Shown here piece after piece: positions 1 to 40,669 of a DNA stretch of 40,669 nucleotides (its first letter is position 1; each line of letters opens with the position of its first letter). A program made the translations under genes and the position numbers. The notes under the pieces were generated by a model. That model made no database searches. It saw only the letters and a list, made by a program, of their open reading frames with translations, and was not told the DNA's origin. Origin of the DNA: Actinomycetota bacterium (GTDB lineage Bacteria; Actinomycetota; Actinomycetes; Nanopelagicales; Nanopelagicaceae); NCBI GenBank assembly GCA_010031635.1, contig RGZI01000006.1:1-40669 (forward strand), read 5' to 3'.

Positions 1-1
1 G

Positions 2-502
2 CTCCTGATCGTGGGCCGCATCGGTCGCGTTCACGGAGTGCGTGGCGAAGTTACCGTCGAAGTACGCACTGATTCACCAGAAGATCGTTTTCAAGTTGGT
101 ACAAAGATTGACACCGATCCTGCCAAATTTGGGCCTTTAACAATTACTGGACAACGTTGGCACAATGGAATTTTGCTCTTAACTTTTGATGGCATATCTG
201 ATCGTGGAGCCGCAGAGAAGATAAAAAATGTCTTACTTATGGCTGATGTTGATATTGCCGAAAGTGATGCTGATGAATTTCACGTTCAGCTTTTAATTGG
301 TTCTACTATTGAATTAATTGATGGAACAGTTCTTGGAACTATCGATGATGTGCTAACTACTAAAGGGCAGAATTTACTTTCCTTCATGCGTGGTGGAAAG
401 CAAGTACTAATTCCATTTGTAAAAGCAATAGTTCCAACAGTTGACATAGCAGCACGCAAAGTTGTGATTACACCACCCGAGGGGTTACTCGATGAAAATT
501 GA
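2..502 (+). CDS. rimM: Ribosome maturation factor RimM (5' end cut by window edge)
   Basis: RimM binds ribosomal protein S19 and helps mature the 16S rRNA 3' domain during 30S assembly. The opening residues (VGRIGRVHGVRGEV) are the hallmark N-terminal beta-barrel start, and a PRC-barrel-like half follows, ending in the typical IPFVKAIVPTVD and a C-terminal V-I-T-P-P-E-G-L-L. A GTG occurs at position 11, but the reading frame is open to the window edge and family members begin a few residues earlier, so the true start lies outside. The stop overlaps the trmD start by 11 bases, the usual rimM-trmD coupling in bacteria. Identification is firm; only the 5' end is missing. Confidence 0.95.
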   Translation, partial: LLIVGRIGRVHGVRGEVTVEVRTDSPEDRFQVGTKIDTDPAKFGPLTITGQRWHNGILLLTFDGISDRGAAEKIKNVLLMADVDIAESDADEFHVQLLIGSTIELIDGTVLGTIDDVLTTKGQNLLSFMRGGKQVLIPFVKAIVPTVDIAARKVVITPPEGLLDEN

Positions 503-1202
503 TTTAATCTCGATTTTTCCGGATTACTTTGCTCCGTTAAAACTTTCATTAATTGGCAAAGCAGAACAAGATGGTTTACTAAGTATTGAAATTCATGATT
601 TGCGTGAATTCACCTCCGACATCCATCGCACTGTTGATGACACTCCATATGGTGGTGGAGCGGGAATGGTTATGAAAGCTCAACCTTGGGGAGCTGCAAC
701 GGATGCAATTGTTGAAAATGATCCGCAGGTGATTGTGATTGTCCCGACGCCATCAGGTCAAGTACTCACGCAAGAGATGGCTGAACAACTTTCAACTGCA
801 GATCATTTACTTTTTCTTTGCGGCAGATATGAAGGAATAGATGCTCGAGTAATGACTGACTTAAGTGCGCGGGTGGATCTGCGCGAAATATCAATTGGAG
901 ATTATGTTTTGGCCGGCGGTGAAGTTGCCGCCTTAGTAATGATTGAAGCAATCACTAGATTGATTCCCGGCGTACTTGGAAATGCCGCATCTCTAATCGA
1001 AGAGTCTCATTCGCTGTCGCAAGATGGCCAACCATTAGTTGAGTACCCAAATTTCACCAAGCCACCGATCTGGCGCGGTCTTCAGGTGCCGGACGTCCTT
1101 ACCTCAGGCAATCATGGGGAGATCGCCAAATGGCGGGCGGCTCAAGCTGTGGCACGCACTCAGAAGATTAGGCAGGTTAAGCCTCCTAAAGGTGACCAAT
1201 AG
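492..1202 (+). CDS. trmD: tRNA (guanine-N1-)-methyltransferase TrmD
   Basis: TrmD methylates G37 of tRNAs with S-adenosylmethionine and so prevents +1 frameshifting. The 236-residue protein has the family start (MKIDLISIFPDYF), the PYGGGAGMVMK segment and the SPOUT trefoil-knot region (LCGRYEGIDARV, then SIGDYVLAGGEVAALVMIEA). It also has the YPNFTKPPIWRGLQVPDVLTSGNH-type C-terminal tRNA-binding part. Length is normal for the family. The ATG at 492 lies inside the end of rimM, so translation is probably coupled. It sits in the conserved rimM-trmD-rplS block. Confidence 0.96.
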   Translation: MKIDLISIFPDYFAPLKLSLIGKAEQDGLLSIEIHDLREFTSDIHRTVDDTPYGGGAGMVMKAQPWGAATDAIVENDPQVIVIVPTPSGQVLTQEMAEQLSTADHLLFLCGRYEGIDARVMTDLSARVDLREISIGDYVLAGGEVAALVMIEAITRLIPGVLGNAASLIEESHSLSQDGQPLVEYPNFTKPPIWRGLQVPDVLTSGNHGEIAKWRAAQAVARTQKIRQVKPPKGDQ

Positions 1203-1393
1203 CGCACCAGAAGCGGCAGTTTTGGGGATTACCCCTTCTTGAGGCAGAATACGCAAGTAGTTGCAGCACCACTCGATCGAGTCGCCCCGCCGCAGGGGGT
1301 AGCGAATCTCGATAGTTGATCGGGTTAGTTCAAGTAAGGCGCTCGTCCCGCGGCGATCTCCTTCCAGATCTTTTAAGAATGCAGGTATTAGAA
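1203..1393 (+). promoter_or_regulatory. trmD-rplS gap: structured, GC-rich untranslated stretch, possible rplS leader
   Basis: This 191-base gap is one of the largest in the window and is clearly richer in G and C than its surroundings. It contains a GGGG-ATTA-CCCC hairpin at 1224-1235 followed by a short T-rich run. A perfect palindrome CTCGATCGAG lies at 1272-1281, and a hairpin at 1282-1305 pairs TCGC/GCGA plus CCC/GGG around a two-base bulge. No ORF here looks protein-like. Ribosomal protein genes often have autoregulatory leaders, so a leader or attenuator for rplS is a reasonable guess. I cannot match it to a known leader family. Confidence 0.35.
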
Positions 1394-1846
1394 ATGAATA
1401 TTCTTGACTCCTTAGATGCTGCCTCGCTTCGCAGCGATATCCCAACTTTCCGCTCTGGCGATGAACTTAAAGTTCACGTACGTGTTATTGAAGGAAGCAA
1501 AAGTCGTATCCAGGTTTTCCAAGGTTTAGTAATTAGTCGCAGTGGCAGTGGAGTTCGTGAAACTTTCACTATCCGCAAAATTTCATATGGTGTTGGAGTT
1601 GAACGAACCTTCCCAGTCCATACCCCTGTAATTGAGAAGATTGAAGTTGTTCGACGCGGAGATGTGCGTCGTGCCAAGCTTTATTATCTTCGCGAGTTAC
1701 GCGGAAAAGCTGCCAAAATTCGTGAGCGTCGTGGCGAAGTTCCAACAACTGGAACTCCAGTCAGTGCAGTTAGCGCAGATCCTATAATTGAAGCAGAAGC
1801 AGCAGTAGACGCAGTAGAAACAGTAGAAGCCACAGAAGAGAGTTAA
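1394..1846 (+). CDS. rplS: 50S ribosomal protein L19
   Basis: L19 is a large-subunit protein at the 30S-50S interface. From residue 1 the sequence reads [29 protein letters not shown] in family style, with the core motif [27 protein letters not shown] and the C-terminal [13 protein letters not shown]. The frame is open upstream to 1316, but residues before the ATG at 1394 do not resemble L19. After the core there is an acidic, Ala/Glu/Val-rich tail of roughly 35 residues (about 150 residues in total; typical L19 is about 115-120). This tail is probably a lineage-specific disordered extension. Confidence 0.93.
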
Positions 1847-1851
1847 CCCCT

Positions 1852-2556
1852 GTGAAATTCCCTGCGAAGGGCTCACTCCTTCGTGAAATTCCACTACTCG
1901 TCGTTGTTTCTTTAATAATCTCAATTTTTATTAAAGCATTTTTAGTACAAGCATTTTATATTCCATCTGGTTCGATGGAACAAACACTAAAGATCAATGA
2001 TCGAGTTCTGGTGAACAAATTTAGCAATTTTTTTACTGATGTAAAACGCGGAGATGTATTAGTCTTCCGCGATCCTGGAGGATGGTTGCCTGAAAATTTG
2101 CCAGAAAACCGCGGTACAGCTATTCGCTTACTTCGAAGTGGCTTGGTTTATGTTGGATTACTTCCAGATCCGGCAAAGCAACATCTAATTAAACGGGTAA
2201 TCGGTGTAGCTGGAGATGAAGTTGTTTGTTGCATTGATAAAAAGTTAAGTATCAACGGCGTAGTAATTAAAGAGAATTATCTTTACCCAGGCAATAATCC
2301 AAGCGAATTAGAGTTTCGAGTTACCGTGCCTAAAGGTTTTGTTTGGGCGATGGGAGATCACCGCGCTGCAAGTGAAGATTCTAGGTATCACCAAGAAGAT
2401 CCACGCAAAGGCATGGTTCCACTTTTAGCAGTTGTCGGGCGAGCAGTGGCAATTGTTTGGCCACCAAGTAATGCTGGATTCCTTCCAGAACCAGATGTAC
2501 TTAAAAATATTCCGGTGCGCGATCCAAAACCAGCAACTAATTCCCCCACAAAATAA
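1852..2556 (+). CDS. lepB: Signal peptidase I
   Basis: Type I signal peptidase cleaves signal peptides from exported proteins on the outer face of the membrane. An N-terminal transmembrane helix (about residues 13-35) is followed by box B, IPSGSMEQTL, in which Ser41 is the predicted nucleophile. Lys114 in LIKRVIGVAGD is the predicted general base of the Ser/Lys dyad. The late motif MGDHRAASEDSR is also present. It starts with GTG five bases after the rplS stop and runs 234 residues, a normal length. Position between rplS and rnhB is the common actinobacterial order. Confidence 0.94.
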   Translation: MKFPAKGSLLREIPLLVVVSLIISIFIKAFLVQAFYIPSGSMEQTLKINDRVLVNKFSNFFTDVKRGDVLVFRDPGGWLPENLPENRGTAIRLLRSGLVYVGLLPDPAKQHLIKRVIGVAGDEVVCCIDKKLSINGVVIKENYLYPGNNPSELEFRVTVPKGFVWAMGDHRAASEDSRYHQEDPRKGMVPLLAVVGRAVAIVWPPSNAGFLPEPDVLKNIPVRDPKPATNSPTK

Positions 2557-2568
2557 GAAGTAATTAAA

Positions 2569-3186
2569 GTGAGCAAAAGTAAAAGCTCAACCGTAGAAGA
2601 AACTCTTTGGGCAAATGGATTTGCGCGAATCGTTGGGGTAGATGAGGCTGGGCGTGGTGCATATGCGGGCCCACTAGTTGTTGCCGCCGTAATCCTTGAT
2701 CCAGAGAATCCACTTTCAAAAGTCGGAGATTCAAAAAAGTTCACTCCGAAAATTAGAGCTGAGATTGCGCTAGAGATTAAAGAGCGCGCGCTGGTGATTT
2801 CAATAATTGAAATATCGCCAAGTGAGATCGATGCAAATGGGGTTCACAAAGCAAATTTAGCTGGGATGCGGCGGGCAATTGTTGAAATCGGAAGTTGTGA
2901 TTACGCCCTTACAGATGGCTACGCTATCGAAGGATTAGTCGTGCCGACATTGGCAATTTGGAAAGGTGATCAGGTTAGTTCAACTGTTGGGGCTGCTTCA
3001 ATTATCGCTAAGACACATCGTGATCAAATAATGATTGAGTGTGATCAACAATTTCCAGGTTATGGATTTGCTGAACACAAAGGATATGGAACTGCCACAC
3101 ATACATTGGCGTTGCAAAGCAAAGGCGTTACTTCAATTCACAGACGAAGTTTTGCCCCGATTGCACAATTACTTTTAAACAGTTGA
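2569..3186 (+). CDS. rnhB: Ribonuclease HII
   Basis: RNase HII cuts the RNA strand of RNA-DNA hybrids and removes single misincorporated ribonucleotides. The first catalytic pair lies in VGVDEAGRGAYAGPLVVAAVIL (Asp25, Glu26). The later TDGYAI aspartate and the C-terminal GASIIAKTHRD and HKGYGTATH motifs complete the metal site and the substrate-binding segment. It has a GTG start preceded by an AAGAAG-like Shine-Dalgarno sequence. Length of 205 residues is standard. It is the last gene of the rimM-to-rnhB run; a 64-base gap with its own promoter-like motif follows. Confidence 0.95.
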   Translation: MSKSKSSTVEETLWANGFARIVGVDEAGRGAYAGPLVVAAVILDPENPLSKVGDSKKFTPKIRAEIALEIKERALVISIIEISPSEIDANGVHKANLAGMRRAIVEIGSCDYALTDGYAIEGLVVPTLAIWKGDQVSSTVGAASIIAKTHRDQIMIECDQQFPGYGFAEHKGYGTATHTLALQSKGVTSIHRRSFAPIAQLLLNS

Positions 3187-3237
3187 GTTTCTTACACAGA
3201 TAAGATTTAAAGATTCCAACCATTGGGATAGCTAATT

Positions 3238-3250
3238 TACCCTGCCGAAT
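3238..3250 (+). promoter_or_regulatory. Candidate leaderless promoter for yraN (-10 TACCCT, N7, ATG)
   Basis: TACCCT at 3238-3243 is followed by exactly seven bases and then the ATG of yraN at 3251, with no Shine-Dalgarno sequence between. In Actinobacteria a TANNNT hexamer ending about 7 bases before an RTG start is the typical signature of a leaderless transcript. The same hexamer and spacing precede metF at 26818. I see no good -35 element. Confidence 0.5.
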
Positions 3251-3625
3251 ATGCAAAACAAGAAGCAAATATTAGGAACCAGTGGCGAAGAGATTGCAGT
3301 TGATTACTTAATTTCACAAGGATACGTAGTATTTGATCGCAATTGGCGTTCTAAAACAGGTGAGATCGATATTGTGGCAAGTGAGCCAATTGATACACGA
3401 GATGAACTCATTTTTGTCGAAGTAAAAACTAGATCGAGCCGCGATTTTGGCGATCCAATTGAAGCGATCTCCGCTACTAAGTACTTGAGAATGTATCGCT
3501 TGGCACTTGAATGGCTCAGCGAAAACAGTGCAAATCGTGAACCATGGAGATTAGATGTTATTTCAATTATTATTTCCAAAGAGCATAAAGTGGAGATTGA
3601 TCATTTAAAAAGAGTTTGTGCATGA
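3251..3625 (+). CDS. yraN: UPF0102 / YraN family nuclease-fold protein
   Basis: This is a small protein of the UPF0102 (YraN) family, predicted to adopt a restriction-endonuclease-like fold; its biological role is not settled. The visible motif runs GEEIAVDYLISQGYVVFDRNWR, then TGEIDIVA and FVEVKTRSS, giving the E-x(n)-D-x(n)-E-x-K pattern of PD-(D/E)XK nucleases. It is 124 residues long, and its stop overlaps the comM start as ATGA. Family members very often precede comM and dprA in bacteria, which suggests a link to DNA uptake or recombination. Confidence 0.9.
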   Translation: MQNKKQILGTSGEEIAVDYLISQGYVVFDRNWRSKTGEIDIVASEPIDTRDELIFVEVKTRSSRDFGDPIEAISATKYLRMYRLALEWLSENSANREPWRLDVISIIISKEHKVEIDHLKRVCA

Positions 3626-5139
3626 GTCTTGCGATCGCGAAATGTATTTCACTTATTGGATTAAATGGTTCCGTTATTGATGTAGAGGCAGATATTGGTA
3701 TCGGACTTCCCGGATATACATTATTAGGTCTTCCAGATGCCGCACTCTCTGAATCTCGAGATCGAGTTCGTGCTGCCTTAATAAACTCTGGAGAGATTTG
3801 GCCAAATAAACGAGTTACCATCTCGCTTTCACCTGCTTGGCTTCCAAAACGCGGATCCGGATTTGATTTAGCAATTGCTGCTGCATTGTTGGCAGCATCT
3901 GAAGTTGAACCAATCGATAGGTTGAGCAACGTAATAATTTTGGGAGAGCTAACTCTTGAAGGAAAAATAAAAGGAATTCTTGGCATCTTGCCGGCGCTAA
4001 TGGCGGCTAAAAATGCTGGCTTTAATAAAGCAATAGTTCCACTTGTTAATGCGCAAGAAGCCAGACTGGTTAGTGGATTGGAAATTATTGCTATGAGCAC
4101 ATTAAAGGAGTGTGCGATTTGGATTCGAAGTGGTGAATCACCGACCCACTCGATTGGAGAAAATTATGCAGAAAATGAAGACAGGGAAGAGTTAGATTTA
4201 AGTGAGGTTGGAGGCCAACTTCAAGCGCGCAAAGCGTTAGAGATTTCAGCGATTGGCGGTCATCACCTATTGATGATTGGACCTCCAGGGGCTGGCAAAA
4301 CGATGCTTGCCGCAAGATTGCCATCAATACTTCCGGCACTGGATCGAGAGGGTGCATTAGAAGTTACCGCATTACATTCATTAGCAGGGAAAGTAAGTAG
4401 TGACTCCCCATTAATTACTCAACCTCCATTTGTGGCTCCACATCACAGTGCTACGCGTGCTGCACTTGTCGGTGGCGGGGGAGTGAATATCAAACCAGGT
4501 GCTTGCTCTCTTGCGCACAATGGAGTTTTATTTTTGGATGAAGCCCCAGAAATGAGCTCAGGGGTTTTGGATGCATTGCGCCAGCCACTTGAATCTGGCT
4601 CGATCACAATTTCACGTAGTGGGGCTAGTGCGAATTTTCCATCTCGTTTTACTTTAGTTTTGGCAGCAAATCCATGTCCTTGTGGTCGTTTTACTGGAAC
4701 TGGACGCAACTGCTCTTGTACGCCGCAATCGGTACGTCGTTATCTAAATAAACTTTCTGGACCACTTTTGGATCGCATAGATTTGCAAGTCGAAGTTGGC
4801 GCAACCGGTCGGGCTGGATTATCACAAATTGGCGAAAGCAGTCAGGTAGTTAGAGACAGAGTCATGAAAGCTAGAGATATCGCTGCCCTACGTTTTGCAA
4901 ATTATTACTGGAAAAGTAATTCATTAATTCCAGCCAAGTACCTAAGAAACGATTTTGCACCAGAATCTGCAGGATTGCTTTTTTTAAATCGTGCACTTGA
5001 CCGCGAATTGATTACCGCTCGTGCATTTCATCGGATCATTCGAGTTAGTTGGTCGATTGCAGATATGCACAAACATCTGATTCCTACTCTTTCAGATATT
5101 GAAGAAGCAACAGCACTCCATGAGCGGAGTTTTGTATGA
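3622..5139 (+). CDS. comM: YifB/ComM-like Mg-chelatase-family AAA+ ATPase
   Basis: ComM-type AAA+ ATPases are hexameric branch-migration helicases that promote integration of transformed DNA. The N-terminal ChlI-like domain (residues 1-125) includes GLPGYTLLGLPDAALSESRDRVRAAL. Walker A is GPPGAGKT near residue 219 and Walker B is GVLFLDEAPE near residue 300. A Cys-rich NPCPCGRFTGTGRNCSC segment at about 350-366 and the C-terminal Mg_chelatase_C region follow. The ATG at 3622 is preferred over the upstream TTG at 3616 because it overlaps the yraN stop as ATGA and gives the family start MSLAIAK. It overlaps dprA by four bases. Confidence 0.92.
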   Translation: MSLAIAKCISLIGLNGSVIDVEADIGIGLPGYTLLGLPDAALSESRDRVRAALINSGEIWPNKRVTISLSPAWLPKRGSGFDLAIAAALLAASEVEPIDRLSNVIILGELTLEGKIKGILGILPALMAAKNAGFNKAIVPLVNAQEARLVSGLEIIAMSTLKECAIWIRSGESPTHSIGENYAENEDREELDLSEVGGQLQARKALEISAIGGHHLLMIGPPGAGKTMLAARLPSILPALDREGALEVTALHSLAGKVSSDSPLITQPPFVAPHHSATRAALVGGGGVNIKPGACSLAHNGVLFLDEAPEMSSGVLDALRQPLESGSITISRSGASANFPSRFTLVLAANPCPCGRFTGTGRNCSCTPQSVRRYLNKLSGPLLDRIDLQVEVGATGRAGLSQIGESSQVVRDRVMKARDIAALRFANYYWKSNSLIPAKYLRNDFAPESAGLLFLNRALDRELITARAFHRIIRVSWSIADMHKHLIPTLSDIEEATALHERSFV

Positions 5140-5912
5140 GAAGTATTCTTGCAAGTGATCAAGAGTGGCCACAACAATTAAATCAACTAGAGGTTTCACC
5201 AGCGCAATTATTTATTGAGTCTAGTGAACCTGATCTATCGGTATTAACGGCAAAATCAATTGCGATAGTCGGTTCGCGAAATGCGACACCTTATGGATTG
5301 CGTATTGCTACAGAGTTTGCTGCCGCACTTGCCGAATCCGGTTACACCATCATCAGTGGCGGAGCTTTTGGTATTGATGCCGCAGCACATCGTGGAGCAC
5401 TTTCGGTCGGTGGCAAAACAGTAGTTGTACTTGCTGGGGGAGTTGACTGCCCTTATCCAATGGCCCATAGCAATTTGTTTGCAGATGCCAGCAAAAATGG
5501 CGCACTTATTTCTGAGCATCCAGCGGGTACACCATCTCGTAAACATAATTTTCTGGAACGTAATCGAATAATTGCTGGTCTAGCTTTTGGAACTTTAATA
5601 GTTGAAGCAGCGTTTAAAAGTGGAGCGATCAGGACCGCGTTAGATACGGTGAAATTGTTGCGACCGGTTATGGCCATTCCTGGTCCAATTTCATCACCGC
5701 TTAGCGCTGGTGTGAACCGCTTGATCGCCGAGCGGGTCGCAGAGTTAGTTGTTTCATCGTGGGAAATTGAGGAGATAGTTGGGTCTTATGGCCAGGATGG
5801 CCAGGATGGCCAGAGTGGTCAGTTGATGCTTGGCTCTGATGGGATGATTAAGCCGTGCCAAACTCAGAGCAATCAACCCCAGATTTTCGGTCAGGGTTTG
5901 TCACTCTTGTAG
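5136..5912 (+). CDS. dprA: DNA-processing protein DprA, core Rossmann domain only
   Basis: DprA (Smf) binds incoming single-stranded DNA and loads RecA during natural transformation. Its Rossmann-like core is complete: IAIVGSRNATPYG, ISGGAFGIDAAAHRGAL, LAGGVDCPYP, SEHPAGT and RNRIIAGLAFGTLIVEAAFKSGAIRTA. At 258 residues it is clearly shorter than many DprA proteins. The N-terminal SAM-like domain is missing, and instead of a C-terminal winged helix there is a low-complexity tail containing GQDGQDGQSGQ. The start overlaps the comM stop as ATGA. The tail overlaps the first 58 bases of era, an unusually long same-strand overlap. Confidence 0.9.
   Translation: MRSILASDQEWPQQLNQLEVSPAQLFIESSEPDLSVLTAKSIAIVGSRNATPYGLRIATEFAAALAESGYTIISGGAFGIDAAAHRGALSVGGKTVVVLAGGVDCPYPMAHSNLFADASKNGALISEHPAGTPSRKHNFLERNRIIAGLAFGTLIVEAAFKSGAIRTALDTVKLLRPVMAIPGPISSPLSAGVNRLIAERVAELVVSSWEIEEIVGSYGQDGQDGQSGQLMLGSDGMIKPCQTQSNQPQIFGQGLSLL
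5790..5822 (+). repeat. 9-bp tandem microrepeat in the dprA tail
   Basis: Two perfect copies of GGCCAGGAT are followed by the diverged copies GGCCAGAGT and GGTCAG. In frame they encode the repeating Gly-Gln-Asp/Ser tail of DprA. Such a repeat could change length by slippage without shifting the frame, because its unit is nine bases. Confidence 0.75.
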
Positions 5913-6751
5913 GTCGGCCCAACACCGGAAAATCAACTTTAATAAATGCGCTGGTCGGGGAAAAGATAGCCATCACTTCAACCAGACCACAAACGACTCG
6001 GCGGATTATTCGAGGTGTTATTTCCCGCCCACAAGGTCAATTAATTTTGGTAGATACACCTGGATTACATCGTCCGCGCACATTATTAGGTGAGCGCTTA
6101 AATGCGATCGTGGCTGAGGCATATTCAGATGTTGACTTGATTGCATGTTGTCTACCAGCAAATGAAAGTAGTGGATCCGGGGATGAACGAATCATTAGTG
6201 AAATTTCCGGAAAAATTCCTTTGATTGCAATTGTTACAAAAAGTGATTCAGTTCCAAAGGATGCGCTTCCCAAAAGATTATTAGAAGTTTCAAAATTAGC
6301 TCCATGGAAAGAGATCATTCCAGTCTCGGCACGCAAAGGTGATCAGATTGAAAAGTTGCGCGAATTATTAATCTCCTATCTTCCAACTGGCCCAGCTCTT
6401 TACCCAGATAACCAAGTTAATGAAGATGATGATTACATGGTATTTGCAGAATTGATCCGCGAAGCAGCCCTTGAGGAAGTTTCAGATGAGCTGCCACATT
6501 CAATTGTTGTAGTAATTGATGAGATTCAAGAGAAAAATATCAAAACTATTTTTGCCACACTCTTCCTTGAGCGTCCAAGTCAGCGCATAATTGTCCTAGG
6601 ACCAGGCGGGGAGCGGCTAAAGAAGATTGGCACCAAAGCAAGACGTGAAATTGAACTAGTAACGGGGAAGCAGGTTTTTCTTAATCTACATATCTCAATT
6701 GAAAAGGAGTGGCAACGAAATCCGCGGTCGCTTGAAAAGTTTGGATTTTAA
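5855..6751 (+). CDS. era: GTPase Era
   Basis: Era is an essential GTPase that binds the 3' end of 16S rRNA and helps assemble the 30S subunit. G1 is GRPNTGKST (residues 20-28), the switch region is TSTRPQTTRR, G3 is DTPGLH, G4 is TKSD and G5 is SARKG. The C-terminal KH domain holds GPGGERLKKIGTKARREIE, and the protein ends with the conserved WQRNPRSLEKFGF. Length is 298 residues. The GTG at 5855 lies 58 bases inside dprA, and no later in-frame start would preserve the GFVTLVGRPN strand, so the overlap is probably real. Confidence 0.94.
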   Translation: MPNSEQSTPDFRSGFVTLVGRPNTGKSTLINALVGEKIAITSTRPQTTRRIIRGVISRPQGQLILVDTPGLHRPRTLLGERLNAIVAEAYSDVDLIACCLPANESSGSGDERIISEISGKIPLIAIVTKSDSVPKDALPKRLLEVSKLAPWKEIIPVSARKGDQIEKLRELLISYLPTGPALYPDNQVNEDDDYMVFAELIREAALEEVSDELPHSIVVVIDEIQEKNIKTIFATLFLERPSQRIIVLGPGGERLKKIGTKARREIELVTGKQVFLNLHISIEKEWQRNPRSLEKFGF

Positions 6752-6763
6752 GGAGCAATAACA

Positions 6764-8275
6764 GTGAAAAGAATTGCAATCGCCGGCATTTTGACCGAAT
6801 GTAATGATTTCACTAGTGCTTTAATTACAGAAGCTGATTTTGAACGGGTTGAGCTACTCCGTGGTGATCAGATGTTCGAGCGAACTGATGGCGTAGTTGG
6901 TGGAACGTTGACGGAGCTTGCGAAACATGCTGAATTTGTTCCAGTGCCTTTGCTCTTTACTTCAACCATTCCTGGTGGAGCCTTAACAGATCAATGCTAT
7001 AAAACTTTTCATGATGAAATTATCGAACGATTAAAAGCAGCGGGATCTGTTGACGGCGTATTGCTCTTACTTCATGGAGCCGCAGTTTCGGTCAGTGTTG
7101 CTGATATTGAAGGAGAATTGCTGGAGTCAGCTCGAAAAGTTGTTGGCTCAGAAATCCCGATTATGGTGACTCTCGATTTACACGCTCACATCACTGAAAA
7201 AATGGTTACGCTATCAACAGCTTTGTTTGGCTGGGAAACCTATCCACATATGGACTCATTCACAACAGGTGCTCGGGCCGCAGATTTAATGGTGCGCACG
7301 CTTAATAAAGAGGTTAATCCAGTTCAAGTAATGGCTCGAGTTCCAGTTTTAACAAGTGCGATTAATGCTTCCACTGAAAGGCCTGGACCTTTTTTCGACC
7401 TCATGAAAAAAGCAAAAAAGTGGGAACATGAAGGTAAATGTTTATCAAGCAGTGTTTTCTTGGTACATCCATATGTTGATCGCCCAGAAATGGGAAGTGG
7501 CGCACTTTTTGTTACTGATAATGATCCACAAAGTGCGGCCAAAATGGCCCGCGAGATTGCGCAAGAGTATTGGGATCGTCGTCAAGAGTTTGAACCCGAA
7601 GTCTGGAAAGCTGAAGCAGCTATTCATGATGCAATTAAAAACCAGACTGGAAGATCTGTATTAACTGAAGTCGCAGATACTTGCGGTGGAGGCTCTGCTG
7701 GTGATTGTGTCGCAGTCCTTCGCGCATTACTTGATATTGATGTAAATACAAAAGCGATCTATCCAGTGGTTTCACCAAATGCTGCTGCAATTGCCATTAA
7801 AGCTGGCGTCGGCTCAGAAGTTAATTTACAAGTTGGCGCTGAGGTCGATAAAAAGTGGGGAGCCCCAGTAAGTATTAAAGGGACGGTTCTAAATGTAAGT
7901 GATGGACATTTTACTTATCAAGGTGGAGTCTGGGATGGTGCCAGTGGGCGTATGGGTGCTACTGCGGTAGTGAGAGTTGGTGGAATCGATATTGTTATAG
8001 CCACTTTCCCAACTTATGAATGGCGAGATGAGCAGTACCTTTCAATGGGCTTGAATCCATCCAATTACCAATTAATAGTTGTCAAGAATCCAATGAATTA
8101 CTTTATGACTTATAGCCCAATAGCCAATAACTTCTATGTAATCGACTCACCTGGACCAACTCCGGCGACCTGCAAAGCGCTAACTTATGTGCAAAGAGAA
8201 AGACCTTTTTTCCCATTTGATAGCGACATCCCTGGAGATACCGTAAAACTGTATGGAGCGGTCAACCAAAATTGA
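6764..8275 (+). CDS. M81 family (MlrC-like) metallopeptidase
   Basis: This belongs to the M81 family, named for microcystinase MlrC, which hydrolyses the linear tetrapeptide from microcystin; most family members have unknown substrates. Likely metal ligands are visible: Glu in GILTECNDF (usually HETNTF), His in LLLHGAAVS, Asp and His in TLDLHAHIT, and His in ETYPHMDS. The C-terminal MlrC domain starts near ADTCGGGSAGD. It has 503 residues and a GTG start with an AAGGAG ribosome binding site. It is downstream of era and its stop overlaps the glpK start. A second M81 gene lies at 28326-29807. The function could be an amidase or peptidase acting on a small molecule. Confidence 0.85.
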   Translation: MKRIAIAGILTECNDFTSALITEADFERVELLRGDQMFERTDGVVGGTLTELAKHAEFVPVPLLFTSTIPGGALTDQCYKTFHDEIIERLKAAGSVDGVLLLLHGAAVSVSVADIEGELLESARKVVGSEIPIMVTLDLHAHITEKMVTLSTALFGWETYPHMDSFTTGARAADLMVRTLNKEVNPVQVMARVPVLTSAINASTERPGPFFDLMKKAKKWEHEGKCLSSSVFLVHPYVDRPEMGSGALFVTDNDPQSAAKMAREIAQEYWDRRQEFEPEVWKAEAAIHDAIKNQTGRSVLTEVADTCGGGSAGDCVAVLRALLDIDVNTKAIYPVVSPNAAAIAIKAGVGSEVNLQVGAEVDKKWGAPVSIKGTVLNVSDGHFTYQGGVWDGASGRMGATAVVRVGGIDIVIATFPTYEWRDEQYLSMGLNPSNYQLIVVKNPMNYFMTYSPIANNFYVIDSPGPTPATCKALTYVQRERPFFPFDSDIPGDTVKLYGAVNQN

Positions 8276-9771
8276 AATTTATCGGCGCGCTAGATCAAGG
8301 GACATCAAGTACTAGATTCATCATTTTCAATCACGACGGGCAGATTGTCGCGATGGATCAGATAGAGCATCAGCAAATACTTTTAGCCGACGGCTGGGTT
8401 GAACATGACGCACTGGAAATTTGGGATAACTCCAACAAGGTGATTGAGGGCGCACTTAAAAAAGCTGGAATTACTGGGTCGGATTTAACTGCCATCGGCA
8501 TCACTAATCAACGAGAGACAGTTCTGGCTTGGAACAAGGAAACCGGTTTGCCACTTGCCAATGCGATAGTTTGGCAAGATATCCGAACTAAAGATAATTT
8601 AGAGAAACTCTCCGAATCGCAAAAGCAAAGGATCCAGTTTCTAAGCGGATTACCAGTCTCCCCATATTTTTCAGCAAGCAAAATGAAGTGGCTAATTGAA
8701 AATTCACTTGCAGTACGCGATGCAAAGGCAGATGGTTCATTAGTTTTTGGAACTATGGACACATGGTTACTGTGGAACTTAACTGGTGGGGTAAATGGTG
8801 GAGTTTTTGCAACAGATGTTACAAATGCTAGTCGGACGTTGTTAATGGATATCGAGAATCTCGCGTGGAGCGAGGAATTACTTGAGATTTTTAATATCCC
8901 AAAATCAACTTTACCAACCATTAAATCCTCTTCTGAAATTTATGGGCATACAAAAAAAGATAGTGTTTTTGGATCTGAAATTGCAATTGCTGGAATTCTT
9001 GGAGACCAACAAGCAGCGATGGTTGGTCAGGGCTGTTTTGAAGTAGGGGATTCAAAATGCACTTATGGGACCGGGAACTTTGCTTTAGTAAACACTGGGA
9101 CCCAGATAGTAAGAAGTGAAAATGGCTTACTTACAACTGTCTGCTATAAATTTGGAACAGAAGCTACTAAGTATGCGCTTGAAGGATCAGTTGCCGTAAC
9201 CGGAGCAGCAGTTCAGTGGTTGCGAGATCAATTGGAGTTAATTAAAAGTGCGGACGAGATTGAGGAGTTAGCAAAAAAGGTTCCAGATAATGGTGGCGTT
9301 TATTTTGTGCCGGCTTTTTCTGGCTTATTTGCTCCACATTGGCGAAGTGATGCTCGTGGGGTAATAGTTGGATTAACTAGAAGTGCAACCAAAGCCCATT
9401 TAGCTCGTGCTGCATTAGAGGCTATCTGTTATCAGAGCCGTGAGATTTTAGTGGCTTTAGCGGCCGAGAGTGGAGTCCAACTTAAACAGTTACGTGTTGA
9501 TGGCGGAATTACCAACAACAATTTATGCATGCAGATTCAGGCAGATGTATTGCAGATAGAAATTGTTCGCCCGCAGATTGTCGAAACAACGGCATTGGGG
9601 GCGGCTTATGCCGCAGGATTAGCTGTCGGATATTGGAAGAGCACTGATGAGTTAAAGGCAAAAAGTGTGATCGCTAATAAATGGAGCCCAGTTAAAGATA
9701 GCAAATTAGCAACACAGGGATTTAAACAGTGGGAAAAAGCGGTATCTAAAACTCTTAATTGGATTGATTAA
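8272..9771 (+). CDS. glpK: Glycerol kinase
   Basis: GlpK phosphorylates glycerol to sn-glycerol 3-phosphate in the cytoplasm. FGGY-kinase features are clear: the N-terminal phosphate loop GALDQGTSSTRFIIF, the GlpK-specific ITNQRETVLAW and IVWQDIRT, GDQQAAMVGQGCFEVGDSKCTYGTGNF, and DGGITNNNLCMQIQADVL near the end. At 499 residues it is full length. The start is a TTG overlapping the M81 stop (ATTGA), so the two are translationally coupled. Glycerol facilitator and glycerol-3-phosphate dehydrogenase genes are not adjacent. Its tail overlaps the convergent EamA gene by 17 bases. Confidence 0.93.
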   Translation: MKFIGALDQGTSSTRFIIFNHDGQIVAMDQIEHQQILLADGWVEHDALEIWDNSNKVIEGALKKAGITGSDLTAIGITNQRETVLAWNKETGLPLANAIVWQDIRTKDNLEKLSESQKQRIQFLSGLPVSPYFSASKMKWLIENSLAVRDAKADGSLVFGTMDTWLLWNLTGGVNGGVFATDVTNASRTLLMDIENLAWSEELLEIFNIPKSTLPTIKSSSEIYGHTKKDSVFGSEIAIAGILGDQQAAMVGQGCFEVGDSKCTYGTGNFALVNTGTQIVRSENGLLTTVCYKFGTEATKYALEGSVAVTGAAVQWLRDQLELIKSADEIEELAKKVPDNGGVYFVPAFSGLFAPHWRSDARGVIVGLTRSATKAHLARAALEAICYQSREILVALAAESGVQLKQLRVDGGITNNNLCMQIQADVLQIEIVRPQIVETTALGAAYAAGLAVGYWKSTDELKAKSVIANKWSPVKDSKLATQGFKQWEKAVSKTLNWID

Positions 9772-10639
9772 TTAAAGGTGAGTTTTTACGGCTGGCTAAA
9801 TAGGAACCGATTAGGACTAATGGGAATCCAATAAAAATACCAAGTGTTAGTGGTTCATTAATTAAAATAACACCCAGTCCGATCGCTACCGCTGTGTTTA
9901 TGTAAGTGACTACCGAAGCCCTAGCCGAACCAACTTGAGCAAGTAATTTAAAGAAGTAGTAGAAAGCTGCGGCGGTGCAGATCGCGCCTAATCCAATCAG
10001 GGAAGAGGTCGCCTTGAGTGAAGGAGTTTGAGTTGGGAAGGCCAATGCGGCAGGTACAGCGAAAATAACCGCTGTTATCGCCATTGAGATTCCACTTACT
10101 GCGATGCCTGGAACTTCTGGTGCTTTTGTTGAAATCATGTTGGTTGCAAAGGCATAGAGAAAAGCCGATAGCAAAACCATTAATACTCCAGCAAGATCTG
10201 TTGCACCGCGCAGTGTGTCTACGCCGACAAGTGCAAAGACTCCGATAAAACCAATAACTAAACCAAAAAGCCGTTTTGAATGCCACACAGTTGTATCACC
10301 AGAGGCAGAAGCTAACAATGTTGCCCAGATCGGAACTGTGGCGATAAGTAATCCGGCCAATCCGGATGAAATGCTTTTTTCTGCTGTCGTAATCAAATAC
10401 CAAGGACCAACCATTTCAAGAATGGCGTAAACAAGAATCAATTTCCAATATTTCTTAGCAGGTGCGATTGCACCTTGCTTAATAGCGATTGGGAGCAAAA
10501 TAAGTGAACCAATCAAAACCCGTGAAAAAACCACCATCGGAGTTGAAAATTCAGCAACAGCAATCTTAATAAATAGATAAGGAACACCCCAAAGCACGCC
10601 CACTAAAAGAAATAGGCCAAGTGATTTACGGGAGTTCAC
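9755..10639 (-). CDS. EamA/DMT family transporter (first copy)
   Basis: This is a ten-helix drug/metabolite transporter-superfamily permease made of two EamA repeats. The first repeat opens with LGLFLLVGVLWGVPYLFIKIA and the second begins around DLAGVLMVLLSAFLYAFATNMI. The protein closes with the typical LGVILINEPLTLGIFIGFPLVLIGSYLASRK. It has 294 residues, the family norm. Substrate cannot be told from sequence; amino acids or metabolites are common. It starts at a GTG with a TAGGAT hexamer six bases upstream and no Shine-Dalgarno sequence, so it is likely transcribed as a leaderless mRNA separate from the upstream hydrolase. Confidence 0.88.
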   Translation of the reverse strand: MNSRKSLGLFLLVGVLWGVPYLFIKIAVAEFSTPMVVFSRVLIGSLILLPIAIKQGAIAPAKKYWKLILVYAILEMVGPWYLITTAEKSISSGLAGLLIATVPIWATLLASASGDTTVWHSKRLFGLVIGFIGVFALVGVDTLRGATDLAGVLMVLLSAFLYAFATNMISTKAPEVPGIAVSGISMAITAVIFAVPAALAFPTQTPSLKATSSLIGLGAICTAAAFYYFFKLLAQVGSARASVVTYINTAVAIGLGVILINEPLTLGIFIGFPLVLIGSYLASRKNSPLINQSN

Positions 10640-10651
10640 TTGTTGATCCTA
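10640..10651 (-). promoter_or_regulatory. Candidate leaderless promoter for EamA gene (TAGGAT, N6, GTG)
   Basis: On the minus strand TAGGAT (10651-10646) is followed by six bases, CAACAA, and then the GTG start at 10639. The element sits in the 20-base gap after the upstream hydrolase gene, so the transporter may have its own promoter rather than depend on read-through. Confidence 0.5.
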
Positions 10652-10659
10652 CTAGGAAT

Positions 10660-11595
10660 CTAAGAACCTAGAATTTGATTGATTTCTGCTGAAATCTCTT
10701 CACGCAAGCGCAAACTATCTGTGACAAAAGCGCCATGGCTAAAAAATCCATGAACCATTCCAGGGTACTCGCGCATAGATACTAAAACCCCTTCTTCACT
10801 TAATCGTTGTGCATACTTCTTTCCATCAGAGTAAAGCACATCACATTGTGCCAAAATTACAATCGCTGGCGCTAAACCTTTTAAGGTTGGTGCACTTTGT
10901 GGAACTGCGTAAGGATTTTTGTCATCAGCATTGCCGTTTAAATATTGATCCCAGAGATAGACCATGCGATCGCGAGTGAGACCATAACCTTCGGCGTAAT
11001 CATTCATCGATTCAGTATCTGTATCTTTTTGATTACAAGGATAAAGTAGTAATTGGTATGCAAGTTCAATATTTTCATCTCGTGCTTTAAGTGCAACTGC
11101 AGAGGCAAGATTTCCGCCCGCACTATCTCCAGAAACGGCAATTTTTTTAAGATTGATATTTAAAGTTTTTGCATTTTCAATTACCCACTCAACACTTGCC
11201 CAGCAATCATCAAACGGAATAGGGAATTTATGCTCTGGAGCTTTTTGGTAATTCACAGCAATGACGACTGATTTAGTTCTATTCGCAATTACACTTAGCG
11301 GCGCTTGATACATCTCAATAAAGTTAAAAACCCATCCACCACCGTGGAAAAACAGAAGTACCGGAAATGGACCTACTCCTTCAGGAGTTATTACTAAAGC
11401 TGAAATATCTGCAGTTGGGGTCGGAATTGTTTTCAGCTGGATATCAGCAACATTTTCGCTGGGTCCACCATCATTAATAAAGAGGTGGGTATTTTTACGC
11501 AAAGTTGAGATAGGCACTTCACCAGCAACTGGTAGGCCTAATGAAGCACGATCTGCCAGAAATTTTGCAGCTTGTGGGTGTAGAGGTGCTGGCAT
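10660..11595 (-). CDS. Alpha/beta hydrolase, hormone-sensitive-lipase (HSL) type esterase
   Basis: A predicted carboxylesterase of the HSL/family IV group. The oxyanion-hole motif is FFHGGGWVF, the nucleophile elbow is GDSAGGNLA, the acid is Asp in AQCDVLYSDG, and the catalytic His is in PGMVHGFF. The N-terminal cap helix starts PLHPQAAKFLADRASLGLP, as in this family. The frame also has an ATG at 11613, but the ATG at 11595 has a GGAG five bases upstream and matches the family N-terminus, so I prefer it. The natural substrate is unknown. It is divergent from pfkA. Confidence 0.87.
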   Translation of the reverse strand: MPAPLHPQAAKFLADRASLGLPVAGEVPISTLRKNTHLFINDGGPSENVADIQLKTIPTPTADISALVITPEGVGPFPVLLFFHGGGWVFNFIEMYQAPLSVIANRTKSVVIAVNYQKAPEHKFPIPFDDCWASVEWVIENAKTLNINLKKIAVSGDSAGGNLASAVALKARDENIELAYQLLLYPCNQKDTDTESMNDYAEGYGLTRDRMVYLWDQYLNGNADDKNPYAVPQSAPTLKGLAPAIVILAQCDVLYSDGKKYAQRLSEEGVLVSMREYPGMVHGFFSHGAFVTDSLRLREEISAEINQILGS

Positions 11596-11634
11596 TTTTG
11601 CTCCAATTTTCATTCTTATTGAGTGATTACCCTT

Positions 11635-11664
11635 AGTTTATTCAAGTTTATTGAAGTTTATTCA
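11635..11664. repeat. Three tandem 10-bp repeats AGTTTATTSA upstream of pfkA
   Basis: The intergenic region between the esterase and pfkA holds three head-to-tail decamers: AGTTTATTCA, AGTTTATTGA, AGTTTATTCA. The 10-bp period matches roughly one DNA helical turn, so identical faces are presented on one side of the duplex. They lie 18 bases upstream of the likely pfkA -10 hexamer, where an activator or an A-tract-like bent element would act. Confidence 0.7.
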
Positions 11665-11681
11665 TTATTCCCACTGAACGG

Positions 11682-11687
11682 TACAAT
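11682..11687 (+). promoter_or_regulatory. Candidate pfkA -10 element TACAAT
   Basis: TACAAT matches the TANNNT consensus and would give a transcript starting near 11694 with a leader of about 26 bases containing the GAGGAG ribosome binding site at 11708-11713. No convincing -35 is visible; the tandem decamers occupy that area. Confidence 0.45.
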
Positions 11688-11719
11688 TTGAGCAGATTTC
11701 AATTAATGAGGAGCAAGCG

Positions 11720-12745
11720 ATGCGAGTAGGTGTATTGACTGGGGGCGGGGATTGTCCTGGGTTAAATGCAGTTATTCGGGCGATTGTTCGAAAAGGTGTT
11801 AAAGAGTATGGCTATGAATTTATTGGATTTAAAGATGGCTGGAAAGGTCCACTAGAGGGCTTAACGATTCCGCTTGATGTTTCAACTACCCGAGGATTAC
11901 TTCCACGTGGCGGAACTATTTTGGGATCTTCACGTACTAATCCTTTCAAGATCGAGGGCGGCGTTGAAAAGATTAAAGCAAATTTAGCCGCGCAAGGCGT
12001 GGATGCGCTTATTGCTATTGGAGGAGAAGACACTTTAGGAGTTGCCACAAAGTTACATTCACTTGGCGTGAATGTTGTGGGTGTTCCAAAAACTATTGAT
12101 AATGATTTAAATAACACAGATTACACATTTGGTTTTGATACTGCAGTAAATATTGCTGTGGAAGCGATTGATCGTCTGCATACAACAGCCGAATCTCATC
12201 ACCGGACTTTGATTGTTGAAGTAATGGGCCGACATGCAGGTTGGATTGCTTTACACGCAGGATTAGCAGGCGGAGCAACTTGCATCCTAATTCCAGAGCT
12301 TCCATTTTCAATTGAAAAAGTTTGCGCATATGTTGAAGCTCGTTACCAAACAAATTACGCACCAATTATTGTGATCGCCGAAGGTGCCGTTCCCCAAGAT
12401 GGCGACATGATTACTAAAGATGCGACCCTGGATTCTTTTGGACATGTGAAACTCTCAGGAATTGGTGAGTGGCTTGCGCAAGAGATCGAAAGACGCACTG
12501 GCAAAGAAGCCCGCACTTCTGTATTAGGACATATTCAACGTGGGGGTACACCAACTGCATTTGATCGAGTACTCGCAACCCGTTTTGGATTGCATGCAAT
12601 CACAGCTGTCCATGATGGTGATTTTGGCAAAATGGTGGCTTTGCATGGGACCCAGATCGAACGGGTTTTGCTCTCAACAGCCACTGAAAAACTAAAAGTT
12701 GTGGACCCAGCTCTCTACGCCGAAGCGGAAATCTTCTTTGGATAG
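11720..12745 (+). CDS. pfkA: 6-phosphofructokinase, residues of the pyrophosphate-dependent type
   Basis: The enzyme phosphorylates fructose 6-phosphate in glycolysis. The fold is clear from TGGGDCPGLNAVIRAIV, the PKTIDNDL catalytic loop, VEVMGRHAGWIALHAGLAGGA and LGHIQRGGTPTAFDR. The residues that separate phosphoryl donors are informative: GGEDT places Asp at 104 and PKTIDND places Lys at 124. In characterised members Gly104 goes with ATP use, and Asp104 with Lys124 goes with pyrophosphate use, as in the PPi-dependent enzyme of Amycolatopsis. I therefore predict a reversible PPi-PFK. It has 341 residues and an ATG with a GAGGAG ribosome binding site. Confidence 0.9.
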   Translation: MRVGVLTGGGDCPGLNAVIRAIVRKGVKEYGYEFIGFKDGWKGPLEGLTIPLDVSTTRGLLPRGGTILGSSRTNPFKIEGGVEKIKANLAAQGVDALIAIGGEDTLGVATKLHSLGVNVVGVPKTIDNDLNNTDYTFGFDTAVNIAVEAIDRLHTTAESHHRTLIVEVMGRHAGWIALHAGLAGGATCILIPELPFSIEKVCAYVEARYQTNYAPIIVIAEGAVPQDGDMITKDATLDSFGHVKLSGIGEWLAQEIERRTGKEARTSVLGHIQRGGTPTAFDRVLATRFGLHAITAVHDGDFGKMVALHGTQIERVLLSTATEKLKVVDPALYAEAEIFFG

Positions 12746-12785
12746 TTCAGATTTAATTACCCCGCCTCCAACAGCAAAGGATCTC

Positions 12786-12798
12786 TAGGCTTATGAGC
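12786..12798 (+). promoter_or_regulatory. Candidate leaderless promoter upstream of DAHP synthase (TAGGCT, N7, GTG)
   Basis: TAGGCT at 12786-12791 is followed by seven bases and GTG at 12799, the third codon of the longest plausible DAHP synthase frame. The ATG at 12793 falls inside this spacer. If transcription starts at 12799, translation would begin at that GTG. The same hexamer and spacing precede nfo. Confidence 0.4.
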
Positions 12799-14154
12799 GT
12801 GAACCCGAATTCCACACAATCATCTCAAATCGATGCGCTGTTTACTCCCGGGCTTGTGGCTGCACAGCAACCTAATTGGCCAGATAAAGATGCGCTAGCA
12901 AGAGCGGTTGAACAGTTACGCACTTTCCCACCACTTGTGTTTGCTGGAGAGTGTGACACCCTAAAAGAGAAGATTGCCGAAGCTGCAGAGGGTCGCGCAT
13001 TTTGGTTGCAGGGTGGGGATTGTGCAGAAACATTTGCTGGTGCAACTGCTGATTCAATTAGAAACCGTATGAAAACCATTTTGCAAATGGCTGCGGTATT
13101 GCAATACGGCGCCAGTTTGCCAGTTTTAAAAGTTGGTCGCATGGCTGGACAGTTTGCCAAGCCGCGAAGTAACGACAATGAAACGCGGGGAGATATAACT
13201 CTTCCGGCATATCGTGGAGATGCGGTAAATGATTTGGAGTTCACCCTTGAATCTCGCACTCCTGATCCACAAAGGTTGGTTCGCGTTTACCAAACCTCAG
13301 TTTCCACACTCAACTTAGTACGCGCATTTACTCATGGTGGATTTGCTGATCTGCGGCGCGTGCATGAGTGGAACAAAGGATTTATCCGTGACTCTGCAGT
13401 GGGCGAACGTTATGAACAAATGGCAAATGAAATTGGTAGAGCATTAGCATTTATGCAATCAGCGGGCGTTGATCCAGATGCATTTAGAAGTGTTGATCTT
13501 TATTCAAGCCATGAAGCGTTAATTCTTGAGTACGAGCGTGCGTTGACTCGTATCGATTCACGTACTCAGGAGCCATATGACGTTTCGGCTCACTTTGTTT
13601 GGATCGGGGAACGCACTCGCAAAATTGATGGAGCACATGTTGATTTCTGTTCCAAAATTCGCAATCCAATTGGCGTAAAACTTGGACCTAAAACCCAAGT
13701 TGATGAGGTATTGGCCTTAATTGAGAAGTTAGATCCAAATCGTGAACCTGGCAGGTTGACCTTCATCACCCGTATGGGTGCAGGTGTAGTTCGTGAGGCA
13801 CTTCCTAAATTAGTTGAAGGTGTTACAAAATCTGGAGCAAAAGTTTTATGGGTTTGCGACCCTATGCATGGCAATACTTATGAGGCTCCAAGTGGTTACA
13901 AGACGAGAAAATTTGATGATGTATTAGATGAGGTTCGTGGATTCTTTGAAGTACATAAGAAATTAGGAACTCATCCTGGTGGCATTCATATTGAGTTAAC
14001 TGGAGATGATGTAACTGAGTGCGTCGGTGGGGGAGAGCAAATCTCACATGATGATCTTTCTTCGCGATATGAGACCGCTTGTGACCCACGTTTGAACCAT
14101 ACTCAATCACTTGAACTTGCTTTCCTCGTTGCCGAAATGCTGCGTGATCGCTAG
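12793..14154 (+). CDS. aroG: 3-deoxy-7-phosphoheptulonate (DAHP) synthase, class II
   Basis: Catalyses condensation of phosphoenolpyruvate and erythrose 4-phosphate, the first step of the shikimate pathway. The class II (plant/mycobacterial) type is recognised by WLQGGDCAETF, KVGRMAGQFAKPRS, the YSSHEALILEYERALTR region, GVKLGPKT, VLWVCDPMHGNTYE and GGIHIELTGDDVTECVGG. Length of 453 residues fits. The ATG at 12793 is listed, but a GTG two codons later at 12799 sits exactly seven bases after a TAGGCT hexamer and may be the real start. In mycobacteria and Streptomyces this gene also lies near a Ser/Thr kinase gene, as it does here. Confidence 0.94.
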   Translation: MSVNPNSTQSSQIDALFTPGLVAAQQPNWPDKDALARAVEQLRTFPPLVFAGECDTLKEKIAEAAEGRAFWLQGGDCAETFAGATADSIRNRMKTILQMAAVLQYGASLPVLKVGRMAGQFAKPRSNDNETRGDITLPAYRGDAVNDLEFTLESRTPDPQRLVRVYQTSVSTLNLVRAFTHGGFADLRRVHEWNKGFIRDSAVGERYEQMANEIGRALAFMQSAGVDPDAFRSVDLYSSHEALILEYERALTRIDSRTQEPYDVSAHFVWIGERTRKIDGAHVDFCSKIRNPIGVKLGPKTQVDEVLALIEKLDPNREPGRLTFITRMGAGVVREALPKLVEGVTKSGAKVLWVCDPMHGNTYEAPSGYKTRKFDDVLDEVRGFFEVHKKLGTHPGGIHIELTGDDVTECVGGGEQISHDDLSSRYETACDPRLNHTQSLELAFLVAEMLRDR

Positions 14155-14163
14155 CCTTTTGCA
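14152..14163 (+). promoter_or_regulatory. Candidate leaderless promoter for ogt (TAGCCT, N6, GTG)
   Basis: TAGCCT overlaps the TAG stop of the DAHP synthase gene and is followed by six bases and the GTG start of ogt at 14164. No Shine-Dalgarno sequence is present. The overlap with a stop codon means chance is possible, but the spacing matches the other promoter-proximal genes here. Confidence 0.42.
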
Positions 14164-14655
14164 GTGCTTTCAACTGCCTCCATCAAGTCTCCAATTGGTT
14201 CCTTGCTATGGATTGCAGATAGTGATCTTGTCCTAGCTGCTGGATTTAGCAACTTAGCTGAATTGACCAGAAAATTATCAAGTGAAGACCAAGAGAGAGA
14301 AATCAAGAACAGTAAAGCAACTGGCAAAATTGCAGATTTAATTAACGCCTATTTTGACGGCGAATTAGATGCACTAAATGCAATAGAGGTACGTCAGCCA
14401 GGATCTCATTTTTCACAAGCGGCTTGGAAAGCAATGCGGAAAATTAAAAGTGGAAAAGTAATCTCGTATGCAGATTTAGCCCAGCGTTCAGGATCGCCAG
14501 CAGCCGTTCGTGCAGCGGGTACGGCATGCGGCCGCAATGCGGTTGCTCCAATTATTCCGTGTCATCGGATTGTCAAAAGTGGGGGCGCACTTGGAAATTA
14601 TGGCTATGGAGTTTCAAAGAAAGAATGGTTACTAAAACACGAAGGCGCGCTTTAA
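14164..14655 (+). CDS. ogt: Methylated-DNA-[protein]-cysteine S-methyltransferase
   Basis: A suicide repair protein that moves the methyl group from O6-methylguanine to its own cysteine. The active-site motif is IIPCHRIV, preceded by the helix-turn-helix part ISYADLAQRSGSPAAVRAAGTACGRN with the arginine finger. The C-terminal GALGNYGYGVSKKEWLLKHE is also typical. At 163 residues it is the Ogt/AGT length, with no Ada regulatory domain. The GTG start lies nine bases after the DAHP synthase stop. Confidence 0.93.
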   Translation: MLSTASIKSPIGSLLWIADSDLVLAAGFSNLAELTRKLSSEDQEREIKNSKATGKIADLINAYFDGELDALNAIEVRQPGSHFSQAAWKAMRKIKSGKVISYADLAQRSGSPAAVRAAGTACGRNAVAPIIPCHRIVKSGGALGNYGYGVSKKEWLLKHEGAL

Positions 14656-14683
14656 TACCCTTGCGCATAAGTGAGTATCTGCA

Positions 14684-14695
14684 TACTCTTCACCA
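14684..14695 (+). promoter_or_regulatory. Candidate leaderless promoter for membrane protein (TACTCT, N6, ATG)
   Basis: TACTCT at 14684-14689, six bases, then ATG at 14696, with no ribosome binding site in the 40-base gap after ogt. The hexamer-spacer-start layout is the same as for ogt and pknB in this window. Confidence 0.5.
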
Positions 14696-15562
14696 ATGAC
14701 AAATCCCATCTTCCTTACTGCCAAACGGGGCCCAGCAATTACGTTTGCACTTTTAAGCACTTTAATTTTGATTTTTCTGCCAATTGCAAGTGGCGTCTAT
14801 CTTGCCGTAGGTAAATCTAATCCAGCGCCGAAAATTGCTCATTCCCTTTTAGCAAAAAGTGAGTTTCGAGATGCTGCAGCGAATAAATTAGTTGAAAGTA
14901 TTTCAAAAGATTCAAAAGGAGCAGAAGCTTTACTGTTTAAGGAAAAGGCTAAAGAAATCAGAGTTGCTGTTTCTGATGCCATGGGAACAAAGGCTTTTGA
15001 AGATGAAGTAATTGGCATTACCCACAAGGCTTACGATTTTTATGTAGATGGGGATAGCCAGGCTGCAACAATAGATATTCGCCCGATCGCAGCAATGGCG
15101 CTTAAAGCTTTTTCTACAGTTAATCCACTTTTTTCATTAGCAAAAGATCAAATTAAAGACATTGCCCCAATTTCTCTTAAAAGTGGGGACGCTGATATTG
15201 ATTTAGTGCAAATTAAGAAGGCATTTACTGGTCTGGTCTTTATTTTATGGATCGGGTTTATTTTATTTTCTGCCCTTTATTGGAGATTTGCTAGCAACTT
15301 CCATAATGGATTAAAATTTTCTGGCATTCAAAGTGCAGTATTCGCGGTAATTTCTATTTTGATTTACTTGATTGGCTCTGCAGCTGGTGGAAGTATTGGC
15401 TCAAATTCAACTGAATCCTTGGCGCAAATTGCCATACCAATAATTGTTCAATCAGTGATATCGCCATTTTTAACTCTTGCTATTTTGGGATTGATAACGA
15501 CAGTGGCTTTGGTTGGCTATCTATACACATTAGTTAAAAAGCAGCTAAAACCTAGTAATTAA
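14696..15562 (+). CDS. Unrecognised four-helix membrane protein
   Basis: I do not recognise a family. The 288-residue protein has one N-terminal membrane helix (about residues 14-38), then a soluble segment of about 130 residues rich in Ala, Lys and Asp (about 40-175). Three more helices follow, near 180-198, 210-232 and 250-278, and it ends in a short Lys-rich tail. If the N-terminus is inside, the large loop is extracytoplasmic. No cysteine pairs, lipobox or catalytic motif is visible. Composition and codon use match its neighbours, so it is probably a real lineage gene. Its stop falls two bases before the stop of the convergent amidohydrolase gene. Confidence 0.7.
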   Translation: MTNPIFLTAKRGPAITFALLSTLILIFLPIASGVYLAVGKSNPAPKIAHSLLAKSEFRDAAANKLVESISKDSKGAEALLFKEKAKEIRVAVSDAMGTKAFEDEVIGITHKAYDFYVDGDSQAATIDIRPIAAMALKAFSTVNPLFSLAKDQIKDIAPISLKSGDADIDLVQIKKAFTGLVFILWIGFILFSALYWRFASNFHNGLKFSGIQSAVFAVISILIYLIGSAAGGSIGSNSTESLAQIAIPIIVQSVISPFLTLAILGLITTVALVGYLYTLVKKQLKPSN

Positions 15563-15563
15563 A

Positions 15564-16466
15564 TCAGTTAGCACCTAAGCGGTACCAACTGTTTGCGGTT
15601 TTCCACATAACAGCTTCGCGAGTAGGTAAAGCATGACGAGCAAGGCTAGTTTCAAAGTCGATCGCTAATTTTTCCAACAAAACAAATTGGCGATCTACTG
15701 GAAAATTGCTTCCCCACATCACTCGATCTGGAGTAAATAATTCTAGTGCGGTGTCAATCAAGGTATCCATCGCATCATTTGGCCAGTTGCGGTGATACAT
15801 GTACAGACCACTTAATTTAATTGCGATATTTTCATGTGCAGCTAATTTTGCTAACTCCTTTTTCCACTCAGCGATACCGGCACGGTCCCATTTAAGTGGC
15901 ATGATGAAATGATTTATAACCATCTTGGTTTGCGGAAATTCTTGGGCCAATCCTGCCGCTCCTGCTGATTGATCTGGGAAAATTTGCAAGTCGAAGATCA
16001 TTCCCTCGTCGCCAAGGTGGGCAAAGTTTTTGCGCCATGTTTTGTCATGCATAATCTCAGGGGAATCTGTAAAGGTGTACTCGGGATCGACGTGGTAATT
16101 AAGAATCTGCCTAACGCCAACGACTCGATCACTGGCTTGGCGATGCGCCGCTAGTAACTCTGGAAAATCCGCTTTCAGTAAATTTCCACCAGCGATGATT
16201 GCATAGGGGGTTTCAAAACCGGCCAGAGTTTTTGCTAACCATTTACTTTCTCCAACTGGGTTAGTTGGATCCCAAGCAGCTTCAACATGGACTAATCCAG
16301 CAAGTTCAATAGTTGCGGTATCTTTTCGATATTCGGGTAAAAGATAATCAACTGCTAAATTTTTTAAATTACCAAATGCAGTTTCGCGATCTTCTGCACC
16401 AGTTAACCAAGGATATGTCCCTACATTTAAATCCCACAGATGCATATGCGAATCGATGCATTTCAT
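15564..16466 (-). CDS. Amidohydrolase-2 family protein, sugar-acid lactonase-like
   Basis: A metal-dependent TIM-barrel hydrolase. The N-terminal CIDSHMHLWDLNVGTYPWL carries the H-x-H metal motif followed by YPWL, as in L-fuconolactonase and L-rhamnonolactonase relatives. Later elements are VVGVRQIL, MVINHF, AIKLSGLY and the barrel-end RVMWGSNFPV with its catalytic Asp nearby. Length 300 is typical. It begins four bases after the SDR gene, with a GAGAGG ribosome binding site, so the two are co-expressed. With the SDR it suggests oxidation and lactone opening of a deoxysugar or related compound; the dehydratase and aldolase steps are not nearby. Confidence 0.8.
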   Translation of the reverse strand: MKCIDSHMHLWDLNVGTYPWLTGAEDRETAFGNLKNLAVDYLLPEYRKDTATIELAGLVHVEAAWDPTNPVGESKWLAKTLAGFETPYAIIAGGNLLKADFPELLAAHRQASDRVVGVRQILNYHVDPEYTFTDSPEIMHDKTWRKNFAHLGDEGMIFDLQIFPDQSAGAAGLAQEFPQTKMVINHFIMPLKWDRAGIAEWKKELAKLAAHENIAIKLSGLYMYHRNWPNDAMDTLIDTALELFTPDRVMWGSNFPVDRQFVLLEKLAIDFETSLARHALPTREAVMWKTANSWYRLGAN

Positions 16467-16470
16467 TAGG

Positions 16471-17253
16471 TTAACCTCTCTGTAAATCGAGGGTATCTGT
16501 GGCTTCTGGACTCAATGCTAAGTAACCACCATCTACAGCTAGATCTGCGCCGGTCACAAAACTTGCATCAGTGCTAGCCAGCCAAGCCACAGCGGAAGCA
16601 ACTTCATCAGGTTCACCACAACGATTCATCATCGAGTACAGACCCCAAACTGGTTCCCACTTTTTACGATCATTTCCAGCAGCTTCATCAAGAGTTTCAG
16701 TCCAAATCCATCCAGGACTTACCGAGTTAACCCGGATGCGATCTTTGGAAAGATCTAATGCTTGGCATTTAGTTAATTCAAGCAGCGCACCCTTCATGGC
16801 GTTGTATGTCCATCTACCTGTCTGTGCGCGATGCGCAGAGATACTGGCGATATTTACGATCGCTGGGTTAGAACTTTCGCGAAGTTGGCTAAGTGATTGA
16901 GTTACTAAATTTGCACCGGCTAGCAGGTTTACCTCAAAAGTTTTTTGCCACTGTTCGCGGGTGGCATCGATGCCAGAGAGTAAAAAGACCGCTGCGTTAT
17001 TTACCAATATATCTAGCGAACCACCTTTACTCACTGCCAAATCAATTGCCTGGCCGCGAACGGTTTCATCGCAAACATCTCCGGCGACTATATGCAGATT
17101 AGGATTATTTAAATCGACCTGCATTTTTTTGAGTAAATTTTCATTTAAATCAAGGGCGACTACAGAAATCCCATCTTTTAAAAACCTACGGACACATGCC
17201 GCACCAATTCCAGATGCCCCACCAGTAACAATTGCGGTTCTTTTTTGACTCAT
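16471..17253 (-). CDS. Short-chain dehydrogenase/reductase (SDR)
   Basis: A classical SDR that uses NAD(P)H. The cofactor motif is TGGASGIG (residues 10-17), the structural motif is NNAAVF, and the catalytic set is Ser in NIASISAH and Tyr/Lys in YNAMK. It ends with VTGADLAVDGGYLAL as usual. The ATG at 17253 has a GAGGAG ribosome binding site nine bases upstream; the TTG two codons earlier is not needed. The pairing with a lactonase-like amidohydrolase recalls deoxysugar (fucose/rhamnose) oxidation pathways, but the substrate cannot be read from sequence. Confidence 0.87.
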   Translation of the reverse strand: MSQKRTAIVTGGASGIGAACVRRFLKDGISVVALDLNENLLKKMQVDLNNPNLHIVAGDVCDETVRGQAIDLAVSKGGSLDILVNNAAVFLLSGIDATREQWQKTFEVNLLAGANLVTQSLSQLRESSNPAIVNIASISAHRAQTGRWTYNAMKGALLELTKCQALDLSKDRIRVNSVSPGWIWTETLDEAAGNDRKKWEPVWGLYSMMNRCGEPDEVASAVAWLASTDASFVTGADLAVDGGYLALSPEATDTLDLQRG

Positions 17254-17272
17254 GATCAACTTCTCCTCAAAA

Positions 17273-17632
17273 TTAAAAAGCGCCCAAATTGAAATATGCA
17301 GTTAAGTGGGTGAATTTATCTTTCTTTCTTTTCATTATATTTACACCGCTTAGATCCAGTACTCGCCCATCAGGTGCGGTTAATTTAGCGCACCATTCCA
17401 CCGTTCCTTCATGCTTGTCACCGTAAGAGCGCATAACTTCAACTGATAATCCAGGATAGGCCGCTGCGCTGTTCTCATAGAAAGTGCGAATTTGATCATG
17501 TCCGACAAGTGTTATGCCATCCGGACCGGTCCACCTAGCATCTTCTGAAAAGAAGGAAAGAATCGCTTTGATATCTCGACTCTCTTCCGCGGTCCAATAC
17601 GCTCTAGCAAGTTTGGTTAATTTGTTTTTCAT
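17273..17632 (-). CDS. SnoaL-like / nuclear transport factor 2-fold protein
   Basis: A small alpha+beta cone protein of the SnoaL/NTF2 superfamily, which includes polyketide cyclases, isomerases and binding proteins. The pattern AYWTAEESRDIKAILSFFSEDARWTGPDG with a buried pocket and HLTAYFNLG end is typical. The start is the ATG at 17632, preceded by TAGGAGAG; the frame is open further upstream but there runs through the tail of the EamA gene. Length is 119 residues. Its place in the SDR/lactonase group suggests it acts on the same substrate. The precise function is unknown. Confidence 0.75.
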   Translation of the reverse strand: MKNKLTKLARAYWTAEESRDIKAILSFFSEDARWTGPDGITLVGHDQIRTFYENSAAAYPGLSVEVMRSYGDKHEGTVEWCAKLTAPDGRVLDLSGVNIMKRKKDKFTHLTAYFNLGAF

Positions 17633-17645
17633 GGATGCTCTCCTA

Positions 17646-18530
17646 TTAGAGTTTTTTATCACTAAACCTAGAAAGATAGTACTTTGGGTTGAGTTGCATG
17701 GCAATCATTGCGAAAACGATCAATGCTCCACCGGTAAGCGTTCTTGCGGTAAGAGTTTCTTGACCCGCAATCACGGATACTAACGCCGCAAATACCACTT
17801 CAAGAGTAAGAATTACAGCCACTCCTGTGGCATCCATGTGAGATTGTGCCCAAGTCTGGATTAAGAAGCCGGCAGAGGTTGCAAATAAAGCAGTTATTAA
17901 GATTGCCTTCCAGACTTCTGAATCTGGGGGAGATACATATCCATTTGAAAAGCCAGCTATGCCAGTAAAGATCGCGACTGTGCCTAGTTGTACTACCGTC
18001 AAAGGATATGTAGCAAAGCGGGATGACCACTCACCGAGTCCGATGATATGAAGGGCAAAAAATAGAGCGCAAAGTAAAGTTAGGAACTCTCCAAAACCGA
18101 TTGCCCACCCGCGCAAGGAAAGTAGACCCAGTCCAATGGTGGCGACAAATACTCCCGCCCATTCGATTTTGGTAATTACTTTCTTTAGGAAAATTGCACT
18201 TAGTAGCGGCGTAAAAATCACATACAAACCCGTGACGAAACCAGTAATTGCGGCAGTCGAATGTGTCAGCCCAGATGATTGTGTGATGTATCCAAGAGTG
18301 AGCAGTAATCCAAGTGGAACTGCAACTTTCAACATTTTTAAATTAATCTCTTTTAGCACCTTGGGGCGAATAGCTATTAAAATTAAAGTAGCAATCGCAA
18401 ATCTAGTGGCTAGAAAATCATTTACTGGTTGACGTTCAAGAGCATCCTTCATGAGCACAAAAGCTGCACCCCAAACTGCAGTTACTGCTGTTAATCCAAT
18501 GACAGCCCAAATTCTTTTTCGGTCGCTCAC
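17646..18530 (-). CDS. EamA/DMT family transporter (second copy)
   Basis: A 294-residue, ten-helix drug/metabolite transporter. Features are TAVTAVWGAAFVLMKDALERQPVNDFLATRF at the start of repeat one, and FATSAGFLIQTWAQSHMDATGVAVILTLEVVFAALVSVIAGQETLTARTLTGGALIVFAMI at the end of repeat two. It differs clearly from the copy at 9755-10639. Its GTG overlaps the nfo stop (GTGA), so it follows nfo on the same mRNA, and the SnoaL-SDR-lactonase genes follow it directly. It may take up or export the substrate of that cassette. Confidence 0.86.
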   Translation of the reverse strand: MSDRKRIWAVIGLTAVTAVWGAAFVLMKDALERQPVNDFLATRFAIATLILIAIRPKVLKEINLKMLKVAVPLGLLLTLGYITQSSGLTHSTAAITGFVTGLYVIFTPLLSAIFLKKVITKIEWAGVFVATIGLGLLSLRGWAIGFGEFLTLLCALFFALHIIGLGEWSSRFATYPLTVVQLGTVAIFTGIAGFSNGYVSPPDSEVWKAILITALFATSAGFLIQTWAQSHMDATGVAVILTLEVVFAALVSVIAGQETLTARTLTGGALIVFAMIAMQLNPKYYLSRFSDKKL

Positions 18531-19423
18531 TTCTTGGCACGTAACTTCTTAAGGATCTGCACCTCTGCACCATGTTCTGGTTCGGCGCCTGGGGTTTCCA
18601 GGATTAATGGAACATTTTGCATCGCTGGATGTTGCATTAACTCGCGAAAAGGCTCAGTTCCGATATGACCTTGGCCGATAGATTGGTGCCGATCTTTGAG
18701 CGCACCACAAACATCCATCGAATCATTTGCATGGACCAACTTGATTCGATCAGCAGTTGCTACCGAAATTAACAACTCAAGAGTTTCATTCATTCCACCT
18801 TTTTTGGAGATGTCATGCCCTGCCGCAAAAACATGGCAAGTATCAAGGCAGATTCCAACCTTTGGGTGATACTCAAGCGCAATTAAATACTTTTCTACTT
18901 CATTTATCTTCTTGACAAGTGATTGCCCTTGCCCCGCAGTTGGTTCTAAAAGTAGAAAAGGCGCATCATCTGGAAGATTTTCCAAGATTGGCATCATCCC
19001 GTCGTGAATCTGCTTCCAAGACTTTTCAACATAATCTTCATTGACTGCAGAACCAGTATGAATAACAACGCCAAGAGCGCCAAGATCGCCGCCGCGTTTC
19101 AACGAATACTCTGTAGCAGCTAATGAGTTTTCGTATGTAGCAACGGTTGGAGAGCCGAGGTTAATCAGAAATGAGGCGTGGATGTATGTACTGATATCCA
19201 TATCCGCGGCGCCATTTCGAAAAGCTAAATCGGCGGCAGGATCTGGAGTCGGCATCGCCCAAGCACGCGGGCTTGAGGCGAAGATCTGGATACTTTCAGC
19301 CTCAATAGTTTTGGCGTATCCAAGAGCTCGTTTTGCGAGCCCTCCAGAGGTAGGAACATGTGCACCTATACGGGGGCCGAGTACGGAAGGTTTAGCTGAA
19401 TTAGGTGTCTTAGATGAGGGCAC
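18527..19423 (-). CDS. nfo: Endonuclease IV (AP endonuclease)
   Basis: Nfo cleaves DNA 5' to abasic sites in base excision repair, using three zinc ions. The TIM-barrel signatures are GAHVPTSGGLAKRALGYAKTI, YIHASFLINLGSP, VVIHTGS, LLLEPTAGQG, VGICLDTCHVFAAGHD, KLVHANDSMDVCGALKDRHQSIGQGHIG and LILETPG, giving the expected His/Glu/Asp metal ligands. Its 298 residues include a short polar N-terminal extension. The GTG at 19423 has no Shine-Dalgarno sequence but is seven bases after a TAGGCT hexamer. It is downstream of the PASTA kinase. Confidence 0.94.
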   Translation of the reverse strand: MPSSKTPNSAKPSVLGPRIGAHVPTSGGLAKRALGYAKTIEAESIQIFASSPRAWAMPTPDPAADLAFRNGAADMDISTYIHASFLINLGSPTVATYENSLAATEYSLKRGGDLGALGVVIHTGSAVNEDYVEKSWKQIHDGMMPILENLPDDAPFLLLEPTAGQGQSLVKKINEVEKYLIALEYHPKVGICLDTCHVFAAGHDISKKGGMNETLELLISVATADRIKLVHANDSMDVCGALKDRHQSIGQGHIGTEPFRELMQHPAMQNVPLILETPGAEPEHGAEVQILKKLRAKK

Positions 19424-19436
19424 AATGCTTAGCCTA
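19424..19436 (-). promoter_or_regulatory. Candidate leaderless promoter for nfo (TAGGCT, N7, GTG)
   Basis: On the minus strand TAGGCT (19436-19431) is followed by seven bases and GTG at 19423. It lies in the 28-base gap after the kinase gene and could give nfo and the following transporter cassette independent expression. Confidence 0.48.
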
Positions 19437-19451
19437 GGCGGTTGAGCCAGA

Positions 19452-21374
19452 TTATTTGAGTTCTATTAAAACAGTTGAACCGCGTTTAGCCTTACTTCCC
19501 TGTGTGGGCGTAACCCGGTACACCTTCGGTACCTTCCCAGCGATTTTTTTACTTGGTGGGGACGCTTTAACGATAAATCCAGCATTTTCTAATTTCTTAG
19601 TGGCTGACTGCTGGTCAGATTTCAACAAGCCAGAAGGTATCAAGGCAAACTCTGGACCTTTTGACACAGTTAAAGTGATCTTGGCACCACGAGATATTTT
19701 TAATTCCTGCGGGTCGCGCGATATCACATTTCCAGCTTTAACAGTTTCACTAAATTTTTCTTTAACAGTGACATTAAATCCAGCATCATTTAATTCAGTT
19801 AATGCCTGCTCTGAGCTCTTTCCGGCATAAGCACCTACCTCAATTAGATCAGAACCCTTGCTGATTAAAAGATTTACTGGTGAATTCTTCTTAAGCATTT
19901 CCCCGAAGGTAGGGGAGGAGCCAATAATTAAATCTTTCTCAATTTTTTCATTAAAAACATAATTTGTACTTCCAATCACAAGTTTTGATTTAGTCAGCAA
20001 AGGACCAGCGTCAGCAAGAGATAATCCTGAAAGTTTAGGTACCAGATATCGTTCGGGACCTTTAGAGACAATCACATTAATAAAACCATCTGTTGCAATC
20101 TTTTCTCCTGCGGATGGGCTCATTTCAATAACTCGGCCTTTACTTATCTCTTCGCTAAAAATCTCTTTGGTAATTTTCAAATTTAAATTTGCTTGCGTCA
20201 GAGTGTTTTTGGCTTCACTGCTTTTCATGCCCACAATCGAAGGTATGGAAACTTTTGCGCCCGGACCAAAATAGTTATACCAAGTCGCACCTGCACTTAG
20301 CAGTAAAGCAAAAAATAGGGCGATAGCAATAATCCGATTTCGTTTTACGCGTTTTGACGTTTGCCGACGAATTTCACCTGTATCTGAATATTTATTTTGG
20401 ATAACAGGAGCAGTATCCATTTTTTTGGAGATCTCTTTTATCTTTTTAACTTTTGACCGCGGCTCTTTTTTGATTGGCACAGGCATCGGTGGAAGTCCAA
20501 GTGGCAACGAGAGTTGTCGATTAGCTGGATCAATTGCAATCTGTGCAAGACGGACCAGCTCTAGCAATTCTTGAGCATTTGCTGGCCTTAAATCAGGATC
20601 TGGAGAAGTTGCTCGTAGTACTAATTCATCAATCTCTTTAGGCAAATTTGTAACTACAGTTGAAGGAGCGGGAATTCGTTCATTAACATGTTGATAAGCG
20701 ATATGTATGGGGGATTCGCCTTCATAAGGTTTTTTACCGGTCAAAGCCTCGAAGGTTACGACACCTAATGAGTACACATCACTTCGCGCATCAGCGATAC
20801 CTCTTTGAACCTGTTCAGGGGCTAAATATGCAACAGTTCCGAGCAAGACACTTGCATCGGCAGTTAACGTTTGTCCTGCTGACATCGCTCTAGCTAAACC
20901 GAAATCTCCAACTTTAATTTTTCCTTCGGTAGAGATCATAATATTTTCAGGTTTTAAATCTCGGTGCACAATTCCTGCTTTGTGAGCAACCGCAAGAGCG
21001 CTTAACACCTCACTTAAAATTGGCAGTACTTCTTCAGGAGCCAGTCGACCTTTTTGATTTATGAGATCGCGCAAAGTGCTTCCACTTACAAGTTCCATCA
21101 CTAAAAAGACAGCTGGCACTCCGCCGGTATTCCATCCTTGGTCATGGACTGAAATCAAATTTGGGTGTGAAATCGCCGCTGCTGCTTTCGCTTCTCGAAT
21201 AAATCGGGCAACAAAATCTTCATCTTGAGCAAGATGGGCGTGCATGATTTTTACAGCGACCGGGCGATCTAGTCTGGTGTCAATTGCCGAGTACACGGTA
21301 GCCATGCCACCGCTGGCGATTACCGCTCCAATTTGGTAGCGGCCATCTATTAACTCACCACGCAAATCAGACAC
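19452..21374 (-). CDS. Ser/Thr protein kinase with four PASTA domains
   Basis: A membrane-anchored bacterial eukaryotic-type kinase. The kinase domain (about residues 10-275) contains IASGGMATVYSAID, VAVKIM, catalytic loop HRDLKPENIM, DFGLAR and APEQ. A basic linker leads to one transmembrane helix (about 350-368), and four PASTA repeats fill the extracytoplasmic C-terminus. PASTA repeats bind peptidoglycan fragments or lipid II, so a cell-wall sensing role is likely. It is not next to pbpA/rodA as pknB usually is. Instead it lies in a neighbourhood with class II DAHP synthase, GGPP synthase and metF that recalls mycobacterial pknL, although PknL itself lacks PASTA. The GTG start appears leaderless. 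Confidence 0.92.
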   Translation of the reverse strand: MSDLRGELIDGRYQIGAVIASGGMATVYSAIDTRLDRPVAVKIMHAHLAQDEDFVARFIREAKAAAAISHPNLISVHDQGWNTGGVPAVFLVMELVSGSTLRDLINQKGRLAPEEVLPILSEVLSALAVAHKAGIVHRDLKPENIMISTEGKIKVGDFGLARAMSAGQTLTADASVLLGTVAYLAPEQVQRGIADARSDVYSLGVVTFEALTGKKPYEGESPIHIAYQHVNERIPAPSTVVTNLPKEIDELVLRATSPDPDLRPANAQELLELVRLAQIAIDPANRQLSLPLGLPPMPVPIKKEPRSKVKKIKEISKKMDTAPVIQNKYSDTGEIRRQTSKRVKRNRIIAIALFFALLLSAGATWYNYFGPGAKVSIPSIVGMKSSEAKNTLTQANLNLKITKEIFSEEISKGRVIEMSPSAGEKIATDGFINVIVSKGPERYLVPKLSGLSLADAGPLLTKSKLVIGSTNYVFNEKIEKDLIIGSSPTFGEMLKKNSPVNLLISKGSDLIEVGAYAGKSSEQALTELNDAGFNVTVKEKFSETVKAGNVISRDPQELKISRGAKITLTVSKGPEFALIPSGLLKSDQQSATKKLENAGFIVKASPPSKKIAGKVPKVYRVTPTQGSKAKRGSTVLIELK

Positions 21375-21386
21375 ATCGTGAGTGTA
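21375..21386 (-). promoter_or_regulatory. Candidate leaderless promoter for the PASTA kinase (TACACT, N6, GTG)
   Basis: On the minus strand TACACT (21386-21381) is followed by CACGAT and the GTG start at 21374. An ATG overlaps the GTG but is out of frame. No Shine-Dalgarno sequence is present. Confidence 0.5.
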
Positions 21387-21420
21387 AACAACTTGAGTGG
21401 TTTAACTTCGGAGCCTTGCC

Positions 21421-21999
21421 CTACCTAATTTGAGTATTGCTACCATCAATAAAAATCTGACAATTTTCTTTGGTCTGATCCTTTAGGAAATGTGCTCTTT
21501 CGCGCTCCTGCCACTTCAACATATATGGTAATAACTGGTCACCATCTCGGTTTAGGACTCTAGCTAGCCCTATTTGTGGACCAACTTCAATCCAGATGGT
21601 CAGATCTGCGCTCTGGCGAATTATCTCTTGGGCCGCACCAACGCCCTCCAAAATCAATAGCTCGATATCTCTTACTTCAACCGCCAGACCATATTCACCG
21701 GTTGACCAATTAAATTTTTGATAGTGAGCACTTTGGTGCTTACCAAACGGATCGATAATCCATTCTTCCAAATGCTGAGTCAGCGTGGCCGTAAGGGCAT
21801 CCTCCCAACCGTTATAAAGATCATCCATATGAATTGTGGTAACCGAGTTCAACTTATTGGAGAGCTGATTTGCTAAAGAAGTTTTCCCAGAACCAGCGGG
21901 ACCGTCGATTGCGATCAACATTGGCCCAGCTTTATTTGCAGATATTTCTGAGATCGCAGAAACAATTGGTTCAAATTCCACATCTGGAAAATTAATCAA
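21421..21999 (-). CDS. Uridine-kinase-like P-loop kinase in a TPP-riboswitch operon
   Basis: A 192-residue P-loop kinase related to uridine kinase/phosphoribulokinase-type proteins. Walker A is GPAGSGKT (residues 33-40), MDDLYNGW (58-65) resembles the substrate-side DD/D-F-Y motif, ILEGVGAA forms the third strand, and LKWQERERAHF resembles the lid region. Its TTG start lies inside the last codons of the PnuT-type transporter gene (8-base overlap), so expression follows the TPP riboswitch. PnuC-type carriers are facilitators whose substrate is trapped by phosphorylation, so a thiamine kinase role is an attractive inference. Ordinary nucleoside kinase activity remains possible. Confidence 0.75.
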   Translation of the reverse strand: MINFPDVEFEPIVSAISEISANKAGPMLIAIDGPAGSGKTSLANQLSNKLNSVTTIHMDDLYNGWEDALTATLTQHLEEWIIDPFGKHQSAHYQKFNWSTGEYGLAVEVRDIELLILEGVGAAQEIIRQSADLTIWIEVGPQIGLARVLNRDGDQLLPYMLKWQERERAHFLKDQTKENCQIFIDGSNTQIR

Positions 22000-22588
22000 C
22001 TTTCAGATCTTCCTTAAATTGTTTGTGCATTGCATACCAACGGATCCAACCAAGAATTGCCATCGCAGTAAACACTGCATAAACCAACGAGGTGAAGTAA
22101 TAGCCTCCGCGGGCGTATTGGACTGTTAGGACGACATCAACTGCAAACCACAAGGCCCAACTTTCCCACTTTTGACGTACCATCAAAATTTGCGCAGCAC
22201 CACTTCCAAGTAAGCCAAAAGTGTCACTCCAAATTGCAACAGCGCCGATAGATTTTAAATAAGGAGCAAAACCGATCCAGGTCGCACTAAAGATTCCTAG
22301 TGAGATCCACTTACTTCGCAGTGACATTTTGGATGGTTGTGCACCTTTTCTACCCCAACCAAACCAGCCCCAAATTCCGAATCCAATAAAAATAAATTGA
22401 GTTGCAAAACTTGCGAAATACTTAGCTTGATAAAACCAGATTGCATACAAAATTGAGCTAGCAATCCACCACGGCCAAGTTATCTGTTTGCCAGTCGTTC
22501 CAAGATAGACGCCAATTAATGAAACTATCGCAGCCGTGAATTCAAGAAGTGATACTTCATATCCCCAAGCAGTGAATAAAGTAAACAT
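21992..22588 (-). CDS. pnuT: PnuT-type thiamine transporter (PnuC family)
   Basis: A PnuC-family facilitator of about seven helices. Typical features are the Trp-rich N-terminal half (ITWPWWIASSILYAIWFYQAKYFA) and the C-terminal ALWFAVDVVLTVQYARGGYYFTSLVYAVFTAMAILGWIRW. PnuC carries nicotinamide riboside, but a TPP riboswitch directly upstream assigns this member to thiamine (PnuT). It has 198 residues, with ATG at 22588 and AAGGAGG four bases upstream. That ribosome binding site lies within the riboswitch 3' strand, so TPP binding probably blocks translation. It is co-translated with the downstream kinase. Confidence 0.87.
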   Translation of the reverse strand: MFTLFTAWGYEVSLLEFTAAIVSLIGVYLGTTGKQITWPWWIASSILYAIWFYQAKYFASFATQFIFIGFGIWGWFGWGRKGAQPSKMSLRSKWISLGIFSATWIGFAPYLKSIGAVAIWSDTFGLLGSGAAQILMVRQKWESWALWFAVDVVLTVQYARGGYYFTSLVYAVFTAMAILGWIRWYAMHKQFKEDLKVD

Positions 22589-22592
22589 TTAT

Positions 22593-22671
22593 CCTCCTTC
22601 CAATCCGCATTACCGGACTGGTTCGACGGTCGGTGAGATTTTCACCCTCTCAGCCTTGGCGGCTCCCGTGT
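22593..22671 (-). promoter_or_regulatory. TPP (THI element) riboswitch
   Basis: Read on the minus strand, the segment has the conserved GGGAGCC...GGCTGAGAGG core and a perfect P3 hairpin (GGTGA-AAATC-TCACC). The GTCGAACC segment follows, then the P4/P5 arm CCAGTCCG-GTAATG-CGGATTGG. The terminal GGAAGGAGG contains the Shine-Dalgarno sequence of pnuT. A TAAGGT -10 (22684-22679) would start the transcript at about 22671, directly at the aptamer. No terminator hairpin fits between aptamer and gene, so control is most likely translational: TPP binding closes the P1 stem over the ribosome binding site. Confidence 0.9.
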
Positions 22672-22678
22672 GTTCTAA

Positions 22679-22684
22679 ACCTTA
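22679..22684 (-). promoter_or_regulatory. Candidate -10 of the pnuT/kinase operon (TAAGGT)
   Basis: TAAGGT preceded by TGA (extended -10-like) is seven bases upstream of the first aptamer base. It lies within the 136-base divergent region shared with crtYc, so the two promoters must overlap. No clear -10 for crtYc was found in the same stretch; TATATT at 22740-22745 lies downstream of the preferred crtYc start. Confidence 0.4.
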
Positions 22685-22724
22685 TCAGTGGCGTAAACGA
22701 TTTTCATCTGCAAAAATCCTATAT

Positions 22725-23057
22725 GTGACTCATCTTTCCTATATTGCCATGTTGGCCTTTACTGTTGTTGGCTCTTTCTGGCTAGAGATTGCATTAAAAG
22801 TCCGAGTACTAAAGCGCATCAAAAGAGCCATGATGGCAATCGCTCCGGTAGCAGTATCTTTCTTGCTTTGGGATGCGTACGCAATTGCAAATAAACATTG
22901 GTATTTTGATAAGCAACAAATCATTGGCTGGTTTGGTCCACTAAATATCCCGCTTGAAGAGTACTTATTTTTTATAGTGATTCCTCTTGCAGCGATTATG
23001 ACAATTGAAGCCGTGCGAAATGTTAAAAAGCATTGGATTATTGGGGATGAAAAATGA
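22725..23057 (+). CDS. crtYc: Lycopene cyclase subunit, CrtYc type
   Basis: One half of a heterodimeric lycopene cyclase of the CarR/CrtYcd type. Three helices are evident: SYIAMLAFTVVGSFWLEIAL, MMAIAPVAVSFLLWDAYAIA and LPLEEYLFFIVIPLAAIMTIEAV-like (here IPLEEYLFF). The PLEEYLFF box is the family signature, and HWYFD is also conserved. The frame stays open upstream into antisense riboswitch sequence, but homologues begin with a short M/V-x-HL-x-Y segment, which fits the GTG at 22725. There is no good Shine-Dalgarno sequence. Overlap with the next subunit is ATGA. Confidence 0.88.
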   Translation: MTHLSYIAMLAFTVVGSFWLEIALKVRVLKRIKRAMMAIAPVAVSFLLWDAYAIANKHWYFDKQQIIGWFGPLNIPLEEYLFFIVIPLAAIMTIEAVRNVKKHWIIGDEK

Positions 23058-23362
23058 GTTATACCCAAATTTCAATTCTCGCTGTCATCGTCGCCGTGAT
23101 TTTAGATCTATTTATTATTAAAACCGCGCTCTTAAAGAGGGCTGCCTTTTGGACTTCTTACGCAATAATTTTACCTTTTCAATTTATGACAAATTGGTGG
23201 CTAACTTCACGAAATATTGTGATATACGATCCTGGAGTAATTATTGGAATACGGTTCTTTTCAGCTCCCGCAGAAGATCTTCTTTTTGGATTCGCATTAA
23301 TTTTGTCGGTTTTATCTCTTTGGATTAATTTAGGAAAAAGTTCGAGCCCGAACCGCTTGTAA
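23054..23362 (+). CDS. crtYd: Lycopene cyclase subunit, CrtYd type
   Basis: The second half of the heterodimeric lycopene cyclase. Three helices are present, with the signature SAPAEDLLFGFALILSVLSLW corresponding to the P-x-E-(E/D)-LLF box of the partner, and an N-terminal LDLFIIKTALLKRAAFW segment. Length is 102 residues. It starts four bases before the end of crtYc, so 1:1 synthesis is expected. Together the pair would form beta-ionone rings on lycopene. Its 3' end overlaps the convergent crtB by 33 bases. Confidence 0.88.
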   Translation: MSYTQISILAVIVAVILDLFIIKTALLKRAAFWTSYAIILPFQFMTNWWLTSRNIVIYDPGVIIGIRFFSAPAEDLLFGFALILSVLSLWINLGKSSSPNRL

Positions 23363-24238
23363 CCATGCTGGAAAGGCAACTTTAATCCTGCGCCAAGTAG
23401 AAGTCTTAGCTCGCTTCGTGAAAATTTGGTAATTAATTGCTTCAACTTCATCAACTATTCCACAGTACAGCTCACTAGCGGCCTCGATACAAGCTCTGCT
23501 GCTTTTATCTAACATCGCAATGCCTGGAGCGGCTTCTCGTTGCAATCTACGTACGCGTTCAATGTTGAATTTCAAGGCGTCGATAATCTCTGGAGTAAGG
23601 ATTCGTTTCTCTAAATCTGATCGGGTTACGCCGAATGTAGCCAATTCATCAAGCGGCAGATAAACCCGGCCTCGATCGAGGTCTTCGCCTACATCTCGAA
23701 TAAAATTAGCTAATTGAAATGCGATTCCCAACTTTTCGGCACATTCATAAGCGCCAGGGGATAGCGGTCCAAGAATCGGAACCATTTGTAGGCCAATTAC
23801 AGCCGCAGAGCCATAGACATACTCCATCAGGGCTTCATAATTTTTGTATTCCGTGATCGTTAGATCCATCTTCATAGAATGTATAAATGCTTCAAAGTAT
23901 TTTAATGGAATACTAAATCTAGTCACGGTATCTATGAGCGCCGCTCCAATTAGATCTGTGCTTTTACCACTGACTAAATCCCTTAATATCTGGTCACTCC
24001 ATTTTTGCAAGGCGTGAGCTTTTTCTACTTCACTAAGCGTCGAATTCAGATCATCAACGATCTCATCTGCATATCTGGCAAATCCATAAAGGGCATGAAC
24101 AAAAGGACGTTTTGCTTTAGGAAGCAGCAAAGTCGCTAAGAAATAAGTTTTTCCATGAAGTGAATTTAATCTTTTACACTCTGCGTAGGATTCACGTAAA
24201 TCTTGGCACTGAATTCCCGCAGCAGTTAATTCATCCAC
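23330..24238 (-). CDS. crtB: Phytoene synthase
   Basis: Condenses two geranylgeranyl diphosphates to phytoene via a prenyl cyclopropyl intermediate. The two Asp-rich motifs are present, ARYADEIVDD (about residues 54-63) and NFIRDVGEDLDRGRVYLP, with YVYGSAAVIGLQ and LGIAFQLANFIRDVGED as family signatures. Length is 302 residues, standard. The GTG start overlaps the crtI stop by one base, so it is the third gene of crtE-crtI-crtB. No frame damage is visible. Confidence 0.95.
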   Translation of the reverse strand: MDELTAAGIQCQDLRESYAECKRLNSLHGKTYFLATLLLPKAKRPFVHALYGFARYADEIVDDLNSTLSEVEKAHALQKWSDQILRDLVSGKSTDLIGAALIDTVTRFSIPLKYFEAFIHSMKMDLTITEYKNYEALMEYVYGSAAVIGLQMVPILGPLSPGAYECAEKLGIAFQLANFIRDVGEDLDRGRVYLPLDELATFGVTRSDLEKRILTPEIIDALKFNIERVRRLQREAAPGIAMLDKSSRACIEAASELYCGIVDEVEAINYQIFTKRAKTSTWRRIKVAFPAWLQAVRARTFS

Positions 24239-25716
24239 TATCTTTTCCCGAGAATCCGCTCGGCAGCTAATCTTCCAGAGATTAAAACCATCGGAACGCC
24301 AACTCCAGGTTGAGTTCCCGATCCAGCGAAAACTATATTTTCAAAACCGGCTGCTAAATTTCTTGGCCTGAATGGACCGGTCTGGAAGAAAGTATGTGCA
24401 CTTGCAAATGGTGCGCCCCGCTCCATTCCTTGGGCTTCCCAATCCAGCGGTGTCGTTAGATGTTCGACTTCAATTGAATCACCGAAATCTGTATAGCCTC
24501 TTTGTTCTAATGTTTTTACCATCTGATCTCGATATTTAGGGCCGGTCACTTTCCAATCAATATCAGCATCAAGGTTGGGAGTTGGGAAAAGTACGTAATA
24601 GGACTCTTTCCCAGGAGGCGTTAAAGATTTATCATCAAGTGACGGAACAGTTACCAAAATAGATGGATCTGTCATTAAAATCTTTTTATTAATTAGCTCA
24701 TCGAAAACCCCATCCCATGAAGCACCAAAGTGGATGTTGTGATGCGCAATATGGTCATAAGATTTTTTTGAACCAACCAACATGGTCACGCAGGAAGGGG
24801 AGTAATTCAGGCGCTTTATCGACCAAGGCTCTTTGCCAATTAATTCTTTCCAAGCAACAGGTAAATCTGGATTTAAAATAAGTGCATCACATGGAATTCG
24901 TTCACCCTCTGTCGTTATGACAGCCGTAGCACGACCATTGCTTTTTTCAATAGTGGCCGCTGTTGTTGAATACTTAAATTTGACTCCATGTTTCTCAGCA
25001 GCTGCGGCTAAAGCTCTTGGGACTGCATGCATTCCTCCACGAGGAAAGAAAACTCCATTTACTGAATCCATGTAAGCGATAACTGCATAAATTGCCAGAG
25101 CTTGTTGTGGACTTACACCGGCATACATGGCCTGAAAGGAGTAAACCTTTTGGGTCCGAGGATCTTTGAGAAATTGTGAAACTTTAGGAGATAGTTTGCG
25201 AAACCCACCAATAGCGACCAATCTAGCTAAATTTGGCGTCAGCAACCCAAACGGGGAATCAATATTCCGATCGATAAAATCGTTAATCTCATATTTATAC
25301 AACTTAGTAACAAAATCTACATAGTTGCGATAGCCGATTGCTTCCTCAGCTCCAATTACCTTCGCAATCTCTGCTTCCATCTCTTTAGTATCTGGGTATA
25401 CATCCAGTTGTGATCCATCGTGGTAAAAAGCACGGTAAAGCGGCCGGAGCGGAATTAAATCCAACCAATCTTTCATCTCTTCACCAACACTATTAAATGC
25501 GTCTTCAATCAACGAAGGCATGGTCAAAACTGTTGGGCCAGTATCAAAGTTGTAGCCTTCTTTTTGTAGCAATCCACTTCGACCACCTGGAACTGATTCA
25601 CGTTCGATTACTGTTACTGATCTTCCAGCGCCGGCAAGCCGCAAGGCTGCACTCAACCCAGCAAGCCCAGCTCCAACTATCACAACGTTTTCGGTCGGCC
25701 CTTTAACGGTACGCAC
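24238..25716 (-). CDS. crtI: Phytoene desaturase
   Basis: FAD-dependent CrtI desaturates phytoene to lycopene in the membrane. The dinucleotide motif VVIVGAGLAGLSAALRLAGAGRSVTVIE leads into PGGRSGLLQKEGYNFDTGPTVLTMP, the intact equivalent of the segment missing from the second crtI-like gene at 29765-31253. The C-terminal FAD motif LAAGFENIVFAGSGTQPGVGVPMVLISGRLAAERI is complete. Length is 492 residues. The GTG has a GAGGAG ribosome binding site. It is preceded by crtE with a 16-base gap and followed by crtB with a one-base overlap. Confidence 0.95.
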   Translation of the reverse strand: MRTVKGPTENVVIVGAGLAGLSAALRLAGAGRSVTVIERESVPGGRSGLLQKEGYNFDTGPTVLTMPSLIEDAFNSVGEEMKDWLDLIPLRPLYRAFYHDGSQLDVYPDTKEMEAEIAKVIGAEEAIGYRNYVDFVTKLYKYEINDFIDRNIDSPFGLLTPNLARLVAIGGFRKLSPKVSQFLKDPRTQKVYSFQAMYAGVSPQQALAIYAVIAYMDSVNGVFFPRGGMHAVPRALAAAAEKHGVKFKYSTTAATIEKSNGRATAVITTEGERIPCDALILNPDLPVAWKELIGKEPWSIKRLNYSPSCVTMLVGSKKSYDHIAHHNIHFGASWDGVFDELINKKILMTDPSILVTVPSLDDKSLTPPGKESYYVLFPTPNLDADIDWKVTGPKYRDQMVKTLEQRGYTDFGDSIEVEHLTTPLDWEAQGMERGAPFASAHTFFQTGPFRPRNLAAGFENIVFAGSGTQPGVGVPMVLISGRLAAERILGKR

Positions 25717-25732
25717 TACTCAACTCCTCATG

Positions 25733-26794
25733 CTAGATCTTACGTTTTGTAGCCATTAGGGCTAATTCATTTAGATACGGTTTGGAATTTTCAGTTATGT
25801 GTTCAGATTCAAGTGCTCGCAAGGCGCTAGCGGTTAAATCTTCGATTAGAGCCTCTACATTTGCTGGAGCATTAACTTCTGTAATTATATCTCGAAGTTC
25901 TGCAATTTGCTCAGCAGTTATATTCGATTCACCAAAATGTGAATTAAAAATATCTGCTTGTTGTGCAGAAAAGCTTTCCATAGCTAAAGCAGTAAGTACT
26001 GTTCGCTTTCCTTCCCGCAGGTCATCACCGGCTGGCTTCCCAGTTGTCTCCGGATCTCCAAAAACTCCAAGAAGATCATCCCGCAATTGGAATGCCTCAC
26101 CTAGTGGAATCCCAAATTTAGTGAGTGCAGAATTAGTCTCAACGGAAGAACCAGCGATTAGTGCACCGAAGTGTAGGGGCCGCTCGATTGTGTATTTTCC
26201 AGATTTGTAACGCGCTACTTTTAAGGCTCGCTCTACGCTAGAGGTTGTAGCCGCACTTTCCCGAACATCTAAATATTGCCCGGCAATTAACTCAATTCGC
26301 ATTAAGTCATTTAGTGGAAGCAACCTGCGCAATTGTTCATCAGATAAGCCAGATTCATTTATTAATTGGTCAGCCCAGATCAATGCAAAATCACCAAGCA
26401 ATATCGCCGCAGATAGACCAAATTGCGTTTTGTCGCCACGCATGGAATTTTCGAGGTGGTAATTTTCAAAGTAGCGATGGACCGCAGGTGCACCACGACG
26501 CATATCCGAGCCATCCATCAGATCGTCATGGATAAGAGCGCAAGCCTGAAGTAATTCGAGCGAGGTTGCCGCCTTCAACATATTTTTTAATTGCGCTCCG
26601 TCATTTTGACCACCTGCGGCCAGGTATCCGGCATATGCAAAAAGTGGACGAAATCTTTTTCCGGTTGCCAAAAACCTGGTGATTTCAGCACTGACCGGAG
26701 CTAGTTCTGCGGAAATCTCAGATAAGTCGCGGGTTATCCGCTCGAGAAAATCTTTTAAGGTGGTTTCAATTTCTAAACGGGGGGCAGAGAACAC
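25733..26794 (-). CDS. crtE: Geranylgeranyl diphosphate synthase (polyprenyl synthase)
   Basis: A trans-isoprenyl diphosphate synthase supplying GGPP to CrtB. The first Asp-rich motif is ALIHDDLMDGSDMRRGAPAVH and the second is FQLRDDLLGVFGD, where the usual third Asp is Gly, as in many actinobacterial GGPP synthases. GKRFRP and the KSGKYTIERP segment are also typical. Length is 353 residues. The GTG start has no Shine-Dalgarno sequence and lies six bases after a TAGCGT hexamer. It is divergent from metF with only 23 bases between start codons, an arrangement recalling idsA2/metF-like in mycobacteria. Confidence 0.93.
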   Translation of the reverse strand: MFSAPRLEIETTLKDFLERITRDLSEISAELAPVSAEITRFLATGKRFRPLFAYAGYLAAGGQNDGAQLKNMLKAATSLELLQACALIHDDLMDGSDMRRGAPAVHRYFENYHLENSMRGDKTQFGLSAAILLGDFALIWADQLINESGLSDEQLRRLLPLNDLMRIELIAGQYLDVRESAATTSSVERALKVARYKSGKYTIERPLHFGALIAGSSVETNSALTKFGIPLGEAFQLRDDLLGVFGDPETTGKPAGDDLREGKRTVLTALAMESFSAQQADIFNSHFGESNITAEQIAELRDIITEVNAPANVEALIEDLTASALRALESEHITENSKPYLNELALMATKRKI

Positions 26795-26817
26795 GTGGCA
26801 ACGCTACCCTGCACCTC
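26795..26817. promoter_or_regulatory. Overlapping divergent leaderless promoters for crtE (-) and metF (+)
   Basis: The entire intergenic region is 23 bases. On the plus strand TACCCT (26805-26810) plus seven bases reaches the metF GTG. On the minus strand TAGCGT (26806-26801) plus six bases reaches the crtE GTG. The two -10 hexamers are opposed and share the same TA step at 26805-26806, so RNA polymerase could melt one site and fire in either direction. There is no room for leaders or Shine-Dalgarno sequences on either mRNA. Confidence 0.6.
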
Positions 26818-27684
26818 GTGGATAACGCTCACCAGGACCCCTTGACCGAACTCTCTTTTGAATTTTTTCCGCCTAAAGACCAGCCAGGTGAAGAGCGGTT
26901 ATGGCAAGAGTTAACCCAACTGCGATCACTATCTCCAAAATTTGTCTCGGTTACTTATGGGGCAGGAGGCTCAACCCGCGAACGGACCATTCGAGTCACT
27001 GAAGAAATTGGCCAGCGAACTGGGCTCGATACGGTTGCTCATTTAACTTGCGTAGGTTCATCGGAAACCGAACTCTCTGAGGTGCTTGATTCCTATAAAA
27101 GCGCGGGCATTAAAGAGGTATTGGCATTGCGTGGTGATCCGGTTGGGGGGCCGTTGGCGACATGGGAATCAACTCCCGGGGGCTTTGATCATGCCGACCA
27201 ACTTGTAAAGCTAACTGTGGAGAAAGGGTTAGGGGTTGGGGTAGCCGCATTTCCAGATCTTCACCCTGCATCAAATGGAAATGTTGAATTAGATCTAGAA
27301 ACACTGCTTCGCAAAGAACAATTTGGCGCAACTTTTGCCATCTCACAATTCTTTTTTGAAATATCTTCTTGGGAAAGATTGATGAACCAGTTAGAAAAAG
27401 CTGGATCAAAATTAAAATTGATTCCAGGAGTTATGCCAGTTACCAATGTTAAGCAACTTGTAAAGTTTGCCCAATTATCAGGAACTCAAATTCCTGAGAA
27501 AACGCGAGCAAGATTTGAGGCCGTAGCAGAGGATGAAAACGCAGTGCGTGAATTGGGTGTTGAAGTTGCAGCTGAACTATGCACTCAGCTATTGGCACTC
27601 GGTTGTAAATCGTTGCATTTTTATACAATGAATACTGCAGAGGCAACCGTAAAAGTTTGCCAGAATTTAGATTTAGGTAAATAG
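26818..27684 (+). CDS. metF: Methylenetetrahydrofolate reductase
   Basis: FAD-dependent MetF reduces 5,10-methylene-THF to 5-methyl-THF for methionine synthesis. The barrel motifs are present: LSFEFFPPKDQPGEE at the N-terminus (catalytic Glu), VSVTYGAGGSTRERT, AHLTCVGSS, EVLALRGDP, GVAAFPDLHP, QFFFE and FYTMNTAEAT near the end. Length is 288 residues. The GTG start is leaderless, as argued for the shared promoter. It is followed closely by a CDP-alcohol phosphatidyltransferase gene (3-base gap). Confidence 0.94.
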   Translation: MDNAHQDPLTELSFEFFPPKDQPGEERLWQELTQLRSLSPKFVSVTYGAGGSTRERTIRVTEEIGQRTGLDTVAHLTCVGSSETELSEVLDSYKSAGIKEVLALRGDPVGGPLATWESTPGGFDHADQLVKLTVEKGLGVGVAAFPDLHPASNGNVELDLETLLRKEQFGATFAISQFFFEISSWERLMNQLEKAGSKLKLIPGVMPVTNVKQLVKFAQLSGTQIPEKTRARFEAVAEDENAVRELGVEVAAELCTQLLALGCKSLHFYTMNTAEATVKVCQNLDLGK

Positions 27685-27687
27685 AAA

Positions 27688-28329
27688 ATGAACAATAGAG
27701 AATACTTAGAGCGTTGGTCTTCTCTTCATGGTTATCAAGAGGGAGAAGGGCCCACCGGAATTGCCCGCGGATATTTGCTAATTAACTTTTATCTTGCAAA
27801 ACCATTCGTGCTACTTCGGATTCCTGCAGATGTAGTTTCATTATTAGGGCTCTTACTTGCCTGCTTCGCTCTACTTGAAAGAAATACATTATGGGCTCCA
27901 ATTTTCATTTTACTTTCAGTGATCAGCGATGGATTAGATGGGGCTGTTGCAATTGCAAAGGATCGCGCTTCAAAGTGGGGCGCACTTTGGGATTCAACTT
28001 TAGATCGCATAGTAGAAGCATTGTGGGTGTTGACCGCCTACTTTGCGGGAGTGCCAATTTGGGTATTGCTGATTGCCTGGTGTGCAGCAGCAACTCAAGA
28101 GTATGCCAGAGCCAGGCTTTCATCTCTTGTGAACAATGAGATTGGTGTTGTCAGTATTTGTGAAAGACCGGTGCGGGCGATTTTTATTGCTATCGCGTTA
28201 GCACTTGGAATATATAATTTGGATTTGCAAAACATCAGTATTTTACTTTGGATGGTATTTCAATTAGCAGCGTTAGCTCAGGTAATTAAGTATTCATATC
28301 AAAGATTACAAAATTCGAGTGCACAATGA
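27688..28329 (+). CDS. CDP-alcohol phosphatidyltransferase family protein with altered signature
   Basis: A membrane enzyme that would transfer a phosphatidyl group from CDP-diacylglycerol to an alcohol. The catalytic signature is D-G-L-D-G-A-V-A-I, then eight residues, G-ALW-D-STL-D. All four Asp and both Gly are present, but the Arg of the usual D-G-x-x-A-R element is Ile. About six helices are seen across 213 residues. The acceptor alcohol (glycerol phosphate, inositol phosphate or another) cannot be decided. It starts three bases after metF and overlaps the M81 gene as ATGA. Confidence 0.85.
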   Translation: MNNREYLERWSSLHGYQEGEGPTGIARGYLLINFYLAKPFVLLRIPADVVSLLGLLLACFALLERNTLWAPIFILLSVISDGLDGAVAIAKDRASKWGALWDSTLDRIVEALWVLTAYFAGVPIWVLLIAWCAAATQEYARARLSSLVNNEIGVVSICERPVRAIFIAIALALGIYNLDLQNISILLWMVFQLAALAQVIKYSYQRLQNSSAQ

Positions 28330-29764
28330 GTATTAAAATCGCGGTTTTGAGTTTGATCCAAGAAACCAATACTTTCTCGGCAAAAAATGCCAGTTATGAA
28401 GATTTCAAAATGCAAGGAATCTGGTATGGCCAAGAGGCAGATATAAAATCTAAAGGCTCTAATACCGAGATTGCGGGTGCTATTTCATACCTTAGATCTC
28501 AATCATGCGAGGTAATCCCAATCATGCGCGCTTGGGGAATGTCCGGGGGAGTCTTGGGTGATGATGATTTCAGGGCGCTATTACAACCAGCTTTTGAAAT
28601 GCTGGTTTCACTTCCAGCCCTGGATGGGGTTATTTTAAATTTACATGGCGCATTGATTACTCAAACTCATGATTACGCAGACGCAGAGATCGTGGCCAGA
28701 GTGCGCGCTTTAATTGGAGAAGAGATTCCAATCGCGGTAACTCATGACTTACATGCAAATGTAACAAGTGAGATTTTGGAACATGCTGACATATTAATTG
28801 GATACCAAACATATCCGCATATAGATCAAGCAGATACCGGCGCAAAAGCTGCCAAACTATTGTTGGATTTACTCGCAGGGGGCGCTCCGATTCAAAGTGC
28901 AATATCGAAAATTCCATTATTAATTCCAGCCGAAGTCCAAATTATTAAATCTGAGCCGATGTTACAGGTACGAAATTTGGCTGATTCTTATTTATCTGAT
29001 CGCGTGTTGGATATCTCCTTATTCCCAGTACAGCCTTGGATAGATGTACCAAAGTTAGGTTTTGCAGTAACTGTTACCGGCACGCTGGCGAAGCCGGAGC
29101 TATTGAAAATTGCCACAGAGATCAGCGATAAAATCTGGGAGATTAAAGAGCAGTTTGAGGTGGATTTGGTAAAACCAATTGAGGCTATAGAAAAGATTAG
29201 ACGAGGCAATCAATTAGGACGCAGTAAATTTTCAATTTTATTGCAATCAAGTGATGCGCCACCAGGCGGGGCTGCCGGTGATAATGCCGTTTTAATTGGA
29301 GAACTAATAAAGGCTGGGCCAGATTTCAATGTTTACACAAACGTTGTCGATGTGAACGCAGTTGCGGATGCTAATGATGTGGGCGTTGGCGGTGAAGTGA
29401 ATCTATCGATTGGCGCCTCCCTTGATCCAAGGTGGTCCAGTCAAGTGTTGATATCGGGAAAAGTTTTAAATTTGGGAACGACGCCAATATTGCTCAAGGG
29501 AATTGTAATGAATGGACAAGAGGTCTCAATTGGTAATTGGGCAACAATAGATTGTGGACGTGGTTTGATAATTTTAGTTAGTACCGAGCCCACCCCCTCA
29601 TTTGATCCAGCTACATATGAAAGCGTTGGACTGGCGGTTGGAAAGGCAGATGCGGTACATGTTCGATCATGCGCGCTTTTCAGAGCCGGATATGTTGACT
29701 TATTCGATGAAGTTTTGATTCTAGATATTCCTGGACCTACATCACCGGCATTGGCAAAGATTGA

Positions 29765-32145
<2,381 letters not shown>

Positions 32146-32173
<28 letters not shown>

Positions 32174-32739
32174 CCAAGTGCATTTGACGCTGGGATTTCC
32201 GGCATAAAGGGAATGTACGGATCTGGGTTAGCCCAACTCCATCTCCCATCTCTAACCATCTGCGGATCTAAAAATAAGTCCCAAGCCATTAGTCCAAATC
32301 CACCGATAACTGCACTCCATCGTGGATTAATTCTACGAGCGGCGATCAGTAAAGGATGAGCAAGCATCGTCCAAGCAAATGGAACTATGAGAGGGACTCC
32401 AGCGATAGCCAAACCAAGTGATTGGTCATATTTGTAATAACCAAATGGCCAACCGGTGTGAAGCCCAATTTGCTCAATGGTAAATGCGAAAGACAAGGTG
32501 ATTAACAAATAATTAATGGCATATTTGCGACCATAAGTTAAAAGTGCGTGCAGTGCCATCGCCAGACTTGCCGAAAGGACAGTTGCGAAAGTTATAACCC
32601 GCAGGGCATTTCCATTTAGTAATGGATAAGAAATTTGGATTAATATCGCAACAGCAAGCGCCGACCAGACCAGAACAGATTGGAAAGTGGTTGGCCCACT
32701 TCTCCTGCGCGGTGGTTGAATATAATTTCTAATGGCCAC
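32146..32739 (-). CDS. CruF/DUF422-like carotenoid hydratase, C-terminally truncated
   Basis: A polytopic membrane protein of the DUF422 family, which includes the carotenoid 1,2-hydratases CruF and bacterioruberin hydratase. Family motifs are EQIGLHTGWPFGYYKYDQSLG, GVPLIVPFAWTM, AWDLFLDPQMVRDGRWSW and NALGWFLSGIL. Family members normally run some 60 residues further through one or two more helices. Here a TGA follows GWFLSGILL immediately, and the frame runs into GT2 coding sequence. The 197-residue product is thus truncated. The GTG start lies 30 bases after crtA without a Shine-Dalgarno sequence. Identification is good; activity is doubtful. Confidence 0.78.
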
Positions 32740-32769
32740 CCGCGTATTCTGCCTTAAAGCTTGTGCAAT

Positions 32770-33456
32770 TTAATTAGTGAAATCGACCCCATTTAGCGTT
32801 CCAGATATCTCGCGAACTCCAAATCTCGCGAAAAGCTCTTCCGAATACCAATTTAGCTCTGCCGTTTTGGCAATGGCGCTCTTATGGGCGCTGCCCTCAT
32901 AGGCAAAGCTCCGCAGGGCTGCGCCATCACGCCAAATCGAAAAAGTACCTTGGAGGCCGATTGGTGCCTCTCCAATTCCGATTGCTGCAAGCAAACCCGG
33001 TTGATTATGCAAATCCTGAGTTACTGGAGGAACCGCACGCCAAAACTGAAGATTCATCCACCACTTAATTCGCGCTCTTGTTATAGCTGCAACTTTGCCA
33101 TCCCATTTAATTGGAGTCGGTTCTCCAAACGGCTTACTTTTCGCCCATAAACCATGGGAAGAAATCGGTTGCAAAATTACCCGCAATTGCTCAGTTGAAT
33201 GACGATTCCACCTTTTAACATATTTTGAGTTATCAAAATTAGTAGCAGAGTTTTCATCAGAAAAAACTAATAGCGCACTCCATTGATTTAAATCTGCATC
33301 AGTTGGTGTGAAACTTATACCTCGACCCGTGCCAAGTGATTTTGCGAAAGTAACTCCTGGGAACCTTCTAAATTGAACTGGATTAATTGCCATTTGAATT
33401 AAAACCCACGGCAAGGATCGGCTTGAGGTTTTCCAAACATATAAAACTGGATTCAT
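32770..33456 (-). CDS. crtA: CrtA-like spheroidene monooxygenase (carotenoid ketolase)
   Basis: Related to CrtA, the heme monooxygenase-like enzyme that introduces keto groups at C-2 of acyclic carotenoid ends. The diagnostic C-terminal stretch reads GLLAAIGIGEAPIGLQGTFSIWRDGAALRSFAYEG, then HKSAIAKTAELNWYSEELFARFGV. Length of 228 residues is normal and the frame is intact. The ATG overlaps the stop of the upstream alpha/beta hydrolase gene (ATGA), so they form one operon with cruF, GT2 and the crtI-like gene. The actual substrate in this organism is unknown. Confidence 0.82.
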   Translation of the reverse strand: MNPVLYVWKTSSRSLPWVLIQMAINPVQFRRFPGVTFAKSLGTGRGISFTPTDADLNQWSALLVFSDENSATNFDNSKYVKRWNRHSTEQLRVILQPISSHGLWAKSKPFGEPTPIKWDGKVAAITRARIKWWMNLQFWRAVPPVTQDLHNQPGLLAAIGIGEAPIGLQGTFSIWRDGAALRSFAYEGSAHKSAIAKTAELNWYSEELFARFGVREISGTLNGVDFTN

Positions 33457-34253
33457 TTAACTACACCAGCTGTTTCAGTAATTATTTTGGTTACCTTATT
33501 TGGCTCATCCCACATTGGTGCATGTCCGACTTTTTCTAGCACAATCCATTTTGCATGTGCTGGTGCTAATGAGCGTTCCTGACAGGTTCGAGCCGGAAGT
33601 ACATAATCACTATCGCCAAAAACAATAGATGTTGAGATCTGATTTGAAATTATTGAGTCAAACCTACGATTTAAAGTTGCATCCCATGCTGGGTAGTAAC
33701 CATCAGATACCGACATGGCGGTTACGGCATCCAAAAGTGTTTGGTAATCCATTTCTTCCCATTTCGGGGTAATTCGCGAAAATCCTAATCGTTTAGCCGC
33801 CAAACTTTTTAGTGCAGTCGGTGCAATTCCACTTGAGACTTTTGCCATGCGTTTACTTAAATCACTTCCTGGAACTCGGTGCAAGAAAGGTGTCAACCAA
33901 AGACCCGCCGGAGCTAAACCAGTTACGGTTGCAATCAAATCTGGTTGTGCTGCTGCCAATTCAAGTGCTATCCAACCACCTAATGAATTACCAATTAAAT
34001 GAACTGGTGGTAACTCAAACTGCTTTAACAATTTAGCAATTGCCAAAGCTAGAGAAGCTGGGTCCATCTCTATTTCAGGATCTAATGGATTACCTCCATG
34101 GCCTGGCAGGTCAAGCAATAAAGTAGAGCCAAAACTTTCCAATTCCGGAAGTAGCGGTTTCCACGCATTTGAGGCTGAGCCCATTCCGTGGATCAATACA
34201 AAAACTGGCCCATCAGAGTTGTTAGCTTCTTTAAATTGGTACTTAATCGGCAT
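33453..34253 (-). CDS. Alpha/beta hydrolase at the head of the second carotenoid operon
   Basis: A 266-residue alpha/beta hydrolase. FVLIHGMGSASNAWKPLLPEL carries the oxyanion HG motif, GNSLGGWIALELA the nucleophile elbow with Ser, FGDSDYVLP the acid and VGHAPMWDEP the catalytic His. It is the first gene of an operon with crtA, cruF, GT2 and the crtI-like gene. An esterase acting on carotenoid or acyl-sugar intermediates can be imagined, but nothing in the sequence shows it. A GAGAAT hexamer six bases before the ATG is a weak match to the leaderless pattern seen elsewhere. Confidence 0.85.
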   Translation of the reverse strand: MPIKYQFKEANNSDGPVFVLIHGMGSASNAWKPLLPELESFGSTLLLDLPGHGGNPLDPEIEMDPASLALAIAKLLKQFELPPVHLIGNSLGGWIALELAAAQPDLIATVTGLAPAGLWLTPFLHRVPGSDLSKRMAKVSSGIAPTALKSLAAKRLGFSRITPKWEEMDYQTLLDAVTAMSVSDGYYPAWDATLNRRFDSIISNQISTSIVFGDSDYVLPARTCQERSLAPAHAKWIVLEKVGHAPMWDEPNKVTKIITETAGVVK

Positions 34254-34294
34254 GGTGCCATTCTCTCAGGAGTAGGCCTAAGCGGCATATCGAG

Positions 34295-34927
34295 TTAGGG
34301 GAGAAGACCGTCTTTCTGGGCTTGCCGGTAAAGATCAGTTTTCGTAGGTAGGTTTACGCCAACTTTTATGTACTTCTTTCTAGCTCTTTGAATGTACTCA
34401 GATGCGGTGCTCCTAGATAAGTTCATAGATCTTGCCACAGCATCTAATTTAAGACCCGATGCGTAAAGTGATAATGCTTGTTTTTCCTGGGCAGAAAGGC
34501 CGGGGTCGGTTTTGTCACTCAATAAAATTGTGGCGATATCTGCCGACATGTAATTCTCGCCCGAAATTATGGATGTCACAGCATCAATCAATGTTGACTC
34601 ATTGGCATTTTTGCTAATAAATCCACTTGCTCCATTTGTAAGAGCTTGGCGAACTAAAAACTGTTCCGCTAAAGCACTTACAATCAAAACGGGGGTACCC
34701 GTTGCCAACAACTTTTCCAAATTTTGGATGGGTGGGATGCCATCACCCAAATCCAGATCTAGCAATACCAAATCACAACCGGCGACATCTATTGCTGTCA
34801 GCGCTTCCGAGATGCTTTTACCTTGATAAATGAACTCTGTGTCCGGCAAATGTAGGGCTAAGTTACTAGATACCGCCCGCAACATAAGTGGATGATCTTC
34901 AAGTATCGCAATTCTTCTGCTCACCAT
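34295..34927 (-). CDS. LuxR/NarL-type response regulator
   Basis: A two-domain DNA-binding response regulator. The receiver domain has the acidic pair in AILEDHPLM, the phospho-acceptor Asp in LVLLDLDLGDG and Lys in GFISKNANES. The C-terminal LuxR helix-turn-helix is LSAQEKQALSLYASGLKLDAVARSMNLSRSTASEYIQRARKKY. Length is 210 residues. It is divergent from a large sensor kinase gene (35038-37377), its likely partner. The ATG at 34927 is six bases after TAAGAT, so leaderless. Its location next to carotenoid genes allows a regulatory link but does not prove one. Confidence 0.9.
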   Translation of the reverse strand: MVSRRIAILEDHPLMLRAVSSNLALHLPDTEFIYQGKSISEALTAIDVAGCDLVLLDLDLGDGIPPIQNLEKLLATGTPVLIVSALAEQFLVRQALTNGASGFISKNANESTLIDAVTSIISGENYMSADIATILLSDKTDPGLSAQEKQALSLYASGLKLDAVARSMNLSRSTASEYIQRARKKYIKVGVNLPTKTDLYRQAQKDGLLP

Positions 34928-34939
34928 ATTGAGATCTTA
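34928..34939 (-). promoter_or_regulatory. Candidate leaderless promoter for the response regulator (TAAGAT, N6, ATG)
   Basis: On the minus strand TAAGAT (34939-34934) is followed by CTCAAT and the ATG at 34927. It occupies one side of the 110-base region shared with the divergent sensor kinase gene. Confidence 0.52.
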
Positions 34940-34971
34940 CTTCAAAGCAGCGTGACAAAGCATTAGGCTCG

Positions 34972-34977
34972 TAAAAT
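34972..34977 (+). promoter_or_regulatory. Possible -10 of the sensor kinase gene (TAAAAT)
   Basis: TAAAAT would start a transcript near 34984, giving a leader of about 54 bases that ends in a GAGGTG ribosome binding site just before the ATG at 35038. No well-spaced -35 is seen, so this is tentative. Confidence 0.3.
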
Positions 34978-35037
34978 AATTAGCTAAGAGATAATGGGAT
35001 TACTAAACAGGAACCTAAACAGATAAATGAGGTGAGA

Positions 35038-37377
35038 ATGCCTGAGGCTTATCAAAGCGAAGAGAGCGCATTTATAAACCTTAGTCGTTCATTTATTTCT
35101 GTGCTTTGTGGCTACTCCTGGACTATTTTAGTAATTGGCTTTGCTTTTTTTCATGAAGGTATTCCAAATCCAATTAAATTTGCATTTTTCCCACTTTTAG
35201 CTCTATACATTTTCGGAATTGTTAAATCTATCAAAGAGTACGGTCGTTGGTTGATGCCGTTCTCTCTTATAATATTGATTGGAATAATTGTATTTTACCC
35301 AGGTAAGACTGTTGGTTGGATCTGGCTAAACTCAATAGTTTCTACGGTTCTAGTATCTCTTGGAATATTAGCCAATAGAAAAAGAATTGTAGCAATCATG
35401 ACAATTCAATTTATGGTCCTGATATTTAACTATTACTCATATTTTATCGTCTCTGAAGCGGTTTTAAAAACCGGAAATGTTTTAAGCAGAGGGTTACTTT
35501 TGGTGATTCAGCAAAGCATTTTTATTTTTGCAGTAAGTTTTAATTGGCGAAAGGAATTTTCTGCAGCGCAAGACCGAGATAAAGAACGTGTGGTGTTTTT
35601 AAGAAATCTAATAGCACGCGAGCGTGGAAAGAAGTTAAGTGAGTTATGGCAGAATAACTCAATTAAAATACATGCAGTAACTCTTAATACAATTAGGTCT
35701 ATTCTTAAGCTCAGCGAGCATGATCTAAAAAATTCAATACCGGAGATTAAGGAAATTCTATTAAAAGAAGAAGATGATCGTGTCACTTATTTTTTGAAAG
35801 GCAATGTGATCGCTGCTGTAAGAGCCGGTATCTCATCAGCGAAATCCTCGCTTCATATTACTGTCCGGGCAGAGGGCGAAAATATCAAAATTAGTAGGCG
35901 AATATCAGAGGTAATTATCAACGCTTTAGAAGAATTAATTAGCAATGCCCAACAGCACGCAGGAGCAAAAAATTTAGTAATTTCCTGGAGCGTAAAGAGA
36001 GAACCTCAAGAGTTGATTTTTGAAAATGAAGCGGAAAATGCAATTATTAGAATCGGAATCACGCATGATGGCACAACACCAAACGTAAAAACTTTGCCGG
36101 GACTTGGCACCACTCTAGTAATCGAGAAAGAGATTCTTTCTGTAGGCGGCACAGTAAATTTCGCTCTGTCTGATGTCGGATCGCAAGTAATCTCATGGTC
36201 AATTCCTTCTACTACCAATGATTTTGAAGCGATTTCAGATAAACCTCCAAAATCTCTTGCCGTAGAAAAAAGCCGCTTATTTTACGCCATCACCATGGTC
36301 GGACAGATTGGCGTCGGTATTCCATTTTTCATGTTTTTAAGTTTCTGGTGGGATGGCGTCAAGTTTTTATCCGCCGTAGGGTTACTAACCTGTTCTTTCA
36401 CTTGTTACTTGCTTTATCGTAAGAAAAGAATTGATTGGCTTGCCAGTTCGGTAGTGGCAATTTTGTGCATCGTAACCATGGCAGCAACTCCAGTAATTGC
36501 ATACACATGTACCACTGGTTTACCACTTCACTACATTCTTACATCTACCGGCTACACCCTTGCAATGTTGCTGGTGTGGGGTAGGTGGCAAATATCTTTG
36601 CTTGGTTATGCAGTCTGGCTCTACTTCGCCAATGATTTATTTAGAACCGTACCCTGGGAGTGTAGATTTATTGTTCGATTGCCGATCTCAGCGATTATTT
36701 TTCTATTTCCATTCGGAATTTTCTTGATCTGGATCTCTTTCAAGGGTTTTACAAAATTTTCAAAATCTGAAAAAGAAATCGCTCAGCGAAATTCGTTGGT
36801 GGTGGAAGAGCAGAGCAAGTTAAATTCAGCATTAGAAAATATTTCTGAGCTCAACAGTTATGCAGTTACTAAAATAATGGATGTGATATCTGATTTTGAA
36901 AACACCTCAAAGCTTTCTGATGAGGGATCCTTCACCTTGCATCAATTAGATTCGCGATTAAGAACTCAGCTTCAACTAGATCCACTTGGGGTCGGAACCT
37001 TGACAAATTTGGCTGCAAAAATGTCTGAAGCGGCAGTTGCGAATAATTCTTGGCTGAACGTCCGAGCGCTTTATGGAGATAGTAAGCAATTTACCCTGCC
37101 TGAAAAAGTGGAGAAAGCATTTATTAAGTTTGCCGGCGAAGTTCCGCCAGGATCGTCGGTTCAGGTGCTTTCGAATGGAGGCGACACTACATTATCGATG
37201 CGTATAGCTGGAGTTTCATTAGCTGATATTAATTTAATTTTTAAGAATATTTCAGATGAGTTAGTGCAAAGCGAGTTAGAGTTTATTTTAGAAGAGAATA
37301 CTGAAGAAGGTGCTGATCAAAAGGAAGTTGTCTTACTGCTAACCAAAAAATTAAATGTTAGTGAAAATGTTATTTAA
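35038..37377 (+). CDS. Double-module membrane sensor histidine kinase, possibly lacking the phospho-His
   Basis: About 779 residues arranged as two sensor-like modules. Module one has membrane helices (about 20-175), a helical dimerisation segment (about 185-250) and an HATPase domain with N-box EELISNAQQHAGA (about 297) and GLGTTL (about 355). Module two has six or so helices (about 410-575), a coiled helix (about 585-620) and a C-terminal domain that lacks clear ATP-binding motifs. In NarL-type kinases the dimerisation helix reads E-R-x(6)-L-H; here it reads ERGKKLSELW, with Trp near residue 204 where His is expected. A His follows a few residues later (KIHAVTLNT). The ATG at 35038 has a GAGGTG ribosome binding site. 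Likely partner: the divergent response regulator. Confidence 0.8.
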   Translation: MPEAYQSEESAFINLSRSFISVLCGYSWTILVIGFAFFHEGIPNPIKFAFFPLLALYIFGIVKSIKEYGRWLMPFSLIILIGIIVFYPGKTVGWIWLNSIVSTVLVSLGILANRKRIVAIMTIQFMVLIFNYYSYFIVSEAVLKTGNVLSRGLLLVIQQSIFIFAVSFNWRKEFSAAQDRDKERVVFLRNLIARERGKKLSELWQNNSIKIHAVTLNTIRSILKLSEHDLKNSIPEIKEILLKEEDDRVTYFLKGNVIAAVRAGISSAKSSLHITVRAEGENIKISRRISEVIINALEELISNAQQHAGAKNLVISWSVKREPQELIFENEAENAIIRIGITHDGTTPNVKTLPGLGTTLVIEKEILSVGGTVNFALSDVGSQVISWSIPSTTNDFEAISDKPPKSLAVEKSRLFYAITMVGQIGVGIPFFMFLSFWWDGVKFLSAVGLLTCSFTCYLLYRKKRIDWLASSVVAILCIVTMAATPVIAYTCTTGLPLHYILTSTGYTLAMLLVWGRWQISLLGYAVWLYFANDLFRTVPWECRFIVRLPISAIIFLFPFGIFLIWISFKGFTKFSKSEKEIAQRNSLVVEEQSKLNSALENISELNSYAVTKIMDVISDFENTSKLSDEGSFTLHQLDSRLRTQLQLDPLGVGTLTNLAAKMSEAAVANNSWLNVRALYGDSKQFTLPEKVEKAFIKFAGEVPPGSSVQVLSNGGDTTLSMRIAGVSLADINLIFKNISDELVQSELEFILEENTEEGADQKEVVLLLTKKLNVSENVI

Positions 37378-38119
37378 GAATAGATTCAATTAAAGTAGCG
37401 ATTCCAACTAAAAATAAGAAGTAAGCAAATATTCGTTCAAGAGTGATGGATTTGAGAGCGGCTCCCTTTTGAGTGGCAAATATTGAAAAGCAAATTGCAC
37501 TAATTAATATGATGATCGGAATATCCCAGGAGACATTTTGGATATTTTGAAAGCGAAAGAGCAGCGCGGTTACCGAGTTCAAGATCATTAGAGCTAGTCC
37601 GGTACCTGCGGCTACTTGGGCCGATGCTCCAAAGACAAGTATCAAAGTGGGAATTGCTAAAAATGCTCCGCCAACTCCAAATAATCCAGCCATAAAGCCA
37701 ATCAGGGAACCTGCCAGTGGAAGCGCCCAAGAACTTCTTTTCTTGGCAACGAAATCTCTTTGAAAAGTTCGCCACAACATACTTGATGCAGAAGCGATGA
37801 GAATTACACCAAATCCAATTAATAAGGATCGCTCGCTGGTGACTTTGGAAAGTTGAACACCAAAGTAATTTCCGATTAAACCGATGCTCCACAAAACTAA
37901 AGCCGATTTTATTTGAACCTGTTTTTTACGAAAACGGGGGATTACACTTACTGTTGCTGTTGTAATCACAATTAACAGTGAAGCAGTTGTTGCATTTATC
38001 CCAGAATATCCAAAAATATAAACTAATGCTGGCACGGCAAGAATCGCTCCACCCGTTCCAATCAGACCGAGAGCCGAGCCCATGATGGCTCCAACGAGAA
38101 TTGCTAAAACAGGTGTCAT
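37370..38119 (-). CDS. TSUP (TauE/SafE) family permease
   Basis: An integral membrane protein of the sulfite/sulfonate exporter TSUP family. The two repeated halves are visible: GAIMGSALGLIGTGGAILAVPALVYIFGY near the N-terminus and GSLIGFMAGLFGVGGAFLAIPTLILVFGAS near the middle, both with the G-x-G-G-A-x-L-x-x-P motif. Length is 249 residues with about eight helices. It probably moves a sulfur-containing or organic anion; the substrate is not readable. Its ATG overlaps the stop of the glycosyltransferase gene, and its stop overlaps the kinase gene end by eight bases. Confidence 0.87.
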   Translation of the reverse strand: MTPVLAILVGAIMGSALGLIGTGGAILAVPALVYIFGYSGINATTASLLIVITTATVSVIPRFRKKQVQIKSALVLWSIGLIGNYFGVQLSKVTSERSLLIGFGVILIASASSMLWRTFQRDFVAKKRSSWALPLAGSLIGFMAGLFGVGGAFLAIPTLILVFGASAQVAAGTGLALMILNSVTALLFRFQNIQNVSWDIPIIILISAICFSIFATQKGAALKSITLERIFAYFLFLVGIATLIESILK

Positions 38120-39675
38120 GATGGCAATTGTGGCAGATAATCCTTTTGTTTTTCCGCGAGTTCCTCTGCTTGCAGTTTAATCTCAACTGGAGTTCTTGGA
38201 GCGCCTACTGCAATTTCTTGTTCTACGGCGAGCCATGTGGAGTCAGTTATAGCATTTTGTCCGTACGCCTTTGTAGCGATTTTTTTTCGGACAGATTTGT
38301 ACATGATGGAACTATCCTCAAGTATATGCTCAAATCTACCGGCCGAAGAAATTGCCTCTTTTAAAAATTTAGGATTAAGAGTTTGTGAAAAAGTTACAGA
38401 TTTATCAGGTTTGATATTTTCAATTTTCCGAGGAACTATTTTGCGATAAATAAGAGCCGCATTTCTTAGAACTGCTCGCGCAATTGCATAGTAAACCCGT
38501 TTTAAGAGTGCTCTTAAAGGCAATCTCCTAAGTTGTGATAATTTAAATCTCCAGTAGGAGTAAGTAACCACAACTCCATGCTTTGCAGGAGATTGCGAAA
38601 GAGATAAAAGTTTTTGAGCAATCTCTTTACCACCGCTTGGGTCAATCAGTTCGAGACATTTTGTGGAAAGGGAGTTTCTAATGGCTTCATCACTTAACCG
38701 CTCGGCCCATCTCTCGATTCCCAAAAGGTTCTCTGGGTCGGCCATAATCGCAAACCCGAAATCATGACACCATCTAGCTCTTGCTAATTGATCATCAGTC
38801 CCGCGCATCACAGGGATAAAAATTGTAGGAGTACCAGCGCACATAAATTCATGAATGCTGTTATATCCAGCAGCAGAAATTGCGCCGTCGAAAGCATGCA
38901 GCAATTTTGCGAGCGGGAAGTATCTTGCTGTGCGCAAATCAAGTCCAGGGGGAACTATAGATTTCCCGGTTCTATCTACTGGATTTTTTGTCATCAGAAC
39001 TTGAACATTTGTCCAACGTTTTAATCCGCGCAACACCGCTTTTAAACGATCGACCTCTTCTAGAGTTGCAGTTCCTAACGTAACTAAAACGGCTGGTCGA
39101 TCAAGATCTAGACCTAATAATTCACGAGCTTGATCTCGAGGTAAGGCCTGATCCACAGAATATAAAGAAACAGGTGCAACTTTTTCAGCATCATCACGAC
39201 TAGAGGTTGGTCCTTTGTCGTAATCTGCTGCGTAATCACCTGGTTCAATCACTATATCCATTAACGATGCGTACAGTGAAAGAGTTAATTTTTGCGGAGT
39301 ATCCCGCCACAATCCGCGTCTTACCCACGCTAGCCGTAAATCCGCCGAATGAAATTTTGCTGCTAGAACTCCAGGGTAAGGGACTACACCGTCAAAAGAA
39401 ATAACTTTTGCGCCTGTTTCTTCAGCCAGTGCGATTAAACGGTCGCGTAAGTAATGATCCCAAACACGACGAGGCATCCAATCACGATCTCGCCCTGGTA
39501 TGTATTCCGTCCGTATTCCTAGGGATGCTCCAACATCAGCGATACCTGGAGCCATTGAAACAATTATTGGTTCCGCCTCTGGAAGCAATGCTTTGGCCAC
39601 TGCACAGGCTCGGACTAAATGTCCCATCCCAATCCCATTACTCGTTGCCAAGATGATGGTGGGTCTAACGCTCAC
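38116..39675 (-). CDS. MurG/UGT-like glycosyltransferase with an unusual C-terminal extension
   Basis: A GT-B fold glycosyltransferase. The N-terminal ILATSNGIGMGHLVRACAVAKAL is the acceptor-side GxGH loop. The donor-side signature is ARYFPLAKLLHAFDGAISAAGYNSIHEFMCAGTPTIFIPV...DDQLARARW. The catalytic part fills about 380 residues. It is followed by about 135 residues that are basic at first (many Arg/Lys with hydrophobic stretches, perhaps membrane-associating) and then acidic; I do not recognise this part. The GTG at 39675 is preferred over the upstream ATG at 39723: it fits the family N-terminus and lies six bases after a TATCTT hexamer. The acceptor is unknown. Confidence 0.82.
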   Translation of the reverse strand: MSVRPTIILATSNGIGMGHLVRACAVAKALLPEAEPIIVSMAPGIADVGASLGIRTEYIPGRDRDWMPRRVWDHYLRDRLIALAEETGAKVISFDGVVPYPGVLAAKFHSADLRLAWVRRGLWRDTPQKLTLSLYASLMDIVIEPGDYAADYDKGPTSSRDDAEKVAPVSLYSVDQALPRDQARELLGLDLDRPAVLVTLGTATLEEVDRLKAVLRGLKRWTNVQVLMTKNPVDRTGKSIVPPGLDLRTARYFPLAKLLHAFDGAISAAGYNSIHEFMCAGTPTIFIPVMRGTDDQLARARWCHDFGFAIMADPENLLGIERWAERLSDEAIRNSLSTKCLELIDPSGGKEIAQKLLSLSQSPAKHGVVVTYSYWRFKLSQLRRLPLRALLKRVYYAIARAVLRNAALIYRKIVPRKIENIKPDKSVTFSQTLNPKFLKEAISSAGRFEHILEDSSIMYKSVRKKIATKAYGQNAITDSTWLAVEQEIAVGAPRTPVEIKLQAEELAEKQKDYLPQLPS

Positions 39676-39687
39676 ATTGCAAAGATA
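39676..39687 (-). promoter_or_regulatory. Candidate leaderless promoter for the glycosyltransferase (TATCTT, N6, GTG)
   Basis: On the minus strand TATCTT (39687-39682) is followed by TGCAAT and the GTG at 39675. No Shine-Dalgarno sequence is present. The divergent small ORF starts at 39700, so the start codons are only 24 bases apart. Confidence 0.5.
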
Positions 39688-39699
39688 GATAGAACGGGA

Positions 39700-39807
39700 A
39701 TGGTAAATGAAGAGTTTAAACAAACTTTAGTTGAACAGATAGTGAAGAGTAATTATTACAAAGTAATTGCAGGTCAACCTCTGTCAGAATACCCTGATGC
39801 CAACTGA
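39700..39807 (+). CDS. Possible 35-residue small protein upstream of the methyltransferase
   Basis: An ATG at 39700 opens MVNEEFKQTLVEQIVKSNYY, continuing KVIAGQPLSEYPDAN and a TGA at 39805-39807. Composition is protein-like: amphipathic helix, balanced charge and few rare residues. It fills most of the gap between two divergent genes and overlaps the methyltransferase start by 11 bases, as coupled genes in this window do. I know no family for it. There is no good Shine-Dalgarno sequence and no TANNNT six or seven bases before the ATG, so expression is uncertain. It may be a leader peptide, a small protein or a chance ORF. Confidence 0.4.
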   Translation: MVNEEFKQTLVEQIVKSNYYKVIAGQPLSEYPDAN

Positions 39808-40594
39808 TGCCAGTTCACTAATCCTGGTGACTGTCTTAATTTTGATTCTAGTTTCAACTTTAGTAAATATTTGGGAAACAAGACGTAAAGGTATTTCACT
39901 TTTAAATTCAAATAAAAAAATAATAAAAACGATTAAGGACTCTGAAGTGAATATAGCAAAGGCAATCGAAAAAATAGGGAAGCAAGATTTTCGCCAACTT
40001 GAAGCATTAGTTTCTCTGCATGATATGTTGGATTTGAAAGCTGCTCTTCCACCAACCAGAGGATGGGCGGCATCTCCTGACTTGCTCTTAACTTTGACTT
40101 CTCTTGTGAGGAAACATAAACCTAAATTAGTTGTTGAATTAGGTAGCGGCGCTTCCACCATTGTATTGTCACGGGCTGGAGCGGTTGAAATTGTGGCGAT
40201 AGAGCACGATCTTGATTATCTTAAAAGCACCCAAGAGTTACTTTTGGAACATCAAGTGAGTAATGTGCAGTTGATTCATGCACCTTTGATTCAAAAAGAA
40301 ATCCTAGAAGAATCATTCATGTGGTACGACAGTTCAAAATTGCAAGAGTTGAAAGAGATTGATTTCCTATTTATCGACGGACCTCCTGGATCCAAGGATG
40401 ACGCAGCTAGATTTCCTGCACTTCCAGTTCTAGGATCAAAGTTAAGCAAAAATGCAGTTGTGGTAATCGATGACACAAAGAGAAGTGGGGAGAAAGTATT
40501 GGCAGAAAGTTTCGCTAATGCTCTTCCGAATCACAAGTTAAGGTTTCTAGATCATGAAAAAGGTACCGCAATACTCGAGCCCAGGTATTTATAA
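39797..40594 (+). CDS. Membrane-anchored class I SAM-dependent methyltransferase
   Basis: An N-terminal transmembrane helix (about residues 6-28) is followed by a Lys-rich helical linker (about 30-75) and a cytoplasmic Rossmann methyltransferase domain. Motif I is KLVVELGSGASTIVLSRAG, the acidic residue after strand 2 is in VAIEHDLDYL, and later come DFLFIDGPPGSKDDAARFPALPVL and VVVIDDTKRSG. It resembles the Methyltransf_24 group that often modifies surface glycans or lipids. Length is 265 residues. The ATG at 39797 is preferred over a TTG ten codons earlier. It is next to a glycosyltransferase, so a shared cell-envelope role is possible. Confidence 0.82.
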   Translation: MPTDASSLILVTVLILILVSTLVNIWETRRKGISLLNSNKKIIKTIKDSEVNIAKAIEKIGKQDFRQLEALVSLHDMLDLKAALPPTRGWAASPDLLLTLTSLVRKHKPKLVVELGSGASTIVLSRAGAVEIVAIEHDLDYLKSTQELLLEHQVSNVQLIHAPLIQKEILEESFMWYDSSKLQELKEIDFLFIDGPPGSKDDAARFPALPVLGSKLSKNAVVVIDDTKRSGEKVLAESFANALPNHKLRFLDHEKGTAILEPRYL

Positions 40595-40629
40595 AAAATC
40601 CCCAACCATCTAGTGGTTGGTGATTTTTT
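40593..40629. terminator. Bidirectional intrinsic terminator
   Basis: A near-perfect inverted repeat overlaps the methyltransferase stop: AAAAAATC, CCAACCA, loop TCTAG, TGGTTGG, GATTTTTT. The stem is flanked by an A-run upstream and a T-run downstream, so it can terminate transcription from both sides. It is the only convincing intrinsic terminator in the window. The remaining 40 bases to the window end show no recognisable feature. Confidence 0.88.
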
Positions 40630-40669
40630 AAACTAATTACTACAGGTTAAAGAATGGGCTTCCAAGACT

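Follow-up and report, generated by a model that had tools for sequence, protein, structure and literature searches.

The window, by which we mean the whole 40,669-nucleotide stretch of DNA that was analyzed, carries a compact minus-strand operon in which a TPP-type aptamer is followed by pnuT and a gene encoding a P-loop kinase (Table 1). From sequence comparisons, we propose that this locus is likely a thiamine-salvage operon and that the kinase is a TMP-forming thiamine kinase, not homologous to known ones, that acts together with ThiL. In the proposed pathway, the riboswitch would control translation of PnuT and of the kinase, and PnuT would serve as a facilitator that lets thiamine into the cell. 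The uridine-kinase-like enzyme would then convert thiamine to TMP and trap it inside, and ThiL, encoded elsewhere, would convert TMP to TPP. Carriers of the PnuC type work as facilitators, and phosphorylation traps what they let in (PMC7221760). The enzyme still missing for imported thiamine, one that phosphorylates it for retention and use, is probably this kinase. As a source of TMP, it would stand in for ThiE in a lineage that lost thiamine biosynthesis.

Table 1. Features of the predicted thiamine-salvage operon, in window coordinates
Feature	Position	Strand	Basis or remark
TPP-type riboswitch aptamer, divergent, closed P4/P5 arm	22592..22676	-	RF00059, 37.1 bits at 22580-22679
CUGAGA element, retained	22648..22653	-	CTGAGAGG in 54/54 pnuT-linked and 15/15 other aptamers
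P4/P5 hairpin CCAGUCCG-GUAAUG-CGGAUUGG, 8 contiguous pairs	22600..22621	-	Canonical pyrophosphate-site internal loop missing
Shine-Dalgarno GGAGG of pnuT	22593..22597	-	Directly 3' of P4 strand, read from sequence
pnuT, PnuC-family carrier, predicted thiamine facilitator	21992..22588	-	PF04973, aptamer context, relatives
P-loop kinase, candidate thiamine kinase (thiamine to TMP)	21421..21999	-	Start codon uncertain
Walker A motif GPAGSGKT of kinase	21880..21903	-	Alignment A1
DDLYNGW motif of kinase	21805..21825	-	Alignment of 15 relatives

The 8-base overlap between pnuT and the kinase gene, stated in the original prediction, is reproduced by the two reading frames if the kinase starts at its TTG codon; this start is uncertain, as conservation begins only near residue 25. 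A scan for promoters and terminators returned nothing exceeding chance. Elsewhere in the window, the plus strand encodes two MlrC-like proteins (6764-8275 and 28326-29807) with M81 metallopeptidase (PF07364) and MlrC_C (PF07171) domains. The pair lies within one 40-kb stretch of a host that is probably a lake bacterium; the family takes its name from microcystin breakdown.

The best curated match of the kinase was NF005115/PRK06547, a family named "hypothetical protein," at 112 bits and thus below the cut-off of 173; judged by its sequence, the enzyme is a divergent relative of this family. Among characterized families, only PF00485, a broad superfamily model of Pfam, was matched above its cut-off (28.3 bits versus 22), and the curated Udk model TIGR00235 gave 39.6 bits, under its cut-off of 220. 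A domain search matched neither PF01636 (APH fold) nor PF04263 (thiamine pyrophosphokinase domain), which agrees with the earlier statement that this P-loop kinase is not an obvious ThiN, ThiK, or thiamine pyrophosphokinase. Its uridine-kinase-like character was likewise borne out by the presence of both GPAGSGKT and DDLYNGW and by a fold resembling uridine-cytidine kinases. The AlphaFold2 model was confident (pLDDT 92); the solved structures closest to it were phosphoribulokinases and uridine-cytidine kinases, in agreement with the profile search, with a TMq of about 0.65-0.7 to uridine/cytidine kinase. D59, Y62, G64, and W65 of the DDLYNGW motif were invariant in all 15 aligned relatives.

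These closest structures would suit an alternative in which the enzyme acts on nucleosides or other small molecules and just happens to lie in the operon, as would the wider PRK06547 homologues of other actinobacteria, which are found in non-thiamine contexts such as near argG and tyrS. We consider this alternative unlikely, and the linkage and distribution of the gene, given below, argue against it. The window kinase and the PRK06547/NF005115 family have GxxGxGKT, DDLYxGW, W98, EGVG, and RDG in common, whereas the pnuT-linked kinases, including that of a genome from another family (G627), share V148 and M160 at positions mostly occupied by G and W, respectively, in the rest of the family. Within the window's family, the pnuT-linked kinases formed a clade in a midpoint-rooted tree (support 0.957), and this clade joined the G627 kinase and one environmental sequence (L066) with a support of 0.977. 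We also considered whether the PRK06547 family as a whole is a general actinobacterial thiamine kinase; this was unsupported, as homologues outside the lineage, G627 excepted, had no PnuT or TPP elements nearby. In the large-genome genus g18 (G223, G307, G328, G361, G371, G382, G393, and G446), a distant kinase homologue and a PnuC-family gene share a contig at a constant spacing of about 9 kb.

The riboswitch-pnuT-kinase order was well conserved within the window's order (Nanopelagicales-like actinobacteria, presumably the acI group). The kinase was present in 191 of 201 genomes, and PnuT stood directly upstream of it in 97 of the 100 kinase loci inspected. The aptamer preceded 97 of 98 pnuT genes, and the 98th locus ends at a contig end. 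Among genomes with a kinase position among the matches listed, 67 of 72 TPP elements preceded the kinase by 515-648 nt, in the same orientation and with pnuT in between. PnuT itself belongs to the PnuC family (PF04973, 121.6 bits versus a gathering score of 27.3), and its thiamine specificity is predicted from the TPP-type aptamer together with the auxotrophy of the lineage (PMC5301498). Three kinases had no PnuT (L027, L028, and L191), and the TPP element of these genomes was located elsewhere; those elements that we read precede a YkoE-type protein (PF09819) or an ABC-type, thiB-like importer consisting of a PF13343 solute-binding protein and a permease. Since the kinase is kept where PnuT is lost and the TPP element sits at another importer, it tracks thiamine import and not PnuT alone. 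Both this persistence under a different TPP-controlled importer and the linkage to pnuT and aptamer, which recurs in a second family, speak against a nucleoside or other small-molecule kinase that shares the operon by coincidence.

Several individual genomes deserve mention. G181 was the only one of the 201 with two kinase matches (C36:2257-2787 and C7:39966-40499), which may reflect a true duplication or, at 5% contamination, a mixture of strains. In G130 (genus g14), the kinase match (L241) was unusually weak (E 8e-14), a canonical TPP element precedes an ABC-type importer, and ThiL was matched only below its cut-off, possibly a case of further rewiring. A record titled Bifidobacterium breve MAG (L067, contig CALPKA020000091.1) has the TPP-type aptamer, PnuT, and kinase that characterize the window's order, and this contig looks wrongly binned or labelled.

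Across the order, a search for a recognized thiamine pyrophosphokinase came back empty, with PF04263 found in 0 of 201 genomes, and control genomes did match. ThiL, the TMP kinase, exceeded its cut-off in 28 of the 30 genomes examined, the window's genome included (227 bits). Because ThiL needs TMP and has been retained, the kinase is better read as a TMP-forming thiamine kinase than as a pyrophosphokinase. At 85% completeness and 6% contamination, the window's genome gives absences little weight by themselves. The complete genome G011 (1.24 Mb) has one member of the kinase family; a motif scan of it found one APH-fold protein, nearest to methylthioribose kinase (78 bits versus a cut-off of 275), which could in principle be a ThiK-like enzyme.

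The original prediction had left room for either a thiamine-trapping kinase or a new pyrophosphokinase, which would form TPP directly from thiamine. The first part gained support from the operon linkage, the lack of PF04263, and the complementarity with ThiE; the second we regard as quite improbable. What favors a pyrophosphokinase, besides the missing PF04263 enzyme, is the Bacteroides arrangement in which tnr3, termed a thiamine pyrophosphorylase, comes after pnuT (PMC5613172). Nonetheless, where ThiE is lacking, a one-step enzyme would leave ThiL, kept in those 28 of 30 genomes, without substrate or purpose. The fold is also that of the uridine kinase/phosphoribulokinase type, and enzymes of this type transfer a single phosphate.

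ThiE, which usually supplies TMP, matched strongly in 7 of the 39 genomes examined. Two of these (G007 and G044) have ThiE together with the kinase and ThiC; the other five, four from one genus (G035, G060, G111, and G161) and one from another (G135), have ThiE and no kinase and are precisely the kinase-less genomes among the 39. The remaining 32 genomes, out of 34 kinase-bearing ones examined, have the kinase without a strong ThiE match. Thus, each of the 39 genomes could obtain TMP through ThiE, the kinase, or both. This complementarity is suggestive, as the five kinase-less genomes represent two genera, that is, one or two losses and not 39 independent cases. In the kinase-less genomes, the TPP elements that we read precede a cytX-like permease gene (PF02133) or a thiO-like gene beside thiE. 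The kinase is therefore missing exactly where, among the genomes examined, thiamine precursors are imported or made and ThiE is present, a pattern that further argues against an enzyme for nucleosides or other small molecules. The same distribution bears on a reading in which PnuT imports a thiamine precursor and the kinase phosphorylates HMP or the thiazole alcohol. Some actinobacterial TPP elements do precede cytX-thiD, an HMP route; however, HMP-P and thiazole-P are usable only via ThiE, which is missing from nearly all kinase genomes, and we judge this reading to be highly unlikely. A thiamine kinase that forms TMP remains our preferred assignment.

Related operons were sought in other families. 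When 326 genomes of the class were scanned with a covariance model built from the pnuT aptamers, leaders of pnuT in the window's family scored 75-100 bits, G627 scored 67.8 bits, and nothing elsewhere exceeded 55 bits. G627, from another family, shows the same order of aptamer, PnuT (210 amino acids), and kinase (182 amino acids; NF005115, 125 bits). In G563 (L284:764-1956, minus strand), a NadR-like P-loop kinase (PF13521) unrelated to the window kinase comes after a TPP element and PnuT; this appears to be an independent thiamine-trapping pair of facilitator and kinase. A phylum-wide PnuT search for more operons yielded only distant PnuC-type matches (61-88 bits versus 307), none of them usable.

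The aptamer had been described as a well-formed TPP aptamer. Its TPP-type identity was upheld; the description as well formed was not, given its divergence, its closed P4/P5 arm, and the lack of a supported P1. The RF00059 score was below the gathering score of 54.3, so that the element is missed at gathering; the match had an E value of 4e-6 for 211 bases and, as the only TPP match in the genome, 7e-6. Model R1, which was built from relatives including the window's own sequence, scored it at 77.8 bits. We considered whether the weak Rfam score means that the aptamer is not real, and its conservation upstream of 97 of 98 pnuT genes together with covariation ruled this out. In a 29-sequence alignment, the structure beat all 500 shuffles and all slid versions. 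Across 96 relatives, the best P1 helix did not exceed in length that obtained with shuffled partners (4.27 versus 4.38), and no anti-Shine-Dalgarno helix was better than with shuffled partners. The Shine-Dalgarno sequence directly after P4 would fit translational control.

We parsed 96 pnuT-linked and 15 other aptamers in the window's order, identifying individual P4/P5 loop bases by reference to the thiM structure. In all 96 pnuT aptamers, the P4/P5 internal loop is replaced by base pairs (position 5 pairable in 98% and position 6 in 90%), with the arm shortened by two base pairs; the other 15 keep the canonical internal loop, mostly U.C and A.G and 0% pairable. The closing pairs of the 96 exchange among G-U, G-C, and A-U and among A-U, C-G, and G-C. 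CUGAGA, the pyrimidine (HMP)-recognition site in the established TPP aptamer structure, and the UAAUG loop are fully kept in the pnuT-linked aptamers. In known TPP aptamers, the P4/5 arm senses pyrophosphate and the P2/3 arm senses pyrimidine (PMC4775224).

The changed aptamer is a finding separate from the kinase assignment, and a changed ligand is possible. It could be that the pnuT-linked aptamer is a natural TPP-riboswitch variant blind to pyrophosphate that senses thiamine or TMP, although we regard this as doubtful. If true, the facilitator and trapping kinase would be controlled by their own substrate or product and not by TPP. A survey for closed arms covered 38 further aptamers, most of them canonical. 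Closed arms occurred in other families before cytX-thiD of the HMP route (L275, L276, and L280) and thiO of the thiazole route (L285), and within one family, canonical (L279) and closed (L275) forms both precede cytX-like genes. The idea that the closed arm is specific to pnuT was thus not upheld, and these occurrences led us to lower the claim of a changed ligand. The altered arm makes the ligand specificity of TPP-like riboswitches directly testable.

The acI actinobacteria are described as the most abundant bacteria of most freshwater lakes and as thiamine auxotrophs without nearly all salvage enzymes (PMC5301498). The same paper already predicted PnuT under a THI element in four acI genomes; its accessible portion does not mention the kinase. 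A literature search that covered few subscription journals found no report of the closed-arm aptamer and none that assigns thiamine kinase activity to this enzyme. To the question of how acI bacteria convert imported thiamine to TPP, the locus offers a specific, assayable answer. If the assignment is true, TMP formation would gain a third route, non-homologous to ThiE and ThiK, and the assignment would give a function to a clade within a family still named "hypothetical protein." Genome surveys could then assess thiamine salvage correctly in a lineage that currently counts as salvage-deficient.

Among known systems, ThiK (YcfN) of Escherichia coli carries out the reaction predicted here, in which thiamine and ATP yield TMP for ThiL. 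However, ThiK has an APH fold, whereas the window kinase is a P-loop, uridine-kinase-like protein unrelated to it in fold and sequence. The Bacteroides pnuT-tnr3 operon likewise combines a TPP riboswitch, the PnuT facilitator, and a thiamine-phosphorylating enzyme (PMC5613172), but tnr3 is annotated as TPP making, while the window kinase is most likely TMP making, with ThiL finishing the pathway. PnuC and NadR pair a facilitator with a substrate-trapping P-loop kinase in the same way (PMC7221760), for nicotinamide riboside, a different vitamin, and with a different kinase family. The aptamer resembles the RF00059 TPP riboswitch in its CUGAGA element, UAAUG loop, P2, P3, and overall layout and differs from it in the closed P4/P5 loop, the arm shortened by two base pairs, and the unsupported P1. 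The HMP-PP riboswitch (thiS motif) is a further riboswitch of the thiamine pathway, and its ligand is not TPP (PMC6478431); its aptamer sits inside a terminator, whereas the window element is a derivative of the TPP aptamer with the three-way layout.
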